Below, one piece after another: positions 1 to 64,000 of a stretch of DNA of 64,000 bases (its first letter is position 1; each line of letters begins with the position of its first letter). The position numbers and the translations under genes were made by a program. The DNA lies in NCBI RefSeq assembly GCF_013340305.1, contig NZ_BLVP01000007.1, positions 248,001 to 312,000 of the forward strand, given 5' to 3'. The stretch is from Desulfovibrio psychrotolerans. GTDB taxonomy: Bacteria; Desulfobacterota; Desulfovibrionia; Desulfovibrionales; Desulfovibrionaceae. The notes beneath the pieces are model-generated. The model did not search any database and had not been told where the DNA came from. It worked only from the letters and a program-made list of their open reading frames with translations.

Positions 1-2
1 AA

Positions 3-1037
3 GAAGCCCTGTACCGCGTGCCGGAAAACCACCCCGCGCACGGCAACCTGAACGCCGTGCTCGCCGCCGCCAATCGCGCCACCTCACTCATGCACCAGTT
101 TCTGGCCATCAGCCGCCAGCGCGAGGGAGAAAAGCAGCCCATTCCCATTTCCCCGGTGATAACGGAAACGCTGGACGACCTGCGCCCCGCCCTGCCTCAG
201 GGAGTGCGCCTGCACGAAGACCTTGCGGTCCAGCCCGATACCGTTCTGGCAGACGCCGCCCACATCCGGCAGGTGCTGGAAATCCTCATGAGCAACGCCG
301 TACGGGCCGTGGACAACAACGGCGACATAACCGTAAGCCTGCGCAACGTGGAACTGGACGAACGCACGGCCGCCTTCCGCGCGGATCTCAGTCCGGGCCA
401 TTATGTGCGTATGACCGTGCAGGACACCGGCTGCGGCATGAATGAGCAGACCGCCGCCCGCATCTTCGACCCCTTTTTCACCACGGTGGAAGGGGCACAG
501 GGACTGGGCCTTTCCGTTGCACACGGCATCGCCCGCGCCCATGACGGCGGCATCACCGTGCTTTCCGAGCAGGGACTCGGCTCCACCTTCTGCCTGTATC
601 TGCCCTGCCACGCGCGCGAGGTGGACCAGAGCCAGCCCCTCGGCCCCGCGCCCCGGCTGGGCAGCGAACGGATTCTGGTGGTGGACCCGGACCCCGGCGA
701 ACTGCGCAAGTGGCGCGGCCTTCTGGCACCGCTGGGCTACCGTATGGATACCATTTCCGGCAGTGTAGAGGCCCTGCGGGTGTTCATGGAATCCGCCGCC
801 ACCATAGACCTTGTGGTCACGGCCTTCTCCCTGCCGCAGATGAACGGCCTTGAACTTGCCCGCACCCTGCTGGGCATCCGCCCCGAGGTGCAGGTCGCCC
901 TGTGCCGCGACCCGGCAGACCCGGTCACGCCGGACCTCGCCCGTGAATCAGGCGTCTGCTGCGTGGCCCGCAAGCCCATGGACACGCAGTCCCGGCTGCG
1001 CCTTCTGGAAACCGCGCTGGATGCAAGGCAGGAATAA
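3..1037 (+). CDS. Hybrid sensor histidine kinase, 5' truncated by the window edge
   Basis: The reading frame is open from the first bases, so the N-terminus and the phospho-accepting His box lie upstream of the window. What remains is the second helix of a HisKA domain (RATSLMHQFLAISRQ), a HATPase domain with N box (LMSNAVRAV), G1 box (DTGCGM) and G2 box (GLGLSVAHG), and a C-terminal receiver domain. In the receiver the usual TD-xx-MP motif reads VTAFSLPQMNG: codon 822-824 is Ala where the phospho-acceptor Asp should be. The conserved Lys (RKPMD) is kept. The gene lies 3 nt upstream of a sigma-54 activator, so the two are probably a co-transcribed pair. The kinase call is secure; the signal sensed cannot be seen. 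Confidence 0.9.
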   Translation, partial: EALYRVPENHPAHGNLNAVLAAANRATSLMHQFLAISRQREGEKQPIPISPVITETLDDLRPALPQGVRLHEDLAVQPDTVLADAAHIRQVLEILMSNAVRAVDNNGDITVSLRNVELDERTAAFRADLSPGHYVRMTVQDTGCGMNEQTAARIFDPFFTTVEGAQGLGLSVAHGIARAHDGGITVLSEQGLGSTFCLYLPCHAREVDQSQPLGPAPRLGSERILVVDPDPGELRKWRGLLAPLGYRMDTISGSVEALRVFMESAATIDLVVTAFSLPQMNGLELARTLLGIRPEVQVALCRDPADPVTPDLARESGVCCVARKPMDTQSRLRLLETALDARQE

Positions 1038-1040
1038 CCC

Positions 1041-3383
1041 ATGGCACGCATTCTCATCATAGACGGCGACTCCGCCTTCCGCGACACACTGGGAGCCATT
1101 GTCACGGGCCTCGGCCATCATGCAGACCACGCCGCCACGCTGGCCGAAGCAATGGCCCCCTCAACCTCACGCGGCACAGACATCATCTTTCTGAACGCCC
1201 GCCTTGAGGACGGCAGCGGACTGGACGCCCTGCCCCGCCTGCGCAACACCCCCGGCAAGCCGGAAATCATCATCGTCACAGACGCCGCCACCCCGGACGG
1301 AGCGGAACGCGCCATCCGCAACGGTGCGTGGGAGTATCTCTCCAAGCAGGGCACCGTGGACCGCATGGTTCTCCCCCTGCTCCGCGCGCTGGAATATCGG
1401 GGCCGCAAGCCCAGCAAGCGGGAGGAGGTGCGCCTCAAACGCGACTCCATCATCGGCAACGGCGCGGGCATTACCCGCTGTCTGGATATCGTGTCCGAGG
1501 CTGCCGCGTCAGACGCCTCAGCCCTGCTGTACGGAGAAACCGGGGTAGGCAAAGAGGTCTTTGCCCGCGCCATCCACGAAAACAGCCAGCGTCATAGCGG
1601 TCCCTTCGTGGCGGTAGACTGCGCCTCGCTCTCGCGTACCCTCGCGGGGTCCACCCTGTTCGGGCATCGTAAGGGCGCGTTCACCGGAGCGGACAAGGAC
1701 CGCGACGGCCTTGTGGCACAGGCCCACCGGGGAACGCTCTTTCTGGACGAGGTGGGCGAACTGCCGCTGGCCATGCAAAAGATTTTCCTCCGCGTCCTGC
1801 AGGAGCACCGTTTCCGCCCCGTGGGGGGCCGCGCGGAAATCACTTCCGATTTCCGCCTCATCTGCGCCACCAACCGCAATCTGGAAGAAATGGTCTCGCG
1901 CGGAACCTTCCGCAGCGACCTGCTTTTCCGCATGCGCACCGTGGTCATGCACATCCCCCCCCTGCGGGAACGTACCGAAGACCTCCCGGAACTGGCGGAA
2001 CACTATACCCGGCGCCTCTGCGGCAAGTACGGCATGCCCATGAAAAGCCTGTCCACAGACCTGCACGCCGCCCTGCGGGAATATCTCTGGCCCGGCAACG
2101 TGCGCGAACTCATCCATACGCTGGAACGGGCGGTCCTCGCCGCACAGGATGACCCCAAACTCTTCTCCCGCCACCTGCCGGACCACGTGCGCATCAGCAT
2201 TGCCCGCGCCGCCGCCAGCGATGCCGAAGCACTTTCGTTGACCGCCCCCCCTGCGCTGCATGGGGAACCTCGGCCGTCTGGAGAAATCAGGCCGTCTGCG
2301 GAACTGCGGGTGCCTGTAAATGCCCATCCCTCTGCGTCGTCTGCCCCGTATGCGGAACCTCGCCCCTTTACGGAATCTGCGGCGACTGCAACAGCCGCAA
2401 TGACGGGGTCACCCGCGACGACATCGACGACGGGTGCACCTGCGGCAACCCGGACAACGTGGGCACTCGGGGTGCCTGAGACGTCAGAAGCATCCCGAAT
2501 TTCTGAGTCATCCCGAATTTCTGAGCCATCCCGGTCACCTGAAGCGTCCCGGACACATGAGGCATCCCGGACACACCAGACATACCGGACAGCAAGGGAA
2601 GATGCGGCATATGGGGCACCCGGACCATCCGGACCATTCGGACAATTCGAATCGCCCGAATCGCCCGGACCATCAGAACCGTCAGAACCGTCCGGACCAT
2701 CAGGCGTATCAGGAATAGTGGTCGCATCCGGAGCCCCGCGCCCCGTCTCTCCGGCTGCAGCTTCCCGGCCCGCCACGCCCCACGCGCCGCATGTCCCGCA
2801 TATGGCCCCCCGGCCTGACGAGGCAGACTCCTTTGCCTCGCCCCATCGTCCTTACGAGGCAAGCTCATATACTCCGCCCCGTCGCCCTGACGAGGCAAGC
2901 TCCTATACGGTGCCCCTTCGGCCCGATGATGCAGACTCCTTTACCCCGCCCCTCCGTCCCGGTGCCTCCTGCCGTTTGGGCGATGCCATGGAAGAAGAAA
3001 CGGCACACGGCCACCCGCACCTGCAACACGCGGCCATCTCTTCCCATACCCGGCACGTCCCTTGGGGAACAGACACACAGTCCGGAATCCCGGACAATCA
3101 CGCTGCCTCAAAATCCTCTATCCCGGACAAAAACCCTGCCGCCCTCCCGCAGCCCGCAACCGTCCCGCCGCTACACGGCCATTCCGTCCAACCTTCGTCC
3201 AGTTCTCTTCCACCTTTCTTCCAGTTTCGGGATTCCGTGTTCACGGCCTACCTTACGCAACTCATGGATACCGCTCAGGGCGACATTGCCACTGCCTGCA
3301 CGCTTTCCGGCCTGTCACGCTCCCATCTGTATGATCTTCTAAAAAAACACGGCGTTGCCACCATACGCAAACGCCGTCCCTGA
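1041..3383 (+). CDS. Sigma-54-dependent regulator with pseudo-receiver and a long low-complexity insert
   Basis: 780 aa against the usual 440-480 for NtrC-type activators. Residues 1-120 form a receiver fold, but the phospho-acceptor position is Asn52 (IIFLNARLEDG) instead of Asp. Residues about 130-370 are the AAA+ domain: Walker A GETGVGKE, sigma-54 contact loop GAFTGA, Walker B LFLDEVGEL. The last 50 residues hold a Fis-type helix-turn-helix (LSGLSRSHLYDLL). Between AAA+ and HTH lie about 340 residues rich in Pro, Ser, Glu and Ala that include two sets of tandem repeats (residues 484-519 and 591-638). The frame stays open throughout and the HTH is intact, so the insert is probably translated. 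Likely partner is the kinase 3 nt upstream. Loss of the acceptor Asp argues against classical phospho-control. Confidence 0.9.
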   Translation: MARILIIDGDSAFRDTLGAIVTGLGHHADHAATLAEAMAPSTSRGTDIIFLNARLEDGSGLDALPRLRNTPGKPEIIIVTDAATPDGAERAIRNGAWEYLSKQGTVDRMVLPLLRALEYRGRKPSKREEVRLKRDSIIGNGAGITRCLDIVSEAAASDASALLYGETGVGKEVFARAIHENSQRHSGPFVAVDCASLSRTLAGSTLFGHRKGAFTGADKDRDGLVAQAHRGTLFLDEVGELPLAMQKIFLRVLQEHRFRPVGGRAEITSDFRLICATNRNLEEMVSRGTFRSDLLFRMRTVVMHIPPLRERTEDLPELAEHYTRRLCGKYGMPMKSLSTDLHAALREYLWPGNVRELIHTLERAVLAAQDDPKLFSRHLPDHVRISIARAAASDAEALSLTAPPALHGEPRPSGEIRPSAELRVPVNAHPSASSAPYAEPRPFTESAATATAAMTGSPATTSTTGAPAATRTTWALGVPETSEASRISESSRISEPSRSPEASRTHEASRTHQTYRTAREDAAYGAPGPSGPFGQFESPESPGPSEPSEPSGPSGVSGIVVASGAPRPVSPAAASRPATPHAPHVPHMAPRPDEADSFASPHRPYEASSYTPPRRPDEASSYTVPLRPDDADSFTPPLRPGASCRLGDAMEEETAHGHPHLQHAAISSHTRHVPWGTDTQSGIPDNHAASKSSIPDKNPAALPQPATVPPLHGHSVQPSSSSLPPFFQFRDSVFTAYLTQLMDTAQGDIATACTLSGLSRSHLYDLLKKHGVATIRKRRP
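2490..2597 (+). repeat. Six tandem 18-bp units coding hexapeptides
   Basis: In-frame units of 18 bp within the sigma-54 regulator gene encode ASRISE, SSRISE, PSRSPE, ASRTHE, ASRTHQ and TYRTAR. The first two units are nearly identical at DNA level and later ones drift, as expected of repeat expansion followed by decay. Confidence 0.85.
2811..2954 (+). repeat. Four tandem 36-bp units coding 12-residue repeats
   Basis: Four in-frame 36-bp units in the same linker follow the pattern R-P-x-(D/E)-A-x-S-(F/Y)-x-x-P-x. They are a second, independent repeat set in this protein. Confidence 0.85.
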
Positions 3384-3683
3384 CCGCAATTCAGGCTCCC
3401 CCTGCCCTGTCCTACCCTTGCCCTGCCTTTACCCGGCCCCTCGCCCGGACTCGTCAGCCCCTCTTCCGCCCTTCTTCCGGCCTTCGTCAGCCCTTCTTCC
3501 GGCCTTCATCCGGCCTTCATCCAAATCTCGTCCTATCCCCCCTTCGCCGCTTGAGTTCCCCCTCGCCCGCTCCCGCTCGGCTCCGGCTCTGTTCCTCGCC
3601 TGCCCACGTCAGCCCTCGCCCCGGCTCCATACAAGCCTCCGCAGGATTTCACCCCCCCCACGCCCACTCGGCGTGCCCCAAAA

Positions 3684-3719
3684 TCCGCCATCGCGGATAA
3701 TTTTATCCGCGATAGCGGA
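3684..3719. repeat. Large perfect-looking inverted repeat in a convergent gap
   Basis: Two 16-nt arms (left arm TCCGCCATCGCGGATA, right arm its complement with one mismatch) flank a 4-nt ATTT loop. No T-run follows, so it is not a typical intrinsic terminator. It lies about 300 nt past the stop of the sigma-54 regulator. It could be an operator or an RNA hairpin. The stretch 3384-3683 before it is C-rich and shows no convincing gene. Confidence 0.7.
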
Positions 3720-3844
3720 CACTCTGTACTCTTGGTTCCGGTTTGACCCCGCAGATGGCAGACTGTTTGAAAAGAGGAATCACTCCTGATGAACTATCCT
3801 TTTATTTTGCATAGATAGACATCATGGTACGGTTCTTGGAGTAC

Positions 3845-4019
3845 TGAGCGCGAAGACACCGGTCTGTCTTCGCCGCTACCTCCCCACATGGCGGACAAAG
3901 TACGGGGAAGGTATGCGGCATGCCGGAATAACGCCCGGCACATGCAGACGCCCCGCTCTCTGGACAAGGGTGGGGCAGAAACGTAGCGCGCCGCCCAAAA
4001 GGGCGGCGCGATATCTTTT
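3845..4019 (+). ncRNA. Candidate structured small RNA ending in a strong terminator
   Basis: This non-coding stretch between convergent genes can form a run of local hairpins: a 9-bp stem GCGAAGACA/TGTCTTCGC (3850-3858 with 3865-3873), TACC-CCCC/GGGG-GGTA (3877-3885 with 3904-3913), TGCCGG/CCGGCA (3921-3926 with 3935-3940), GCCCC/GGGGC (3950-3954 with 3972-3976), then a 10-bp terminator stem. I could not match it to SRP RNA, tmRNA, RNase P or 6S by eye. It may instead be the 3' UTR of cheV on the other strand. Confidence 0.35.
3987..4019. terminator. Intrinsic terminator, better oriented for the + strand
   Basis: A 10-bp GC stem (CGCGCCGCCC / GGGCGGCGCG) with an AAAA loop is followed on the + strand by ATATCTTTT. 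Read on the - strand it follows the cheV stop, so it may act in both directions. Confidence 0.75.
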
Positions 4020-4079
4020 CACAGAGATGAAAAAATCTGAATGATGGGGCACCGGCAGTAACCGGTGTCCGAAAAACCG

Positions 4080-5021
4080 CTACAGACCTCTGGCTTCCAG
4101 CAACTCCAGCATACGGTCGCTCAGCCGTTGCAAGTCCGGCTTGGCAAACTGGGCGTCCGCTCCCACAGCCTGCCCCTTGTGCTCCAGCTTTTCCGTGATC
4201 AGCGAGGAGAACAGGGCAACCGGCAACACCCGCAGAACCGTACTATCCTTAATGCGCTTGCACAGGTTGTGCCCGTCCATCTGGGGCATCTCTATGTCCG
4301 AAATGACCCCTTGAACATACTCTGTCACCGGGCATCCTTCCTCTTGCGCACGGACCATCTGCCGTTCCAGAAACTCCCAAGCATCGCGCCCGTTCGTAAA
4401 CTGCACCACTTTAAAATTACATGCCTCAAGCAGGGTCTTCACCAGATTGCGCACACTGCCGGAATCATCTGCGTGCACAATGGTATACACCTTACCGCAA
4501 TTGCGTACCGCCGCGTTCGGGTCCATGCGGATGGCAAGGCTGGAATCCAGATCCGCCACAATCATCTCCAGATCCAGCAAAAAGACCACCCGCCCCTCCA
4601 GCCGGACCACGCCGGTTATGGCGTTCTGCGTGGTGCGCTGCAGAAACTCGCTGGGGGCTTCCACCTCTTCCCAGCTCATGCGGTGGATACGGTTGACGCC
4701 GGAAACAAGAAACGCGGAAACGACCTCGTTGAATTCTGTTACAATAACCTTGGGTTCAGCAGACTGAATCCGATGCCGCCCCAAATAGGTGGCAAGGTCT
4801 ATAAGCGCCACCAAGGTATTATCCCTGTGCTTGAAAGCCCCCATCACCGCCGGGTTCGGCATTTCGGGCATGGAAGTAACCGGCTGCTTACGCAGTATTT
4901 CCAGCACTTTTGCGACATTCACTCCGTAATGCGCCCGATAACCGTCCTCTTCATCAATGAAGAACTCTACGATTTCAAGTTCGTTGGTCCCTGACTCAAG
5001 CAGAATATTGGTTTGCGACAT
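4080..5021 (-). CDS. cheV: Chemotaxis coupling protein CheV (CheW domain plus receiver)
   Basis: 313 aa. The N-terminal half is a CheW-like scaffold domain (residues about 10-170, with VALIDLATYLG and VVFLLDLEMIV strands typical of the family). The C-terminal half is a receiver with acidic HADD pocket, phospho-acceptor Asp in ISDIEMPQMDG and conserved Lys in FAKPD. CheV couples chemoreceptors to the CheA kinase and adapts through phosphorylation. It stands alone here, with the sod gene upstream on the same strand 220 nt away. A hairpin at about 5077-5097 (GCGGAAAG / CTTTCCGC) lies in that gap. The architecture is diagnostic. Confidence 0.95.
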   Translation of the reverse strand: MSQTNILLESGTNELEIVEFFIDEEDGYRAHYGVNVAKVLEILRKQPVTSMPEMPNPAVMGAFKHRDNTLVALIDLATYLGRHRIQSAEPKVIVTEFNEVVSAFLVSGVNRIHRMSWEEVEAPSEFLQRTTQNAITGVVRLEGRVVFLLDLEMIVADLDSSLAIRMDPNAAVRNCGKVYTIVHADDSGSVRNLVKTLLEACNFKVVQFTNGRDAWEFLERQMVRAQEEGCPVTEYVQGVISDIEMPQMDGHNLCKRIKDSTVLRVLPVALFSSLITEKLEHKGQAVGADAQFAKPDLQRLSDRMLELLEARGL

Positions 5022-5242
5022 AGCCCCGCCGTTCAGGAAAAAGTCAAAGGAAAACGCCTAGTTCCCACCCGCGGAAAGCCAGCCTTTCCGCCGCGCGTCT
5101 TCGTGCAGTAGTCATACTACACCCAAACCGCCTGCATCGGCAATGTAGTATTAGGCGCTGTCCACACATTCTAAACGCCGCATCAGCTATCATCCTGCAC
5201 TGCGACGCAAAAAACTAAGGCAGGGCGACAACGCGTCCTGCA

Positions 5243-6124
5243 TTAACGGCGTGAACTGTAGAGATGCTCAGCATGGCTCCAGTCAACCAGACTATGCAGA
5301 AAGGTTTCCGCATAGCGGGCGCGATCGTCCCCGTAATCCTTATGGTAGGCAAGCTCCCACAGGTCCAACGCCAGCAGCGGCTGCCTGCCCGTCAGCAGGG
5401 GAGAGGTGGCAGCCATGGCATGCATGAGTGAGACGCTCGCACCATCGGAGACAAGCCATAACCAGCCTGCCCACAGACGGTTGGCGGCGCGGGCAAGAAA
5501 CACATCCCGAAAGGCTTCCCATGAACCGAAGGACGCCACAATAGCATCCATGAGTTGTGCTTTGGGTCTGCCGCCCCCTCCGGGCTTCATGCTACGCCAG
5601 TACAGCGCGTGGTTGTGGAGTGTGCACAGGCATTCGGTCACGCGCCGAACCTCGGGCCGACCGGAATCAAGCCGCGCCACATGGCGGACCACGGCCTCCA
5701 GCCCCTGTCCGGCAACGGGCATATTGCTGATCAGCGCTTCCAGTTCCAGCTCCACGTCCCGTATACTGTCCGAGCCAAGGCTGCCGCAGTGCTGGCTTAC
5801 GGTCCGTGCGGATAAAAACGGCTCCAGCGCAGTCACCGTGTAAGGCGGCAGTGATTCTGCCATCAGTTGCACCGCCAGCCGTCCTTCCTGTCTTCCAGCC
5901 AGACGACCTGCCCGGCTTTCCGCCTGAACAGCAGGCTGCATCCGCACCTGATGCTCTCCCCGTGCTGCCGCTCCTGAAACGGTTGCCGGTGCCAGAACAT
6001 CGGCTACCACCCGCACCAGCCCTCCGGCAATTTCCTGAAGCCCTGTTGCCGGAACGGCTGAAGCGTGTCCGGGCATCGTTAAGGCGGAAGCGTTCATCGG
6101 CCCTGTAATTGTGAGTGCATGCAT
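5243..6124 (-). CDS. sodB: Fe/Mn-type superoxide dismutase with N-terminal extension
   Basis: 293 aa from the ATG at 6124, chosen because GGGGAGGG sits just upstream. Residues from about 95 onward are a superoxide dismutase: LPPYTVTALEPFLSA at the start, and all four metal ligands in place (His in SQHCG, His in NHALYW, Asp in LDLWE, His in AYHKDY). It would convert superoxide to peroxide and oxygen, useful to an anaerobe meeting air. The first ~95 residues are Ala/Gly/Arg-rich, not a clear signal peptide, and make the protein about half again as long as the usual ~195 residues. A later internal start (Met near residue 90, LMAESLPPY) would give normal length. Confidence 0.85.
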   Translation of the reverse strand: MHALTITGPMNASALTMPGHASAVPATGLQEIAGGLVRVVADVLAPATVSGAAARGEHQVRMQPAVQAESRAGRLAGRQEGRLAVQLMAESLPPYTVTALEPFLSARTVSQHCGSLGSDSIRDVELELEALISNMPVAGQGLEAVVRHVARLDSGRPEVRRVTECLCTLHNHALYWRSMKPGGGGRPKAQLMDAIVASFGSWEAFRDVFLARAANRLWAGWLWLVSDGASVSLMHAMAATSPLLTGRQPLLALDLWELAYHKDYGDDRARYAETFLHSLVDWSHAEHLYSSRR

Positions 6125-6278
6125 GTTTTCCCTCCCCTTGGGACATACCTGAGTGTGTACGGTCGGTTGAATGCCTGCCCGAACAGTAGTGAAGATTCGT
6201 GCCGTAACGAAAACGACATTGTGACTTTTACACGAACACGCTATACAGCCATGCCCGCAGCCCACAGGACGACACACC

Positions 6279-7487
6279 ATGCGCACGCCCGACAAAACCG
6301 ATAGACCCGATGTGCCAGACAGGCCAGACACAACCGACAAACCCGACGCTCATGGCAGCCCCACGCCAAACAGGCCGGAAAAGAGTGGAATGCGCAAAAA
6401 ACGCGGCGCAACCTCGCTCCTGCTGCCTGTGCTCCTTTGCGGGCTGGCCCTGTGGGTCATATTCAGGCACGACCCGGCGTTGCTGGCATGGAGCAAGGCG
6501 TGGCCGGAACTGCTGCGGCCGCTTACACGCATGCTGGCCTTTCTTGGGGTGGGGCTCGTGGCGGGCCTTGCCGTGGAGGGCATGGGCTGGTCTGCGTGGC
6601 TCGCCGCTGCCGTGCGACCGCTCATGCGGTTCGGACGCCTGCGCGATGCGTCCGGAGCGGCCTTTGCCACCGCCTTCTTTTCCGGCACCGCAGCCAACGC
6701 CATGCTCATGAACGCATGGCGCGACGGCAGGCTGGGGGAGCGTGAAATGCGCCTTTCCTACCTTGTAAACACCGGCCTGCCCGTCTTTCTGCTGCACCTG
6801 CCCACCACCTTTTTTGTGGTGGTTCCCATGACCCGCTCCGCCGGAGCCATATACCTTGCCCTGAACGCCCTTGCCGCCATGCTGCGCACGCTGGGGGTTC
6901 TGGCCTGGACCCGCGCCACCCTGCACGCCGCGCCCGCCGCCGGAATATCCGCCGAGACGGATGCCAGCCCAGCCACGGCAACGGCACACCCCGCCGGGGA
7001 CAGCACCAGCCAGAATACGGGCCGGAACACGGACCGCACCACGCCGCAAAAGATCCTTGCCGCGTTCCGCAACCGGTTCTGGCGCATCGTCACCATAACC
7101 GTTCCCATCTACCTGCTCATGTACGCCCTGAACCAGACCGGGGTGTTCGAAAATCTGCGCGACATGGCCGCACACTGGGTCGTCACCGGCCTGCTGCCCG
7201 TAGAGGCTGTCAGCGTGGTGGTCTTTGCCGTGGCGGCAGAATTCACATCCGGCATTGCAGCGGCAGGCGCATTGCTGGACGCAGGCTCCCTGACCACCCA
7301 GCAGGCAGTGCTGGCCCTTGTTCTGGGAACCATAGTGGCCACACCCATACGTGCCATCCGGCACCAGTTGCCCGCGCACGCAGGGGTTTTTACCCCCCGT
7401 CTGGGCCTTGTCATGCTGCTGCAAAGCCAGTTTCTGCGCGTTGCCAGCCTGCTGCTGGTCACGGCAGGCTATGTCGCACTGGCCTGA
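6279..7487 (+). CDS. Multispanning membrane protein, nucleoside-recognition (gate) domain type
   Basis: 402 aa. After a polar N-terminus with repeated Asp-Arg-Pro-Asp segments, hydrophobic helices begin at about residue 45 (LLLPVLLCGLALWVIF). Two blocks resemble the gate/nucleoside-recognition fold of SpmA-like proteins: SGTAANAMLMNAWRDGRL near residue 140, and a later block with EFTSGIAAAGALL. The start could be Met at 6279 or the later Met at 6390 (MRKKRGATS), which would remove the repeat-rich tail. It is divergent from sod and lies just before the cobalamin riboswitch, but is not under its control. Substrate unknown. Confidence 0.7.
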   Translation: MRTPDKTDRPDVPDRPDTTDKPDAHGSPTPNRPEKSGMRKKRGATSLLLPVLLCGLALWVIFRHDPALLAWSKAWPELLRPLTRMLAFLGVGLVAGLAVEGMGWSAWLAAAVRPLMRFGRLRDASGAAFATAFFSGTAANAMLMNAWRDGRLGEREMRLSYLVNTGLPVFLLHLPTTFFVVVPMTRSAGAIYLALNALAAMLRTLGVLAWTRATLHAAPAAGISAETDASPATATAHPAGDSTSQNTGRNTDRTTPQKILAAFRNRFWRIVTITVPIYLLMYALNQTGVFENLRDMAAHWVVTGLLPVEAVSVVVFAVAAEFTSGIAAAGALLDAGSLTTQQAVLALVLGTIVATPIRAIRHQLPAHAGVFTPRLGLVMLLQSQFLRVASLLLVTAGYVALA

Positions 7488-7504
7488 GCAGATTCCCAAA
7501 GGCT

Positions 7505-7531
7505 CTCCTTGATCTCCTTGATCTCCTTGAC
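7505..7531 (+). repeat. Three tandem 9-bp units
   Basis: The unit CTCCTTGAT occurs twice and CTCCTTGAC once, back to back, between the membrane-protein gene and the riboswitch. Confidence 0.9.
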
Positions 7532-7555
7532 CGCCCCTTCACGCTGGCCTATTGT

Positions 7556-7725
7556 GCGCCTGTTCAGGTGCCCCCCCGGGGCCTAACAGGGAATCCCGTG
7601 CAAAACGGGAGCGGACCCGCCGCCGTAAGTCCCCCGCAAGCCGTTTCCCCCGCGCGCCACTGGATACAAGTCCGGGAAGGCCGGAAACGGTGGGACAAGC
7701 CGGAAGACCTGCCTGAGCATTCGGT
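7556..7725 (+). promoter_or_regulatory. Cobalamin (B12) riboswitch aptamer
   Basis: Conserved pieces of the AdoCbl aptamer occur in order: the 5' stem with AGGTGCC near 7567, AACAGGGAATCCCGTG near 7590, CCGCCGTAAGTCCC near 7620, GCCACTGG near 7657, and the B12 box AGCCGGAAGACCTGCCTG at about 7698-7715. It precedes cbiK and a B12-type ABC importer, as expected of a cobalamin-repressed uptake and synthesis operon. Outer boundaries are approximate. Confidence 0.93.
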
Positions 7726-7832
7726 GCGGCCCTGCCTGCGTACGCCACGTTCGTTCTCCACAGGGCCGGAGGCATCTTCCGCATGCACGGGGCTACTGCT
7801 GTGCGGAAATCCGGGACGGATAAATACGGTAT

Positions 7833-7865
7833 CCTTCCATGCCCTATCGCATGGAAGGTTTTTTT
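7833..7865 (+). terminator. Riboswitch expression-platform terminator
   Basis: A 9-bp stem CCTTCCATG / CATGGAAGG (7833-7841 with 7850-7858) is followed by seven T residues. It lies between the aptamer and the cbiK start, so cobalamin probably acts by premature termination. Confidence 0.88.
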
Positions 7866-7913
7866 GTTCCCCGTCCCCTCACTGCCCCAAAGACATCTTT
7901 GGAGGTTTTTTTC

Positions 7914-8819
7914 ATGCGTTGTTCCATTGCCACGCGCCGTTTTGCCGCGCTTGCCACTGCCCTGCTTCTCGCCGTTCTGCTCACGCTGCCCGCCGCTGCC
8001 GGACACGGCAACGCCCCGCAAACGCGCAAGGGCATTCTGCTGGTAGCCTTTGGCACCACCGTGCCCGAGGCGCGCGTTGCGCTTGATAACATTGAAGAAG
8101 AAACCCGCAAGGCGTTTCCCGATACAGAAATCCGCTGGGCCTACTCCGCCAAGCAGGTGCGCCGCACCGTGCAGGAGGAAGAAGGCAAGGAAAAGCTCTC
8201 TCCCGCCTCCGCCCTTGCCCGCATGGGGGACGAAGGCTTCACCCACGTGGCAGTTCAGTCGCTGCACACCATTCCCGGTGAAGAGTTCCACGCCCTGCAA
8301 AAGACCGTTGCCGCTTTCCGCAACATGCCCAAGGGCACCCGCAAGGTCGTGCTCGGCATGCCGCTGCTCTGCACCCATGAGGATATGGAACGCGCAGCAG
8401 CCGCACTGGTTTCCACCTTCCCGGAACAGCGCAAACCCGGCGAAGCCATTGTGCTCATGGGGCACGGCACCCACCACCCGGCAAACATCTACTACCCCGG
8501 CATGCAGCACTACCTTTCCAAGGTGGACCTCAACACGTTTGTGGGCACCGTGGAGGGCGCGCCGGAACTGGATGACGTGATTGCCACGCTTAAGGCACGC
8601 AAGCTCAAGACCGTGTGGCTCATGCCGCTCATGGCGGTGGCGGGCGACCATGCCCGCAACGATATGGCAGGACCGGAAGAAGATAGCTGGAAGAGCGTGC
8701 TGGAAAAGCAGGGCTTCACCGTTCATACCGTCCTGCGTGGCACCGGGGAGTATGACGCCGTTGCCGCCCTGTGGGTGGACCACCTGAAGGACGCCTTCGG
8801 CGCGCTGGACGAAGAGTAA
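7914..8819 (+). CDS. cbiK: Periplasmic-type cobaltochelatase CbiK
   Basis: 301 aa from the ATG at 7914, with GGAGG 8 nt upstream. Residues 1-28 are a signal peptide ending in LPAAAG, as in the exported CbiK of Desulfovibrio. The mature part is a class II chelatase: LLVAFGTT at the start, catalytic His in MGHGTHHPAN (residue 184), Glu in VEGAPELDD and His in GDHARNDMAG. It would insert cobalt (or iron) into sirohydrochlorin. It is the first gene behind the riboswitch and heads an operon with a BtuCDF-like importer and a precorrin methyltransferase. An export signal on a biosynthetic chelatase points to a second role in metal or tetrapyrrole handling. Confidence 0.95.
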   Translation: MRCSIATRRFAALATALLLAVLLTLPAAAGHGNAPQTRKGILLVAFGTTVPEARVALDNIEEETRKAFPDTEIRWAYSAKQVRRTVQEEEGKEKLSPASALARMGDEGFTHVAVQSLHTIPGEEFHALQKTVAAFRNMPKGTRKVVLGMPLLCTHEDMERAAAALVSTFPEQRKPGEAIVLMGHGTHHPANIYYPGMQHYLSKVDLNTFVGTVEGAPELDDVIATLKARKLKTVWLMPLMAVAGDHARNDMAGPEEDSWKSVLEKQGFTVHTVLRGTGEYDAVAALWVDHLKDAFGALDEE

Positions 8820-8858
8820 GAATAAGCCCGTCCCGTCCACGGACAAGGAACTTGCAAT

Positions 8859-9956
8859 ATGGCCGACACCACGGAACACACATCCGCACGACATACGGAG
8901 CGTGCCCGCCGCTTCCGGCGCACAGCCCTGTGCGCACTGGCGGCGTGCCTTGTCTCCGTGGTGTCGGCCTGTCTTTTCGGGCCCATGGACATTGCCGTGC
9001 GCGATGTGCTGACGGTGCTGGTCGTACGGCTTGCCGACCTTTTTTCCCTGAGTGCGGCAGCAGAGCCCGCCTCCCCCACCGTGAGCCTTGTGGTGTGGGA
9101 TATACGGCTCGGGCGCATTGTGCTTTCCCTGTTGGTGGGCGCCTCGCTCGCCGTGACGGGCACCGTGTTTCAGGGTATTCTGCGCAACCCGCTGGCAGAC
9201 CCCTTCACCCTTGGCGTATCCAGCGGCGCTGCCTTCGGAGCCTCGCTTGCCATTCTGCTGGGCTTTACGGGCGCGCTGCCGCTGCTTCCCGCCGTGGGTT
9301 TTCTGCCTGCCGCCGCCCTTGGCGGCGCGTTGCTGGCCCTGTTCGCGGTCATTATTCTGGGCCGTTCCGGGGGCAGGCTGCGGCGGGAAACGCTGGTACT
9401 GGCGGGCGTGGTGGTGGCCACCTTTCTTGCAGCCCTCATCTCGCTGGTCAAGTCGCTGGATGAAGACTCCGTGGCCTCCATCGTCTTCTGGATAATGGGC
9501 AGCATGCAAGGGCGTGGCTGGAACGAATGCGGCCTCATGCTGCCGTGGCTGGTCCCCGGCCTGCTGCTCATCTGGCGTTACTCACGCGAACTGGATATTC
9601 TGGCCCTGGGCGACACGCAGGCGCGTCAGCTGGGCATGAACGCCGATACGGTGCGCCTGCGCCTGCTCATCGGCGCGAGCATGCTCACAGCCGCAGCCGT
9701 TGCTGTTTCCGGTGTCATAGGCTTTGTGGGGCTGGTAGTGCCCCACCTTATGCGCATGCTGCAAGGAGGAGAGCACCGCCCCCTGCTGGTCAGCAGCGGG
9801 CTTTCCGGCGGGCTGCTGCTCCTGTGGTCCGATGTGGCTGCCCGCACCATCCTGCCGCAGGGCGCAGAACTGCCCGTGGGCGTGGTCACCGCGCTTCTTG
9901 GCGGCCCCTTCTTCTGCCTGCTGCTGAGGCGGCGCGCTGCGGGGGATGCCGTATGA
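8859..9956 (+). CDS. FecCD/BtuC-type ABC transporter permease
   Basis: 365 aa with about nine or ten hydrophobic helices. Family hallmarks are RLGRIVLSLLVGASLAVTG, QGILRNPLADPFTLGVSSGA and GFVGLVVPHLMRM, as in permeases for vitamin B12, haem or ferric siderophores. RBS AAGGAA precedes the ATG. It overlaps the downstream ATPase start by 4 nt (ATGA), showing translational coupling. Placement behind a cobalamin riboswitch with CbiK makes a corrinoid, cobalt-chelate or related tetrapyrrole the likely cargo. Confidence 0.92.
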   Translation: MADTTEHTSARHTERARRFRRTALCALAACLVSVVSACLFGPMDIAVRDVLTVLVVRLADLFSLSAAAEPASPTVSLVVWDIRLGRIVLSLLVGASLAVTGTVFQGILRNPLADPFTLGVSSGAAFGASLAILLGFTGALPLLPAVGFLPAAALGGALLALFAVIILGRSGGRLRRETLVLAGVVVATFLAALISLVKSLDEDSVASIVFWIMGSMQGRGWNECGLMLPWLVPGLLLIWRYSRELDILALGDTQARQLGMNADTVRLRLLIGASMLTAAAVAVSGVIGFVGLVVPHLMRMLQGGEHRPLLVSSGLSGGLLLLWSDVAARTILPQGAELPVGVVTALLGGPFFCLLLRRRAAGDAV

Positions 9957-10933
9957 TCACCCTGCACAACGCAGTCTGCGGCTACGCCGGCATTCCCGTT
10001 CTTTCCGGGGTGAGCCTTTCCGTTCAACCCGGCGAAATGGTGGGGCTGCTCGGCCCTAACGGGAGCGGAAAAACCACCCTGCTGCTCACCTTATCCGGGG
10101 TACTGCCGCCTCTTGCGGGCGAAATGCGCATCCACGGCAACGACTGCGCCGCCATGCCGCCTGCCGTGCGCGCCCGGCATCTGGCCTCTGTGCCGCAACG
10201 CATGGGCGAGCCGCCGGACATGGAAGCCTTCTCGCTGGTACTCATGGGCCGTTACCCCCACATTTCCTTCCTTGGCGGCTACACAGAACAGGACCGGCGC
10301 ATCGCCCTTGCCGCCATGGAAGAAACAGGCACCGCGCACCTGGCGCACCGTTCCGCCTGCACCCTTTCCGGCGGTGAATTCCAGCGGGTGCTCATTGCCC
10401 GCGCTCTGGCCCAGCAGACAGAATGCCTGCTGCTGGATGAGGCGACATCCGGCCTCGACATAGCCCGCAAGGTGGAAATCTTTGACCTGCTGCGTCAGCG
10501 TACCGGCCATGACATGCATAACAATGGTAATGGCCAAACCTTGCATGACCGCCAGAACGGGCATGCTGACCGCGACGGGCAGACCAAGCAACGGGTGGCC
10601 GTTATCGCCGCCATCCACGACCTGAACCTCGCCGCACTTTACTGCCACAGGCTCGTGCTGCTCAAAAACGGGCGCGTGGTCCGCGACGGCGGCGTGAACG
10701 AGGTATTCACGCAGGCCATTCTTTCCGAGGTGTATGAAACCCGCATTCATATTGTGCCGCACCCTGTCACCGGTGCGCCGCAGGCGTGCCTTGTCCCCGG
10801 ACGGACCGGAAAGGCGGGCCTGCCCGTTGCTGCCGATATGGCCGACGCAACCGACACGCAGAATGCCGCCCGCAGCCTTGACCCCGCCCCCGTGCCAATG
10901 GCGGCAGGCACAGGAGGCAAGACGCATGCCTAG
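9953..10933 (+). CDS. ABC transporter ATPase, BtuD/FecE type
   Basis: 326 aa starting at the ATG that overlaps the permease stop. Walker A is GPNGSGKTT, signature LSGGEFQRV, Walker B CLLLDEATSGLD and switch His in AAIHDLNLAA. Between Walker B and the switch His, a ~30-residue Asn/Gly/His/Asp-rich insert starting HDMHNNGNGQ lengthens a normally tight loop, and the C-terminus has a ~50-residue Ala-rich tail. Neither touches a catalytic motif. It energises the adjacent permease. Confidence 0.92.
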   Translation: MITLHNAVCGYAGIPVLSGVSLSVQPGEMVGLLGPNGSGKTTLLLTLSGVLPPLAGEMRIHGNDCAAMPPAVRARHLASVPQRMGEPPDMEAFSLVLMGRYPHISFLGGYTEQDRRIALAAMEETGTAHLAHRSACTLSGGEFQRVLIARALAQQTECLLLDEATSGLDIARKVEIFDLLRQRTGHDMHNNGNGQTLHDRQNGHADRDGQTKQRVAVIAAIHDLNLAALYCHRLVLLKNGRVVRDGGVNEVFTQAILSEVYETRIHIVPHPVTGAPQACLVPGRTGKAGLPVAADMADATDTQNAARSLDPAPVPMAAGTGGKTHA

Positions 10934-12233
10934 CCGCGCAGACCGTGTTCCGTGCCAACGTCTGTCTGCCGCGGAGTGTTTCCGGTGGCGTTTCCCGTGG
11001 CTTTTTCGGGTGGGCATCCCGCTGCCAGCCGTATTGTCAGGCCTGCTGTCCGTGCGGATTTCCGTGCGGATTTCCGTGCGGATTTCCGTGCTGCTGCCTG
11101 TTCTGCTGCCTGTGCTGCTGTCCGTGGTATTGTCCGGCCTGCTGAACGGCCTGTCGGTGTTGCCCGCCGGAGCGGAGACAACCGCCCCGGTTGCCGGACA
11201 TAGCCCGCTTGACAGTACCTCCGGCAACCCCAGCAACCCCAACAACGCCAGCAATGAAGGTCGCGACAATATCGGTGAAACACCCCGCACAGCCCCTGAC
11301 CGCAGCCCTGACCAGCATGCTGCTCCCCATGCGCCGGATTCGGCTGCTCCTGCACAAGGGGCAAGTCCGGTCTCCATTATCGATGACACGGGGCGCACCA
11401 TCACCCTGCCCGCTCCTGCGCGACGCATCATCGCCCTGTACGGCGGCTTTAACGAAATTCTCATCCACATGGGACTGCACGACCGCATCATTGCCCGCAC
11501 CAAGGCGGACACCCATCCGCCCTTTCTTGCGGCACTGCCTTCCATAGGTACCCACATGCGCCCCAACGCGGAACTGGTGGCGGGTCTTGCGCCGGACTGC
11601 ATCCTGCAACTGGGGGGGCGCAGACAGGCCACGGAAATGCAGCAGATTCTGGAACGGCTGGGTTTTCCCGTGGCCTTTTTCCAGCCAGCCACCTTTGGGG
11701 AACTGTTCCATGTGATTGAACGTCTGGGCGTACTGACCGGCTCGCCTGACCGCGCAGACGCGCTGGTGAGCCACATGCAGGGCAGGCTGGACGCGGTGAC
11801 GCAGGCCCTTGCGCATGTTCCGGCAACGGCTCCTACGGTCTTTTTCGAGGTCCGCTACCCCAATCTGCTGGGGGCGGGAGCGGAATCCATTGTTAACGAT
11901 ATCATCCTGCACGCGGGCGGCACAAACGTGCTGACCATGGGCCCCAAGCTTATCCGGCTGAACGAGGAAGAACTTGTGCGCCTTAACCCGGAAGCCTACC
12001 TTGTGCAGGTTGGCCCCATGAACCCCTCGCCTGTGCCTCCGGCGCAACGCGATCACTTTCGGACACTGCGTGCCGTAACGGCAGGCCGGGTTCTTACCGT
12101 TGATGAGCAGGTCTATTCGCGCCCCGGGCCCAGAACCGTGCTCGCCGTGGAAGAACTCGCGCGATTCCTGCACCCGCACGCCTTTGACAACACAACCGCT
12201 TCCGCCCGCATAGCCGGGCAGGAAGGAGAATGA
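10926..12233 (+). CDS. Periplasmic substrate-binding protein of the B12/siderophore ABC importer
   Basis: 435 aa from the ATG at 10926, overlapping the ATPase gene by 8 nt. The N-terminal hydrophobic segment (about residues 30-75) is built from near-identical repeats (VRIS three times, then LLPVLLPVLLSVVL) and probably serves as the export signal or anchor. A ~65-residue Asn/Pro/Asp-rich spacer follows. The binding domain begins near residue 145 with DDTGRTITLPAPARRIIAL, typical of BtuF/FhuD-like proteins. It should deliver substrate to the permease encoded upstream. The start is supported by coupling rather than by a strong RBS. Confidence 0.87.
   Translation: MPSRADRVPCQRLSAAECFRWRFPWLFRVGIPLPAVLSGLLSVRISVRISVRISVLLPVLLPVLLSVVLSGLLNGLSVLPAGAETTAPVAGHSPLDSTSGNPSNPNNASNEGRDNIGETPRTAPDRSPDQHAAPHAPDSAAPAQGASPVSIIDDTGRTITLPAPARRIIALYGGFNEILIHMGLHDRIIARTKADTHPPFLAALPSIGTHMRPNAELVAGLAPDCILQLGGRRQATEMQQILERLGFPVAFFQPATFGELFHVIERLGVLTGSPDRADALVSHMQGRLDAVTQALAHVPATAPTVFFEVRYPNLLGAGAESIVNDIILHAGGTNVLTMGPKLIRLNEEELVRLNPEAYLVQVGPMNPSPVPPAQRDHFRTLRAVTAGRVLTVDEQVYSRPGPRTVLAVEELARFLHPHAFDNTTASARIAGQEGE
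11051..11086 (+). repeat. Three perfect tandem 12-bp units in a signal-sequence region
   Basis: CGTGCGGATTTC occurs three times in a row inside the binding-protein gene and encodes the repeated V-R-I-S part of its hydrophobic N-terminus. Confidence 0.95.
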
Positions 12234-12234
12234 T

Positions 12235-12984
12235 ATGTGCAGCCATGAACCAACACCCCCGCCTGCGGGGCACACTCCCGGAACCCTTTACGGCATAGGC
12301 GTGGGACCGGGCGACCCGGACCTCATCACCCTTAAGGCCACACGCATACTCGGTACGGTGGATGTGGTCTTTGCCGCCGCCTCCACCAAGAACGACTATT
12401 CCACGGCCCACGGCATTGCCGCACCGCACATGCGTCCCGGAGCCCGCACCGTCACGCTGGGCTTTCCCATGACGCGCGACAGGGCAGCCCTTACCGCCGC
12501 ATGGCAGGCCAACGCCCAAACCGTGGCCGATGAACTGGATGGCGGCCGCAGCGGTGCCTTTCTCACCTTGGGCGACCCGCTCATCTATTCCACCTTCGGC
12601 TACCTTATGCGCACCCTTGCGGCCATGCGGCCCGATATTCCCGTAGAGGTGGTGCCGGGCATAACATCCTATCAGGCTTCTGCCGCGCGCACCCGTACAG
12701 TGCTGTGCGAATCGGAAGAAAACCTGCTGCTGCTTTCGGGTGTGGGCAGTGCGGAATCGCTGCGCGACATGCTGCGGCAGGCAGACAACAGTGTCATTCT
12801 TAAGGCCTACAAAAACTTTCCGGAAATCCGCCGCGTACTGGGCGAGGCAGGCAAGAACGGTGAGACGGTCTTTGTCTCGCGGCTGGGCATGGAAGGCGAA
12901 CACATTGTGCGCAATATTGCCGAGGCACCGGAAAAGCCGCACTACTTTACGCACCTGCTTATTCCCAAGGAACCGCGCGACTGA
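12235..12984 (+). CDS. cbiL: Precorrin-2 / cobalt-factor II C20-methyltransferase
   Basis: 249 aa. The SAM-dependent corrin methyltransferase fold is shown by LYGIGVGPGDPDLITLKA at the start, GDPLIYSTFGY in the middle and EVVPGITSYQASAA after it; the pair GDPLIYST and VPGITSYQA marks the C20 enzyme (CobI/CbiL). It adds the C20 methyl group early in the corrin ring pathway. With CbiK inserting cobalt early, the anaerobic route is expected. It starts 1 nt after the binding-protein stop and is the last gene of the riboswitch operon. Confidence 0.93.
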   Translation: MCSHEPTPPPAGHTPGTLYGIGVGPGDPDLITLKATRILGTVDVVFAAASTKNDYSTAHGIAAPHMRPGARTVTLGFPMTRDRAALTAAWQANAQTVADELDGGRSGAFLTLGDPLIYSTFGYLMRTLAAMRPDIPVEVVPGITSYQASAARTRTVLCESEENLLLLSGVGSAESLRDMLRQADNSVILKAYKNFPEIRRVLGEAGKNGETVFVSRLGMEGEHIVRNIAEAPEKPHYFTHLLIPKEPRD

Positions 12985-13021
12985 CCGAGATTTCGCATCC
13001 GGAAACACCGCCGGACGAATT

Positions 13022-13092
13022 TGCACGGGTCTGAATCGGTCTGAACGGGCCTGAACAGGTCTGAACTGGTCTGGCGGGTCTGGCGGGTCTGC
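13022..13092 (+). repeat. Degenerate 10-11 bp tandem repeats
   Basis: Units of the form GGTCTGAAC or GGTCTGGCG follow one another in the gap after cbiL. There is no coding role; they resemble repeats at 7505 and 25946. Confidence 0.7.
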
Positions 13093-13144
13093 ACGGCCTT
13101 GCATGCACCGTGCTGCGGAAAAATTCTTCACCGCCCGCAACAAA

Positions 13145-13183
13145 AACGCCGGAGCCTTCTCTTTCCGAGGAAGCTCCGGCGTT
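13145..13183. terminator. Bidirectional terminator between convergent genes
   Basis: An 11-bp stem AACGCCGGAGC / GCTCCGGCGTT (13145-13155 with 13173-13183). On the - strand it runs into five T residues, ending the small monooxygenase-like gene; it can also end the B12 operon. Confidence 0.8.
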
Positions 13184-13235
13184 GAAATAATCTTTCCGCG
13201 CCTGTTCCGGAAAATCCGGCGGCAGGGAACACCCG

Positions 13236-13571
13236 CTACGCCAGACTGCGTTCCCGCACCTTGTAATGCCGCACGGTCTCTTCCGGCACAATGCCGTACT
13301 TTTCATCCTCCGGGTACAGCTTGGCCACACCTATATCGTCTCCGGCAAAGACCGCCACAGCCTCCAGCGACTTCCAGTAGGTGATGAGCACAATTTCCAC
13401 CATGCCCTTTCTGCCTCCGGCGTCTTCGCTCCGGCAGTCCCTGTCCATTATCTGAAAACCCATGTATCCGCTGGATGCCTTTATCTCGCGCACCCCCGTC
13501 TGGTACAGATAGTCGAGAAACCCCTCACGGTTCTCCTCCGGACACAGACATCTCCATTCGCGTGCGTACAT
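13236..13571 (-). CDS. Small antibiotic-biosynthesis-monooxygenase-like (ABM fold) protein
   Basis: 111 aa from the ATG at 13571, with GAAGGG upstream. The pattern of a dimeric alpha/beta barrel is visible: an early strand, helix EENREGFLDYLYQTG, then VEIVLITYWKSLEAVAVFAG, which is typical of ABM-domain proteins in which a Trp/Tyr-Trp precedes the helix. Substrate unknown; relatives include quinol monooxygenases and haem-degrading enzymes. It is a single gene with its own terminator. Confidence 0.6.
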   Translation of the reverse strand: MYAREWRCLCPEENREGFLDYLYQTGVREIKASSGYMGFQIMDRDCRSEDAGGRKGMVEIVLITYWKSLEAVAVFAGDDIGVAKLYPEDEKYGIVPEETVRHYKVRERSLA

Positions 13572-13789
13572 TGCTATCCCTTCATCTCCGCCACGGCTGG
13601 CGGATAGTGCTTTGCGCCGTAAGACTCCCGGCTCTCCGGCCGGTCTCCGCCAGCATTCCTCCCGGACACATCCGGCGCGGCGGCGCCCACTGCCCGCACC
13701 GTGCACCCCGTTGGAAACACACAGGGCAGGCCCGCGTCAAGAGCGGCGATCCCATTTCGCTGAAAAAACACCCGTTCAGCGGGAAAAGC

Positions 13790-14692
13790 CTATGCCTTTT
13801 CCCTTCCCTTGCCCACCTTCACAAAGCCGCCGTGGCGAAACTCGTCAAAGGCCAGACGCAGTTCCTCGTCCGTATTCATGACAATGGGCCCCCGCCATGC
13901 CACAGGCTCGTTGAGGGGCGCGCCGGAAACCAGCAGAAACCGCAAAGCCTCATTTTCCGCACGCAGGGAAACGGCATCTCCATCGTCAAAAAGCACAAGG
14001 GTTTTGTCGGAGACGGCTGCGGCTTCCGGCCCGCCCTCTTCCGTTGCCACAACGCCGCTGCCGCCGATAACATAGACAAACACCGTATGCCCGCGCACGG
14101 TGGCATGTTCAAACGTCACCCCGGCGGGCACCTGCACGTCCAGATACTCCGGGCTTATGACCACATCCTGCACGGGACCGCGCACCTGCCCCACGCCGGG
14201 GCGTACATCCTGCACCGTTCCGGCAATAACCTTGACGCGCACCCCGTCCGTCAGATGAGCTTCGGGAATCTCCGCCGCCGTCACGCCACGGTATCGCGGG
14301 TCCATCATCTTCTGCGCCGCAGGCAGGTTTGCCCAGAGCTGAAAACCGTGCATGGCCCCCTTCGCATCGCCCTTGGGCATTTCCTGATGCACAATGCCGC
14401 TGCCCGCCGTCATCCACTGCACATCGCCGGAAGAGATGACGCCCGTGTTACCCAGACTGTCACCGTGTTCCACATCGCCGCGCAACACATAGGTAATGGT
14501 TTCTATGCCCCGGTGCGGATGCCACGGAAATCCGGCCACAAAATCTTCCGGCCTGTCGGAACGGAAGTCGTCCAGCAGCAGGAAGGGGTCAAACATGGGG
14601 GCCTCGTAATAGCCGAATATTCTGCGCAGACGCACGCCCGCCCCTTCGGTGACGGGCTCGCCCCGCAGTATCTCGCGGATGGGACGATACAT
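13790..14692 (-). CDS. Pirin family protein
   Basis: 300 aa from the ATG at 14692 (AGGAG 8 nt upstream). Two cupin domains are present. The N-terminal one carries the metal ligands: HPHRGIETITYVL and VQWMTAGSGIVHQEM. Pirins are iron-binding proteins, some with quercetinase activity, others regulatory. It lies 240 nt downstream of an ABC ATPase gene on the same strand; that gap shows no other gene. Confidence 0.92.
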   Translation of the reverse strand: MYRPIREILRGEPVTEGAGVRLRRIFGYYEAPMFDPFLLLDDFRSDRPEDFVAGFPWHPHRGIETITYVLRGDVEHGDSLGNTGVISSGDVQWMTAGSGIVHQEMPKGDAKGAMHGFQLWANLPAAQKMMDPRYRGVTAAEIPEAHLTDGVRVKVIAGTVQDVRPGVGQVRGPVQDVVISPEYLDVQVPAGVTFEHATVRGHTVFVYVIGGSGVVATEEGGPEAAAVSDKTLVLFDDGDAVSLRAENEALRFLLVSGAPLNEPVAWRGPIVMNTDEELRLAFDEFRHGGFVKVGKGREKA

Positions 14693-14934
14693 GAAAAACT
14701 CCTGTAAGATGAGTGGTGGCAGACGGCCCGCATACAGTCTGCAGACAGCCCGCAGACTTCCGGCAGGGCAGTATCCGCCTGTAATTTCCTCACGGCCAAA
14801 GGCAACATTTTCAACCTGAACCCGCTGCCGCACGTTATTCCTGCCAGCGTACACGCATCTGCCGCCGAATGACCAGCACGAAACCATTATTTTCCGGTTC
14901 GGCTCTTCATGGCTCTTTCCGCAGGTGACGGCAC

Positions 14935-15897
14935 TCACACGCCGCAGCAGAAACCGGAAGCAAGCCGCACATCCACCCGGTCGCCGGGGGTAATGCCGTT
15001 GTGCACGCCATATGCCGTGAGCACATGGCCGCGCACATCCAGCGTATAGCGTATGTAGTGCCCGCCAAAGGTTACCCCGCGCACAATGGCCGCCCCCTGC
15101 GGATTATGGACAAGGCACAGCGATTCCGGGCGCACGTACACCGCCTCCCCGTTCTGCGGTGCTTCCATGCCCAGCAGGGAACACAATTCGGCATCCAGCG
15201 TGTTCACGGGGCCCAGAAACCGCGCCGCTTCACGCGTGGCAGGGGCGTGGTACACCTCGCCCGGCGTGGCGTACTGCACCAGCCTGCCCTCCAGCATAAT
15301 GCCTATGCGGTCTGACATGGCAAAGGCTTCTTCAAGGTCGTGGGTCACGCTCACCGTGGTGACCCCAAAGGTTTTCTGCGTATGGCGGATGAATTCCGCC
15401 GTCTCCATCTTCAGGTTGCGGTCCAGATTGGCGAACGGTTCATCCAGCAGAAGGAGGGTGGGGTTCACCACCATGGCGCGGGCAATGGCCACCCGCTGCC
15501 GCTGCCCTGCGGAAAGCTGAACGGGATAGGCAGCCGCCTTGTCAGCAAGATGAAACATATCCAGCATGTCGCGCACGCGTTCATCCACCGCACGCCTGCC
15601 CATTCTGCGGGCACGCAGCGCAAAGGCCACGTTCTCGTACACGCTGAGGTTAGGAAACAGCAGATAATCCTGAAAGACCATGATCACGGGATGGCTCAGC
15701 GAAGGCTCCACCGCGTAGCGCACCGTGCCCGCGTCCGCCGTTTCCAGTCCGGCGAGGATGCGCAGCAGCGTGGTCTTGCCCACGCCGGAAGGACCCACCA
15801 GCGAAACAATCTCTCCGGATTCCACGGCAAAGGCGATATCGCGCAGCACGGTTCCGCCTTCATATTCCTTGCACAAACCCTCTACCGCAACAGCCAT
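14935..15897 (-). CDS. ABC transporter ATPase with C-terminal TOBE-like domain (PotA/FbpC type)
   Basis: 320 aa. Walker A GPSGVGKTT, Q-loop VFQDYLLFPNLSV, signature LSAGQRQRV (Ala in place of the usual Gly at position 3), Walker B LLLLDEPFANLD, switch His in VTHDLEEAF. Residues about 240-320 resemble a TOBE domain, including EAVYVRPESLCLV. Importers of this type move polyamines, iron, molybdate, sulfate or thiamine, but no permease or binding protein is adjacent. It overlaps the phosphotransferase-like gene by 16 nt, so the two are tightly coupled. Confidence 0.88.
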   Translation of the reverse strand: MAVAVEGLCKEYEGGTVLRDIAFAVESGEIVSLVGPSGVGKTTLLRILAGLETADAGTVRYAVEPSLSHPVIMVFQDYLLFPNLSVYENVAFALRARRMGRRAVDERVRDMLDMFHLADKAAAYPVQLSAGQRQRVAIARAMVVNPTLLLLDEPFANLDRNLKMETAEFIRHTQKTFGVTTVSVTHDLEEAFAMSDRIGIMLEGRLVQYATPGEVYHAPATREAARFLGPVNTLDAELCSLLGMEAPQNGEAVYVRPESLCLVHNPQGAAIVRGVTFGGHYIRYTLDVRGHVLTAYGVHNGITPGDRVDVRLASGFCCGV

Positions 15898-16973
15898 TCC
15901 ACACCGTCCAGATACCGTTCTATGGTTGCTAACGTGTGCGCATGGGTGAGCGCGCGCCCTGCCTGCCCGTTTTTTACGCTATGCCCGCTTTCTATGCTAT
16001 GCCCGCTTTGCTCTGGCCGCGTGTATTCATACCACGCCATATAGCACCACGAAAGCCCCCGCAGCAGAATGGTGCGCTCCAGCACCCGGGTCTGCGCATC
16101 CAGCATATCCCATGGCGGAACCGCAGCCCCTGCCGCGTACAGGGCATGGCAATACTCCCGCAGAAACCCGGCCCGCGCCTGCGCATCGAACACATAATCC
16201 GTTTTCCACAGCGTGGTGGTAGCTGCAAGAAAGTGCCCCAGATCCTGATGGCGGCATGAGAGCACGGCCTTTTCCCAATCAACCAGCGCGGCCCTTTGGT
16301 CACTTATCAGAAAGTTCCCGGAATTCACTTCCGTGTTCACAATACACAGCGGTTCTCCGGCGAAGAGGGGGCGTGTGTCCTCACCCATGCGCGCCACCTC
16401 ATCCCGGTAGCGCAAAAGCCGCGCCAGCACCTCTTTTCGCGGATGGTCGGAAAAACGGGCCAGCATGCCTTCACATTCACGCACAATGTCGCCCACGGGG
16501 TCTGCCTGCACCACCAATCCGCAGGGGGCTGCATGGTCGTGCAGCCCCGGAATCTTGTGCGTCTCTTCGCCACAGGGAACAGGCAGGCTGTGCACCGCCG
16601 CGAAAATGCGCGCCGCCCTGCCCGCATCACGCGTGTAGTCCAGCGGTGCGCCGGGTATGTACTCCATAAGCAGCACCCCGCCGGGCAGGGCTGGCTCCAC
16701 CGCCTGCGGGTGCGGGTCCACACCGTAGGGCAGCGGGGTTACACCGGAGGCACCCACAAGCTCCAGCACCCTGTGTTCGTAGGCTATCTGGCTTTCTCCC
16801 AGCCCGAGCTGGCTGCCGTGGTTAATGCGGAACACCCGCAGCCCCTGCCCGGTTTCCACCAGCCAGTTCTCATTGTACTCCCCCGCTGCCAGAAACGAAA
16901 CCCCGCCGGGAAAACGCATCCATCCCGCGTGCAGGCAGTAGTTGCGTATGGCTTCCTGCCGGGCTTCATCCAT
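15882..16973 (-). CDS. Aminoglycoside/choline-kinase-like phosphotransferase with altered catalytic motif
   Basis: 363 aa from the ATG at 16973 (GGAGG upstream). The APH-type kinase fold is shown by the N-lobe (LAAGEYNENWLVET, LRVFRINHGS) and C-lobe. The Brenner motif, normally H-x-D-xxxx-N, reads N-T-E-V-N-S-G-N: the His is Asn and the catalytic Asp is Glu. The metal-binding Asp that follows is present in LVDWEKAV. Near the C-terminus is a short repeat (SGHSIESGHSV). It may phosphorylate a small alcohol or amine, or be a degenerate kinase. Overlap with an ABC ATPase gene suggests one substrate shared by uptake and phosphorylation. Confidence 0.75.
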   Translation of the reverse strand: MDEARQEAIRNYCLHAGWMRFPGGVSFLAAGEYNENWLVETGQGLRVFRINHGSQLGLGESQIAYEHRVLELVGASGVTPLPYGVDPHPQAVEPALPGGVLLMEYIPGAPLDYTRDAGRAARIFAAVHSLPVPCGEETHKIPGLHDHAAPCGLVVQADPVGDIVRECEGMLARFSDHPRKEVLARLLRYRDEVARMGEDTRPLFAGEPLCIVNTEVNSGNFLISDQRAALVDWEKAVLSCRHQDLGHFLAATTTLWKTDYVFDAQARAGFLREYCHALYAAGAAVPPWDMLDAQTRVLERTILLRGLSWCYMAWYEYTRPEQSGHSIESGHSVKNGQAGRALTHAHTLATIERYLDGVEWLLR

Positions 16974-17187
16974 GCTGCGTCCTCCACGTAGTTGTTGCAA
17001 AGCATCCTCCGGCAACTCGTTCCACGGCGGTTCGCTGCCGGGTGCGGGCAGTGTGCCGTCTCAATGCACGCACGCAGACGGGCATGCAGAAACGCAACGC
17101 AGCACCACAGCCTGACGATCTGCCGGCAAAGGCGTGATTCTACGGAAAAGCACAGCTATCCACAAGCGACCGGCGCAGGAAGACGGG

Positions 17188-17216
17188 TTGGCGGATAGGC
17201 GATTTTGATGTATATA
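17188..17216 (+). promoter_or_regulatory. Sigma-70-type promoter for the DksA/TraR-like gene
   Basis: TTGGCG (17188-17193), 17-nt spacer, TATATA (17211-17216), about 55 nt before the start codon. Confidence 0.6.
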
Positions 17217-17270
17217 CTGACCTTTCGGGTTTGCCCCGCACCCCATAACCATAACAGCGCAGGACGCCGC

Positions 17271-17603
17271 ATGACGGAAGCAGACAGAACCGCCATCCGC
17301 CGCAAGATTCAGGACGAGATGGAACGGCTCAGGCCGGAAATTGAACGCCTCAGGGAAGTCACCCGCCCCGTTGCCCCCGACGACTCCATAGGGAGACTGT
17401 CGCGCATGGACAACATAGTGAATATAGGCGTGAACAAGGCCGCACTGGGCAAGGCTGCGGCCCGTCTGGCAGGGTTGGAATACGCGCTCACGCAATTAGA
17501 CTCACCGGATTTCGGCACCTGCGCCGAATGCGGCACCAGCATACCCCTTGCCCGCCTGCTTGCCATGCCGGAATCGGACCTATGCGTGCGTTGCGCCGAA
17601 TAG
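17271..17603 (+). CDS. DksA/TraR-type C4 zinc finger protein
   Basis: 110 aa from the ATG at 17271, preceded by AGGAC. An N-terminal helical hairpin (residues 1-70, Arg/Glu-rich) is followed by a four-Cys zinc finger: CAEC and CVRC, separated by a 17-residue spacer containing IPLARLLAMPES. The layout matches the DksA/TraR superfamily, which reaches into the RNA polymerase secondary channel. It is shorter than E. coli DksA (151 aa), so it may be a TraR-like paralogue. It is followed 120 nt later by the DsrE-like selenoprotein gene, which has its own promoter. Confidence 0.88.
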   Translation: MTEADRTAIRRKIQDEMERLRPEIERLREVTRPVAPDDSIGRLSRMDNIVNIGVNKAALGKAAARLAGLEYALTQLDSPDFGTCAECGTSIPLARLLAMPESDLCVRCAE

Positions 17604-17665
17604 AAGCCGCTTGCCCCCAGAGAAATACATGCCCCCGCCCGCGTTGCTCTGCCTACCCATCAGCA

Positions 17666-17695
17666 TTGCCAATCGATCCATGCCGATGATATAGA
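17666..17695 (+). promoter_or_regulatory. Sigma-70-type promoter for the DsrE-like selenoprotein gene
   Basis: TTGCCA (17666-17671), 18-nt spacer, TATAGA (17690-17695), giving a predicted leader of about 25 nt before the ATG at 17728. Confidence 0.55.
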
Positions 17696-17727
17696 TACCG
17701 CCTATACAAGACGCATCGGAGGTACGA

Positions 17728-18048
17728 ATGCAGGTACTCATCACCATTTCCAGCAGTGAGCCGGAAATCAAATGGAATGCCGTCCGGTTCGGCAATTTTC
17801 TTCTGGAACAGGGGGAAGATGTTACCATCTTCCTGAACGGCCCGGGAGTTGCCCTCACCGCAGGCGAAAGCGAGCAGTATCCCATAGGCCAGCAGGCCAA
17901 GGTGTTCTCTCTGAACGAAGGCACCCTTGTCGGCTGAGGCAAGTGCATGACCGCCCACGGTGTGGGCGAAAATCCCTTTGTCTCGGTTTCCAATATGCCG
18001 TTCCTGTACGAGGCCATGAAAAAGGCCGACAAGATTCTGAATTTCTGA
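17728..18048 (+). CDS. DsrE-like selenoprotein with in-frame UGA (Sec70)
   Basis: 106 aa if the UGA at 17935-17937 is read as selenocysteine; a naive reading stops at 69 aa. GGAGGT precedes the ATG by 4 nt. The part before UGA matches the DsrE-like fold (MQVLITISSSEPEIKWNAVR, FLLEQGEDVTIFL). The frame continues after UGA for 36 residues that complete the same family (NMPFLYEAMKKADKIL) and ends at a second UGA. The Sec sits in U-G-K-C, where relatives carry a C-G-x-C redox motif. A SECIS-like hairpin follows at 17952-17968. The family handles sulfur or thiol redox; partner and substrate are unknown. A simple nonsense mutation is less likely because the tail, hairpin and terminator are intact. 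Confidence 0.85.
17952..17968 (+). other. Candidate bacterial SECIS hairpin
   Basis: A perfect 7-bp stem CGCCCAC / GTGGGCG encloses a GGT (GGU) triloop. The loop begins 21 nt after the UGA and starts with two G residues. This fits the published bacterial SECIS pattern of a short stem 16-37 nt downstream with G in the first two loop positions. It lies within the coding sequence, as bacterial SECIS elements do. Confidence 0.8.
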
Positions 18049-18074
18049 TTCCGGTTCCGCAGTATGCACACAAC

Positions 18075-18110
18075 AGGGGCCGCTCCGGAGAACTTTCCGG
18101 AGCGGCCCCT
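18075..18110 (+). terminator. Hairpin terminator after the selenoprotein gene
   Basis: A 15-bp perfect stem (AGGGGCCGCTCCGGA and its complement, 6-nt loop) begins 27 nt after the true stop at 18046-18048, which supports that stop as the gene end. The T tail is weak. Confidence 0.75.
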
Positions 18111-18826
18111 TCCGTTGCCTACGGGGTTAGGCACCGGGTAAGAAAGAGCCCGCCATCAGAAAAATGGCGGGGCGTGCCCGCTCGCCCCGCCGCCTCACAT
18201 TTGGACCGGACGGCAGGCCGTCCGCCGCTCTGCGGCACCACGGGCGGTCTGCCCGCAGCCATTGCCGCCCTGCGCCGCAAGAGAGCATGGCACTGTTCAC
18301 TGTACACGCCGCCACGGTGCCCGCAACCGCTTTTCGGTGAACGGAAGCGGCAAGGCGGCAAACGGTGAATGGCTGCAGTTCAACCCTGCAAACGCGAAAA
18401 CGGCTCAGGAGCCACCCTGAGCCGTTTTCGGAAATTTGTTGTAAAAGAAAGAAGGTAATCAGGTACTAGCAATAGGCGTGCCAACAGCGCCAACCTTTTT
18501 CATAAAATCATAACACACTAAAATATAACGCAAAAACAACAGTGGCTTCCGTCCCGCTGTATACTCCGTCTCTTTTTCCCGTGCAAAATTTTAAACCTCC
18601 GTGGGGGATTGCTCCCGCCCATGCCTGTTCCGGCAAGGGCAGTTCAAAATCCTGCACGCGCAGCACAATATTTAAAACATTGATAATAATGGATTATTTA
18701 AGCTCAAACACTTCGTCCGGCCCAAACGAACAGGCCGGGAAAGGTCTGCGCCTCTCTCCGGCCTGCTTGGTGCAAAATGTTGAACCGGCTGAATCGGTAC
18801 TTGCTGTAAAACCTGCTGAGCGGGCT
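18111..18826. other. Long convergent intergenic region, no gene seen
   Basis: About 700 nt between the convergent selenoprotein and acyl-CoA ligase genes. The first part is GC-rich with hairpins such as CCCGCCAT / ATGGCGGG near 18148-18170. The part from about 18430 to 18720 is markedly AT-rich for this genome, with runs such as TAAAATATAACG. Possible short reading frames lack RBS and family features. Confidence 0.6.
18395..18430. terminator. Symmetric bidirectional terminator
   Basis: A 15-bp perfect stem CGAAAACGGCTCAGG / CCTGAGCCGTTTTCG with a 6-nt loop. The A and T runs built into the arms give a T-rich exit in either direction. It lies more than 300 nt from the nearest gene on each side. 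Confidence 0.8.
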
Positions 18827-20587
18827 TTACTCCACGTACAGATACCGCTTTATCTTGTGGGTGGGCGTCTTCTCAAAAGGCTCGGTCTGCTCAATCATCC
18901 TGTGCAGCCGCGCAAAGGTGGAAACCTTGCCGTTCGCCTCCTGCCGGAGCGATTCCAGCAATTCGTCCACCTTGGCCTGCATTTTGGCCACGGGCAGCTT
19001 GCCGAATTCCTCGTCCGCCTTGGCGTAGTCAATATGCACCCGCGCCGCCAGCTTGCCATCCAGTTGATAGACTATGCACTCCAGCACCCATGACGATTGG
19101 AGCAGCACACCCTCAATTTCTTCCGGATAGATATTCTCTCCGCTTGCGCCCACGATAACGTTCTTCAGCCGCCCCTTGATGACCAGATGCCCGTCCCGGT
19201 CCAGCTTTCCAAAATCACCTGTCCGGAACCAGCCGTCTTCCGTGAAGGTGCTGCGGGTAATCTCCGGTCCCTTGTAATACTCGCGCATTACGTTGGGCCC
19301 CTTTACAGCTATCTCACCCTCACCCGTCACGGGGTCTTTATCCAGAATGGTAATCTGCACCCCGTGCAGCGGCTTGCCGATGGAATACAGATTGGCCTTG
19401 CCGGGGGCATCTCCCGCACACAGGGGGCTGGTTTCCGTCAATCCGTAGCCCAGACCGTAGGGAAAGCCCGCCTCGCGCAGAAAAAGCTCCACATCCGGGG
19501 CAAGGGGCGCGCCGCCGATACAGAACATGCGCAGGCACCCGCCGAAGGTTTCCCTAAGCTTCTTCCCGGCAACGGCGTTCAGCTTTTTGCGCACAGCGGC
19601 TATGCCGTAAAGGCGGCGCTTCAGCCAGCTGCCCGTAAGCTTGGGCAGAATGGCGGTCTTAAAAATCTTTTCTATGACCAGCGGAACGGAGAGCATAATA
19701 GTGGGCCGCACCTGCGCCAGGGCGGGCAGCAGTGCGCGCGCCGTGGGCGGTTTGTCCAGATAGTGCACATGCGCGCCGTGTGCCAGCGGCAGCACCATGC
19801 CCAACGTGCATTCATAGGTGTGCGAAAGCGGCAGGATGGAAAGCAGCCTGTCTCCGGGACCAACCTGTATGATGGTTTCCACCACCGCTATGGCGTTGGA
19901 AACAATATTGCCGTGCGTGAGCACCACGCCCTTGGAGTGTCCCGTGGTGCCTGATGTGTAGATAATGGCGGCCACATCGTCCGGCTTTACCTCGTGCGGA
20001 GGCACATCGTACCACGCCTCGCCGGGCGTCTCCGCGGCATCATCGCCCGTGCTGCGCACCTTATCGGAAAACCGCTCCGCCATGCGCAGCGCCTTTTCCT
20101 TAAACTTGCGAAATTCGCGCAGTCCGGCCTTCTTCATCTCCTTCAGCCGGTCCTTGCCGTCATCCAGCCCCACAGGCACAAAGGATTCCATGAGAATAAG
20201 CAGCGGTTCCTCATCATACTGCCCGTCTTCCAGCTTGGGAAAGAGCTTTTCGGAGACAAACACCGCGCGGGACTCCGAATGCCGTATGATGTGGTGAATG
20301 GCGTCCGGGTGAAAGTCCGGCAGAATGGGCACCGCCACCGCCCCCATGGCGGTGATGGCAAAGTAGGCCACTGCCCAGTGCGGACAGCTCTCGCTGAGAA
20401 TGGCAACCCTGTCCCCCCGCGCTATGCCGTTGTTCGCAAGCATGCGGCTCAGGCTGTGCACGTTTTCGCCGAACTCGGCGTAGGTTACAGGCTCTTCTCC
20501 TACATTCGAAACAGCAGGATGCGCCGCAAAGCACCGTACGCTGCGCTCCAGCACGGCCTGCAACGTCTGCCTTTCCAATTTTTCCAT
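18827..20587 (-). CDS. AMP-dependent long-chain acyl-CoA (or acyl-ACP) synthetase
   Basis: 586 aa. ANL-superfamily motifs are complete: P-loop YTSGTTGHSKGVVLTH, GYGLTETSPL, DGWFRTGDFGKLDRDG, KGRLKNVIV, and the catalytic Lys in THKIKRYLYVE at the C-terminus. It activates a fatty acid through an acyl-adenylate. N-terminal sequence LERSVRCFAAHPAVS is typical of FadD-like enzymes. It is a single gene between a long convergent gap and a divergent Dabb-domain gene. Confidence 0.93.
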   Translation of the reverse strand: MEKLERQTLQAVLERSVRCFAAHPAVSNVGEEPVTYAEFGENVHSLSRMLANNGIARGDRVAILSESCPHWAVAYFAITAMGAVAVPILPDFHPDAIHHIIRHSESRAVFVSEKLFPKLEDGQYDEEPLLILMESFVPVGLDDGKDRLKEMKKAGLREFRKFKEKALRMAERFSDKVRSTGDDAAETPGEAWYDVPPHEVKPDDVAAIIYTSGTTGHSKGVVLTHGNIVSNAIAVVETIIQVGPGDRLLSILPLSHTYECTLGMVLPLAHGAHVHYLDKPPTARALLPALAQVRPTIMLSVPLVIEKIFKTAILPKLTGSWLKRRLYGIAAVRKKLNAVAGKKLRETFGGCLRMFCIGGAPLAPDVELFLREAGFPYGLGYGLTETSPLCAGDAPGKANLYSIGKPLHGVQITILDKDPVTGEGEIAVKGPNVMREYYKGPEITRSTFTEDGWFRTGDFGKLDRDGHLVIKGRLKNVIVGASGENIYPEEIEGVLLQSSWVLECIVYQLDGKLAARVHIDYAKADEEFGKLPVAKMQAKVDELLESLRQEANGKVSTFARLHRMIEQTEPFEKTPTHKIKRYLYVE

Positions 20588-20823
20588 GCTCCGCTCCCTT
20601 AAAAAAAATCCGCCGACCTCCTCGTCGGCACACCATCACCGATGTACGGTAATATGCCGTATCGCGCAATATAGCACAGCCGCCGCCCGCGCCACTCCAA
20701 ATCCAAAGCTGTGCCGGCATTCCCGCACTTGACCCGGACCGTCCCATGCCGCATACCGGAACGGCAGGCACGGCACAGTGGCCGTGCTCCCGTCACACAC
20801 GCCAGCAAGACAAGGAACACGAC

Positions 20824-21129
20824 ATGATCAGACATCTCGTATGGTGGACGCTTAAGGAAGAGGCCCTCGGGGCAACAGCCAAGGAAAACTGCGCCAAGAT
20901 GGTCGCCATGCTCAGAGGCATGGAGGGGCGCATCCCCTCGCTTAAAAGCATAGAAGTTTCCACCGAGTTTCTGGAAACCTCTACGGAGACCGTTCAGGTC
21001 ATTCTGCAGTCCACCCATGACGATGCGGAAGGGCTTAAGGCGTATGCCGTGCACCCGGAACACCTCAAGTGCGTGGAGTTCATCAAGCAGATTGTGGCCA
21101 CCCGCAAGGTTATGGACTACGTGGTGTAG
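20824..21129 (+). CDS. Stress-responsive A/B barrel (Dabb) domain protein
   Basis: 101 aa from the ATG at 20824 (AAGGAACACGAC upstream). Family pattern: MIRHLVWWTLKEE at the start, a helix holding MVAMLRGMEGRIPSL, then HDDAEGLKAYAVHPEHLK, closely matching Dabb proteins, whose barrels are often dimeric. Biochemical role unknown in bacteria. A strong terminator follows at 21212. Confidence 0.88.
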   Translation: MIRHLVWWTLKEEALGATAKENCAKMVAMLRGMEGRIPSLKSIEVSTEFLETSTETVQVILQSTHDDAEGLKAYAVHPEHLKCVEFIKQIVATRKVMDYVV

Positions 21130-21211
21130 CTCCAGCCCGTTTTCGCCGGAATCAGGCCGCTGCCTGCCCGGTAACGCCGGGCAACCACACGCGAATCTTT
21201 GCGATCACCCG

Positions 21212-21253
21212 AACCGCCACCGGACACCCTTCCGGTGGCGGTTTCGTTTTTTA
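21212..21253 (+). terminator. Strong intrinsic terminator
   Basis: A 13-bp stem AACCGCCACCGGA / TCCGGTGGCGGTT with a 6-nt loop, followed by TCGTTTTTTAT. Confidence 0.92.
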
Positions 21254-21328
21254 TCTCTCAATTCCGGCGTGTTAGCACAGAGCATTCTCCCCGAAACAAA
21301 AAAAGTGCAGCCCCGGTGCAAAAAAGAC

Positions 21329-21357
21329 TTGATGCTGAAAATGAATTTCAATATCAG
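21329..21357 (+). promoter_or_regulatory. Flavodoxin promoter with overlapping Fur-box-like site
   Basis: TTGATG (21329-21334), 17-nt spacer, TATCAG (21352-21357). The 19-mer GAAAATGAATTTCAATATC at 21337-21355 matches the classic Fur box GATAATGATAATCATTATC at 14 of 19 positions and covers the spacer and part of the -10. Iron-limited expression of flavodoxin would follow. Confidence 0.65.
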
Positions 21358-21433
21358 ATTTGAAACTACCCGGATGCAGCCGGGAAGACAACCTCATCCG
21401 CACCGGCCCCTCCGGCGCGCCAACCCGCAATAA

Positions 21434-21886
<453 letters not shown>

Positions 21887-21999
21887 AACGCGGCCACGCC
21901 GCCTGCCGCCGCCACCGCCGCACGGAGAACGGATGCCTCCGGGGTTCTTCACCCGCTCCGTACGCGCGGCGCAGCGGCACAGGGCTTTGTCCGCAAACC

Positions 22000-22023
22000 G
22001 GGGCCGCGTGGGGATGCGGCCCC
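22000..22023 (+). terminator. Possible terminator after flavodoxin
   Basis: An 8-bp GC stem GGGGCCGC / GCGGCCCC, with an 8-nt loop; the T tail is poor (GTTACTTTG). The following stretch to 22349 holds no gene I can support. Confidence 0.5.
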
Positions 22024-22349
22024 GTTACTTTGCCCGGAACGGTCTGCGCGCCGTCCGGGCCTTCCCATGCACCCTTCTATGCGGCCATTTCCGATACTGC
22101 CCTGACAATCCCCTGAGCATGTGCCTTTCTGCCTGCGGTCCCTCCCCGCTCCTTGCAGACAACGGCAGCCCCCCGTGCCCGGCCTGTTACACCATGCCTT
22201 CCCTTCCGCCCCGGTCTGGGCTAGAAGCGTCTGCGGAACGCGCGACAAGCAGCCCTTGCGCACCGTCAGTGCCCCACTGGCCGTACTGCACATGCCGCGC
22301 AGCACGGCCCATGCAGCATGGTCCGCCAAACTTTTTTTCGGAGATACCC

Positions 22350-22997
22350 TTGCCCGTACCCGCCCAAACCATCTCATCCGGCCGCGTTGCGGCAGCCCCC
22401 CGGCTGTCTGACGAGCAGTTGCGCGAACGCATGGAGTCGCTGCTCCGCCAACACCCCTGCGACTACGATTACCCGGCCATACGCGCCTTCCTCATGGGAG
22501 AGGCTGTGGCTCCCGTTGCCATGGACCCCATGGAATTGTGTACGGTCTTCTGGGATGAGCAGGCCCTGGTCTTTGCCGATGCCGCCGCCCGCAATGCTTT
22601 TCACCAAACCTTCGCCCTGCTGTGGAACCGGTTGCAGGAACACACCCGCAAAAAATCTCCGTTCCGCCTCACCCCCCTTGCCCTGCCCGGCACGGGCGCA
22701 CAACTGGAGCACTACCTGAACGTGCGCGGCAGCGAATTTTCCTCCCTGCACGCAGGCTTCCTGCAAGGACGCGATTCCTCAGAACTGGACGATGCGCGCA
22801 ACGCGCTGGTGGCCACGCTTTCCGCCGGTTCCTTTGTGGTGCAGCGGCTGTGGGGCGAGGTGTACGTGGCTGCGGAAGACGACATCCTTCCGCGCGATGT
22901 GGTGCTTACCGTGCGCCGATTCGAAACCACCGCCAACCGCGATGTGGCCGAATTTGTCTGGAAGGCCGCACGCCTGCGGCAATCTGTGCGTTCCTGA
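22350..22997 (+). CDS. Conserved-looking protein of unknown function
   Basis: 215 aa from a TTG at 22350, chosen because CGGAG lies 7 nt upstream; an ATG at 22432 is the alternative. Composition is that of a soluble alpha/beta protein with no signal peptide or membrane helix. Recognisable segments (DPMELCTVFWDEQALVF, FAEFVWKA-like C-terminus) match no family I know. It ends 14 nt before the next gene and probably forms an operon with the split pseudouridine synthase. Confidence 0.6.
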   Translation: MPVPAQTISSGRVAAAPRLSDEQLRERMESLLRQHPCDYDYPAIRAFLMGEAVAPVAMDPMELCTVFWDEQALVFADAAARNAFHQTFALLWNRLQEHTRKKSPFRLTPLALPGTGAQLEHYLNVRGSEFSSLHAGFLQGRDSSELDDARNALVATLSAGSFVVQRLWGEVYVAAEDDILPRDVVLTVRRFETTANRDVAEFVWKAARLRQSVRS

Positions 22998-23011
22998 TTC
23001 ACTATACGCCC

Positions 23012-23920
23012 ATGCTGTTTCCCTTGCTCATAAACCACGGCGCACCGCCGGATGAAACACATCCCGCCTACAACCACGCCGCCTCCTGCGCCGGCTTCTG
23101 CTCTGCGTGCGGCAGGGAACATACTCTGGCGGCGGGCTTAGCGCATGCGGAATGCACCGCCCTGATGAACCTTCTGCATGCGCACGACACCGTGGACATG
23201 CTCTCCGCAGAGCCGGACCCCCTCCTTTCGCTGGACTACCTGCGGGGCGAGGCACGCGGGCAGATGTTCGGGGTGCTGGTCTGCCGCACGCCTCAGGGCG
23301 CATACGGCACCCTGCGCGCCTTTTCCGGCCAGTACAACGGCATATGGAGCGTCCCGGGCTGGGTGCCTCCCATCCCGGACGTGCAGGAGTTTGATGCGCT
23401 GGTCCGGCAGGACGACCCGCCCATACGGGAACTGAGCAGGCGCATTGCAGATCTGGACGCCGCCCCGCACCCCGCCTGTGCCTGTACGGACGGACATGGG
23501 ACCGAAGCGTCCGGCAACTCCGCGCACGAAACCCGCAAGCAGCTCACCGACCAGCGCAAAGCCCTGTCGCAACAGGCCATGCGCCGCGTGTTTTCGCTCT
23601 ACCGCCTGCGCAACTTCCGGGGCCAATGCGCCGTCCTGCACGACATTCTGCCCACAGGCAAAGGCGCGCCCACAGGCACGGGCGACTGCTGCGCCCCCAA
23701 GCTGCTGCACTATGCCGCCCTGCACGGCTTTACGCCGCTGGGGCTGGCGGAATTCTACTGGGGCCGGAAAAACCGTTCCGGCACACGGCAACACGGCAGC
23801 TTTTATACCGCCTGCACGGAAAAGTGCGGACTCATTCTCGGCTTCATGCTCTGCGGGCTTGCATCCCCCGCAGGGCCAAAAAGCGTCACACAAGGAACCA
23901 ACGATGCAGATACTCCATAG
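23012..23920 (+). CDS. N-terminal domain protein of a RluA-type pseudouridine synthase, encoded separately
   Basis: 302 aa from the ATG at 23012. The C-terminal third (RKALSQQAMRRVFSLYRLRN, CCAPKLLHYAALHGFTPLGL, EFYWG) is the kind of sequence that in some gammaproteobacterial proteins precedes a RluA catalytic domain in one chain. Here the frame ends at 23920 and the catalytic domain is in another frame, overlapping by 17 nt. Cys-rich segments (CAGFCSACG near the N-terminus, CTEKCG near the end) could bind metal. A +1 shift near 23880 would fuse the two. Function by itself is unknown. Confidence 0.7.
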   Translation: MLFPLLINHGAPPDETHPAYNHAASCAGFCSACGREHTLAAGLAHAECTALMNLLHAHDTVDMLSAEPDPLLSLDYLRGEARGQMFGVLVCRTPQGAYGTLRAFSGQYNGIWSVPGWVPPIPDVQEFDALVRQDDPPIRELSRRIADLDAAPHPACACTDGHGTEASGNSAHETRKQLTDQRKALSQQAMRRVFSLYRLRNFRGQCAVLHDILPTGKGAPTGTGDCCAPKLLHYAALHGFTPLGLAEFYWGRKNRSGTRQHGSFYTACTEKCGLILGFMLCGLASPAGPKSVTQGTNDADTP

Positions 23921-24530
23921 CGATTCCCATGTCGTCGTGATCATTAAACCGGGAGGAATGCTCTCCGTGCCCGGAAAAGGCCCGGACATGCAGGATTGCG
24001 CCATGCAGCGCGTGCGCGATCTGTTTCCCGGCTGCATAAACTATCCCGCCGCGCACAGGCTGGATATGGATACCTCCGGCCTGCTGGCGTTCGGACTTAC
24101 GGACGAAGCCTACAAAGGGCTCAGCCGCCAGTTTGCGGAACGCTCGGTGGACAAACGCTACATTGCGCTGCTGCAGGGCGACGTGCAGGGGCGGGAAGGC
24201 GAGATACGGCTTCCTTTCCGGCTGGATACGGACAACCGCCCCCGGCAGATATACGACCCGGAACACGGCAAGACGGGCATAACCCGCTGGGGAGTGCTGG
24301 AGCGGGAAGATGGGCTTACCCGCGTGGAATTCTGCCCTGTGACCGGGCGCACCCATCAGTTGCGCGTACATGCGGCGCACCCGCTGGGGCTGGGCTGCCC
24401 CATTGTGGGGGACAGGCTCTACGGCACCGGACGCCAAGGCGATGCCCTGCTGCTGCACGCGGCCTACCTGTGTTTCCGGCATCCGGTCACGGGCGAGGAA
24501 CTGGCCTTCTGCTCCGTGCCAGATTTCTAG
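23904..24530 (+). CDS. RluA-family pseudouridine synthase, catalytic domain
   Basis: 208 aa from the ATG at 23904 with AAGGAACC just upstream. Motif II AAHRLDMDTSGLLAFGLT carries the catalytic Asp; GRTHQLRVHAAHPLG and PIVGDRLYG are conserved. It converts uridine to pseudouridine in tRNA or rRNA. At 208 aa it lacks an S4 domain and starts directly at the catalytic fold. The preceding gene encodes what is usually the N-terminal part of the same chain. Confidence 0.9.
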   Translation: MQILHSDSHVVVIIKPGGMLSVPGKGPDMQDCAMQRVRDLFPGCINYPAAHRLDMDTSGLLAFGLTDEAYKGLSRQFAERSVDKRYIALLQGDVQGREGEIRLPFRLDTDNRPRQIYDPEHGKTGITRWGVLEREDGLTRVEFCPVTGRTHQLRVHAAHPLGLGCPIVGDRLYGTGRQGDALLLHAAYLCFRHPVTGEELAFCSVPDF

Positions 24531-24697
24531 CGGACACTAGGGCGACACCAGAGCGGACACTAGGCCGGCGCATCAGAGCAAGGGCGGCACACGCACAGCG
24601 CGGGCTGGCGCGAACAATCACCGGCAGGCCCGGACACAATGCGGGGCTGACGCGCCCCCGAAAATATGTGAAGCTCTGCATACAGGAGAAAGGCTCC

Positions 24698-25867
24698 ATG
24701 CCAGATACCCCCCGCACTGCCCATGCGCCCGCCGCGCCTGAACACGCAGCAGGCACCATGCCTGCCCATACCGTTGGGCCTGCATCCGGTTCTGCGTCAG
24801 ATATTCCGCATTCCATCTGCTTTCTTGTCCGCAACCCGCACGACAACCCGGAAAACGGCGTTGCGCTGGCCCGCGCAGCCCTCGGCATGGGCCTTGCCGT
24901 AGCCTTTGGCGCAGCGGCTACCCTTGCTCTGCACGGCGGAGACGTTACCTGCTCGGTCCACACGGTTACGCAGGCGGCTCGGCAGGAAACGGCTCAGGCG
25001 GCCTCTTGTGCTGATACGAATACCGGGGGTGCTGCCAGCGGAACACAAGCCGCCCGGCCCAACCATTCTACGCGGCCCGACCATTGCGCACAGCCCAACA
25101 ATCCCGCCTGCTTCCACGATCTCCACGTTGCCCCGCAGGGCCGCACGGTTCCTCTTGCCTCTTTCGGGCATGTGCAGGTGCTCAGCTTCGGCCCCCGCGC
25201 CAGCTTTCTGGATTATTTGCAACTGCTGCGTCTGCTGGCGGAAGGCGTGCCCGTTACCAACTCCCCGGACGCGCTCATGCACCTGAACAGCAAATATCTG
25301 ATGGCAGGCATGGGCCGCCTGTTTCCCACGCCGCTCACCCACGCCTCCACCGATGCGGACACCCTGTGGTCCGTGGTGAGCCAGTCGGATGAACCGTGGA
25401 TCGTCAAGCCTCCGGCAGAGGCGTTCGGGCGCGATGTGTTTCTCATCTCCCGCGCAGATACCAACGCCCGCGCCATCCTGCAAAGCATGACCGGACACGG
25501 TACGGGACGCTACTGCCTGTTGCAGCAATACGTGCCGCAGATCCGGCAGGGCGAGGTGCGCGTTCTGCTGGCAGGCGGCAGGGTTGTCGGCCAGTACCGC
25601 CGCCGCGCCGCGCAGGACCACCGCACCAATCTGGCGCAGGGCGCGGTGAGCGAACCCTGCGAGCTTACGCCGGAAGAACGCGCCCTGTGCGACAGGCTGG
25701 GAACATGGCTGCTGGAGCGGGGAGTGGTCTTTGCCGGGGTGGACCTCGCCTACCCGTACATCATCGAATGCAACGTGCTCAGCCCCGGCGGCATTGCCAC
25801 CATTGCGGAACTGACAGGGCACGACCTTTCCGGCACAGTGCTGCGCGGCATTCTGGGCATACCCTGA
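24698..25867 (+). CDS. Glutathione-synthetase-like ATP-grasp protein with a low-complexity insert
   Basis: 389 aa from the ATG at 24698 (GGAG 10 nt upstream). ATP-grasp features: WIVKPPAEAFGRDVF, LLQQYVPQIRQGEVRVLLAG, NLAQGA, and the metal-binding end YIIECNVLSPGG, most like the GshB ATP-binding domain. The N-terminal part (ICFLVRNPHDNPENGVALA) resembles the GshB substrate domain but contains a ~50-residue Thr/Ala/Asn/His-rich insert around residues 90-145. No gshA is adjacent, so glutathione is not assured. The ~35-residue Ala/Pro-rich N-terminus is also unusual. Confidence 0.8.
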   Translation: MPDTPRTAHAPAAPEHAAGTMPAHTVGPASGSASDIPHSICFLVRNPHDNPENGVALARAALGMGLAVAFGAAATLALHGGDVTCSVHTVTQAARQETAQAASCADTNTGGAASGTQAARPNHSTRPDHCAQPNNPACFHDLHVAPQGRTVPLASFGHVQVLSFGPRASFLDYLQLLRLLAEGVPVTNSPDALMHLNSKYLMAGMGRLFPTPLTHASTDADTLWSVVSQSDEPWIVKPPAEAFGRDVFLISRADTNARAILQSMTGHGTGRYCLLQQYVPQIRQGEVRVLLAGGRVVGQYRRRAAQDHRTNLAQGAVSEPCELTPEERALCDRLGTWLLERGVVFAGVDLAYPYIIECNVLSPGGIATIAELTGHDLSGTVLRGILGIP

Positions 25868-25945
25868 GACATTGCCCCGCATACACGCTGCTACGCTGGC
25901 AGAATGCCACACCGGCTACGGAAGCCCTGCAGAACTGTCCTGCAG

Positions 25946-25998
25946 CCTGACTGCCTGACTGCCTGACTGCCCGACTGGCCCGACTGGCCCGACTGCCT
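25946..25998 (+). repeat. Tandem 8-9 bp repeats CCTGACTG / CCCGACTGG
   Basis: At least six back-to-back units in the gap between the ATP-grasp gene and the small Cys protein gene (25868-26147), followed by three CTACC units near 26010. No gene is seen in this gap. Confidence 0.85.
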
Positions 25999-26147
25999 GT
26001 ACAGGCGCACTACCTACCACTACCTACCCCTACCTAAAAAAAACGCCTTGGCAGGCACCACGCCCCTGCCGTACCCGGTCCGCGCTCCACATCCCGGACC
26101 AGCCACGCACATTGCAGCCACGCACCGGCTGGGGTATCCTTGTATCC

Positions 26148-26381
26148 ATGCTCATCGTCAAATGCGCGGCCTGTCGCCGCAAACTTTGGAAATACCTGAA
26201 GATAGGCAAAGGCGAAGTGCTGCGCTGCCACAAGGACAGGATAACCCGCCTGTACGAGGCAGAGGAGCGCGAAGGCAAAATATACTGTCTGTGCGGCAAG
26301 CCTGTGGGCATAGACAAAGGCGGGCACTACAGCATGATACGCAACGCCTTTACCTACGCAGGCACCAAAGAACCCAAATGA
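26148..26381 (+). CDS. Small Cys-rich, zinc-ribbon-like protein
   Basis: 77 aa from the ATG at 26148. Two Cys pairs, CAAC at residues 6-9 and CLCG near residue 47, plus a Cys-His (RCHKD) in between, suggest a zinc ribbon. Lys and Arg are abundant (RRKLWKYLKIGKGE). It resembles small conserved hypothetical proteins that may bind nucleic acid. It lies 168 nt before the sigma-54 regulator gene on the same strand. No precise function can be given. Confidence 0.65.
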   Translation: MLIVKCAACRRKLWKYLKIGKGEVLRCHKDRITRLYEAEEREGKIYCLCGKPVGIDKGGHYSMIRNAFTYAGTKEPK

Positions 26382-26549
26382 ACGCGCGGCAGGCTTCCTT
26401 TTCCGCAGGTGGCCCGCTTTTCGTGGGGTACTTGAAATCTTGCCGTAAAAGGCGCAATGGGATGGTGGCGTTGCACCGTTCAGGCGTTCCCCGTGCATCA
26501 CGCAACGCCGCGCCACGCTCCTCAAACGCAAGCACAGGGTCACACGGCC

Positions 26550-27986
26550 ATGCAGCATATTCTGGTAGCCACAGATAATCAGGCAGCCGCCAAAGCCATC
26601 TCCCGCAGCTTTTCCACGCAGGTGCAGCTCAGCGTGGTGCGCCACCCGGACGAGCTTAAGCCCGCCCTCGGCAAACGTACCCACGATGTCATCTTCGCAG
26701 ACATAGCATGGCTGGACCCTTCGCCGGAGCGCAGCTTTGAGAGCATCCGCACAGCCCTGCGCGCGCTGTGGGTCATTGCGCCCAATCTGGAGGTTATCAT
26801 CCTCACCCCGCAGGAGAATATCCGCGAAGCCGTAAAGTCTGTTCGCGCCGGGGCAGACAACTACCTCACCTACCCCGTCTCGCCGGAAGAGGCGGCCTAT
26901 GTGCTGGAAAGCCTGCGCGAATCGCACATGATGCAGACCGAACTGGAATACCTGCGCTCGGCAGACAGCGGCTCTTCGCTCGCCCCCCTGCAGCAGGTGG
27001 CCAGCCCGGTCATGCAGGCCGTGTTCGATAAGGTTCGCCGCGTGGCGCAGGCAAATACCACCGTGCTGTTGCAAGGGGAAACTGGAACCGGCAAAGGTGT
27101 GCTCGCCAAGCTCATCCACGCCCAGAGCAACCGCGCCAGCGGGCCGTTCATGGGCGTGCACTGCGGTGCCATTCCCGAAACGCTGGTAGAAAGCGAACTC
27201 TTCGGCCATGAAAAAGGCGCGTTCACCGGCGCCAGCCGCCGCAAGGCAGGCCGGTTTGAGGTCGCCGCCAAGGGCACCATCTTTCTGGACGAGGTGGGCA
27301 CCATCTCGCAGCCCACGCAGGTGCGCCTGCTGCAGGTATTGCAGGACAAGGTGTTCCAGCGCGTGGGCGGCGTGGCCGACATTCCCATGGAGGCACGCAT
27401 CATCGCCGCCAGCAACGTGGATCTGGAAGATATGGTGCGCCGGGGCGAATTCCGCGCCGACCTGCTCTTCCGGCTTAATGTTTTTCCCATCCGCGTCCCT
27501 TCCCTGCGCGACCGGCGGGAAGATATCCCCCTGCTGGCAGAAATGTTCCTCCAGCGGCTGCGCCAGCAGCACATGAAAAAAATAGACGGCATCCACCCGG
27601 AGGTGCTGGAGGCCTTCAGCCGCTATCCGTGGCCCGGCAACATACGGGAACTGGAAAACCTGCTGGAGCGCGCCTACATTCTGGAAACCTCGCACATGCT
27701 CTCGCCGGACAACTTTCCCCCGGACCTCTTCGTGGGCGGCGCCCCCCTTGCCAACGTTTCGCTGGACCTTTCCCTGCCCCTTTCAGAGGTGCGCGACAGG
27801 GCCAAGGAGCACGCCCAGCGGCGCTACATAGAAGAAATGCTCGCCGCCTGCCGCGGGCGGGTTACCCTCACCGCGGAACGCGCGGGCATAAGCACCCGCC
27901 AGCTCAGAAAACTGCTGGGCCGCTACGGCATAGACAAGTCGCACTACAAACCGGCCAAAAGCGGAACAAAAAATGCCTCTTTATAA
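26550..27986 (+). CDS. Sigma-54-dependent enhancer-binding protein (NtrC type)
   Basis: 478 aa from the ATG at 26550. An atypical receiver (residues 1-120) keeps an acceptor-like Asp51 (IFADIAW), but the acidic pocket is reduced to one Asp and the conserved Lys is Tyr (YLTYPVSP). The AAA+ domain is complete: GETGTGKG, GAFTGA, IFLDEVGT, arginine-finger region FRADLLFRLNVF. The HTH is ERAGISTRQLRKLLGRYG. Immediately downstream are three GCGGAACA palindromic sites and a -24/-12 promoter, so the natural target is the aminomutase/ATP-grasp operon that follows. No cognate kinase is adjacent. Confidence 0.93.
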   Translation: MQHILVATDNQAAAKAISRSFSTQVQLSVVRHPDELKPALGKRTHDVIFADIAWLDPSPERSFESIRTALRALWVIAPNLEVIILTPQENIREAVKSVRAGADNYLTYPVSPEEAAYVLESLRESHMMQTELEYLRSADSGSSLAPLQQVASPVMQAVFDKVRRVAQANTTVLLQGETGTGKGVLAKLIHAQSNRASGPFMGVHCGAIPETLVESELFGHEKGAFTGASRRKAGRFEVAAKGTIFLDEVGTISQPTQVRLLQVLQDKVFQRVGGVADIPMEARIIAASNVDLEDMVRRGEFRADLLFRLNVFPIRVPSLRDRREDIPLLAEMFLQRLRQQHMKKIDGIHPEVLEAFSRYPWPGNIRELENLLERAYILETSHMLSPDNFPPDLFVGGAPLANVSLDLSLPLSEVRDRAKEHAQRRYIEEMLAACRGRVTLTAERAGISTRQLRKLLGRYGIDKSHYKPAKSGTKNASL

Positions 27987-28096
27987 GAAGCGGAACAAAA
28001 TATTCCGCATGGATTCCTAGACCGAATCTAGACTTCACGCCCCGTTTACGCCCCCGCCTGCCGCCTCGCCCGGAAAAGCGGAACACCATGTTCCGC
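27961..28096. promoter_or_regulatory. Cluster of enhancer sites GCGGAACA-N3-TGTTCCGC
   Basis: One perfect palindrome, GCGGAACA-CCA-TGTTCCGC (28078-28096), one with a single mismatch (27990-28008) and one half site (27961-27968, inside the 3' end of the regulator gene). They lie about 60 to 190 nt upstream of the -24 element, where upstream activating sequences for sigma-54 activators belong. A further palindrome CTAGA-N5-TCTAG lies between them. Confidence 0.8.
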
Positions 28097-28149
28097 ACCC
28101 CTCTTTCTTACCACATAAAAAAGCACGTTATATAAACATGTTACACCCA

Positions 28150-28165
28150 TGGCACGCCCATTGCT
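28150..28165 (+). promoter_or_regulatory. Sigma-54 (-24/-12) promoter
   Basis: TGGCAC-GCCCA-TTGCT matches the consensus TGGCAC-N5-TTGCW at every defined position. The predicted start site is near 28177, giving a leader of about 78 nt before the aminomutase gene. Confidence 0.92.
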
Positions 28166-28254
28166 CATTGCGAAAATGATTGCCCGCCGCCGCTGCGCAT
28201 GGCGCGGAACACGGGCCACCCGGCATACATGCGCACAAAATACAGGAGCAACCC

Positions 28255-29589
28255 GTGACCAGCAGCTTGGCCGAACTCGAACAGCCTCCTCTGGAGCCTC
28301 CCTCTCTATTCGGAAACACCGTTTCCGGCACCCTGCATGACCTGTCCATCCCCATCGGCGTCATGCCTCCGCTTGTCCGCGAATCCGCTCCCGCCTTTGC
28401 CGTAAGTGAGCGCTCGGAAGCCTTCCGCAGGCGCTTTTATCCCGATACAAATCTGAAGACCTGGTGCGACTGGCACTGGCAGTATGCCAACCGCATCACG
28501 TCACTGGACCAGCTTGGCCGCATGCTGCGCCTCTCGCCCGAAGAACTCGCGGCGGGAACGGGTCTTGCCGCATTGCCGCTGGCCATAACGCCCTATTTTG
28601 CAGCCCAGTTCAATCCCGATGACCCGGCAGACCCTCTGCGCCGCACCATGGTTCCCACCGTGGCCGAGCGCACCCTGAACCCCGGGGAATCGGCAGACCC
28701 CCTCGGCGAAGACGGGCACAGCCCCGTGCCCGGTCTGGTACACCGCTACCCGGACCGCGTGCTCTTTCTCGCCACAGACACCTGCGCCGCCTACTGCCGC
28801 TACTGCACCCGTTCGCGCTGCGTGGGCAAGCCCCACACGGCGGGCACGGCAGGTGCCACGCGCAAACGCTGGCCCGCTGCCATCGAATATATCAAAAATC
28901 ATCCGGAAGTGCGCGATGTGCTCATCTCCGGCGGCGACCCCCTCACCATGTCGGACGCAGCGCTCGACCATCTGCTCTCGCGCCTGCGCAGCATCCCGCA
29001 TGTGGAAATCATCCGCATAGGCTCCAAAGCGCCCATCGTCATGCCGCAGCGCGTTACCCCCTCGCTGCTGCGCGTGCTGCGCCGGTATCATCCGCTGCTC
29101 ATGAGCATACACTGCACACACCCGGACGAGCTTACGCCCGAATCCACAGAAGCCCTGCGCCGCCTTGCCGATGCGGGCATACCGCTGGGCAGCCAGACCG
29201 TGCTGCTCAAGGGCATAAACGACAACGTCGCAGACATGAAATCGCTGCTCCACGGCCTGCTCAAAAGCCGGGTGCGCCCCTATTACCTGTACCACTGCGA
29301 CCCCGTGCAGGGCACGGCGCACTTCCGCACGCCCATCTTCAAGGGTGTGGACATCATCCGCGGCCTGCGCGGTCACACCTCCGGCTACGCGGTGCCCACC
29401 TATGTGGTCGATGCCCCCGGAGGCGGCGGCAAAATCCCCCTCATGCCCGACTACGTTCAGGGCTATGACGGCGAAGACCTTGTGCTGCGCAACTATGAAG
29501 GCGGGCTTTACCGCTCCTACGACCCTGCCGCCCCCGCCGTGTGCGAACCGCACGCGGGCACGGCACAGGGAGGCGAGCCGTGCTGGTAG
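28255..29589 (+). CDS. kamA: Lysine 2,3-aminomutase-type radical SAM enzyme (KamA family)
   Basis: 444 aa from the GTG at 28255, preceded by CAGGAG. The cluster motif CAAYCRYC has Cys177, Cys181 and Cys184. The PLP Lys is Lys393 in DAPGGGGK. Asp349 (YHCDPVQG) and Asp386 (VVDAPGG) correspond to the two Asp that bind the substrate amine in clostridial lysine 2,3-aminomutase and differ in the glutamate enzyme, so L-lysine to beta-lysine is the favoured reaction. It follows a sigma-54 promoter and overlaps the next gene by 10 nt. Product use is suggested by the neighbours: two ATP-grasp ligases and two acetyltransferase-containing proteins. Confidence 0.92.
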   Translation: MTSSLAELEQPPLEPPSLFGNTVSGTLHDLSIPIGVMPPLVRESAPAFAVSERSEAFRRRFYPDTNLKTWCDWHWQYANRITSLDQLGRMLRLSPEELAAGTGLAALPLAITPYFAAQFNPDDPADPLRRTMVPTVAERTLNPGESADPLGEDGHSPVPGLVHRYPDRVLFLATDTCAAYCRYCTRSRCVGKPHTAGTAGATRKRWPAAIEYIKNHPEVRDVLISGGDPLTMSDAALDHLLSRLRSIPHVEIIRIGSKAPIVMPQRVTPSLLRVLRRYHPLLMSIHCTHPDELTPESTEALRRLADAGIPLGSQTVLLKGINDNVADMKSLLHGLLKSRVRPYYLYHCDPVQGTAHFRTPIFKGVDIIRGLRGHTSGYAVPTYVVDAPGGGGKIPLMPDYVQGYDGEDLVLRNYEGGLYRSYDPAAPAVCEPHAGTAQGGEPCW

Positions 29590-30680
29590 GCATCACCTAC
29601 GACCTGAAGGCCGACTACATAGCCATGGGCTTTTCGGAAGAGGACGCGGCAGAGTTCGACAGCCCCGTGACCATTCAGGCCATTGATGACGCGCTCTGCG
29701 CCCTCGGCTTCCGCACCGAGCGCGTGGGCGCGCTGCCCATGCTGGCAGGTGCCCTGCTGCAGGGCCGCCGCTGGGACATGGTCTTCAACATCGCAGAGGG
29801 CCTTAACGGCTTCGGGCGCGAAAGTCAGGTGCCCGCCCTGCTGGACTACTACGGCATACCCTACGTGTTTTCAGACCCCATGACGCTGGGTGTATGCCTG
29901 CACAAGGGTGTGACCAAGCACGTGGTACGCGACAAGGGCGTGCCCACGGCCGATTTTGCCGTGGTGGAAACCGCAGAGGACGCAGCCCATGTGCGCCTGC
30001 CCTTCCCCCTGTTCGTCAAGCCCGTGGCAGAAGGCACGGGACTGGGCATAGGGGCCGCCTCCAAGGTGCGCAACCACGAGGAGCTTGCCGCTGCCTGCGC
30101 CCGCCTCATCGCCCGCCACAACCAGCCCGTACTGGTGGAAACCTACCTTCCGGGACGCGAGCTTACCGTGGGCATAACCGGCACGGGCAAAAACGCCCGC
30201 GCCGTTGCCGCGCTGGAAGTGGTTTTCGCGCAGACGGCAGAATCGCAGGCATACGGTTACGTGAACAAGCAGGAATTCGAAGACCGCATGGAATACCGCC
30301 TTGCCCACGATGCGGTGGGTGAGCACGCCTGCCGTGTGGCACTGGAGGCGTGGCGCGCCCTCGGCTGCCGCGATGGCGGCCGCGTGGACGTGCGGCTGGA
30401 CGCGCAGGGCGTGCCCAACTTCATAGAGGTGAATCCCCTCGCGGGGCTGAATCCCGAAACCTCCGACCTGCCCATCCTGTGCTACAAAACGGGCATGACA
30501 TACCGGCAGCTCATCCGTGAGATCATGGATTCGGCCCTTGCGCGCAACGGCATAGGCCACGCCATGCCTGCCGACCCCGGCCCCGGCTCGCCGCTGTGGC
30601 CCGCAGAGAATACTCCCGTGTCCGGAGCGGTGTGCGGCACGGTGCACGGCGCACAGGCCGCCACCGGCATAGCGGGCTAG
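29580..30680 (+). CDS. D-alanine-D-alanine-ligase-like ATP-grasp enzyme 1
   Basis: 366 aa from the GTG at 29580 (AGGGAGG upstream), overlapping the aminomutase stop. ATP-grasp motifs: FNIAEGLNGFGRESQVPALLDYYGIPY near the N-terminus, PLFVKPVAEGTGLGIG, ETYLPGRELTVGITG, DVRLDAQG and FIEVNPLAGL for metal binding. The fold joins a carboxylate to an amine using ATP. Not a housekeeping Ddl: the context is an aminomutase and a second ligase. A likely role is condensing beta-lysine or another amino acid. The last ~30 residues are Pro/Gly-rich. Confidence 0.88.
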   Translation: MLVGITYDLKADYIAMGFSEEDAAEFDSPVTIQAIDDALCALGFRTERVGALPMLAGALLQGRRWDMVFNIAEGLNGFGRESQVPALLDYYGIPYVFSDPMTLGVCLHKGVTKHVVRDKGVPTADFAVVETAEDAAHVRLPFPLFVKPVAEGTGLGIGAASKVRNHEELAAACARLIARHNQPVLVETYLPGRELTVGITGTGKNARAVAALEVVFAQTAESQAYGYVNKQEFEDRMEYRLAHDAVGEHACRVALEAWRALGCRDGGRVDVRLDAQGVPNFIEVNPLAGLNPETSDLPILCYKTGMTYRQLIREIMDSALARNGIGHAMPADPGPGSPLWPAENTPVSGAVCGTVHGAQAATGIAG

Positions 30681-30682
30681 CC

Positions 30683-31819
30683 ATGCGCGTTACCGTCATA
30701 CACAATGCGCTGAACGGGAACAGACCCGATCAGGAAGATACCCTCGTGCAGGCGCACGCCGTGCACGGGGCGCTGGAATCACTGGGCGTGGCATCATCCG
30801 TGCTGCCCGTTACCCTGAATCTGGAAGACGCGCGGCGGCAGCTCGCCGCCGCGCGTCCCGATGTGGTCTTCAACCTTGTGGAAGAACTGGCGGACGACAT
30901 CCGCCTTGCCCCCATGGCCCCCGCACTGCTGGCGCACATGGGCCTGCCCTTTACCGGCTCGGACGCAGCCTCCCTCACCCTTTCGGGCGACAAGGTGCTG
31001 TGCAAGCGCGTGCTTGCCGCCGCAGGCGTGCCCAGCCCCGCGTGGATACTGCCCGACGGTACCGGTGACCTTACTGGTGACCTTACTGGCGGCATTAGCG
31101 GTGCCGGCAAAGGCATGGGCACCGGCGCGGCAACCGGACCGGGCAGTGCCTTCACCCCCGCCCGTTACATCTGCAAATCCGTGCATGAACACGCCTCGCT
31201 GGGGCTGGATGACGACTGCGTGGTACACGCCCGTTCGCCGGAGGAGGTAACCGCACGCCTTGCCCTGTTCACGCGGCGGCACGGCGGACAATGGTTCGCG
31301 GAACGGTTCGTGGACGGTCGGGAGTTCAACGTGGCCATGCTGGAGAGCGAAACAGGCGGCGACCCGCAGGTTCTTTCTCCTGCGGAGATGGAATTTTGCG
31401 ACTTCGGCCCGGACCGTCCAAAGATCGTCGGCTACGCGGCCAAGTGGGACGAATCCGCCTTTGAATACGCCCATACGGTGCGCGCCTTCCCCTTTGCCGG
31501 AACGGACGCCGCCCACCCGCAGCACGCCACCCATCCCCTGCACACCGTGTTGCGCGAGGCGGCAACCGCCTGCTGGCATGCCTTCGGCCTTTCCGGGTAC
31601 GCCCGCGTGGACTTCCGCGTGGATGGCACGGGCACGCCGGGCGATCCCTACGTCCCCTACGCCATAGACGTAAACACCAATCCCTGCATCGCGCCGGACG
31701 CAGGCCTTGCCGCCGCCGCTGCCATGGACGGGCTTCCCTACCCGGGCCTTGTGCTGCGCGTGGTGCACGCCGCCCTGCGCAGGCACGCCGGAATTTCGCA
31801 GCCGCACACGGCAGCGTGA
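30683..31819 (+). CDS. D-alanine-D-alanine-ligase-like ATP-grasp enzyme 2
   Basis: 378 aa, starting 2 nt after the preceding stop. Motifs: VFNLVEELADDIRLAPMAPALL, GLPFTGSDAASLTLSGDK, ICKSVHEHASLGLD, AERFVDGREFNVAMLE and the metal-binding end AIDVNTNPCIAPDAG. A ~30-residue Gly/Thr-rich insert (GDLTGDLTGG onward, residues about 130-160) sits just before the ATP-binding Lys region. Two different ligases next to an aminomutase suggest two successive bond-forming steps. The exact substrates cannot be read from sequence. Confidence 0.86.
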   Translation: MRVTVIHNALNGNRPDQEDTLVQAHAVHGALESLGVASSVLPVTLNLEDARRQLAAARPDVVFNLVEELADDIRLAPMAPALLAHMGLPFTGSDAASLTLSGDKVLCKRVLAAAGVPSPAWILPDGTGDLTGDLTGGISGAGKGMGTGAATGPGSAFTPARYICKSVHEHASLGLDDDCVVHARSPEEVTARLALFTRRHGGQWFAERFVDGREFNVAMLESETGGDPQVLSPAEMEFCDFGPDRPKIVGYAAKWDESAFEYAHTVRAFPFAGTDAAHPQHATHPLHTVLREAATACWHAFGLSGYARVDFRVDGTGTPGDPYVPYAIDVNTNPCIAPDAGLAAAAAMDGLPYPGLVLRVVHAALRRHAGISQPHTAA

Positions 31820-31897
31820 TTCTGCGGCCTCGTATCCGCCAGTCTGCACACCCCGTTGCCGTTTGCCACCCGCACACTTCTGTGAAATAGTGCCGCC

Positions 31898-32863
31898 ATG
31901 CTGGAATCCCTCTCCATCTTCGCCACCGCTGCCACCGCCATTTTTATGGAGGCAGCCCCCTTCCTGCTGCTGGGTTCGCTCATCGGCGCACTTCTGGAAG
32001 TTTTTGTCCCGCCGGACACCCTTGCCCGCTTCATCCCCCGCAGCGCGGCGGGGCAAGTGTTCACGGGCGTGTTCGCGGGCATGGTGCTCCCCACCTGCGA
32101 ATGCGGCATTGTGCCCGTGGTACGGCGGCTGCTGCTCAAAGGCGTGCCGCCACGGGTGGCCATTCCGTTCATGATGGCGGCCCCGGTCATCAATCCGGTG
32201 GTCATTGCCTCCACCCTGTTCGCCTTTCAGGGCAGTATAGAGGTTGTCTTCCTGCGTTGCCTGTTCGTACTGGTTCCGGCAGTGGGTCTGGGCCTTGCCC
32301 TCGGCAACGCGCCCGCCGCGCAGGTGCTGCGGCACGCCCCTGCAACAACTGCAGCACTGCCTGCAGCCATGCCGGGCAGTCACGCGGCGGCAACATTCGC
32401 CGCTCCGCATCCCGTGGAACAGGAGCACGCCTGCGGCTGCGGTTGCGGGCACGCCCACGGCGGCAAGCTCACTTCCGTCCTCTTCCATACGGTGGCGGAA
32501 TTTGTCTCCATGGCCCGTTTTCTGGTGCTGGGCGCGGTGGTGGCTTCCGCCTTCAAGACCTTTCTGCCGCCCGAGGTGCTGGGCTACTTCGCAGACAACG
32601 CCTACCTCGCCATCGCGGGCCTTATGCTGCTGGCGGTTCTGCTCTCCATCTGCTCAGAGGCAGACGCCTTTGTTGCCAATTCCTTTGCCAGCTTTCCGCT
32701 CACCTCCAAGGTGGCGTTCATGGCCATAGGCCCCATGGTGGACCTCAAGCTCATCCCGCTCTTCCTCATGGTCTTCCAGCGCAGGGTGGCCCTCTGCCTC
32801 ATCATCGTGCCCACGGTCATCATCTATTTCATGGCTGCGCTCACAGCCGCCATGGGAGGCTAG
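31898..32863 (+). CDS. Permease of the ArsP/DUF318 family
   Basis: 321 aa with about eight hydrophobic helices. The family signature TCECGIVPV follows the second helix pair; a second signature is SICSEADAFVA. Between the two halves is a Cys/His-rich loop (HACGCGCGHAHGG) that could bind a metal. Relatives export organoarsenicals or are of unknown substrate, and are commonly paired with a TIGR03943-type partner, as here. 78 nt separate it from the ligase gene; it may share the sigma-54 operon or have its own promoter. Confidence 0.87.
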   Translation: MLESLSIFATAATAIFMEAAPFLLLGSLIGALLEVFVPPDTLARFIPRSAAGQVFTGVFAGMVLPTCECGIVPVVRRLLLKGVPPRVAIPFMMAAPVINPVVIASTLFAFQGSIEVVFLRCLFVLVPAVGLGLALGNAPAAQVLRHAPATTAALPAAMPGSHAAATFAAPHPVEQEHACGCGCGHAHGGKLTSVLFHTVAEFVSMARFLVLGAVVASAFKTFLPPEVLGYFADNAYLAIAGLMLLAVLLSICSEADAFVANSFASFPLTSKVAFMAIGPMVDLKLIPLFLMVFQRRVALCLIIVPTVIIYFMAALTAAMGG

Positions 32864-32867
32864 GCAC

Positions 32868-33941
32868 ATGGCAGCGTTCACCCGTTTTCTGGAATCCTGC
32901 CTGCTCATCTGGTCCGGTGCGTTCATGCTGGTGCTGGCGCATTCGACCGCGTACTGGCGCTTTCTGAACCCCAAATACGACTGGCTGACCATTGTCGCCG
33001 GAACCGCACTTATCCTGCTGGGCTTCGCCAGCCTGTTCCACCGCAGCCGCAGGCCGCGCGCGGACGAGCTGGCGGCACTTATGGTCTTTGCGGCACTGGC
33101 GGGCGCGGCCTTTGCCCTGCCCAACCCCTTTTACGACGAACCGCCTGCCACCTTTACAGGTGCGGAGGCACGCGAAGAGATAACGCCCCGCGTCACACTG
33201 GGCGGCAGGGAATACGTGCGCATAAACATTGCGGAACTGCTGGCCCACGAGGGGCGCAACACCCTCTCCGCCGGGGGCCGCTACGCCCTGCGGGGCCGCG
33301 TGGCGCGTACTCCGGAACTGGATGCGGCGGGATACATTGCCGTAAACCGCCTGCTCATTGCCTGCTGCTTTGCAGATGCCTCCGGCGTGGGCTATCTGGT
33401 GCGGGTGGATACCCCGCAGAACTTCACCCCCGGCCAGTGGGTCCGCGTGGCGGGAACGCTCCGCCTGCTGGCAGAAAGCCACGATACGGCGGGTGACAAC
33501 GGTAGCGACAACGGCAGCAAGGGAGCACGCAGTCTGGCATCGTTTTTCGCGGCAGCGCAAAACCCGCAGGCTGATGGCCAGAGCGGGACCGATGCCGGAA
33601 CAGGCTTCGAAACAGGCCCCGGAACAGATTCAACAGACAGGGACACAGGAACGGATGACGCTTCCGTGCTGCCGGACAGCCCGCCCGGCAGCCTGCCCGA
33701 ACCGGCTCCCGGCCTGCCCTCCCCGGCCCCCGGCCAACCCTCCGCTGAAGGACATATTTCCCCCGGCGAGGCCATTCCCGGCCTGCCGCCCACCCCCGGC
33801 AAAGCCATCCGGGTGCAGGGCGCACTGTCTGCCATTCTCAGCGATGTATTCATACTCCACGCAGACCATGCGGAGATTGTTCCCGTCCCGGACATCCCCT
33901 TCATCTTCGATATCCGCGAACAGGAACCCTACTCCTACTAA
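32868..33941 (+). CDS. TIGR03943/DUF1980-type partner subunit of the permease
   Basis: 357 aa, starting 4 nt after the permease stop. Two N-terminal membrane helices (LIWSGAFMLVLAHSTAYW and WLTIVAGTALILLGFASL) and a third (LMVFAALAGAAFAL) precede a soluble domain with VRINIAELLAHEGRNTL and RLLIACCFADASGVGYLV. A ~105-residue Gly/Asp/Pro/Ser-rich insert then separates this from the C-terminal strand block (FILHADHAEIVPVPD). The pair forms a two-gene transporter of unknown substrate. Confidence 0.83.
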   Translation: MAAFTRFLESCLLIWSGAFMLVLAHSTAYWRFLNPKYDWLTIVAGTALILLGFASLFHRSRRPRADELAALMVFAALAGAAFALPNPFYDEPPATFTGAEAREEITPRVTLGGREYVRINIAELLAHEGRNTLSAGGRYALRGRVARTPELDAAGYIAVNRLLIACCFADASGVGYLVRVDTPQNFTPGQWVRVAGTLRLLAESHDTAGDNGSDNGSKGARSLASFFAAAQNPQADGQSGTDAGTGFETGPGTDSTDRDTGTDDASVLPDSPPGSLPEPAPGLPSPAPGQPSAEGHISPGEAIPGLPPTPGKAIRVQGALSAILSDVFILHADHAEIVPVPDIPFIFDIREQEPYSY

Positions 33942-33997
33942 CCCCGAACACCGGTAATGGCTGTTACCGACCGACAAGACATTACGGACACACCAGC

Positions 33998-34504
33998 ATG
34001 GAAAACACACCCACCGCCCCTCTGCCGCAAGTCACCTTCCGCGAGACCGTACGGGAACAGGACGCCGCCGACATACGGCGCATAGTGCAGGACACAGGAT
34101 TCTTCACCCCCGAAGAGGTGGACGTGGCCGAAGAACTGGTGCGAGAGCACCTCGCCCATGGCGATGCCAGCGGCTACCACTTTATCATGGCAGAACAGCA
34201 GGATGAACTGGTGGGCTACGCCTGCTACGGCCCCACCCCGGCAGCGGAGGGCACCTACGACCTGTACTGGATAGCCGTGGACCCCGCGCGGCGGAACATG
34301 GGGCTGGGCAAGCAGCTCATCGCCGCCACCGCGCACAAGGTGCGCGCCCGAAACGGCAGGCTGCTTTTTGCGGAAACTTCAGGTATGGAGAAATACGGGT
34401 CCACACGGGCATTCTACACACGCACCGGATTCACGGCGGAAGCCGTGCTTAAGGATTTTTACCGCCCCGGCGACGACAAGGTCATCTACCGGCTGGAAGT
34501 GTAA
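33998..34504 (+). CDS. GNAT-family N-acetyltransferase
   Basis: 168 aa. Acetyl-CoA binding motif A is VDPARRNMGLGKQLI, preceded by strand YDLYWIAV and followed by RAFYTRTGFTAEAVL, the standard GNAT order. In archaeal and some bacterial loci a lysine 2,3-aminomutase is paired with a beta-lysine acetyltransferase (AblB), but AblB is longer, so this gene is only a possible functional analogue. It lies 56 nt after the permease partner, with an inverted repeat (CGGTAA / TTACCG) at about 33951-33968 between them. Confidence 0.88.
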   Translation: MENTPTAPLPQVTFRETVREQDAADIRRIVQDTGFFTPEEVDVAEELVREHLAHGDASGYHFIMAEQQDELVGYACYGPTPAAEGTYDLYWIAVDPARRNMGLGKQLIAATAHKVRARNGRLLFAETSGMEKYGSTRAFYTRTGFTAEAVLKDFYRPGDDKVIYRLEV

Positions 34505-34526
34505 CCGCCGCTCCACGGGAGTTGTC

Positions 34527-36413
34527 ATGTTCCGCATCCGCCCCATCTACGACACCCGGCTGCCCATAGACCAGCACGCCGTGCGTCATGCACAGGAAAT
34601 TCTGCGCGAACGGTTCCCCCTGCTTGCAGAGGAAGATGTGGAGCAACTGCCCGCCCAGCTCGCAAACCCCTTCCTCAAACACTACCGCTCCATCCTTTTC
34701 GTGGCGGAAGACGGGCGGGCAAATGTGCGCGGCTTCGCGCTGCTGTGCCACTTCCCGGACCTGCATTTCTGTTATCTGGACTTCGTGTCCGTAAGCCACC
34801 GTCACGGAGGCGGCGGCATAGGGTCTGCCCTCTATGACCGGGTGCGCGAAGAAGCCCGTGCCCTTGGCGATACGGCCCTGTTCTTTGAATGCCTGCCCGA
34901 CGACCCCGCCCTGTGCCGCTTCCCGGAAATCCTCAAAGAGAACATAGCCCGGCTGCGCTTCTATGAACGCTACGGCGCGCGCCCCGTCATCGGCACCGCG
35001 TATGAAACCCCGCTCAATGAAGGGGACGACTGCCCGCCCTATCTGGTGGCAGACCCTCTGGGCAAGCCCCTGCGCATTTCCCGTGCGCGCATCCGCAAAA
35101 TCGTCACTGCCATTCTCACCCGCAAGTACAAGGGCACCTGCTCCCCGGAGTACACCCGCATGGTGGTGGAATCGTTCACCGACCCTGTTGTGCGCCTGCG
35201 CCCGCCGCGCTATGTGCTGCCCGATGCGTCCCCTTCCTCACTGGCTTCACTGGCAGAATTGCCGGTGTCTCCTGAAGGGCAACAAGCACCCCATACGCCC
35301 TCCCCTCGTACCGGGAACGGCCAGCCGCCGCAGTGGCCCGATACAGCGGCAAAGAACGGCCCATATGCCCTGGTGCCCGCCAGAATCAGCAGCGACATGC
35401 GCATTGCACTGGTGGTCAACGACAAGCACGATATCCATCATGTGCGCGAACGGGGCTACGTGGAAGCTCCGGTGCGCATTGCAAGCATCCGTAAAGCACT
35501 GGAAAAGACCGGACTTTTTGAAGAAGTCCCCGTACGTCATTACGCAGAGAGCCACATCACCGCCGTGCACGACAAGGGCTATGTTTCCTACCTCAAAACC
35601 GTGTGCGCCAAGCTGCCGCCGGACAAATCGCTCTACCCCTACGTGTTTCCCATCCGCAACGCCTCGCGGCCGCCGCGCGAACTGCCCGTGCGGGCGGGCT
35701 ACTACTGCATAGACACCTTCACCCCGCTGAACGCAAACGCATACAAGGCCGCCAAGCGCGCCGTGGACTGCGGGCTGACAGCGGCGGAAACCCTGCTCTC
35801 CGGCAGACGCATGGCCTACGCACTGGTGCGCCCGCCCGGTCACCATGCAGAACGCAAATCCTTCGGCGGCTTCTGCTACTTCAACACCGCCGCCGTTGCC
35901 GCACAACGTCTCTGCGCTCTGGGCAAGGTTGCCGTGCTGGACATAGACTACCACCACGGCAACGGCACGCAGAATATCTTCTACGCCCGCGACGACGTGC
36001 TCACGGTGTCCATCCACGGGCATCCGCGTTTCGCGTATCCCTATTTCAGCGGATTTTCAGAGGAAACCGGCGAAGGAGCGGGAGAGGGCTTTAACCGGAA
36101 CTTCCCCCTGCTGGAAAAAGTGGAAGGCCACCAGTATGCAAACGTGCTGCTGCGCGCCCTGCAACGCGTGCGCGACTTTTCCCCCACCTTTCTGGTGGTG
36201 GGGCTGGGGCTGGACCCAGCCAAGGGGGACCCCACAGGCACGTGGAGCCTTACCGCAAAGGATTTCGCCCACAACGGCAGACTTATAGGCAGACTGGGAC
36301 TGCACACGCTGGTGGTGCAGGAGGGGGGCTACCGCATCCGCTCACTGGGCGTAAACGCACGCAATTTCTTTATCGGGCTGTACGAGGGCATGAAAGAGGC
36401 CGTTCGCCGCTGA
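34527..36413 (+). CDS. Fusion of a GNAT acetyltransferase and a histone-deacetylase-like amidohydrolase
   Basis: 628 aa from the ATG at 34527 (GGGAG upstream). Residues 1-205 are a GNAT domain (VSVSHRHGGGGIGSALYDRV, RLRFYERYGARPVIG). After a ~90-residue linker, residues about 290-628 form a class II HDAC-like deacetylase: RPPGHHAERKSFGGFCYFN, zinc ligands in DIDYHHGNGT and GLGLDPAKGDP, catalytic Tyr in QEGGYRI. Relatives act on acetylated lysines or polyamines. Opposing activities in one chain could process an acylated lysine-derived amine, fitting the upstream lysine aminomutase. Last gene of the run. Confidence 0.9.
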   Translation: MFRIRPIYDTRLPIDQHAVRHAQEILRERFPLLAEEDVEQLPAQLANPFLKHYRSILFVAEDGRANVRGFALLCHFPDLHFCYLDFVSVSHRHGGGGIGSALYDRVREEARALGDTALFFECLPDDPALCRFPEILKENIARLRFYERYGARPVIGTAYETPLNEGDDCPPYLVADPLGKPLRISRARIRKIVTAILTRKYKGTCSPEYTRMVVESFTDPVVRLRPPRYVLPDASPSSLASLAELPVSPEGQQAPHTPSPRTGNGQPPQWPDTAAKNGPYALVPARISSDMRIALVVNDKHDIHHVRERGYVEAPVRIASIRKALEKTGLFEEVPVRHYAESHITAVHDKGYVSYLKTVCAKLPPDKSLYPYVFPIRNASRPPRELPVRAGYYCIDTFTPLNANAYKAAKRAVDCGLTAAETLLSGRRMAYALVRPPGHHAERKSFGGFCYFNTAAVAAQRLCALGKVAVLDIDYHHGNGTQNIFYARDDVLTVSIHGHPRFAYPYFSGFSEETGEGAGEGFNRNFPLLEKVEGHQYANVLLRALQRVRDFSPTFLVVGLGLDPAKGDPTGTWSLTAKDFAHNGRLIGRLGLHTLVVQEGGYRIRSLGVNARNFFIGLYEGMKEAVRR

Positions 36414-36419
36414 GTGCGG

Positions 36420-36653
36420 CTATTCCGGCGTGCTGCCGTTGCTGCCCAGCATATCACGAATGGCCTGCAGGGTCTGACCGCGTTCCTGCGCCAGCCGCTG
36501 CCATTTCTTTTTTTCCTTCTTCATGGCTTCCACGGTGTTCAGCAGGTCGCGGATGGTATGCGCGGGATATCCGTAGGTGGCAAACTGCCCCTTGCGGAGT
36601 TCCTCGTCATTGTGCTGCCGTATGGCGTTAAGCTGGCTTGCGTTCAGTATCAT
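36420..36653 (-). CDS. Small basic coiled-coil protein, function unknown
   Basis: 77 aa, convergent with the deacetylase fusion (6 nt between stops). N-terminal MILNASQLNAIRQHNDEEL is followed by a Lys-rich helix (EAMKKEKKKWQRLAQERG) with coiled-coil character. No signal peptide or Cys. Codon use looks native, so I accept it as a gene, but no family is recognised. Confidence 0.6.
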   Translation of the reverse strand: MILNASQLNAIRQHNDEELRKGQFATYGYPAHTIRDLLNTVEAMKKEKKKWQRLAQERGQTLQAIRDMLGSNGSTPE

Positions 36654-36694
36654 GTGCTTCTGCGCTTACGATTATGGAGTGCGGGAGGCAATCA

Positions 36695-37972
36695 TCACCC
36701 TTTGGACACCATGATGTCCAGAATCACCTTGTCCGTTTCCGCCATGCCGCTGCTGCCCAGCCGCCCCAGATTGCGGATGCTGGTTTCCAGATCGTCGTCC
36801 ACAATGCCCTCGCGTCCGCTCACCGTGGTGCCCCTGCGGGCCAGCAGCGCGGCCTGAATGGCTGCCTCCACGGCAGACGCCACCTTCAGGGCGCAGGAAT
36901 TCTTGGCTCCGTCGCAGATCATGCCCGCAATGTTGCCCACCATGTTTTTCACCGTAAAGCCTATCTCGCGCATGCCGCCGCCCATCAGCATGGCAATGCC
37001 GCAACCGGAGCCTGTGGCCGCAAGAATAGCCCCGCACAGCGCGGAAAGACGCCCCAGATGATGCTTGAGATGAATGGCCGTAAGATGGCTCATGATCAGC
37101 GCACGGGCCAGAGCTTCTTCATCGCTGCCCAGCCTGCTGGCAAAGGCCACCACGGGCACGGTGGCGGTTATGCCCTGATTACCGCTGCCGGAGTTGCTCA
37201 TTACCGGCAGCATAATGCCGTCCATGCGGGCATCGGATGCGGCGGCAGCCATCTTGATGGCAAACGACGCCATGTCGTCCGCCCGCAGCCCCTGCCGGAT
37301 ATCTTCGTCCATGGAACGCCCGACGCGCATGCCCCATTCGCGTGACATGCCCTCACCCGCTATGGCCTCGTTCATGCGTGCCGCCTCCAGAATAAAGGCG
37401 ATTTCCGCAAACGGCGCATACACGGCAAATTCATGGATGCGTTCCATAGTCAGGGGCCATTCCGCATCCCCCGCCGCTTCGCCGGGAAGCGGCGCGCGCA
37501 GAACGGTTTCGCCGTTGCGCTCCACCAGCACCACCGCCCCGTGCTCGCGGGCAATAACGCACCGGGCAGTGTGCCCGCCCGCATTCACGGTAACATCTGC
37601 AAGCAGCAGCTCATCCGTCTGCGCAATGCCCACGCTCACACGCTTTTCCTCAAGCATGCGTTTACCCGCCGCAATCTGCTCCGGGGTAAGATCGCGCAGC
37701 ACCTCCAGCACCAATGCCGGATTCCCGCCTGCGGCACCCACGGCAGCGGCAATATCCAGCCCGGTCATGCCCGTGCCGGGCACCCCCACCCCCATGCCGT
37801 TCTTCAGCAGGTTGCCGCTCACCAGTACCTGTACGGCATCCGGCTGCCCTTCCAACCGGCGGGCGGCGTGCGCGGCGGCAAGGGCCACGGTCACAGGCTC
37901 GGTGCAGCCAAGGGCGGGCACCACCTCGCGCCGCAGCAGGGCTATGTACTCATTCCATTGGGGCTTCATCAT
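36695..37972 (-). CDS. UPF0597/YhaM-type L-cysteine desulfidase-like protein
   Basis: 425 aa. The family start VPALGCTEPVTVALAAA carries a conserved Cys, and SNSGSGNQGITATVPVVAF, CGAILAATGSGCGIAML and MICDGAKNSCALKV carry further Cys expected to hold a [4Fe-4S] cluster as in the serine-dehydratase alpha-chain fold. Members break down cysteine to pyruvate, ammonia and sulfide, or act on related substrates. It follows ridA by 32 nt on the same strand. RidA removes the reactive enamine such an enzyme releases, so the pair makes sense. Confidence 0.88.
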   Translation of the reverse strand: MMKPQWNEYIALLRREVVPALGCTEPVTVALAAAHAARRLEGQPDAVQVLVSGNLLKNGMGVGVPGTGMTGLDIAAAVGAAGGNPALVLEVLRDLTPEQIAAGKRMLEEKRVSVGIAQTDELLLADVTVNAGGHTARCVIAREHGAVVLVERNGETVLRAPLPGEAAGDAEWPLTMERIHEFAVYAPFAEIAFILEAARMNEAIAGEGMSREWGMRVGRSMDEDIRQGLRADDMASFAIKMAAAASDARMDGIMLPVMSNSGSGNQGITATVPVVAFASRLGSDEEALARALIMSHLTAIHLKHHLGRLSALCGAILAATGSGCGIAMLMGGGMREIGFTVKNMVGNIAGMICDGAKNSCALKVASAVEAAIQAALLARRGTTVSGREGIVDDDLETSIRNLGRLGSSGMAETDKVILDIMVSKG

Positions 37973-38004
37973 GCGTATCCATTCTCCATGGCGGGCAGCT
38001 TGGC

Positions 38005-38379
38005 TCAGCGTTCCGCCACCGCTTCCACTTCCACCAGCGCATCCTTGGGCAGCCGGGCCACCTCAACGCAACTGCGTGCCGGGAAGGGTTCTGCAAAATA
38101 GGCGGTGTACACGGCGTTCACGGCGGCAAAATTATTCATGTCGCTCAAAAACACGGTGGTTTTGACCACGCGCCCCATGGATGTTCCGGCCTCTTCCAGC
38201 ACGGCCTTCAGGTTCTCCAGCGCAAGGCGGGCCTGCTCCTCCACGGTTCCGGGCATCTGCCCCGTGGCGGGGTCTATCCCCAACTGGCCGGAGGTAAACA
38301 CCAACCCGGTGCTGATCATTCCCTGCGAATACGGGCCTATGGCGGCCGGAGCCTTATCCGTGCGTACGGGTGCAGACAT
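38005..38379 (-). CDS. ridA: RidA (enamine/imine deaminase)
   Basis: 124 aa from the ATG at 38379 (GGGAGG upstream). Family features: IGPYSQG near the N-terminus, VFTSGQLGIDPATG, and the catalytic Arg in FPARSCVEVARLPKDALVE. It hydrolyses 2-aminoacrylate and similar intermediates to keto acids. It is upstream of and co-directional with the cysteine desulfidase-like gene, and divergent from the flavodiiron gene. Confidence 0.95.
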   Translation of the reverse strand: MSAPVRTDKAPAAIGPYSQGMISTGLVFTSGQLGIDPATGQMPGTVEEQARLALENLKAVLEEAGTSMGRVVKTTVFLSDMNNFAAVNAVYTAYFAEPFPARSCVEVARLPKDALVEVEAVAER

Positions 38380-38555
38380 GAAAACCTCCCACTTGTGCAG
38401 TTCGCCGGGCAGGCCGATTCCTGCCGTAAGCCGTTCTTCTAGTGCGAAACAGGCAATGCGGCAATCACAAAACGCTGCACGCAAAAAACCGCTTTCCCCC
38501 CTCCCCATTGTCTCCGGTATCGTATATGGTATGTCTCAAAATCCGGAGGTACCTG

Positions 38556-39743
38556 ATGAGCTTCAAACTGACAGACAGCGTAACATGGGTCGGCAAGATA
38601 GACTGGGAACTGCAAAAATTCCATGGCGAAGAGTATTCCACATTCCGGGGCTCCTCCTACAACTCGTATTTGGTGCGCGATGAAAAGACCGTGCTCATAG
38701 ACACGGTATACGGACCCTATGCCGGAGAGTTTGTTGAGAATCTTGCAAGGGAAATCGACCTCTCCTCCATAGACTACATCATCGCCAACCATGCGGAGGT
38801 GGATCACAGCGGCGCCCTGCCCGAACTTATGCGCCACATCCCGGATGTTCCCATCTACTGCACCCCGCAGGCAGTAAAATCGCTCAAGGGCTACTACCAC
38901 AAAGACTGGAATTTCCGCACCGTAAAAACCGGCGACACGCTGTCTCTGGGCAAAAAGACCCTCACCTTCATTTCCGCCCCCATGCTCCATTGGCCCGACA
39001 GCATGTTCTGCTACATGAACGGCGAAAATATTCTGTTCAGCAACGATGCGTTCGGCCATCACTACGCCTCCAACCTCATGTTCAATGATCTGGTGGATCA
39101 GGGCGAGCTTATGCACGAATGCATCAAGTACTACGCGAACATCCTCACCCCTTTCAGCAAACTGGTGGAAAAGAAGATTCAGGAGGTGGTGGGCTTCGGC
39201 CTGCCTGTGGACTACATCATGCCCAGCCATGGCCTTATCTGGCGCGACAATCCGTTACAGATAGTGCACAAGTATCTGCAATGGGCTGCCGATTATCAGG
39301 AAAATCAGGTCACCATCCTGTACGACACCATGTGGAACAGCACCCGCGACATGGCAGAAGCCATTGCACAAGGCATACGCCGCGCCAAGCCCGATACAAC
39401 GGTAAAACTGTTCAACGTGGGGCAGCGCGATAAAAACGAGGTGGTCACCGAGGTTTTCAAGGCAAAAATGGTTGTGGCGGGCTCGTCCACCATCAACAAG
39501 GGCATCCTTTCCGGCATGGCGGGCGTGCTGGAAATGATCAAGGGGCTGGGCTTCAAAAACAAACTCGGTGCCGCGTTCGGCTCTTACGGATGGTCCGGCG
39601 AGAGCGTGGGCATTGTCTCCAAGTGGCTTGAAGAATCGGGCTTTGAGATGGTAGGCAACGGCCAGAAAGCCCTCTGGAAGCCCGACGAAACCGCCCGCAA
39701 GGAATGCGAGGCCTTTGGCGCAATGCTGGCAGAAAAGCTCTGA
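38556..39743 (+). CDS. roo: Flavodiiron protein (rubredoxin:oxygen oxidoreductase)
   Basis: 395 aa from the ATG at 38556 with GGAGG 8 nt upstream. The metallo-beta-lactamase-like domain carries the diiron ligands in HAEVDHSG, HWPDSM, the Asp in FSNDAFG and the last His in PSHGLIW. The C-terminal flavodoxin domain has the FMN loop YDTMWNSTRDMA and SYGWSG. It reduces oxygen to water (and some homologues NO to N2O) with electrons from rubredoxin. No rubredoxin gene is adjacent. Confidence 0.96.
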   Translation: MSFKLTDSVTWVGKIDWELQKFHGEEYSTFRGSSYNSYLVRDEKTVLIDTVYGPYAGEFVENLAREIDLSSIDYIIANHAEVDHSGALPELMRHIPDVPIYCTPQAVKSLKGYYHKDWNFRTVKTGDTLSLGKKTLTFISAPMLHWPDSMFCYMNGENILFSNDAFGHHYASNLMFNDLVDQGELMHECIKYYANILTPFSKLVEKKIQEVVGFGLPVDYIMPSHGLIWRDNPLQIVHKYLQWAADYQENQVTILYDTMWNSTRDMAEAIAQGIRRAKPDTTVKLFNVGQRDKNEVVTEVFKAKMVVAGSSTINKGILSGMAGVLEMIKGLGFKNKLGAAFGSYGWSGESVGIVSKWLEESGFEMVGNGQKALWKPDETARKECEAFGAMLAEKL

Positions 39744-39827
39744 TAGGCGACTGCCAAAAACGGCTGGCGCACGTGTCAAAACCTGTTGGCGCGTTACAGC
39801 AGATCGGAACAGGAGGCCGCAAATGCA

Positions 39828-39856
39828 AAAAGCCCTCGCGTTGTGCAAGGGCTTTT
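39828..39856. terminator. Terminator shared by the flavodiiron gene and the tRNA cluster
   Basis: A 9-bp stem AAAAGCCCT / AGGGCTTTT with an 11-nt loop. A and T runs at the ends give a T tract in both directions, ending roo (+) and the tRNA operon (-). Confidence 0.85.
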
Positions 39857-39863
39857 GCTTTCA

Positions 39864-39942
<79 letters not shown>

Positions 39943-40032
39943 AGAGGCGGCCCGAAAAGGGCCAAAATCGTTGCGACAATGTCGCGTATCATAAAAACGG
40001 ATGTGCTCTTTCGAACACATCCGATGCTATCG

Positions 40033-40111
<79 letters not shown>

Positions 40112-40114
40112 ACG

Positions 40115-40190
40115 TGGTAGGCGGTACAGGGCTTGAACCTGTGACCCTCGGCTTGTAAGGCCGATGCTCTCCCAACTGAGCTAACCGCCC
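40115..40190 (-). tRNA. tRNA-Val (TAC)
   Basis: 76 nt including CCA. Anticodon stem TCGGC / GCCGA with loop CTTACAA gives TAC; D-loop AGCTCAGTTGGGAGAGC and T-loop GGTTCAAGCC are standard. It is first in a Val-Asp-Asp cluster. Confidence 0.97.
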
Positions 40191-40203
40191 GTGAAGGAAA
40201 CAC

Positions 40204-40232
40204 CTTGTAGTGAATCCGTGCCCTGCTGTCAA
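40204..40232 (-). promoter_or_regulatory. Strong promoter of the tRNA cluster
   Basis: On the - strand, TTGACA (40232-40227), 17-nt spacer, TACAAG (40209-40204), 13 nt before the tRNA-Val 5' end. Confidence 0.85.
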
Positions 40233-40861
40233 CACCTTTCTTCCGCGCTGCTCTCTATCCATTTCTGCAATAAAGCAGGTGGGTTAAGCCTCAACAATCA
40301 GGGAGAGGGCGTTTGTACGCAAGCCGCGCGTCCTTGGCAAGCCTTTTCACGCACTACAGGAAAAATCCGCCCGCAAAAGCCACCCCCTCCTGCCCGATGC
40401 GTAGTCATATCAGCGCCATTCCCTGCCAGAACCGCACCGCCGCTGCTCCGCGAGCACCTCTCCAGCACCTGAGAGTGCCTCCCTAAAGAAAATGGTCACT
40501 CACACCGATATGCGGGTAACGGATATCGTTCCCGGGTCAGTAACGGGAATCATGCCACACCGGCCAAAGATTATCAGCGTCAGGGCACCGACGGAATGTA
40601 CCGGCAGCCCGGTGCGACACCATCCGGCATGGGGAGATGCCGGAGGCGCAAGCCCGCACCGGACACTGGCCGCAAGGCCCGAACACCGCACACCCGTTTT
40701 TCATGATGCAACCGCGCCGGGAACGATATCCTCCGCCAGCCGCCTGCCCTGCAATGGGCATCGTGTTTTTCCGTATCCATCCTTGTCCTTGCCGCCCAGA
40801 CCGTGCTACCCTTCCGTCATTCGCCCCCCAAGCATACTCTCCGCCATGACAAGGAGCCCAT
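40233..40861. other. Intergenic region, no gene seen
   Basis: About 630 nt between the tRNA promoter and the DUF438 gene. Short frames here lack RBS and family features. A near-palindrome GGGTAACG-GATAT-CGTTCCC at about 40516-40535 could be an operator. Confidence 0.5.
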
Positions 40862-42334
40862 ATGGAATTACGCAACGATACCAAGATATTGGACCTGACC
40901 AAGCAATACCCCTTTCTCGTGGAAGCTCTGGCAAACTACAACACCGCCTATGAAAAACTGCGCAACCCCGTGCTGCGCAACACACTGGGCCGCGTGGCCA
41001 CCCTGTCGCAGGCTGCTTCCATGGGGCAGGTGGCCCCGGTGGACCTTCTTGTCTTCATCGCGGGCGAGATCATGCGCCAAACAGGCGAAGCGGTAACGGT
41101 GGTGCCGCCGCAGGTGGCCGCCCCCGCCTCCAAGGGACTTTCAGACGCGGAACGCCGCACCAAACTCAAGGAAATGATCCGCGCCCTGCACGACGGAGAG
41201 AGCGTGGAATCGCTGAAAGCCCGCTTTGCCGAAACCGTGGGCGATATCTCTGCGGCAGAAATAGCCACCCTGGAACAGTCTCTGGTGGCGGAAGGGTTGC
41301 CGGAAACAGAAATCAAACGCCTGTGCAGCCTGCATGTGGAACTCTTCAAAGACGGGCTGGACTGCAACGACCGTCCCTCCATGCCCGCAGGGCATCCGGT
41401 GCACACCTACATGGCCGAAAACAATCAGGCCGTGGAATTTGCAGACGAAATTCTCAGCCAGCTGGACCGCATGGGCCACCCCGTCTCCAAGACCGTCTGG
41501 GCATTCTCCGACCAATATCTCCGCCAGACGTTTGACGACCTTACCAACATCCGCATCCACTACTCCCGCAAGGAATACCAGCTCTTTCCCCTGCTGGAGG
41601 AAAACGGCATAGAAGCGCCCCCCAAGGTCATGTGGGCGGTGCACGACGATATCCGCGCGCTGCTGAAGAAAACCGCCGGGGAATGGGACCGCGAAAACCC
41701 GCAGCAGACGCTGGACAACCTGCGCGAAGCCTGCCTCGCCATCAAGGACATGGTGTACAAGGAGGAGCATGTGCTCTTCCCCATGGCGCTGGAATCGCTC
41801 AGCGAGGAGCAGTGGTCGCGGGCACGGCACGGCGAGGATGAAATAGGCTACGCCTGGGTCACTCCCGGCATAGAATGGATTCCCGGCGCCCGGAACGATG
41901 CGCCCAAAAATACTGCCGCACCGCAGGACACCGTTCGTCTGGATACGGGCAGGCTGCAACCCCACGTGCTCAACCTCATGCTCAAGCACCTGCCCATAGA
42001 CATGACCTTCGTGGACGCAGACGACAAGGTGGCCTACTACTCAGACAGCAGCCATCGCATATTCCCCCGCTCGGCGGGCATCATCGGGCGCGATGTACGC
42101 AACTGCCATCCGTCCAAGTCCGTACACATGGTGGAAGAAATCGTCGCCAAGTTCAAAAACGGCGAACGCGATTCCGCAGAGTTCTGGCTCCAGATGCACG
42201 GGCAGTTCATCCACATCCGCTACTTTGCGGTGCGGGACGAGGCAGGCACCTACCTCGGCTGCCTTGAAGTCTCGCAGGAGCTGTCGGCCCTGCGCGCCCT
42301 GCAGGGCGAACGCAGGCTGCTGGAATGGTCATAA
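40862..42334 (+). CDS. DUF438 / hemerythrin / PAS multidomain protein
   Basis: 490 aa. An N-terminal DUF1858-like segment (TKILDLTKQYPFLVEALANY), then a DUF438 domain (LKEMIRALHDGESVESLKAR), then a hemerythrin-like four-helix domain with H-x-x-E pairs (HPVHTYMAEN, RIHYSRKEYQLFPLLEE, VHDDIRALL, YKEEHVLFPMA) that could hold a diiron site, and a C-terminal PAS domain (LPIDMTFVDADDKVAYYSDS). Members of this class are thought to sense or manage oxygen or NO. The flavodiiron gene lies in the same neighbourhood. Confidence 0.9.
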   Translation: MELRNDTKILDLTKQYPFLVEALANYNTAYEKLRNPVLRNTLGRVATLSQAASMGQVAPVDLLVFIAGEIMRQTGEAVTVVPPQVAAPASKGLSDAERRTKLKEMIRALHDGESVESLKARFAETVGDISAAEIATLEQSLVAEGLPETEIKRLCSLHVELFKDGLDCNDRPSMPAGHPVHTYMAENNQAVEFADEILSQLDRMGHPVSKTVWAFSDQYLRQTFDDLTNIRIHYSRKEYQLFPLLEENGIEAPPKVMWAVHDDIRALLKKTAGEWDRENPQQTLDNLREACLAIKDMVYKEEHVLFPMALESLSEEQWSRARHGEDEIGYAWVTPGIEWIPGARNDAPKNTAAPQDTVRLDTGRLQPHVLNLMLKHLPIDMTFVDADDKVAYYSDSSHRIFPRSAGIIGRDVRNCHPSKSVHMVEEIVAKFKNGERDSAEFWLQMHGQFIHIRYFAVRDEAGTYLGCLEVSQELSALRALQGERRLLEWS

Positions 42335-42401
42335 CAACCTGAGCGGACAAGAGTATCCGGCTGTGCCTGCTTCTGCCCTGCCGGGGGGACTTCGGAACAG
42401 G

Positions 42402-43205
42402 CTATTCCGTGCGCAGGGCGGCAACCCAATCGCTGCGCTGCTCCAGAACAGCCAGTGAAATCTCAAACGCCCCTTCGTCATGCGGCTCCAGCGTGGCGGA
42501 GGGGCGTACCCCTGATGCGGCAAGCACGCCGAACAGCTCCTCAAGGGGAATGCTTCCCGCCCCCAGCCCCGCATGCTGGTCGTCGCTGCCGTCATTATCA
42601 TGCAGGTGCAGGTGCCGCAGCCGCGCCCCGGCACGCTCAAGCCATTCCGTAAGATCCCGGTTGCGCCATCCCTGCGCAAAGGCATGCCAGTGCCCCACGT
42701 CCAGACACAGCCCCGTGCGGGCGGCGGGCAGCATATCCAGCAGGTCCAGAATGGGTTGCAGGGCGCGCTCGTGGGTATTTTCAAGGAACAGGGGCACATC
42801 CGGCACCTGTTCCAGCACGCCGTGCCATGTCTGCACGCCCCGGCGCAGCCACTCTTGTGCGCGGGGTTCGTGTTCCCCCCTGTTGTAGTGCGGGTGCCCC
42901 ACAAAATGCTGCGGGGCATACAGCGCGGCAAGTTCCGCCGCACGGCGCAACGTCGTGCGGGTGGCATCCAGCACGGCATCATTCAGGCTTCCCGGCGAAA
43001 GGTCAAAGAACGGCAGATGTACGGCACAGGTAATCCCCGCCTGCCGGAACCGCGCCGCTGTTTCCCGGTGCCACGACTCCGGCAGCGACTGCACGGCATG
43101 TGTATCCATGCCCAATTCAGGGCACACCTTGCGGCTGATGAACATCTCGATATATTCTGGCTGCCGTGCGGCATAGCTGAGTGGCAGGTTCACAAAAACT
43201 GGCAT
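42402..43205 (-). CDS. Sugar phosphate isomerase/epimerase-like TIM barrel protein
   Basis: 267 aa from the ATG at 43205 (GGAGGG upstream). Xylose-isomerase-like TIM barrel: VHLPFFDLSPGS, FVGHPHY, PLFLENTHE, LCLDVGHWHAF, HLHLHDNDGSDDQHAGLG and TLEPHDE carry the metal-binding His, Glu and Asp residues at strand ends. The exact sugar or polyol substrate is unknown. It is convergent with the DUF438 gene (68 nt apart). Confidence 0.85.
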   Translation of the reverse strand: MPVFVNLPLSYAARQPEYIEMFISRKVCPELGMDTHAVQSLPESWHRETAARFRQAGITCAVHLPFFDLSPGSLNDAVLDATRTTLRRAAELAALYAPQHFVGHPHYNRGEHEPRAQEWLRRGVQTWHGVLEQVPDVPLFLENTHERALQPILDLLDMLPAARTGLCLDVGHWHAFAQGWRNRDLTEWLERAGARLRHLHLHDNDGSDDQHAGLGAGSIPLEELFGVLAASGVRPSATLEPHDEGAFEISLAVLEQRSDWVAALRTE

Positions 43206-43574
43206 GCACGCCCTCCGGTTCCGGTTAGCTTGTGGTGCGCGGACTGACAAACACCTTCTCAAGCGCATGTATTTTCGCCGCTCCCGTTGCCAGTCCTACA
43301 CAAAGAGTCCGGCATGAACAATGGAGAACACGCCACACGGGCACGCCCATGCACAATACCTCCTGCACTGCGCCTTTTCCCTGCGTCCGATGGTCAGCAT
43401 AAACGCTGAACTATAGAACACGCAGGCACGTTCATGCGCCCGCTCCTTTAAGGGTATTCACGAACAACCGGGTGCGCACAGTGCACAAAAACGGAGTTAT
43501 ACTTGCAAAGAAGGGAGTGGACGCGTAGGCTGTACATGGTTGGGAATAATCAATTTTCAGGAGAGCTACATTAT
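43206..43574. other. Intergenic region upstream of the chemoreceptor gene
   Basis: About 370 nt between divergent genes. It should hold promoters for both, but I see no clear sigma-70, sigma-54 or sigma-28 match and no small gene. Confidence 0.5.
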
Positions 43575-45389
43575 ATGTTCAGAAGCATTTCCATAGGCAA
43601 ACGGGTTATTGCCCTGCTGCTGCTCATGATCCTGTTCATGGCGGGAATAGTGCTTGCATTCATCAACCTCACGGGGCGCGTGGCCAGCACCGGCATAACG
43701 GAAACCCAGAATGTGATGATAGAAGACCACAAAAGCCGCCTCAAGCTGGCAACGGAAACCATCGTCACCGCCATGGGCATTCTCATCCGCGATGTGCCCA
43801 CAGAGGCGGAAAAGATAGCCCTTATCCGCCGCGCCATTAACGATTACCGGTTCGAGGCGGACAAATCCGGCTACTACTTCGTCTACCGCAACACCACGGT
43901 GCAGATACTGCCTCCTAACGCTGCGCTGGAAGGCAAAGACCTTACGGACATGAAGGATGCCAACGGCGTCTACGTCATCCGCGACCTGAACAAGGCCGCG
44001 CAGGCGGGCGGAGGCTTTGTCACCTACCTGTGGGACAAGCCCGGTGCCGGTTCCGTGCTCAAACTCAGCTATGCCATGATGATCCCCGGCACGGAGTTCT
44101 GGATGGGCACAGGCGTCTACATAGACAACGTGGACGCGGAAAAAGCCCGCATAAAGCAGCATCTTGACGAACTGGTCAATTCCGACCTCGCATGGACGCT
44201 GGGCATCATCATCGCTGTGCTCGGCCTGATCATCCTGCCCTTCTGCATCATGCTGGTGCTCTCCATCGTGCGCCCCCTGCGGGCGGCAACGGAAGCGGCA
44301 GACGCCGTGGCTCGCGGCAATCTGGACGTCAAGCTGGACACGGCGGGCAAGGACGAAATCTCCAAGCTGCAACTGTCGCTTAACGCCATGACCGTGACCC
44401 TTAAGGCAAACCTGCAGGACATGGCTGCCAAGGGCGAAGAAGCCAACCGGCAGGCACAGGCTGCGCAGCTTGCCGCGCGCAGGGCAGAAGACGCCATGGC
44501 ACAGGCGGAAAACGCCACCCGGGAAGGCATGCTCACCGCCGCAAGCAGGCTGGAGGGCGTGGTGGCAAACATCAACGCCGCCACCGGCGACCTTGCCAAC
44601 CGCAGTGACGATATCCGGCAGGGAACCGATACCCAGATGGCACGTATAAACGAAACCGCCACCGCCATGGAAGAAATGAACGCCACAGTGTTGGAAGTAG
44701 CCCGTAACGCAGGGCAGGCAGCCGAGCAGACCGAGCGGTCGCGCCAGAAGGCACTGGAAGGTTCAAGCGTTGTGTCAGATACGGTCAAGGCCATGAACTC
44801 GCTGCAGGATCTCACCGGAACCCTTAAGGACAATATGCACAGGCTGGGCGAGCAGTCGGTGGCCATCGGCAACGTCATGAACGTCATCAACGACATTGCG
44901 GACCAGACCAACCTGCTGGCTCTGAACGCGGCCATAGAAGCCGCCCGCGCAGGCGAAGCAGGACGCGGATTCGCCGTGGTGGCGGACGAGGTGCGCAAGC
45001 TGGCGGAAAAGACCATGACCGCCACCAAGGAAGTGGGCCAGAACATCAAGTCCATTCAGGATCTGGCCCAGATAAACGTGCAGGGCATGGACAGCGCCGT
45101 CACCGCCATAAACGGTGCCACGCAGCTCTCCAACAAATCAGGCGAGGTGCTGCACGAAATAGTCTCCATGGCGCAGGACGCGGCCGGGCAGGTGCAGTCC
45201 ATTGCCACGGCGGCGGAAGAACAGTCCGCCGCTTCGGAGCAGATTACCAACAGCGTGGACGAGATTAACGCCATAGCGCAGGACAACGCCCAGCGCGTAA
45301 CGGAGTCGGATAACGACATCCGCGAACTGGCACGGCAGGCCACGGAACTGAGCAAGCTCATCGCACAGCTGCAGGACGACGCCAAGTAA
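43575..45389 (+). CDS. Methyl-accepting chemotaxis protein with single Cache domain
   Basis: 604 aa from the ATG at 43575 (AGGAG upstream). An N-terminal membrane helix ([19 protein letters not shown]) and a second near residue 210 ([19 protein letters not shown]) enclose a periplasmic sCache_2-like domain ([34 protein letters not shown]). HAMP follows, then a long helical region and the signalling hairpin [20 protein letters not shown] with [18 protein letters not shown]. The ligand is unknown; relatives bind small organic acids. A terminator follows at 45399. Confidence 0.95.
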
Positions 45390-45398
45390 CCGCAAAGA

Positions 45399-45430
45399 GG
45401 CCGCCCCGTGAGCTCGGGGCGGCCCTTTCT
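45399..45430 (+). terminator. Intrinsic terminator after the chemoreceptor gene
   Basis: A 10-bp stem GGCCGCCCCG / CGGGGCGGCC with a 6-nt loop, followed by CTTTCT. Confidence 0.8.
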
Positions 45431-45483
45431 CCGCATTCCTTACAATCCGCACTCTCACCCAGACTCAGATAACGGAAATCACC

Positions 45484-48400
45484 ATGCAGATGTTCGCCCC
45501 CCCCTCCTTCACACCGGGAAATCGTATCCGGTCAATCCTGCTTCTCATCCTGTGCTGCGGCATGGGGCTTCTGGGCAACTATGCAAAACTGGAACTCTTC
45601 TTCAATGTCGATTTCCTGTTCGGCAGCATCGCCACGCTCTTCGCCCTCTACTATCTCGGGCTTGTGCCCGGGGTGTTGTGCGCCGCCATTGCAGGCAGCT
45701 GGACCTATGTACTGTGGAACCACCCCTACGCCATCATCATTCTGGTGGCAGAGGCGGCCTTCATAGGGCTGCTGTGGGGGCGTGAACGGAGAAATCTGGT
45801 TCTGCTCACCGTGCTCTACTGGCTGGTTCTGGGCATGCCGCTGGTATGGATATTCTACCGCGAAGTCATGGGCATGGCTGGCCCGTCCGTTGTCTCCATC
45901 ATGCTCAAGCAGGGTATAAACGGCATTTCCAACGCGGTCATGGCGTTCCTGCTCATCCTGTGCGTAAACGTGTGGAAGGCGTATTTTGCAGGGCAGAACA
46001 GCAGCGCGCAGCCGGCAGATTCTCCCGGCAGTTCCGATCACCCCGGTCATACGGGTAAATCGGACAAAGCGCCTCACATACCCGTTACCCACTCTTACCG
46101 GGAACTGCTCTTTGTCACGCTGGTCAGCTTTGTGCTCTTTCCCGGACTCATGGCTGCCCGCCTGAACATCCATGAAGAGGTTCAGGATACGGAACGGAGC
46201 GTGCGGGAGGGGCTGCTCTCCACGGCACGCCTCAATTCGGAACAATTCGACCTATGGCTGCACCAGCACATTGAGGTAATAGCCGCCCTTGCGGATACCA
46301 TCCGTGACGTGCCGCTCAATTCCCCGCAGGTACGCAACGAGGTACGCGCAGCCCTGCGCTATAACGGCGAGCTGCTGCGCGTGGGCGTGGGCAACACACA
46401 GGGCAGGGGCATACTGAACTTTTCCCGCGAAGGGGAACTGAGCCTGCCCCCCGGCGGTGTGGACTATTCGGACCGGCCCTATTTTCAGGAGATCAACCGC
46501 ACGCTGCTGCCTGTTGTTTCATGGGTGCCCGCCGCGCGTACAGGAAGCCCGGACCCCATCATCGTGCTCGCCGCCCCGGTGCTGCGGCAGAACGACTTCG
46601 GCGGCTTCATCAACGCGGTTGTTCCCGTGCACAGCCTCACAGGTACACTCCTCAGCCTGTTCCGCCATTCCGGCATGGGCGCGACCATTCTGGACAACCA
46701 CGGCATCGTGGTCACCTCCACCAACCCGGACCGCGAATCCGGCCATGCCTTCACAGCCTTTTCGGAGCACGGCGTGGTCAGGGAACAGGGTATACAGGGA
46801 GAGCAGGCGGGCATCCGCATCTGGATGAAGGATGTCAGCCCCAACATCTCCGTCATGAACCGCTGGAAAAACTCGGTCTACTTCACGGAAATGCCGTTGG
46901 GGCACGGCGGCTGGACCATCATTGTGGAAACAACCACTGCCACGCACATGATCGCCCTGCTCAAGCTCCTGCAAAGCAGGTTGCTGCTGCTCATGTCCGT
47001 CGTGCTTGCCAGCGTTGCCCTTTCATGGGTTCTGGCGGCCATGCTGGTTAAGCCTCTGCGGCAGATAAGCGCGCTTACCACCAACCTGCCCCAAAAAATT
47101 TCCCACGGCGAGGAGCCAATCTGGCCCGACAGAACATGGATAGCCGAACCGGCGCATCTGGTGAAGAACTTCCGGCATATGTCCGATTCGTTGCGCGCCC
47201 GGTTTCAGGATATCAAGGAAAGCACAATACGCCTTGCCGCCGCCAAGGACATGGTAGAAGAAGCCAGCCGCGCCAAAAGCGAATTTCTGGCAAACATGAG
47301 CCACGAAATACGCACCCCCATGAACGGCATCATGGGCATGCTGCAAATTCTGCAATCCGAACATCCCCGCCCGGATCAGGAACGCTCTATTTCCGTGGCC
47401 ATATCCTCATCCAAACGCCTCCTGCGCCTGCTCTCCGACATACTGGACCTTTCCAGGGTAGAGGCGGGCAAGCTGGAAATCCGCCATGAGCAGTTCTGCA
47501 TCAGGGACGTGCTGGAAACGGTAGCCACCCTTCTGGAACCCGCAGGCGCGGAAAAGGCCCTGCACTTCTCCGTTGATCTGGACCCCGCCATCCCCCGCGC
47601 GCTTATGGGAGACAGCGTGCGCGTTCAGCAAATCCTGTTCAATCTCACGGGCAATGCCATCAAGTTCACAGAGCAGGGACACATCACCCTCTCCGCGCAC
47701 CTGCTGCCATCGCCCCGCCCGGAAACGGCCCGGGTGCTCTTTTCCGTGGAAGACACAGGCCGGGGCATCCCGGATTCGCTCTTAGACAAGGTGCTGGAAC
47801 CCTTCTCGCAGGCAGACGGCAACTACACCCGCATCCACGATGGCGCGGGACTGGGCCTTGCCATCGTCCGGCGTCTGGTCCGGCTCATGAACGGCAGCAT
47901 GGCCGTAGAAAGTGAGGACGGAAGAGGCACCACCGTGCACGTCTGCATCACCTTCGGAATGCCGGAACAGACCTGCACAGAGAATTCTGGCAAGGAAGAT
48001 TCAGGTCCAGAGGCTTCAGGCACGGTGGATTCAGGCAAGGAGACTCCCCTTCCCTGCAGCGGCCCGTTCAAAATTCTGCTGGCGGAAGATGAAGAAGTGA
48101 ACGAGATGGTGGCGCGGCGGCATCTGGAACGGCTGGGGCACACCGTCACCTCCGTTTCCAACGGGCAACTGGCGCTGGAAGCGTTGCTGCGGGACGAGTT
48201 CGACCTTGTGCTCATGGACATTCAGATGCCGGTTATGGATGGCGTGCAGGCCACGCGCGCCCTGCGCACCCTGCCGGAATACTCCCGTCTGGCGCAGCTT
48301 CCCGTGGTGGTCATGACCGCCCACGCCATGAGCGGAGCGCGGGAAACCTTTCTGGAAACAGGAGCCGACGGCTACATTGCCAAGCCCTTTGAACCGGACG

Positions 48401-48510
48401 AACTTATCCGGACAATAGACAAAACCATGAGTCAGGCCGCAGCCCGGCCCCATGCGGAACAGGGTGCGCAGGCGGACGATACTGCGGACACGCAGGCCGA
48501 TGTGAATTAA
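45484..48510 (+). CDS. Hybrid sensor histidine kinase with membrane and Cache sensor domains
   Basis: 1008 aa. Residues about 15-175 contain five or six hydrophobic helices ([20 protein letters not shown] through [17 protein letters not shown]); a ~30-residue linker and another helix precede a dCache-like periplasmic domain ([35 protein letters not shown]). A helix near residue 500 is followed by a HAMP-like stretch, HisKA with phospho-His in [18 protein letters not shown], HATPase ([21 protein letters not shown]) and a canonical receiver (LAEDEEVNE, Asp in [12 protein letters not shown], Lys in IAKPFEP). The linker before the receiver has Ser/Gly repeats ([19 protein letters not shown]). Its neighbour is a chemoreceptor, but the target is not encoded here. 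Confidence 0.94.
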
Positions 48511-48538
48511 AAGGCAGATACGATTTCAGGCGTGCAAA

Positions 48539-48571
48539 AGGCCCCCGCGCATGGTTTATGCGTGAGGGCCT
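48539..48571. terminator. Terminator between convergent kinase and queH genes
   Basis: A long stem AGGCCC-CGCGCAT / ATGCGTGAGGGCCT with one or two mismatches. On the - strand it exits into CTTTTGC, so it suits queH best. Confidence 0.75.
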
Positions 48572-48647
48572 GAATATTCCGTCTACACGGCAGCCAGACT
48601 TCCGGCAGCCTGCTGGCAGCCTGCCGCAAAAACACCACAGGGCGTGC

Positions 48648-49247
48648 TCAGCCCCTGTCCTCTCCGTCCTCCTGCCCGTGGCTTCGCGCGGCACAGCCCG
48701 AAACCTCCCGCAGTTCACTGGCGTAGCGTTCGCCCTCGCTGTACAGGCAGCCGCAGTACTGCTGGCGGTACACGCCCCAGTTCTTCGAGGTCTCTATCCC
48801 TTCCTGCCAGCCTTCGCGGAAATCGCGGTACCAAAACCGCACGCTGCCGCCCCCGGCCATATCCTCACCAAGCTGCCGCACCATCTCGTGCCGCTGCTTG
48901 CGGGAATAGAGTATGGAGGTGGTCATGGCGTCAAAACGCCCCCGCCGGGCAATGGACATGGCCCGCTCCAGCCGCAGGGCATAGCAGTGGAAGCAGCGGT
49001 TTTCCTCGCGGAAGCTTACCGCCCGGAACCAGAGCTTGGGGTCATACTCGTTGTCCTTGCAGATAACGGAAATGCCCAGTTCACGCGCCACGTCCAGCAC
49101 GGCCTCCCGCCGCCGCAGATACTCCCGCAGCGGGTGGATGTTGGGATTCCAGAAGAACCCCGTCACCTCGTGGCCTTCTTCCTGCAATCTGCGAACGGGC
49201 ACAATGGCGCACGGTCCGCAGCACATATGCAGCAACACGCGGGCCAT
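48648..49247 (-). CDS. queH: Epoxyqueuosine reductase QueH
   Basis: 199 aa. QueH (DUF208) hallmarks: vicinal Cys in LLHMCCGPCA, NPNIHPLREYLRR, CFHCYALRL and QQYCGCLYSE, the Cys expected to bind the [4Fe-4S] cluster and a second iron site. It catalyses the last step of queuosine formation in tRNA. It starts 2 nt after the rng stop, in an operon with rng and a radical SAM gene. Confidence 0.94.
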   Translation of the reverse strand: MARVLLHMCCGPCAIVPVRRLQEEGHEVTGFFWNPNIHPLREYLRRREAVLDVARELGISVICKDNEYDPKLWFRAVSFREENRCFHCYALRLERAMSIARRGRFDAMTTSILYSRKQRHEMVRQLGEDMAGGGSVRFWYRDFREGWQEGIETSKNWGVYRQQYCGCLYSEGERYASELREVSGCAARSHGQEDGEDRG

Positions 49248-49249
49248 GG

Positions 49250-50719
49250 CTAATCCTTCTTGGGCGTAACCTCAATGCGCAGTTCGTATTTCTGTTCCAG
49301 TTCAAACAGTCGTTCGCGCTTGTGGTTCAGCAGATACAGAGCCAGTTCAACATTGCATTCGTAGCGCAGCGTGCCGTTAAGCTTATCGTGGGTAAGCCGG
49401 TGCAAAATCTCTTTCAAAGCCTGCAGTGCCTGCCATTCCATGTTACGCCGTGTGCCGGAACCGCCGCAGCAGGGGCACAACTCGGAGCTTATGGACAGAG
49501 CGGAAGATCCCAGACGCTGCCGCACCACCTGCAACAGCCCGAACCGGCTCATCTTGCCCACATCGTGCCGTGCGCGGTCGTTCTTCATGGCCTGCCGCAG
49601 GGTCTTTTCCACCTCGCGCCAGTGGTTGCGGTCGCGCATTTCGATGAAGTCGATGACCACCTGCCCGCCCACGTCCCGCAGCTTAAGCTGCTGGGCAATG
49701 GTGGTGGCCGCTTCCATGTTCGTCTTCAGCGCCATGGATTCGAAATTGGTCTTGCCCGCAATCTTGCCGGAGTTAATGTCTATGGCCATCAGCGCCTCGG
49801 TCTGGTCAAAGACCAGCCTGCCGCCGGAAGGCATGTTCACCTCGCGGGAATAAATCTGCTCAATCTGCTTTTGCAGGCTGAACCGCTCCCACAGGGAAAT
49901 CTCGCTGTTGTTGTGCAGGCGCACCTGCAACCCGCGCCGGGGAAAGACCAGCGCGGCAAATTCCTCTACGGACTTGGCGGTGGCATCGTCATCCACCCAC
50001 ACCTCATTCACATCATCGGTCAGGTAGTCGCGTATGGAGCGGGTGGCAAGGTCGCGTTCCTGATAGATAAGGCTGGGCGAAGGCTCGGTGGTGGCCTTTT
50101 TGCGCACGTCCTTCCACAGGCGTTTCAAAAAGCTCAGGTCGCGCTGCAACGATGTTTTGGGCTGGTCCACACTCACCGTGCGCACTATAACGCCCAGATT
50201 CTCGCCGGGGTCCAGCCCTTCCAGCAGCTTCTTCAGCCGCTGGCGTTCCCCGTCGTCTTCCACCTTGCGCGAAACGCCTATCTGGTCACGTCCCGGCGTG
50301 AGCACCAAAAACCGACCCGGCAGGGAAAGATAGGAAGTGACAAACGCGCCCTTGGACCCCGTAGGCTCCTTGACCACCTGCACCAGCACCTCCTGCCCGG
50401 AGCGCAGTACCTTCTGAATAAGCGGATATTTGCGGCCCTTGTTGGGGTCGTGCGGGGCGGAGTAGTATTCCGGGTGCACCTCGTCTATCTGAAGGAACCC
50501 GTTCTTCTCCGCGCCGTAGTTCACAAAGGCGGCCTGCAGGTTGGTGTCTATGTTATTGATGGTTCCCTTGTAGATGTTGCCCTTGGTCTTGGCCTGGTGC
50601 ACCATCTCCACATAATATTCCTGTACCTCGCCGTCTTCGGCCAGTGCCACTTCCACCTGCTCGCCGGGCAGCACGCTGATGTACAGCTTGCGCTTGCCCT
50701 TACGTGGGGTGTTCGTCAT
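49250..50719 (-). CDS. rng: Ribonuclease E/G family endoribonuclease (RNase G)
   Basis: 489 aa from the ATG at 50719, with GAGGA 5 nt upstream; a GTG at 50731 would add four residues. S1 domain near residues 45-130 (GNIYKGTINNIDTNLQAAFV), catalytic Asp residues in LMAIDINSGK and VVIDFIEMRDR, and a zinc-link CPCCGGSG. There is no long C-terminal scaffold, so it is RNase G-like in length. It matures rRNA and starts mRNA decay. Confidence 0.95.
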   Translation of the reverse strand: MTNTPRKGKRKLYISVLPGEQVEVALAEDGEVQEYYVEMVHQAKTKGNIYKGTINNIDTNLQAAFVNYGAEKNGFLQIDEVHPEYYSAPHDPNKGRKYPLIQKVLRSGQEVLVQVVKEPTGSKGAFVTSYLSLPGRFLVLTPGRDQIGVSRKVEDDGERQRLKKLLEGLDPGENLGVIVRTVSVDQPKTSLQRDLSFLKRLWKDVRKKATTEPSPSLIYQERDLATRSIRDYLTDDVNEVWVDDDATAKSVEEFAALVFPRRGLQVRLHNNSEISLWERFSLQKQIEQIYSREVNMPSGGRLVFDQTEALMAIDINSGKIAGKTNFESMALKTNMEAATTIAQQLKLRDVGGQVVIDFIEMRDRNHWREVEKTLRQAMKNDRARHDVGKMSRFGLLQVVRQRLGSSALSISSELCPCCGGSGTRRNMEWQALQALKEILHRLTHDKLNGTLRYECNVELALYLLNHKRERLFELEQKYELRIEVTPKKD

Positions 50720-50765
50720 GGGTATCCTCACAAAAGTTCTCCGCCCCGTTGCGGCCGGTGCGGCT

Positions 50766-51746
50766 CTACTGGCAGGAATAGAAAGGCTCGTGCGTGTCCA
50801 GATGCTCGGTCATGCCCTGCGCGCGATGAATAATTCCCTCGTGCAGCAGAATGGCAAGGGCGTGTTCCACCCTTTCCAACGGCAGCGACAGCGACAGCGC
50901 AAGCTGCCCCGGCGTCTGCGGTCTGCGGCGCAGGGAGCGCGCCACCGTGTCGGCAACGGTCTTCTGGTCGCGTTCCACGTGGTCCGCGCGTTGTCCGGTA
51001 CGCAGAAACACCGAACCCGGTGCCTCCCGCTCCTGCGGACAAAAGGCGGCAAACTCGCCGCACCACCGTTCCCGCACTTCCGGGGCAACGGGTTTGGCGA
51101 CAGGATACGCGCCTGGGCGCGACAGCGTGGTCACATCCACCCTGTCAGGCCCGAGCCTCTTCACAAATTCCCTGAGCAGGGCCAGATTCTCCTCCGAATC
51201 GTTCATGCCCTGCGCCAGCAGTATTTCAAGAAAGATTTTGCCGCCGAACATCCGCCGGAACTGCAACAGCGATTCCGCGATACCGGCTGCGGTAAGCCCC
51301 CCGCAGGGGCGATTCAGTTTGTTGAATTCTTCCTCCACCAACGAATCCAGAGAGGGCAGCACCACATCGGCCAGTGCAAGCTCTTCTCGCACGGCCGGGT
51401 CCGCCATCAGGGTGCTGTTGGTAAGGACGGCCACGGGCACCTCGGGCAAAATACGGCGACAGCCACGTATTATGGCTCCCAGCTCGCTGTTCAGGCACGG
51501 TTCTCCCGCGCCCCCCAAGGTCACATGGTCCGGAAAAATCGTATTCCCTTCGCGCCACCGCTCCAGTTCTTCAAGCAGTACATCGGCGGGAACGTAGGGC
51601 GCACGCAAAAGGGTAAGCTCATCCGTCCGGCCCACCTCACAATAGAGGCAGTCCATGGAGCAGATGCGGCTTCCCAGCAGGTCCAGCCCCAACGACCTGC
51701 CCAGCCTGCTGGAGGCCACGGGCCCGAATATATACGTAAACGCCAT
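50766..51746 (-). CDS. Radical SAM protein with C-terminal winged-helix-like domain
   Basis: 326 aa. N-terminal FGPVASSRLGRSLGLDLL and the cluster motif CSMDCLYC (C-x4-C-x2-C rather than C-x3-C-x2-C) match a group of radical SAM proteins of unknown reaction. VTLGGAGEPCLNSEL is the SAM-binding GGE-like strand. The last 70 residues (RRRPQTPGQLALSLSLPLERVEHAL) look like a winged helix. First gene of a run with rng and queH, so an RNA-modification role is possible. Confidence 0.88.
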   Translation of the reverse strand: MAFTYIFGPVASSRLGRSLGLDLLGSRICSMDCLYCEVGRTDELTLLRAPYVPADVLLEELERWREGNTIFPDHVTLGGAGEPCLNSELGAIIRGCRRILPEVPVAVLTNSTLMADPAVREELALADVVLPSLDSLVEEEFNKLNRPCGGLTAAGIAESLLQFRRMFGGKIFLEILLAQGMNDSEENLALLREFVKRLGPDRVDVTTLSRPGAYPVAKPVAPEVRERWCGEFAAFCPQEREAPGSVFLRTGQRADHVERDQKTVADTVARSLRRRPQTPGQLALSLSLPLERVEHALAILLHEGIIHRAQGMTEHLDTHEPFYSCQ

Positions 51747-51937
51747 TACGCTTTACTATCCTCGTCACAGTGATATGTCTCACTATAGCGCACAGCGCGA
51801 AAAAACAACACGATTATTTCGTCCTGTCCGCACGGCAGGGGCGTTTTCGCCCTTCCGGTGCCCCGGCCCATGTCCGGCTGTAACCGCTAATCCTGATGGA
51901 ATCCGGCATAACCCGGCAACGCCCGCCCGCACGAACC

Positions 51938-51966
51938 TTGACAGCGAAGGCGTTGCACAGTAGGGC
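51938..51966 (+). promoter_or_regulatory. Candidate promoter for the tRNA methyltransferase gene
   Basis: TTGACA (51938-51943), 17-nt spacer, TAGGGC (51961-51966). The -35 is perfect and the -10 is weak. It lies about 80 nt before the start codon in a ~300-nt gap with no other gene. Confidence 0.5.
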
Positions 51967-52044
51967 CATGCACCGGAAAGAAGCCATCCCCCGCACCCAC
52001 CGGGCACGCTCAGCAAGCCTGCCCGCCAACCACGGAGAACAGGT

Positions 52045-52959
52045 ATGCCGAAGTTAGGTGAACTGGTACTGCTCGTAAGCCCGCGCGGCAAGCGGTACAT
52101 GCGCCGCGTGGAGCCGGATAACGACATCCACGGCACCGACGGGCTGCTCAAGATGGCAGACATCATGTCCGCCGGATACGGCAGCATCGTCCACACCCAC
52201 AAGGGCAAGCCATACCGTGTGCAACGCCCCACCCTGCACGACCTTGTCAAAGGCGTTAAGCGGCAGACACAGGTCATTTATCCCAAAGACATCGGCTACA
52301 TCTGCATGAAGCTGGGCGTAGGCAACGGCGTAAAGGTCATAGAGGCCGGTTCCGGTTCGGGCAGCCTTACGCTGGCACTCAGCTGGTTCGCGGGTGAGCG
52401 GGGTCAGATTCACACCCACGAGGCGCGCGAAGAATTCATGAACCTGTGCCGCCGCAACCTCGACTGGGCAGGCGTGGGCCAGAACGTCACCCTCTATCAT
52501 CACGATATCGCCAACGGCTTTCTGGTGAACGATGCAGACGCCCTGTTTCTGGACGTGCGCGATCCGTGGGAATACGTGCGGCACATACCCGCCGCCATCA
52601 GGCCCGGCGCGGTATGCGGCTTTCTTGTACCCACCATAGATCAGGTTTCCAGCCTGCTGGTGGAACTGGAAAAAGGCCCCTTTGACGAGGTGGAAGTTTC
52701 CGAACTGCTGCTGCGCGGCTGGAAGGCCGTGCCGGACCGCATGCGCCCCAACGACCGCATGATCGCACACACGGGCTTCCTCATTTTCTGCCGCCATCAG
52801 GAAGGGCTTGAGCAGGTCAAGGCGCAGGTTTCGCTGGGCACACGCGAACGCAAGCAGGAAGCCGCCCGGCTGGAACGCATGGCCGCAAGCCGCTCAGAAG
52901 ACCACGACATTGCCGGAGACGACCTTTCCGATGCCGACGGCGATAACGGCGACGAATAG
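52045..52959 (+). CDS. trmI: tRNA (adenine-N1)-methyltransferase, TrmI type
   Basis: 304 aa. N-terminal FLN-like segment (ELVLLVSPRGKRYMRRVEP, HGTDGLLKMADIMSAGYGS), then SAM-binding VIEAGSGSGSLTLAL, and the catalytic-pocket Asp in LFLDVRDPWEYV. TrmI makes 1-methyladenosine at tRNA position 58 (57 and 58 in some). The C-terminal ~40 residues are acidic (DDLSDADGDNGDE), an addition to the usual ~260-residue core. Confidence 0.93.
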   Translation: MPKLGELVLLVSPRGKRYMRRVEPDNDIHGTDGLLKMADIMSAGYGSIVHTHKGKPYRVQRPTLHDLVKGVKRQTQVIYPKDIGYICMKLGVGNGVKVIEAGSGSGSLTLALSWFAGERGQIHTHEAREEFMNLCRRNLDWAGVGQNVTLYHHDIANGFLVNDADALFLDVRDPWEYVRHIPAAIRPGAVCGFLVPTIDQVSSLLVELEKGPFDEVEVSELLLRGWKAVPDRMRPNDRMIAHTGFLIFCRHQEGLEQVKAQVSLGTRERKQEAARLERMAASRSEDHDIAGDDLSDADGDNGDE

Positions 52960-53051
52960 CCCGTCCCCGTAGCTGTTCTCCATGTGCGGCAGGCACCTGA
53001 AACACGGTTCCGCTCCGGCTGCACAAACAGCTTGTGACTGACACACAAAAA

Positions 53052-53095
53052 AGACCCGCTGCGGAACTGCGCACCATGCGCCCCGCAGCGGGTCT
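53052..53095. terminator. Bidirectional terminator between trmI and paaK
   Basis: A 13-bp stem AGACCCGCTGCGG / CCGCAGCGGGTCT with an 18-nt loop. It has A-rich sequence on the left and TGTTTCTT on the right. Confidence 0.85.
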
Positions 53096-53130
53096 GTTTC
53101 TTATGTGGTCGAACGCGCGCCGGGCTGAAA

Positions 53131-54423
53131 CTATTCCTGCTCCCGCATATCCACCACGCGCTTCGACTTGCCGAACGAGCGCGGCAGTGCGCCGGGGTCC
53201 ACAATCTCCACCTCGGTGCGGGCCATGAGCTTTTTGTGCAGGTCCGCGCCCACGGCCTTGGCAAGGCCCGCGTCCGTGTCCGAACCGGCATCGGCGTGGC
53301 GTTCCAGCCTGAGCAGCAGATGATCGCGCCCCTCGCGCCGGGTGAGCACAATCTGATATTCCGCGCCCGCCTCCGGAAACCGCTGCAGCGCATCGGCTAT
53401 CTGACCGGGATAAATATTCACCCCACGGAAGATGATCATATCGTCAGAACGCCCCAGAATATGGTCGTGCCGGGGAATCTGCAATCCGCAGGCACAGATG
53501 CCCGGCACCATGCGCGAAAGGTCGCGTGTACGGTAGCGGATGAGCGGCGCAGCCTCTTTGCACAGGCTGGTCACCACCATTTCACCCACTTCGCCCACAG
53601 GCACGGGCTGCAACGTTTCCGGGTCCAGAATTTCTATGATAAACAAATCCGCCCAGTAGTGCAGCCCGTCGTGGGCATCGCACTCCAGCGCGGTGCCGGG
53701 GCCATACATCTCGGTCATGCCCGCTATGTCGTAGCTGCCCTGCAACCCCAGCTTTTCCTCAAAGGCCCTGCGCATCTTGGGGCTGTGCGCCTCTGCGCCA
53801 AAAATAACCTTGCGCAGCCTGCACCGGTCACGCAGGCCGTTGCGCTCCACTTCTTCCGCCATCAGCAGCGCCATGGACGCGGTGGAACACAGGCAGGTGG
53901 TGCCCATATCCGCCATAAGCTGCAACTGCATCTCCAGATTGCCCGGCCCCACGGGAACCGTCAGCGCGCCAAACCGCTCGCTGCCCAGCTGAAACCCCGC
54001 TCCCGCCGTCCACAAGCCGTAGCCCACGGCTATCTGCACGCGGTCCTTCACCGTCAGCCCCGCAATCTCGTAGCATCGCGCCATCTGCAGGGCAAAGGTG
54101 TCCACATCCTTCTGCGTATAGGCCAGAATCTTGCGCTTGCCCGTGGTGCCCGAAGAGGCGTGAATACGCACCACCTGCTCCTCCGGCACGGCCAGCAACG
54201 GCAGCGGATATCCTTCCCGCAGGTCTTCCACCGTGGTAAAGGGAAGAGAGCGAAGATGGTCAAGGCTGGTTATGCCGCCCGGTTCCACGCCCGCCGCACG
54301 CAGTTTCGCACGGTAAGCGGGGCTGTTCTCATAGGCGTGGCGTACGGTCCATTGCAGACCGGCAAGCTGGTGTTCGGCCAGCGCCTCTTCCGGCAGGTGC
54401 GGCAAAAATCGATGTGAGACCAT
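53131..54423 (-). CDS. paaK: Phenylacetate-CoA ligase (PaaK type)
   Basis: 430 aa, the usual family length. ANL motifs: HASSGTTGKRKILAYTQ, VIFGAEAHSPKMR, GMTEMYGPGTALEC, RTRDLSRM, and GVNIYPGQIADAL with the C-terminal domain up to GKSKRVVD. Members make phenylacetyl-CoA or indoleacetyl-CoA by way of an adenylate. No paa ring-oxidation genes are near; in anaerobes such ligases often serve aryl acid handling after amino-acid fermentation. Confidence 0.93.
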   Translation of the reverse strand: MVSHRFLPHLPEEALAEHQLAGLQWTVRHAYENSPAYRAKLRAAGVEPGGITSLDHLRSLPFTTVEDLREGYPLPLLAVPEEQVVRIHASSGTTGKRKILAYTQKDVDTFALQMARCYEIAGLTVKDRVQIAVGYGLWTAGAGFQLGSERFGALTVPVGPGNLEMQLQLMADMGTTCLCSTASMALLMAEEVERNGLRDRCRLRKVIFGAEAHSPKMRRAFEEKLGLQGSYDIAGMTEMYGPGTALECDAHDGLHYWADLFIIEILDPETLQPVPVGEVGEMVVTSLCKEAAPLIRYRTRDLSRMVPGICACGLQIPRHDHILGRSDDMIIFRGVNIYPGQIADALQRFPEAGAEYQIVLTRREGRDHLLLRLERHADAGSDTDAGLAKAVGADLHKKLMARTEVEIVDPGALPRSFGKSKRVVDMREQE

Positions 54424-54602
54424 GGGGAATAGCTCCTAACATGCTGGCGTGGCAGTAGAAATATGCAACTTGAACCAAACGGCAAAAACCTGTATCAGGC
54501 GCACACTGCAACACGCATACGCGCGCTATACGGCGTGCCTGACCCTGCTATCATGAAACAGGCCGGGGGAAAACCCCGCCTCAAGCCATACGGAGGCCAA
54601 AC

Positions 54603-55871
54603 GTGCGGATTCTTATTGTCGGCAACGGCGGTCGCGAACATGCCCTTGCATGGAAGCTGCGGCAAAGCCCCAAGGTGAAGGATATCTTCATCGCTCCCGG
54701 CAACGGCGGCACCGCCCTGGAAGGCACCAACGTGCCCATTGCCGTGGACGACCTGCCCGCACTGGTGGCCTTTGCCAAGGAACAGGGCATAGACCTTGTG
54801 GTTCCCGGGCCGGAACTGCCCCTCGTGCTGGGCATAAAAGATGCGCTGGACCTTGCGGGCATCCCCTGCTTCGGCCCCAACGCCTTTGCCGCGCAGCTGG
54901 AAGGCTCCAAGGCCTTTGCCAAATACATCATGGAAGAGGCAGGCGTGCCCACCGCCGCCTTCGGCGTTTTCAACGAATTTGAAGACGCGCGGGAATACGT
55001 GCTGAATGTGGGTGCCCCCATCGTGGTCAAGGCAGACGGGCTTGCGGCGGGCAAGGGCGTGGTCGTTGCCCAAACAACGGACGAGGCCATCACCGCGCTG
55101 GAAGAGATCATGCTCAAGCAGGCGTTCGGCTCCTCAGGCGCGCACGTGGTCATAGAAGAATGCCTCGTGGGAGAAGAAGTCTCGTTCATCGCCTTCTGCG
55201 ATGGCAAAACCGTAAAGCCCCTGCCCTCCTCGCAGGACCACAAGGCCGCGGGCGAAGGGGACACCGGCCCCAACACCGGCGGCATGGGCGCATACAGCCC
55301 CGCCCCCGCCCTACCCGCAGACCGCTATGACGAGATCATCGATCTGGTCATGAAGCCGGTATGCGAAACGCTGGGCAGAAAAGACAAGCCCTTCATCGGC
55401 ATTCTCTACGCAGGGTTGATGATGACCGCAAAAGGCCCCTACGTGCTGGAATTCAACGTGCGCTTCGGCGACCCCGAATGCCAGCCCCTGCTCATGCGCC
55501 TGCACAGCGACCTCGCGGAAGTCATGATGGCCTGCGTACAGGGACGCCTTGCCGAAACCCCGCTGGAAGCCAAGCCGGAAACCACCCTCGGCGTGGTGGT
55601 GGCGGCGGAAGGCTACCCCGGCAGCTACCCCAGAGGCATGGAAATAAGCGGGTTTGAAGAGGCAGAGACCGTCCCCGGCGTCAAGGTGTTTCAGGCAGGA
55701 ACAGTGCTGGATAACGGCGTCACGCGCGCCAACGGCGGGCGCGTGCTGTGCGTTACGGCACTGGGTGCCACCCTCGCGGAAGCGCAGAAACGCGCTTACG
55801 AGGGTGTGGCGAAAATACGGATGGACAAGGCCTACTACCGCCGTGACATCGGTTTCAAGGGATTGAGATAA
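54603..55871 (+). CDS. purD: Phosphoribosylamine-glycine ligase
   Basis: 422 aa from the GTG at 54603; GGAGG lies 8 nt upstream. Hallmarks: MRILIVGNGGREHALAWKL at the start, the ATP-grasp core KADGLAAGKGVVVA, SQDHKAAGEGDTGPNTGGMG, and LEFNVRFGDPECQ. It makes glycinamide ribonucleotide in purine synthesis. It is followed 45 nt later by purE; the pair is co-directional and divergent from paaK. Confidence 0.97.
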   Translation: MRILIVGNGGREHALAWKLRQSPKVKDIFIAPGNGGTALEGTNVPIAVDDLPALVAFAKEQGIDLVVPGPELPLVLGIKDALDLAGIPCFGPNAFAAQLEGSKAFAKYIMEEAGVPTAAFGVFNEFEDAREYVLNVGAPIVVKADGLAAGKGVVVAQTTDEAITALEEIMLKQAFGSSGAHVVIEECLVGEEVSFIAFCDGKTVKPLPSSQDHKAAGEGDTGPNTGGMGAYSPAPALPADRYDEIIDLVMKPVCETLGRKDKPFIGILYAGLMMTAKGPYVLEFNVRFGDPECQPLLMRLHSDLAEVMMACVQGRLAETPLEAKPETTLGVVVAAEGYPGSYPRGMEISGFEEAETVPGVKVFQAGTVLDNGVTRANGGRVLCVTALGATLAEAQKRAYEGVAKIRMDKAYYRRDIGFKGLR

Positions 55872-55916
55872 CGAGTTACCGTTTACCCATTACCGCAACC
55901 CTTCAGGAGAACAGGT

Positions 55917-56420
55917 ATGCCACAGGTCGGCATTTTCATGGGCAGCATTTCAGACGAGGACACCATGCGCCCCTGCACCGAGGTGCTGGACACGCTGGGA
56001 ATAACCTACCACTTTACCGTAAGTTCGGCGCACCGCACCCCGGAGCGCACTGAGCAGCTCATCGATTCGCTGGAAAAAGACGGCTGTCAGGTCTTCATCT
56101 GCGCGGCGGGCATGGCCGCGCATCTGGCAGGTGCCGTTGCCGCGCGCACGCTCAAGCCCGTTCTCGGGGTGCCTGTCACGGCATCCAAGCTGGGCGGCAT
56201 GGATGCCCTGCTCGCCACGGTGATGATGCCCCCCGGCTATCCCGTAGGCACCGTGGCGCTGGATAAGGCCGGTGCCAAAAACGCAGGCTGGCTTGCCGCG
56301 CAGATCATCGCCCTGCAAGACCCCGCCGTGGCGCAGAAACTGGCCGCAGCCCGTGCCGAGTTCAAGGAACAGGTCATCAGGGGCGCAGAAGAGCTGGAAG
56401 CCCGCATGGCTGCCAAGTAG
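55917..56420 (+). CDS. purE: N5-carboxyaminoimidazole ribonucleotide mutase
   Basis: 167 aa. Family motifs: [25 protein letters not shown] (the His being catalytic), [14 protein letters not shown] and [16 protein letters not shown]. Length fits PurE class I. It rearranges N5-CAIR to CAIR in purine synthesis. RBS AGGAG precedes the ATG. Confidence 0.96.
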
Positions 56421-56442
56421 CCTTTCGCGCATACGAAACAAC

Positions 56443-56476
56443 AAAGGGCCGTCCGAAGGGGCGGCCTTTTCTTATC
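56443..56476 (+). terminator. Intrinsic terminator after purE
   Basis: Stem AAAGG-g-CCG / CGG-CCTTT with a GAAG-type loop and a following T-rich tail TTTTCTT. Confidence 0.75.
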
Positions 56477-56600
56477 TCTCCAGCATTGTTAAAAAGTTAT
56501 AATTCCTCCTCTCCATTCATCGAGTATCCTGTACGGCAATAAGAACTGGAGCCAGTCACGGACAAAGATCCGCTGGCCCCGCCAACAAATGGAGAACATC

Positions 56601-57038
56601 ATGAAAAAACGTACCGCCGTCCGCCTGTGCATAGCCCTTATTGCAGCCCTCCTTCTGATCTCAGGCCCGGCCTTGCTCAACGCCGCCCCGCCTGCTGCGG
56701 ACCACTCGGCCCATGTAGGTCACGAAGCCGTTGAGGCCGCCGGCGAGATGATTGAAGGCGCAGATACCATGTTGGAAGCGACTGATGCCATGGACAAGGA
56801 AGCCATGACTAAAGGCGAAATGAAGATGGAACATGGCAAGAGCAAAATGGATAAGCACTCCGGCATGAGTGAAGGCAAAAAAATGATGATGGAAGGGCAT
56901 TCCAAGATGATGGAAGGCAAGAAGATGATGGAAGGCGGCGATATGGAAAAATGCAAGATGATGATGCAGGAAGGCCACGCCAAAATGATGGAAGGCAAGA
57001 AGATGATGGAAAAAGAAGCTGAAGCCCCGAAGCAGTAA
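56601..57038 (+). CDS. Secreted Met/Lys/His-rich repeat protein
   Basis: 145 aa from the ATG at 56601 (GGAG 6 nt upstream). Residues 1-28 are a signal peptide (VRLCIALIAALLLISG, ending NAAPP). The mature chain is dominated by Met, Lys, Glu and Gly, with a ~20-residue unit present twice (EGHSKMMEGKKMMEGG and EGHAKMMEGKKMMEK). Dozens of Met plus several His and one Cys suggest binding of Cu(I) or another soft metal, or a sacrificial antioxidant role. No family is recognised. It has its own terminator at 57064. Confidence 0.78.
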   Translation: MKKRTAVRLCIALIAALLLISGPALLNAAPPAADHSAHVGHEAVEAAGEMIEGADTMLEATDAMDKEAMTKGEMKMEHGKSKMDKHSGMSEGKKMMMEGHSKMMEGKKMMEGGDMEKCKMMMQEGHAKMMEGKKMMEKEAEAPKQ

Positions 57039-57063
57039 TCAAAAATCCCCCCAATCAAAAATC

Positions 57064-57111
57064 CCCCCTGTCCGCCAATGTCACTACACAGTGCGGGCAG
57101 GGGGTTATTTT
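57064..57111 (+). terminator. Intrinsic terminator after the Met-rich gene
   Basis: A 12-bp stem CCCCCTGTCCGC / GCGGGCAGGGGG (one G-T pair) with a 17-nt loop, then TTATTTT. Confidence 0.85.
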
Positions 57112-57232
57112 CCCCCTCACCCCGCAAACCCTGCATATTCCATATTCCACGCAGCCTCCCTTTCCGGCACTGCCCCGTTTTCCTCCCCTCTTCCCACCTG
57201 ACAGCCGCCGCCGGTTCGGCTACAAGGAACAC

Positions 57233-60025
57233 ATGTTCCAGCCGCTCATGCACCCCATAGGCGATATCGGCTTTGTTTTCGCCCACATGGCCACCCCGCC
57301 CGGCCATGCCGCCACGCCGTATGCCGTGGCGGCCATACGCCTTTCTCCCGCAGGGGTGCAGACGGAATATACCTCGCTCATCCGCTGCCCCCTCACCCGT
57401 GCCCGCGACTACATGCACTCCCATGTCAGCCGCAGGCAGCTTGCGGCGGCACCGTCCCATGAGCAGGTGCGGGAAGAGCTGTGCGCCTTTCTTGCCGGAC
57501 TGGAATGCGTGCTCTGCTTCGACCCCTACGATGCCGCCCCCGCGCTGAAAACCCTGCTGGACGGCACCCGCGTGTTCGACCTCGGCTTTGCGGCAGATTT
57601 CTTCATGCCGTGGGCATCCACCGCCTCCCCCCGCCAGATGTGGGAGGTCATCCACGGACAACCGCGAGACAAGGTGAGCTTTTCTGCGGAAGAAGGCGCG
57701 GAACTGTGCCTTGCCTTCACCCGGCACCTCTTCGGCACCGTGCTGGCAGACAGCCGCTTCCCCGGTGCGCGCTCCCTGCGGCACTACCTTGCACACAGCG
57801 ACACCCTGTTCGGCGATATGTGCCGCCACCTCATGCACCGCCACGGCGACTACTTCGGCGGCGGACTCGTGCCTCCGGTCACGGCGGAAGATACTGCGGA
57901 TTGGCAGCAGTTTCTGGAACAGGCCCCGGCGGTGGACAAGCAGGCGGGCAACGCGCCCTCCGGCGGTCAGGCCTTCACCCCCGTGCCGGAAAAAGAGATA
58001 CGCCAGCTGTACGAGCAACTGGCACATACGCGCAAAGGCTACCGGGTGCGCGAACCGCAGGTCGCCTATGCCGGGCACGTTGCCCACGCGCTGAACATCA
58101 ACGCCGTGGCCTGTCTGGAAGCAGGCACCGGAACGGGCAAAACACTGGGCTACCTGCTGCCCGTCATGGAATTTCTCAAACGCAACCCCGGCCAGCGTGT
58201 GGCCATCGCCACCTACACCAAGAGCCTGCAAAACCAGCTTCACGGCAACGAACTGGAAGCCTGCCGCGCCCTGTTCGGGCAGTACCGCAGCATCCCGTCC
58301 GCCCTCATCAAGGGCAAAAGCAATTACGTGTGCGCCGCCAAACTGGACGATGTGCTCTCGCCAGACCTGCGCGGCCCCGGGCTGCTGGCATGGCTCTTCT
58401 TTGTGAACATCTGCTTCCGCTACCGCCTTGCGGATTGCGAGGACATCTCCCCGCGCCTGCGCAGACGGCTGGATGCAGACCGCCAGCTCACCTCGCTCAT
58501 GCTGGAAGTTTCGGCAGGCAGCGGGTGCCACGCCACGCACACCCGGTGTCCCGCGCAGGTGGTCACGGCAGAGGCAGCCAATGCCCGCCTTGTCATCACC
58601 AACCATAACAAACTCATCCTCATGGAAAAGGACGGCAAACTGAGCGGGCTGTTCCGCCACTGCATCATAGATGAAGCCAACCACTTCGAAGATGCGGTGC
58701 GCAGTGCCATGAGCCCGGAAATAGCCGCATCCGACGTGCGCGGTCATGTGCGCTACCTGCGTGAACAGTGCCGCAGGCTGTCAGTATCGCCCTCTGCCCC
58801 CGAACCGGACAGGCGCAAGGCCGAATCCGCCGTGGAGGCCATGGGCACCCTGCTGCGCGCCATGGACGACCTGCGCGACAAATTTCTGTCCATGGACAGG
58901 GGGGCACTGGGCGGCGCGGTCTCCATCCCCCCCGCGCACAGCGCCTTCAGCGGCGGCAGCCTTGCCCACGAGCTGAAACGCCTGCATGCCCTCATGGAAT
59001 CGGTGCACGAGCACACGGCCCTGTTCGCGGGCAAGGAATCGGCGCGCCTGCCCATGCACTACAAGGCACTCTCCCGCTGCCGCACCATGCGCACCCTTGT
59101 GCACGAGTCCATGTTCAGCCTTGCCCAACTGCGCACCGGGCTGGATTCGGAAGGCACGTGGCAGTCCGTACAGGTCTTTCCGCGCAGCTGGACCATAAGC
59201 GGCGGGCATGTCTACGTGGGACCACTGGTGCGCAACCACATTCTGTCCCGGCGCGATACCGTGGTCTTCACCTCCGCCACGCTCACCCATCAGGCCAGTT
59301 TCGACCCCTTCCGGCGCAGTCTCGGGCTGGGCAAGGGCACGCAGCCTGTCATTTTCGACAACCCGGAACTTCCGCCCAAACCTTGCTTCGTCACCCGCGT
59401 TGCGCCCCCCTTTGAGCCGGACTTCTCCCTTGTGGTGCCCTCCGGCGCGCCCACCGCCGTGTTTGAGCACAAAACCACATGGCTCAACTACGCCGCGCAG
59501 GAAATCCCCCGCCTCATAGACGCCAACCACGGCGCAACACTGGTCCTCTGCGCCAGCTATGACGACCTTGAGGCACTGCGCGAACGGCTGGAACAGGAGT
59601 ACGACGGTGAATATCCCCTCCTGTTCCAGAAGAAGGGAGAACCGCCCGCCGCCCTGTGCGACGAATTCCGCGCCGCCCGCGAAAGCGTGCTCTTCGGGGT
59701 GGAAACCTTCTGGCACGGGGTGGACTTTCCCGGCGACACCCTCACGCAGGTCATCATCACCCGCCTGCCCTATCCTTCGCCCGCCTCGCCTCTCATGGAC
59801 GCCCGCCACCGCTGCCTGCCGGAAGCCGCCTACTGGGACCGCTACCGCTACGAAACCGCCATTAAATTCCGGCAGGGCGTGGGCAGGCTCATCCGGCGCG
59901 AAACGGACAGCGGCATTGTGGTGGTGCTGGATAACCGCCTGCTTGCCAACAGAAACCTCGCCCCCTGCCCCATCATTGAAGGGCTGCACAACCTTCCGGA
60001 GCGTCACAGGCGCGGCAGGCGGTAA
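57233..60025 (+). CDS. DinG/Rad3-type ATP-dependent helicase
   Basis: 930 aa. A ~260-residue N-terminal domain of exonuclease-like or unknown type (VFDLGFAADFFMPWAS) precedes the helicase core: Walker A EAGTGTGKTLGYLLP, motif II DEAN (IIDEANHFEDA) in place of DEAH, motif VFTSATL, and the C-terminal GVETFWHGVDFPGD and QGVGRLIRRETDSG. Cys residues in NYVCAAK, LADCED and SGCHATHTRC lie where DinG/XPD helicases bind a [4Fe-4S] cluster. It would unwind DNA 5' to 3', perhaps at R-loops or damage sites. Confidence 0.9.
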   Translation: MFQPLMHPIGDIGFVFAHMATPPGHAATPYAVAAIRLSPAGVQTEYTSLIRCPLTRARDYMHSHVSRRQLAAAPSHEQVREELCAFLAGLECVLCFDPYDAAPALKTLLDGTRVFDLGFAADFFMPWASTASPRQMWEVIHGQPRDKVSFSAEEGAELCLAFTRHLFGTVLADSRFPGARSLRHYLAHSDTLFGDMCRHLMHRHGDYFGGGLVPPVTAEDTADWQQFLEQAPAVDKQAGNAPSGGQAFTPVPEKEIRQLYEQLAHTRKGYRVREPQVAYAGHVAHALNINAVACLEAGTGTGKTLGYLLPVMEFLKRNPGQRVAIATYTKSLQNQLHGNELEACRALFGQYRSIPSALIKGKSNYVCAAKLDDVLSPDLRGPGLLAWLFFVNICFRYRLADCEDISPRLRRRLDADRQLTSLMLEVSAGSGCHATHTRCPAQVVTAEAANARLVITNHNKLILMEKDGKLSGLFRHCIIDEANHFEDAVRSAMSPEIAASDVRGHVRYLREQCRRLSVSPSAPEPDRRKAESAVEAMGTLLRAMDDLRDKFLSMDRGALGGAVSIPPAHSAFSGGSLAHELKRLHALMESVHEHTALFAGKESARLPMHYKALSRCRTMRTLVHESMFSLAQLRTGLDSEGTWQSVQVFPRSWTISGGHVYVGPLVRNHILSRRDTVVFTSATLTHQASFDPFRRSLGLGKGTQPVIFDNPELPPKPCFVTRVAPPFEPDFSLVVPSGAPTAVFEHKTTWLNYAAQEIPRLIDANHGATLVLCASYDDLEALRERLEQEYDGEYPLLFQKKGEPPAALCDEFRAARESVLFGVETFWHGVDFPGDTLTQVIITRLPYPSPASPLMDARHRCLPEAAYWDRYRYETAIKFRQGVGRLIRRETDSGIVVVLDNRLLANRNLAPCPIIEGLHNLPERHRRGRR

Positions 60026-60221
60026 TACCCGCGCGTAATTCTCGGAAAAAATTCGCTCCATTCCGCGCAGGGTTATTTCCTACCGGAGTTGTCCATAACC
60101 CTTTTCCCACCTGCCTTCCGGGGCCGGGCCTCCCTCAAGACTGGTCACTTGAACAGTTTTAGGCGCAATCATTTCAGCACATTACCCACGCAAAACGCAC
60201 CCGAAAAAATTTCAAAATCGC

Positions 60222-60250
60222 TTGACGACCCCTGTCATTTCGCCTACCTG
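60222..60250 (+). promoter_or_regulatory. Promoter of the hmc operon
   Basis: TTGACG (60222-60227), 17-nt spacer, TACCTG (60245-60250). The -10 is overlapped by a palindromic operator. It is in a ~500-nt gap between the helicase gene and hmcA. Confidence 0.6.
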
Positions 60251-60282
60251 ATGGGTAGGAATTAACTCATACCAACATGGTA
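60243..60282. promoter_or_regulatory. Two tandem TACC-N5-GGTA palindromes at the hmc promoter
   Basis: CCTACC-TGATG-GGTAGG (60243-60259) covers the -10, and TACC-AACAT-GGTA (60270-60282) lies just after the predicted start site. A third, more widely spaced TACC-N7-GGTA is at 60289-60303. The geometry suggests binding by a dimeric repressor; Rrf2/Rrf1 control hmc in D. vulgaris. Confidence 0.7.
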
Positions 60283-60303
60283 GGTTTTTACCTGTAGGAG
60301 GTA

Positions 60304-60522
60304 TGGGTTTACGGCAGCCGTGCGGAAGGGCGCGACTGCCGGAAAAACCAAGACAAACGCCGCAAACCATTCTGCTCAGCCACCATATGTCTCATATGGC
60401 GGTTTCGCTTTTGCGGCAGGGTCTCATACCTGTCACACGTTCCGACGGGAACCGGAACGGAGACATCTGGCTGAGGGAAGTCTGAAGGACGTGTGTGTAA
60501 TTTCATCGAAAGGACTGCCACT
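60304..60522 (+). other. Structured 5' leader of hmcA
   Basis: About 220 nt of leader with hairpins, notably CCATATG-TCT-CATATGG (60383-60399) and GTTCC / GGAAC near 60440. It holds no gene. It may affect mRNA stability or hold a small regulatory target. Confidence 0.5.
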
Positions 60523-62139
60523 ATGATGAAAGGAAGATCACTGCTGCGATGGGCGGGACTGCTGATTGCGGTTGCGCTTGTCTCGGTCTGGGGGCACGAA
60601 GCGCGTAGCTCCAAGGCCGCAGGTGACTCTGCCGCAGGTTATGCCGATATCATCACCATCGATATCGTCGGGGAGATGGGAAGCACGGAGCTGCCTCCTG
60701 TCACCTATCGTCATGACCTGCATACGGAAGCAATGAAAAAACTGAACAAGGATTGCTCCGCCTGCCACAAAACGCAGGATGACAAAATGTCCCTCAAATT
60801 CATGCGCACCGAAGACGGCAGCGTAGCGGAGATGAAGGAACTGTACCACTCCAACTGTTTTGCCTGCCACGCGGAACAGGCTGCTGCGGGCAACAATACC
60901 GGCCCGCAGGACGGCCAGTGTCGCTCCTGTCACAACCCACGTCCCGCCGCAAATTCGGAATGGAAGGACGTGGGCATGGACAAGTCGCTCCACTACCGCC
61001 ACATCGCTGCCAAGACCATCAAGGTGGACGGGCAGGACGTGAACTGTGCGGCATGCCACCATGTGTACGACGAAACCGCGCAGAAGGCCGTGTGGAAGAA
61101 GAACACGGAAGATTCCTGCCGCGCCTGTCACAAAAACGCCCCCACCCCCGTGGTTGAGGGCGGCGAAGCAATGAAGCCCGCCCTGAACGATGCGGCTCAC
61201 CTTGCCTGCGTCACCTGCCACGTTTCCACCGCCACTGCGGGCGGCGACACCGGCCCCGTGACCTGTGCTGGCTGCCACACCGATGAGGCACAGAAGCAGT
61301 ACAAGGTTGTGGCCGAAGTGCCCCGCCTTGAACGCGGACAGCCCGATGCAACGCTCGTCACCGCAGACAACCTGAAGAAGGCCACCCTTCCCGCCGTTGC
61401 CTTCAACCACAAGCTGCACGAAGCCGCGCTGGACAACTGCCGCACCTGCCACCATGAAGGCATAGCCACCTGCACCACCTGCCACACGCTGGCGGGCAAG
61501 GCAGAAGGCAACTTCGTTCAGCTTGAGCAGGCCATGCACTCCCTGAAGTCGCAGGCATCCTGCGTGGGCTGCCACGACACCAAAAAGCAAGACCCCTCCT
61601 GCGCCGGCTGCCACAGCATGATGCCTGCCTCGTCCGCATCGCAGCAGTCCTGCGCTTCCTGCCATAACACCACGGGCTTCAAGCCTGAAGAACTGGAAGG
61701 CATGAGCAACGACGTAAAGCGCGCCGTGGCAGACGCCATAGTGGCGGAACGCCCCACCGCAATGCCTACCTTCCGCGATGAGGACATACCGGAAACCGTG
61801 AAGATCGACGCCCTTGTCGATAAGTACGAAGCTTCCAACATGCCCCACCGCAAGATCGTAAAGACCATGATTGCCGCTGTTGCCGACAGCCGGATGGCCG
61901 CCGGATTCCATACCGACGCCGCCACCTTCTGTCAGGGCTGCCACCATAACAGTCCCCTCAGCAAAACGCCTCCCAAGTGCCAGAGCTGCCACGGCAAGCC
62001 CTTTGAACCCTCCAAGGGCGACCGCCCCGGGCTCAAGGCCGCCTACCACCAGCAGTGCATGGGCTGCCACACGGCAATGAAGCTTGAAAAGCCTCAGGCA
62101 ACGGCATGCGCAGACTGCCATGCCGAGCGCACGAACTAG
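60523..62139 (+). CDS. hmcA: High-molecular-weight cytochrome c HmcA (16 haems)
   Basis: 538 aa from the ATG at 60523 (AAAGGA upstream). The N-terminus is an export signal ([15 protein letters not shown]). Sixteen CXXCH motifs can be counted, from CSACH near residue 80 to CADCH at the C-terminus, the number in Desulfovibrio HmcA, which is built of class III cytochrome-like units. It is periplasmic and is thought to exchange electrons from hydrogenases or TpIc3 with the membrane Hmc complex. First gene of an operon with hmcB and hmcC. Confidence 0.97.
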
Positions 62140-62153
62140 GAGGAGCAGTTAAT

Positions 62154-63263
62154 ATGCATCGCAGAAAATTCCTGAGCCTGCTGGGCGGTGCCGGGCTTGC
62201 CTCCGCAATGGGAGTAACCAAGTCCCAGGCCGCCAGCGGTCACTCGTTCAACGGCTACCCCGATGCCATGGGCGTGCTGCACGACAGCACCCGCTGCATC
62301 GGCTGCCGCAAGTGTGAAGAGGCCTGTTATCAGGTGAACGACCTGCCCAAGCCGGAAAAGGAATTCAAAGACCTTACCGTGCTGGATACCAAGCGCAGAA
62401 CGGACGCAAAAACCTACACCGTGGTGAACAAATACAACACGGCAGGGCTTGAGCATCCCATCTTCCGCAAACAGCAGTGTAACCACTGCATGGAACCTGC
62501 CTGCGCTTCCGCCTGCTTTGTCAAGGCGTTCACCAAAAACTCCGACGGTTCCGTTACCTATAACGGTGATCTGTGCGTGGGCTGCCGCTACTGCATGATC
62601 GCATGCCCGTTCAGCGTGCCCACCTTTGAATATGACGACGCCTTCGACCCGCTTATCCAGAAGTGCACCATGTGTCATCCGCGCATTCAGGAAGGCAAAC
62701 TCCCCGGCTGCGTGGAGATATGCCCCAAAGAAGCGCTTACCTTCGGACGCCGCGAAGACCTGCTGGGCATCGCACGCGACCGCATCCGCAAGTACCCCGA
62801 CCGCTACGTGAAGCACATCTACGGTGAACACGAAGCGGGCGGCACCAACTGGCTGTACCTTTCCGGCGTGCCGCACACGGAACTGGGCCAGATTGAAGTG
62901 GGCAAAACCTCCGCGCCTGAGCTTACTTCCGGCGCGCTGGGTGCCGTGCCCATGGTTGTGGGCATCTGGCCTGTGCTGCTGACCGGCGCCTACGCCATCA
63001 GCAAGCGCAAGGAAAAGATCGCGCAGGAAGAAAAGGCCGAGGCCGTGCGTGCCACCCGCGAATCCGCGCAGGAAGAGGCGGAAGCAGCGCTGAAGGCAGC
63101 CATGGATAAGGCTACCAAGGACAAGGCTGCCGCCGTGGAGCGCGAGGTGAAAAAGGCCGTGGCGGAAGCCGAAAAGGCCTTTGAGGAAAAGCTCGCCGCC
63201 GCGCAGGCTCCTGCCGGGGAAGCAGACACCGGTGCCGGGGAATCCCCGGAGGAGGAAGCATAA
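62154..63263 (+). CDS. hmcB: HmcB-type iron-sulfur protein
   Basis: 369 aa from the ATG at 62154 (AGGAGGAG upstream). The N-terminus [12 protein letters not shown] has a twin-arginine motif, indicating Tat export. Four [4Fe-4S] sites of the DmsB/NrfC type are visible, including [24 protein letters not shown] and [12 protein letters not shown] hydrophobic helix near residue 265-285 ([18 protein letters not shown]) is followed by an Ala/Lys/Glu-rich coiled-coil tail. It relays electrons between HmcA and the membrane subunits. Confidence 0.95.
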
Positions 63264-64000
63264 ATGAGCAGCAATCAGAAATCGTTCTGGACGCCGGGCA
63301 ACATCCTCACCGCCTTCATTCTGGCGGGCGGGCTGGTGCTCACGGTCCTGCGCTTCACGCAGGGCATCGGCGCGGTCACCAATCTTGACGACAACAACCC
63401 CTGGGGGGTCTGGATCGGGTTCGACCTGCTGTGCGGCGTGGCCCTTGCCGCCGGCGGCTACGTAACCTCCGCCTCCTGCTACCTCTTCGGCCTGAAGAAA
63501 TACCACTCCGCCGTGCGTCCCGCCATTACCACGGCCTTCCTCGGCTACTTCTTCGTGGTCATCGCCCTCTTGTACGACCTTGGTCACCCGTGGCGTCTGC
63601 CCTACCCGCTGGTATGGTCGCAGGGTACCACCTCGCTTCTGTTCGAAGTGGGCCTGTGCGTCGCCACCTACGTCACCGTGTTGTTCGTGGAATGGTCCCC
63701 CGCCGCGCTGGAGTGGCTGGGCTTCCGCAAAATCCGCAACTTCGTGATCAAACTCACCCTGCCGCTCACCATTCTGGGCGTGGTGCTCTCCACCATGCAC
63801 CAGAGTTCTCTGGGCGCGCTGTTCGTCATTGCCCCCGGCAAGCTGCATCCTCTGTGGTATTCCAGCTTCCTTCCGGTGTTCTTCTTCATGTCGTCCATGG
63901 TGGCAGGCGCCTCCATGGTCATCTTCGAAGGGGCGCTGACGCACAAGGGGCTGCACCATAAGATGGACAAGACCCATCTGGAAGAGGCGGAAGGCGTGGC
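63264..64000 (+). CDS. hmcC: HmcC, NrfD-type membrane subunit, 3' truncated by the window edge
   Basis: At least 245 aa are visible from the ATG at 63264, where GGAGGAAG lies upstream; the frame is open to the end of the window. Hydrophobic helices begin at residue 10 (PGNILTAFILAGGLVLTVLR) and NrfD/PsrC-type segments NPWGVWIGFDLLCGVALAAG and DLGHPWRLPYPL are present. It is the quinone-interacting or proton-channel type subunit of the Hmc membrane complex. The rest of the operon (hmcD-F, rrf genes) would lie beyond the window. Confidence 0.95.
   Translation, partial: MSSNQKSFWTPGNILTAFILAGGLVLTVLRFTQGIGAVTNLDDNNPWGVWIGFDLLCGVALAAGGYVTSASCYLFGLKKYHSAVRPAITTAFLGYFFVVIALLYDLGHPWRLPYPLVWSQGTTSLLFEVGLCVATYVTVLFVEWSPAALEWLGFRKIRNFVIKLTLPLTILGVVLSTMHQSSLGALFVIAPGKLHPLWYSSFLPVFFFMSSMVAGASMVIFEGALTHKGLHHKMDKTHLEEAEGV

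Follow-up and report, generated by a model that had tools for sequence, protein, structure and literature searches.

A predicted selenoprotein gene of the DsrE-like family in Desulfovibrio psychrotolerans

The window, by which we mean the whole stretch of DNA analyzed (64,000 nucleotides of Desulfovibrio psychrotolerans), contains a reading frame that runs from an ATG at 17728 through 69 codons, a TGA at codon 70 and 36 further codons to a second TGA (Table 1). ORF calling with table 11 closes the frame at the first of these stops (17728-17937, 69 aa). An earlier note on this DNA had proposed that the gene continues past the UGA, which would fall in a U-G-K-C motif; the coordinates of the 69 residues, the UGA, the 36 residues, the motif and the second stop were all verified. 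The ribosome-binding site claimed there is present as GGAGG. The claimed promoter is unconfirmed, with no sigma-70-like site found in 17560-18300. As for the terminator, the hairpin itself exists as a perfect 16-bp stem in a stretch (18040-18140) with a folding z of -5.6, but it lacks a T-run and is missing from the list returned by the terminator scan. An Rfam search of 17200-18500 gave seven weak matches, every one below gathering; the best of them, sX6 (23.8 bits versus 40), covers the gene end and the 3' hairpin and was taken as chance. Strong terminator-like inverted repeats also lie between the convergent genes at 18149-18191, where the scan puts them on the minus strand, and, as read by eye, at 18396-18429.

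Table 1. Features of the selenoprotein locus (positions in the window)
Feature	Position	Strand	Remarks
Upstream neighbor with DksA/TraR zinc finger (PF01258)	17205..17603	+	Same order in G170; in G142 without the selenoprotein gene
Shine-Dalgarno sequence GGAGG	17718..17722	+	5 nt 5' of the ATG; read by eye
DsrE-like selenoprotein CDS, 106 residues with Sec70	17728..18048	+	Stop TGA 18046-18048
In-frame UGA (Sec70)	17935..17937	+	First position of U-G-K-C
Cys73	17944..17946	+	Possible resolving Cys of U-G-K-C
Predicted SECIS hairpin, 7 bp	17952..17968	+	GGU loop 17959-17961; starts 14 nt 3' of the UGA
3' hairpin, terminator-like, strong and perfect (16 bp)	18075..18110	+	Without T-run
Convergent downstream neighbor, AMP-binding (acyl-CoA synthetase type)	18827..20587	-	

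The four neighbors scanned with Pfam are a DksA-type and an APH-type gene upstream and an AMP-binding and a Dabb gene downstream, and no sulfur gene or pathway clue was recognized among them. Within the genus, a match to the selenoprotein gene was found in two of 10 genomes, the window's genome and G170, which share the gene order DksA-type, selenoprotein, AMP-binding. In G142 (L227, 2349-3991) the DksA-type and AMP-binding genes lie 1.6 kb apart with no selenoprotein match between them; for six further genomes from the genus, the 4.7-7 kb beside the AMP-binding gene gave no DksA-type match. The selenoprotein gene was probably either lost in G142 or gained in the window's genome and G170. Clustering of neighborhoods found no gene conserved throughout the family.

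We then asked how far the UGA is conserved in the order. Among 297 genomes searched, 73 gave a match, and 56 carry a full-length copy whose sole internal stop is a single TGA (counted by eye; best copy identity at least 44%). In 55 relatives that equal the gene in length and have TGA as codon 70, mean identity is 62% before the UGA and 54% after it. The earlier note had asked whether relatives in sister species become unrelated after the UGA; they do not, but align across and beyond it. A pseudogene or a sequencing error was rejected on the strength of the one-TGA copies in 56 of the 297 genomes together with the conserved protein after the UGA. Stop-free copies with CGTC are found in G205 and G227 (33% identity, full length) and in G052 (32%, residues 11-106), and weaker partial matches without a stop are also present among genomes of the order. 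Three loci look degraded: L114 (G061:C38) and L115 (G029:C1:429166-429438) have a TAA besides the TGA and are apparently decayed, and L119 (G193) looks frameshifted.

The region following the UGA was aligned from 51 distinct sequences out of 54, three divergent sequences of the UGVC subgroup being left out. The sequences had been selected as UGA-bearing, and all 51 have TGA at the Sec position. Starting 14 nt past the UGA, they share a stem of 7 bp capped by a GGN loop, in which 98.6% of 357 cells pair, compared with at most 54.1% in slid-partner controls. Both sides change in three of the seven pairs, and the other four are invariant; pair 19-33 is broken in five of the 51 sequences. The covariation score was 0.169 (shuffle mean 0.057) and was reached by none of 500 shuffles, while the count of three covarying pairs was reached by one. 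RNAalifold, which was not given the stem beforehand, recovered the same one. The residues encoded across the stem are x-H-G-V-y, and the x and y codons tend to change together with pairing kept. The codons between them are constrained too: His77 is CAC in 56/56 genes (other His codons there, 17/29) and Val79 is GTG in 56/56 (other Val codons, 164/349). In a partly overlapping named set, at least six of the seven pairs were in register in 59 of 60 distinct sequences; among 5440 windows placed elsewhere in those genes, at other codons, 141 did as well. As a single sequence, the hairpin in the window is unexceptional for its composition (z -0.7), so the case for a SECIS rests on covariation and codon constraint. 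The UGA of selD in the same genome is likewise followed by a hairpin (8 bp, GGA loop), whose loop lies one nucleotide nearer the UGA than the GGU loop of the DsrE-like gene. With its 7 bp and GGN loop, the element has the G in a small apical loop just past the UGA that PMC1088965 gives as the mark of bacterial SECIS elements. From its pattern of sequence change, we assign the hairpin as a predicted SECIS element like that of selD. By eye, the hairpin that follows the UGA in L120 and L121 (UGVC subgroup) has a larger loop of GGUCU type in place of the main group's GGN triloop.

The genome also carries the genes needed to use such an element. The search for selA, selB, selC and selD that the earlier note had called for returned all four: tRNA-Sec (selC) at 79.4 bits (cut-off 47), selB at 366 (cut-off 242), selA at 611 (cut-off 268) and selD, which has its own in-frame TGA, at 341 (cut-off 125). 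Across the 297 genomes, joined by eye, the selenoprotein gene is present in 51 of 249 with a selA match and in five of 48 without, and the presence of selA has no predictive value for the gene. Three of the five carriers without a selA match (of 56 carriers) have selB over its cut-off. The remaining two are G232 (95% complete, 3 contigs), which has an apparently intact Sec gene at L099 but lacks both a selA match and a selB above the cut-off, and G287 (81% complete), where the Sec gene is present with neither a selA match nor selB over the cut-off.

The whole frame matches Pfam DsrE (PF02635) over residues 2-106 with 39.4 bits (cut-off 22.7), whereas the part before the UGA scores 15.2 bits by itself and stays under the cut-off. 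This bears out the claim that the residues after the UGA complete the same family. No second Pfam domain is over cut-off in the protein. The genome (3.79 Mb, 47 contigs) has four DsrE matches at E <= 0.001, of which this is the only one with a stop inside. A single-sequence phmmer search gave two matches, with E values of 0.36 and 0.72, that were taken as chance. In a profile search the top match was E. coli YchN (E 3.5e-9), in whose C-K-T-C the first Cys aligns with position 70. An AlphaFold2 model built from 62 sequences has a mean pLDDT of 97.3 and places residue 70, modeled as Cys, at the C-terminal end of strand 66-70. The top PDB match of this model in Foldseek is YchN as well (1jx7; E 2.9e-6, query TM 0.85), followed by other DsrE-family structures, one of them titled putative sulfurtransferase. 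The gene thus encodes a 106-residue protein with, in a confident model, a predicted DsrE/YchN fold. Five positions (E13, N17, R20, F35 and U/C70) are invariant in 91/91 representatives of the family. At the UGA position the 14 Cys representatives read CGTC, CGVC or CGSC, as expected if the UGA replaces the first Cys of the C-G-x-C seen in relatives; the Cys predicted at position 70 of DsrE-like proteins was found in both YchN and these homologues. Judging from fold and family, Sec70 would take the place of the active Cys of the fold family.

More relatives were collected by a scan of genome contigs with alignment A2, an earlier single-protein scan having given none. The scan confirmed 111 relatives, of which 80 were kept; 66 of these are Sec and 14 Cys forms, a ratio in which Cys forms may be under-sampled since the scan patterns were drawn from a Sec-rich alignment. 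By record title, the Sec form occurs in Desulfovibrio, Nitratidesulfovibrio, Solidesulfovibrio, Humidesulfovibrio, Desulfomicrobium, Desulfosarcina, Desulfobulbaceae, Syntrophobacteraceae, Thermosulfurimonas and others, and the Cys form in Woesearchaeota, Nanoarchaeota, a Methanoperedenaceae archaeon, Geoglobus, an Aquificaceae bacterium and others. From the 145 proteins, 91 representatives went into a quick tree, which is short (106 columns) and has 44 of its 88 inner branches drawn open. It calls for one change between Sec and Cys and for a single loss of the second Cys. With a single Sec/Cys change required, no reversion to Cys is seen among the 77 Sec representatives.

The motif's second Cys is more variable. 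It is found in all 14 Cys representatives and in 52 of the 77 Sec representatives (UGKC in 43; UGVC, UGSC or UGTC in nine), and it is missing in the other 25 (UGKL 17, UGKS 4, UQKS 3, USKL 1); a further loss, UGKR in L078, is masked by collapse into a UGKC representative. The earlier note had read the motif as C-G-x-C redox. Its first position holds, but a second Cys that is lost in 25/77 Sec representatives is not essential, and the literature label UxxC consequently fits part of the family only. Of the 25 Sec representatives without the second Cys, 14 have a Cys at position 8, where the first strand ends, although near copies and shared descent mean that these 14 may reflect one event; elsewhere Cys8 occurs in 0/43 UGKC, 1/9 other UxxC and 1/14 Cys forms. 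Five of the 25 lack Cys altogether. We read this as a partner thiol that may be movable or supplied from outside. Four loci (L080-L083) are identical protein copies in three genomes, twice in one (L082 and L083, at G216:C1:880566 and 3862497). They have ATA at the expected start codon and share a block with TauE/SafE and ArsR-type genes that looks recently moved or duplicated.

The neighborhoods of some distant relatives contain genes of kinds not recognized among the scanned neighbors of the window's gene; the Tso and TauE/SafE occurrences given here are plain counts. TsoR-type ArsR regulators and TsoA lie near the DsrE-like gene at seven distant loci (L116, L118, L170, L180, L188, L194 and L198), at one of which (L118) the DsrE-like gene is a Cys form. 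TsoA has the selenoprotein motif LULAEC (LULAKC in L170). It exceeded its curated cut-off in five of six tested, with L170 under it (96 versus 170) and L194 outside the tested set, and TsoR exceeded the NCBIfam cut-off in two of three. At L180, L194 and L198 (about 3073-4318) TsoA is directly upstream and ends 29-74 nt before the DsrE-like start. L116 (about 5200-7419) has TsoY too, over its cut-off, and a nearby gene named by eye as thioredoxin-reductase-like. Among the 297 genomes of the order TsoY exceeded its cut-off in one, and the window's genome gave no match; the Tso context is therefore not shown for the window's clade. TauE/SafE permeases are found near the gene in the near-copy clade (L069, L070 and L080-L083) and at L068, L166 and L170, and Pfam confirmed all four proteins tested (two from L069, one each from L166 and L170). 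By blastp clustering, ArsR-type regulators lie within about 3.5 kb of 14 of the 91 representatives (13 loci).

The conserved UGA frame, the SECIS hairpin and the Sec machinery genes in the genome make it very probable that the window's gene is a SECIS-decoded selenoprotein gene, in which SelB would read the hairpin and Sec would be inserted at UGA70. A true stop, arising by nonsense mutation or sequencing error or ending a functional 69-residue protein, would agree with the table 11 ORF and with the presence of the gene in G232 without selA or selB over cut-offs. This reading is extremely improbable given the lone UGA in full-length copies of 56/297 genomes, the protein conserved past it, the SECIS covariation and the full Sec machinery. 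For Sec70 itself, the role we consider most likely, at somewhat below an even chance, is to bind sulfane sulfur and then release or transfer it. The selenolate would take sulfane sulfur from a persulfide donor to give an enzyme-bound Se-SH (or Se-S-R) intermediate, and the sulfur would then leave as sulfide or be handed on after attack by Cys73, by Cys8 in some relatives or by an outside thiol. Sec is generally faster than Cys and less prone to irreversible oxidation, and in place of Cys it would speed the sulfur step and lessen such oxidation. In Allochromatium DsrE, Cys78 binds sulfur as a persulfide and hands it to DsrC (PMC3397948); this relay, with Sec70 on the conserved Cys of the fold family, favors a sulfane-sulfur role, for which we also counted the TauE/SafE neighbors of some relatives.

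Thiol-disulfide or peroxide redox chemistry, in which Sec70 would form a selenenylsulfide with Cys73 or Cys8 and be recycled by thioredoxin, appears rather unlikely to us. It would suit the UxxC motif, and the papers of 2005 and 2006 group the family with thiol-dependent oxidoreductase homologues (PMC1088965, PMC1794560). The distribution of Cys8 (14/25 without Cys73, 0/43 UGKC) looks as if a resolving Cys had moved, and the thioredoxin-reductase-like gene near L116 would fit as well. Against it, the closest folds belong to the DsrE family, including the putative sulfurtransferase, and the five proteins that lack any Cys indicate that an internal partner is not needed everywhere. Binding of a metal or metalloid (Hg, As, Te) by Sec70 in a detoxification route is improbable. 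The ArsR-type regulators near 14/91 representatives could equally mean metal(loid) handling, and TsoR, which is named a metalloregulator, is over cut-off in two of three tested; yet none of the four scanned neighbors of the window's gene is ArsR-type, and some ArsR-type repressors sense sulfite (BigR, by its NCBIfam title). Three ArsR-type proteins tested against BigR fell far below its cut-off.

Returning to sulfane sulfur, a broader and rather unlikely proposal is that the family as a whole is a Sec-based sulfur relay (Se-SH) with an exchangeable partner thiol, joined in deeper lineages by Tso selenoproteins and a TauE/SafE exporter in one sulfur-export or detoxification route. An exchangeable partner (Cys73, Cys8 or an outside thiol) would explain the loss of the second Cys without a return from Sec to Cys. 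Carrying sulfane sulfur is a role that the cited papers credit to Cys; if Sec does carry it here, selenium would be put to an unusual use. For a family on record for two decades, our comparison adds testable handles: the SECIS motif, the invariant residue set, a second Cys that can be lost or perhaps moved, and, in some relatives, neighbors suggestive of sulfur or metalloid handling.

Among known systems, YchN (1jx7) is the best structure and profile match, with a Cys of its C-K-T-C opposite Sec70; it differs in having Cys for Sec and shares 24% identity over the structural alignment. A literature search for a function of YchN found none. DsrE of DsrEFH and TusD of TusBCD, which we set beside the protein without direct comparison, are alike in Pfam/fold family name and in a single catalytic chalcogen. 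Chains named DsrEFH or TusBCD did not occur among the profile hits at E <= 1 or the best 50 Foldseek rows. Those systems have adjacent DsrF/TusC and DsrH/TusB partners, and we did not file the gene with them because its four scanned neighbors are not DsrF or DsrH. In YedF the C-terminal domain is DsrE-like and carries CGxC, and the protein is linked to selenium (PMC5322559). It combines SirA/TusA and DsrE domains, whereas the window's protein has one Pfam domain in 106 residues and matches neither TIGR03527 nor any other NCBIfam model, so this assignment was rejected; of four relatives, only the Cys form L117 matches TIGR03527, weakly (24 bits versus a cut-off of 110). The Tso (three selenoprotein operon) system resembles the family through the TsoR/TsoA-like genes near DsrE-like genes at seven distant loci, and filing under it was rejected on TsoY, the Tso component searched for in the window's genome, which gave no match there. 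A Tso-DsrE link was not found in print by a search that did not include the original Tso description (Haft and Tolstoy 2025). The single Sec/Cys change, the loss of the second Cys with the Cys8 pattern, and the Tso and TauE/SafE neighbors were likewise not found in print, and the term DsrE is absent from PMC5029168.

The closest counterpart is the DsrE-like selenoprotein family. Two DsrE-like UxxC selenoproteins were reported from Sargasso Sea data in 2005 (PMC1088965), Desulfovibrio vulgaris was listed in a table with one in 2006 (PMC1794560), and Global Ocean Sampling data yielded two types with 2 and 19 sequences (PMC2398784). Reviews of 2022 and 2026 include the family (PMC9312934, PMC13188914), and the latter counts it among those with largely uncharacterized functions. 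NCBI today places D. vulgaris in the genus Nitratidesulfovibrio, and relatives of the window's protein occur in N. oxamicus (L146, 57% identity) and N. liaohensis (L148, 56%). These congeners suggest that the published D. vulgaris selenoprotein, whose sequence lay outside our comparison, is probably the same gene. The "hidden selenoprotein" of the earlier note is thus apt with respect to annotation but not as a kind, the family being already known. The window's protein has the same Pfam family (PF02635), Sec in UxxC and a predicted downstream bacterial SECIS, and it differs in nothing at the level of kind; it is a further member of the known DsrE-like selenoprotein family.
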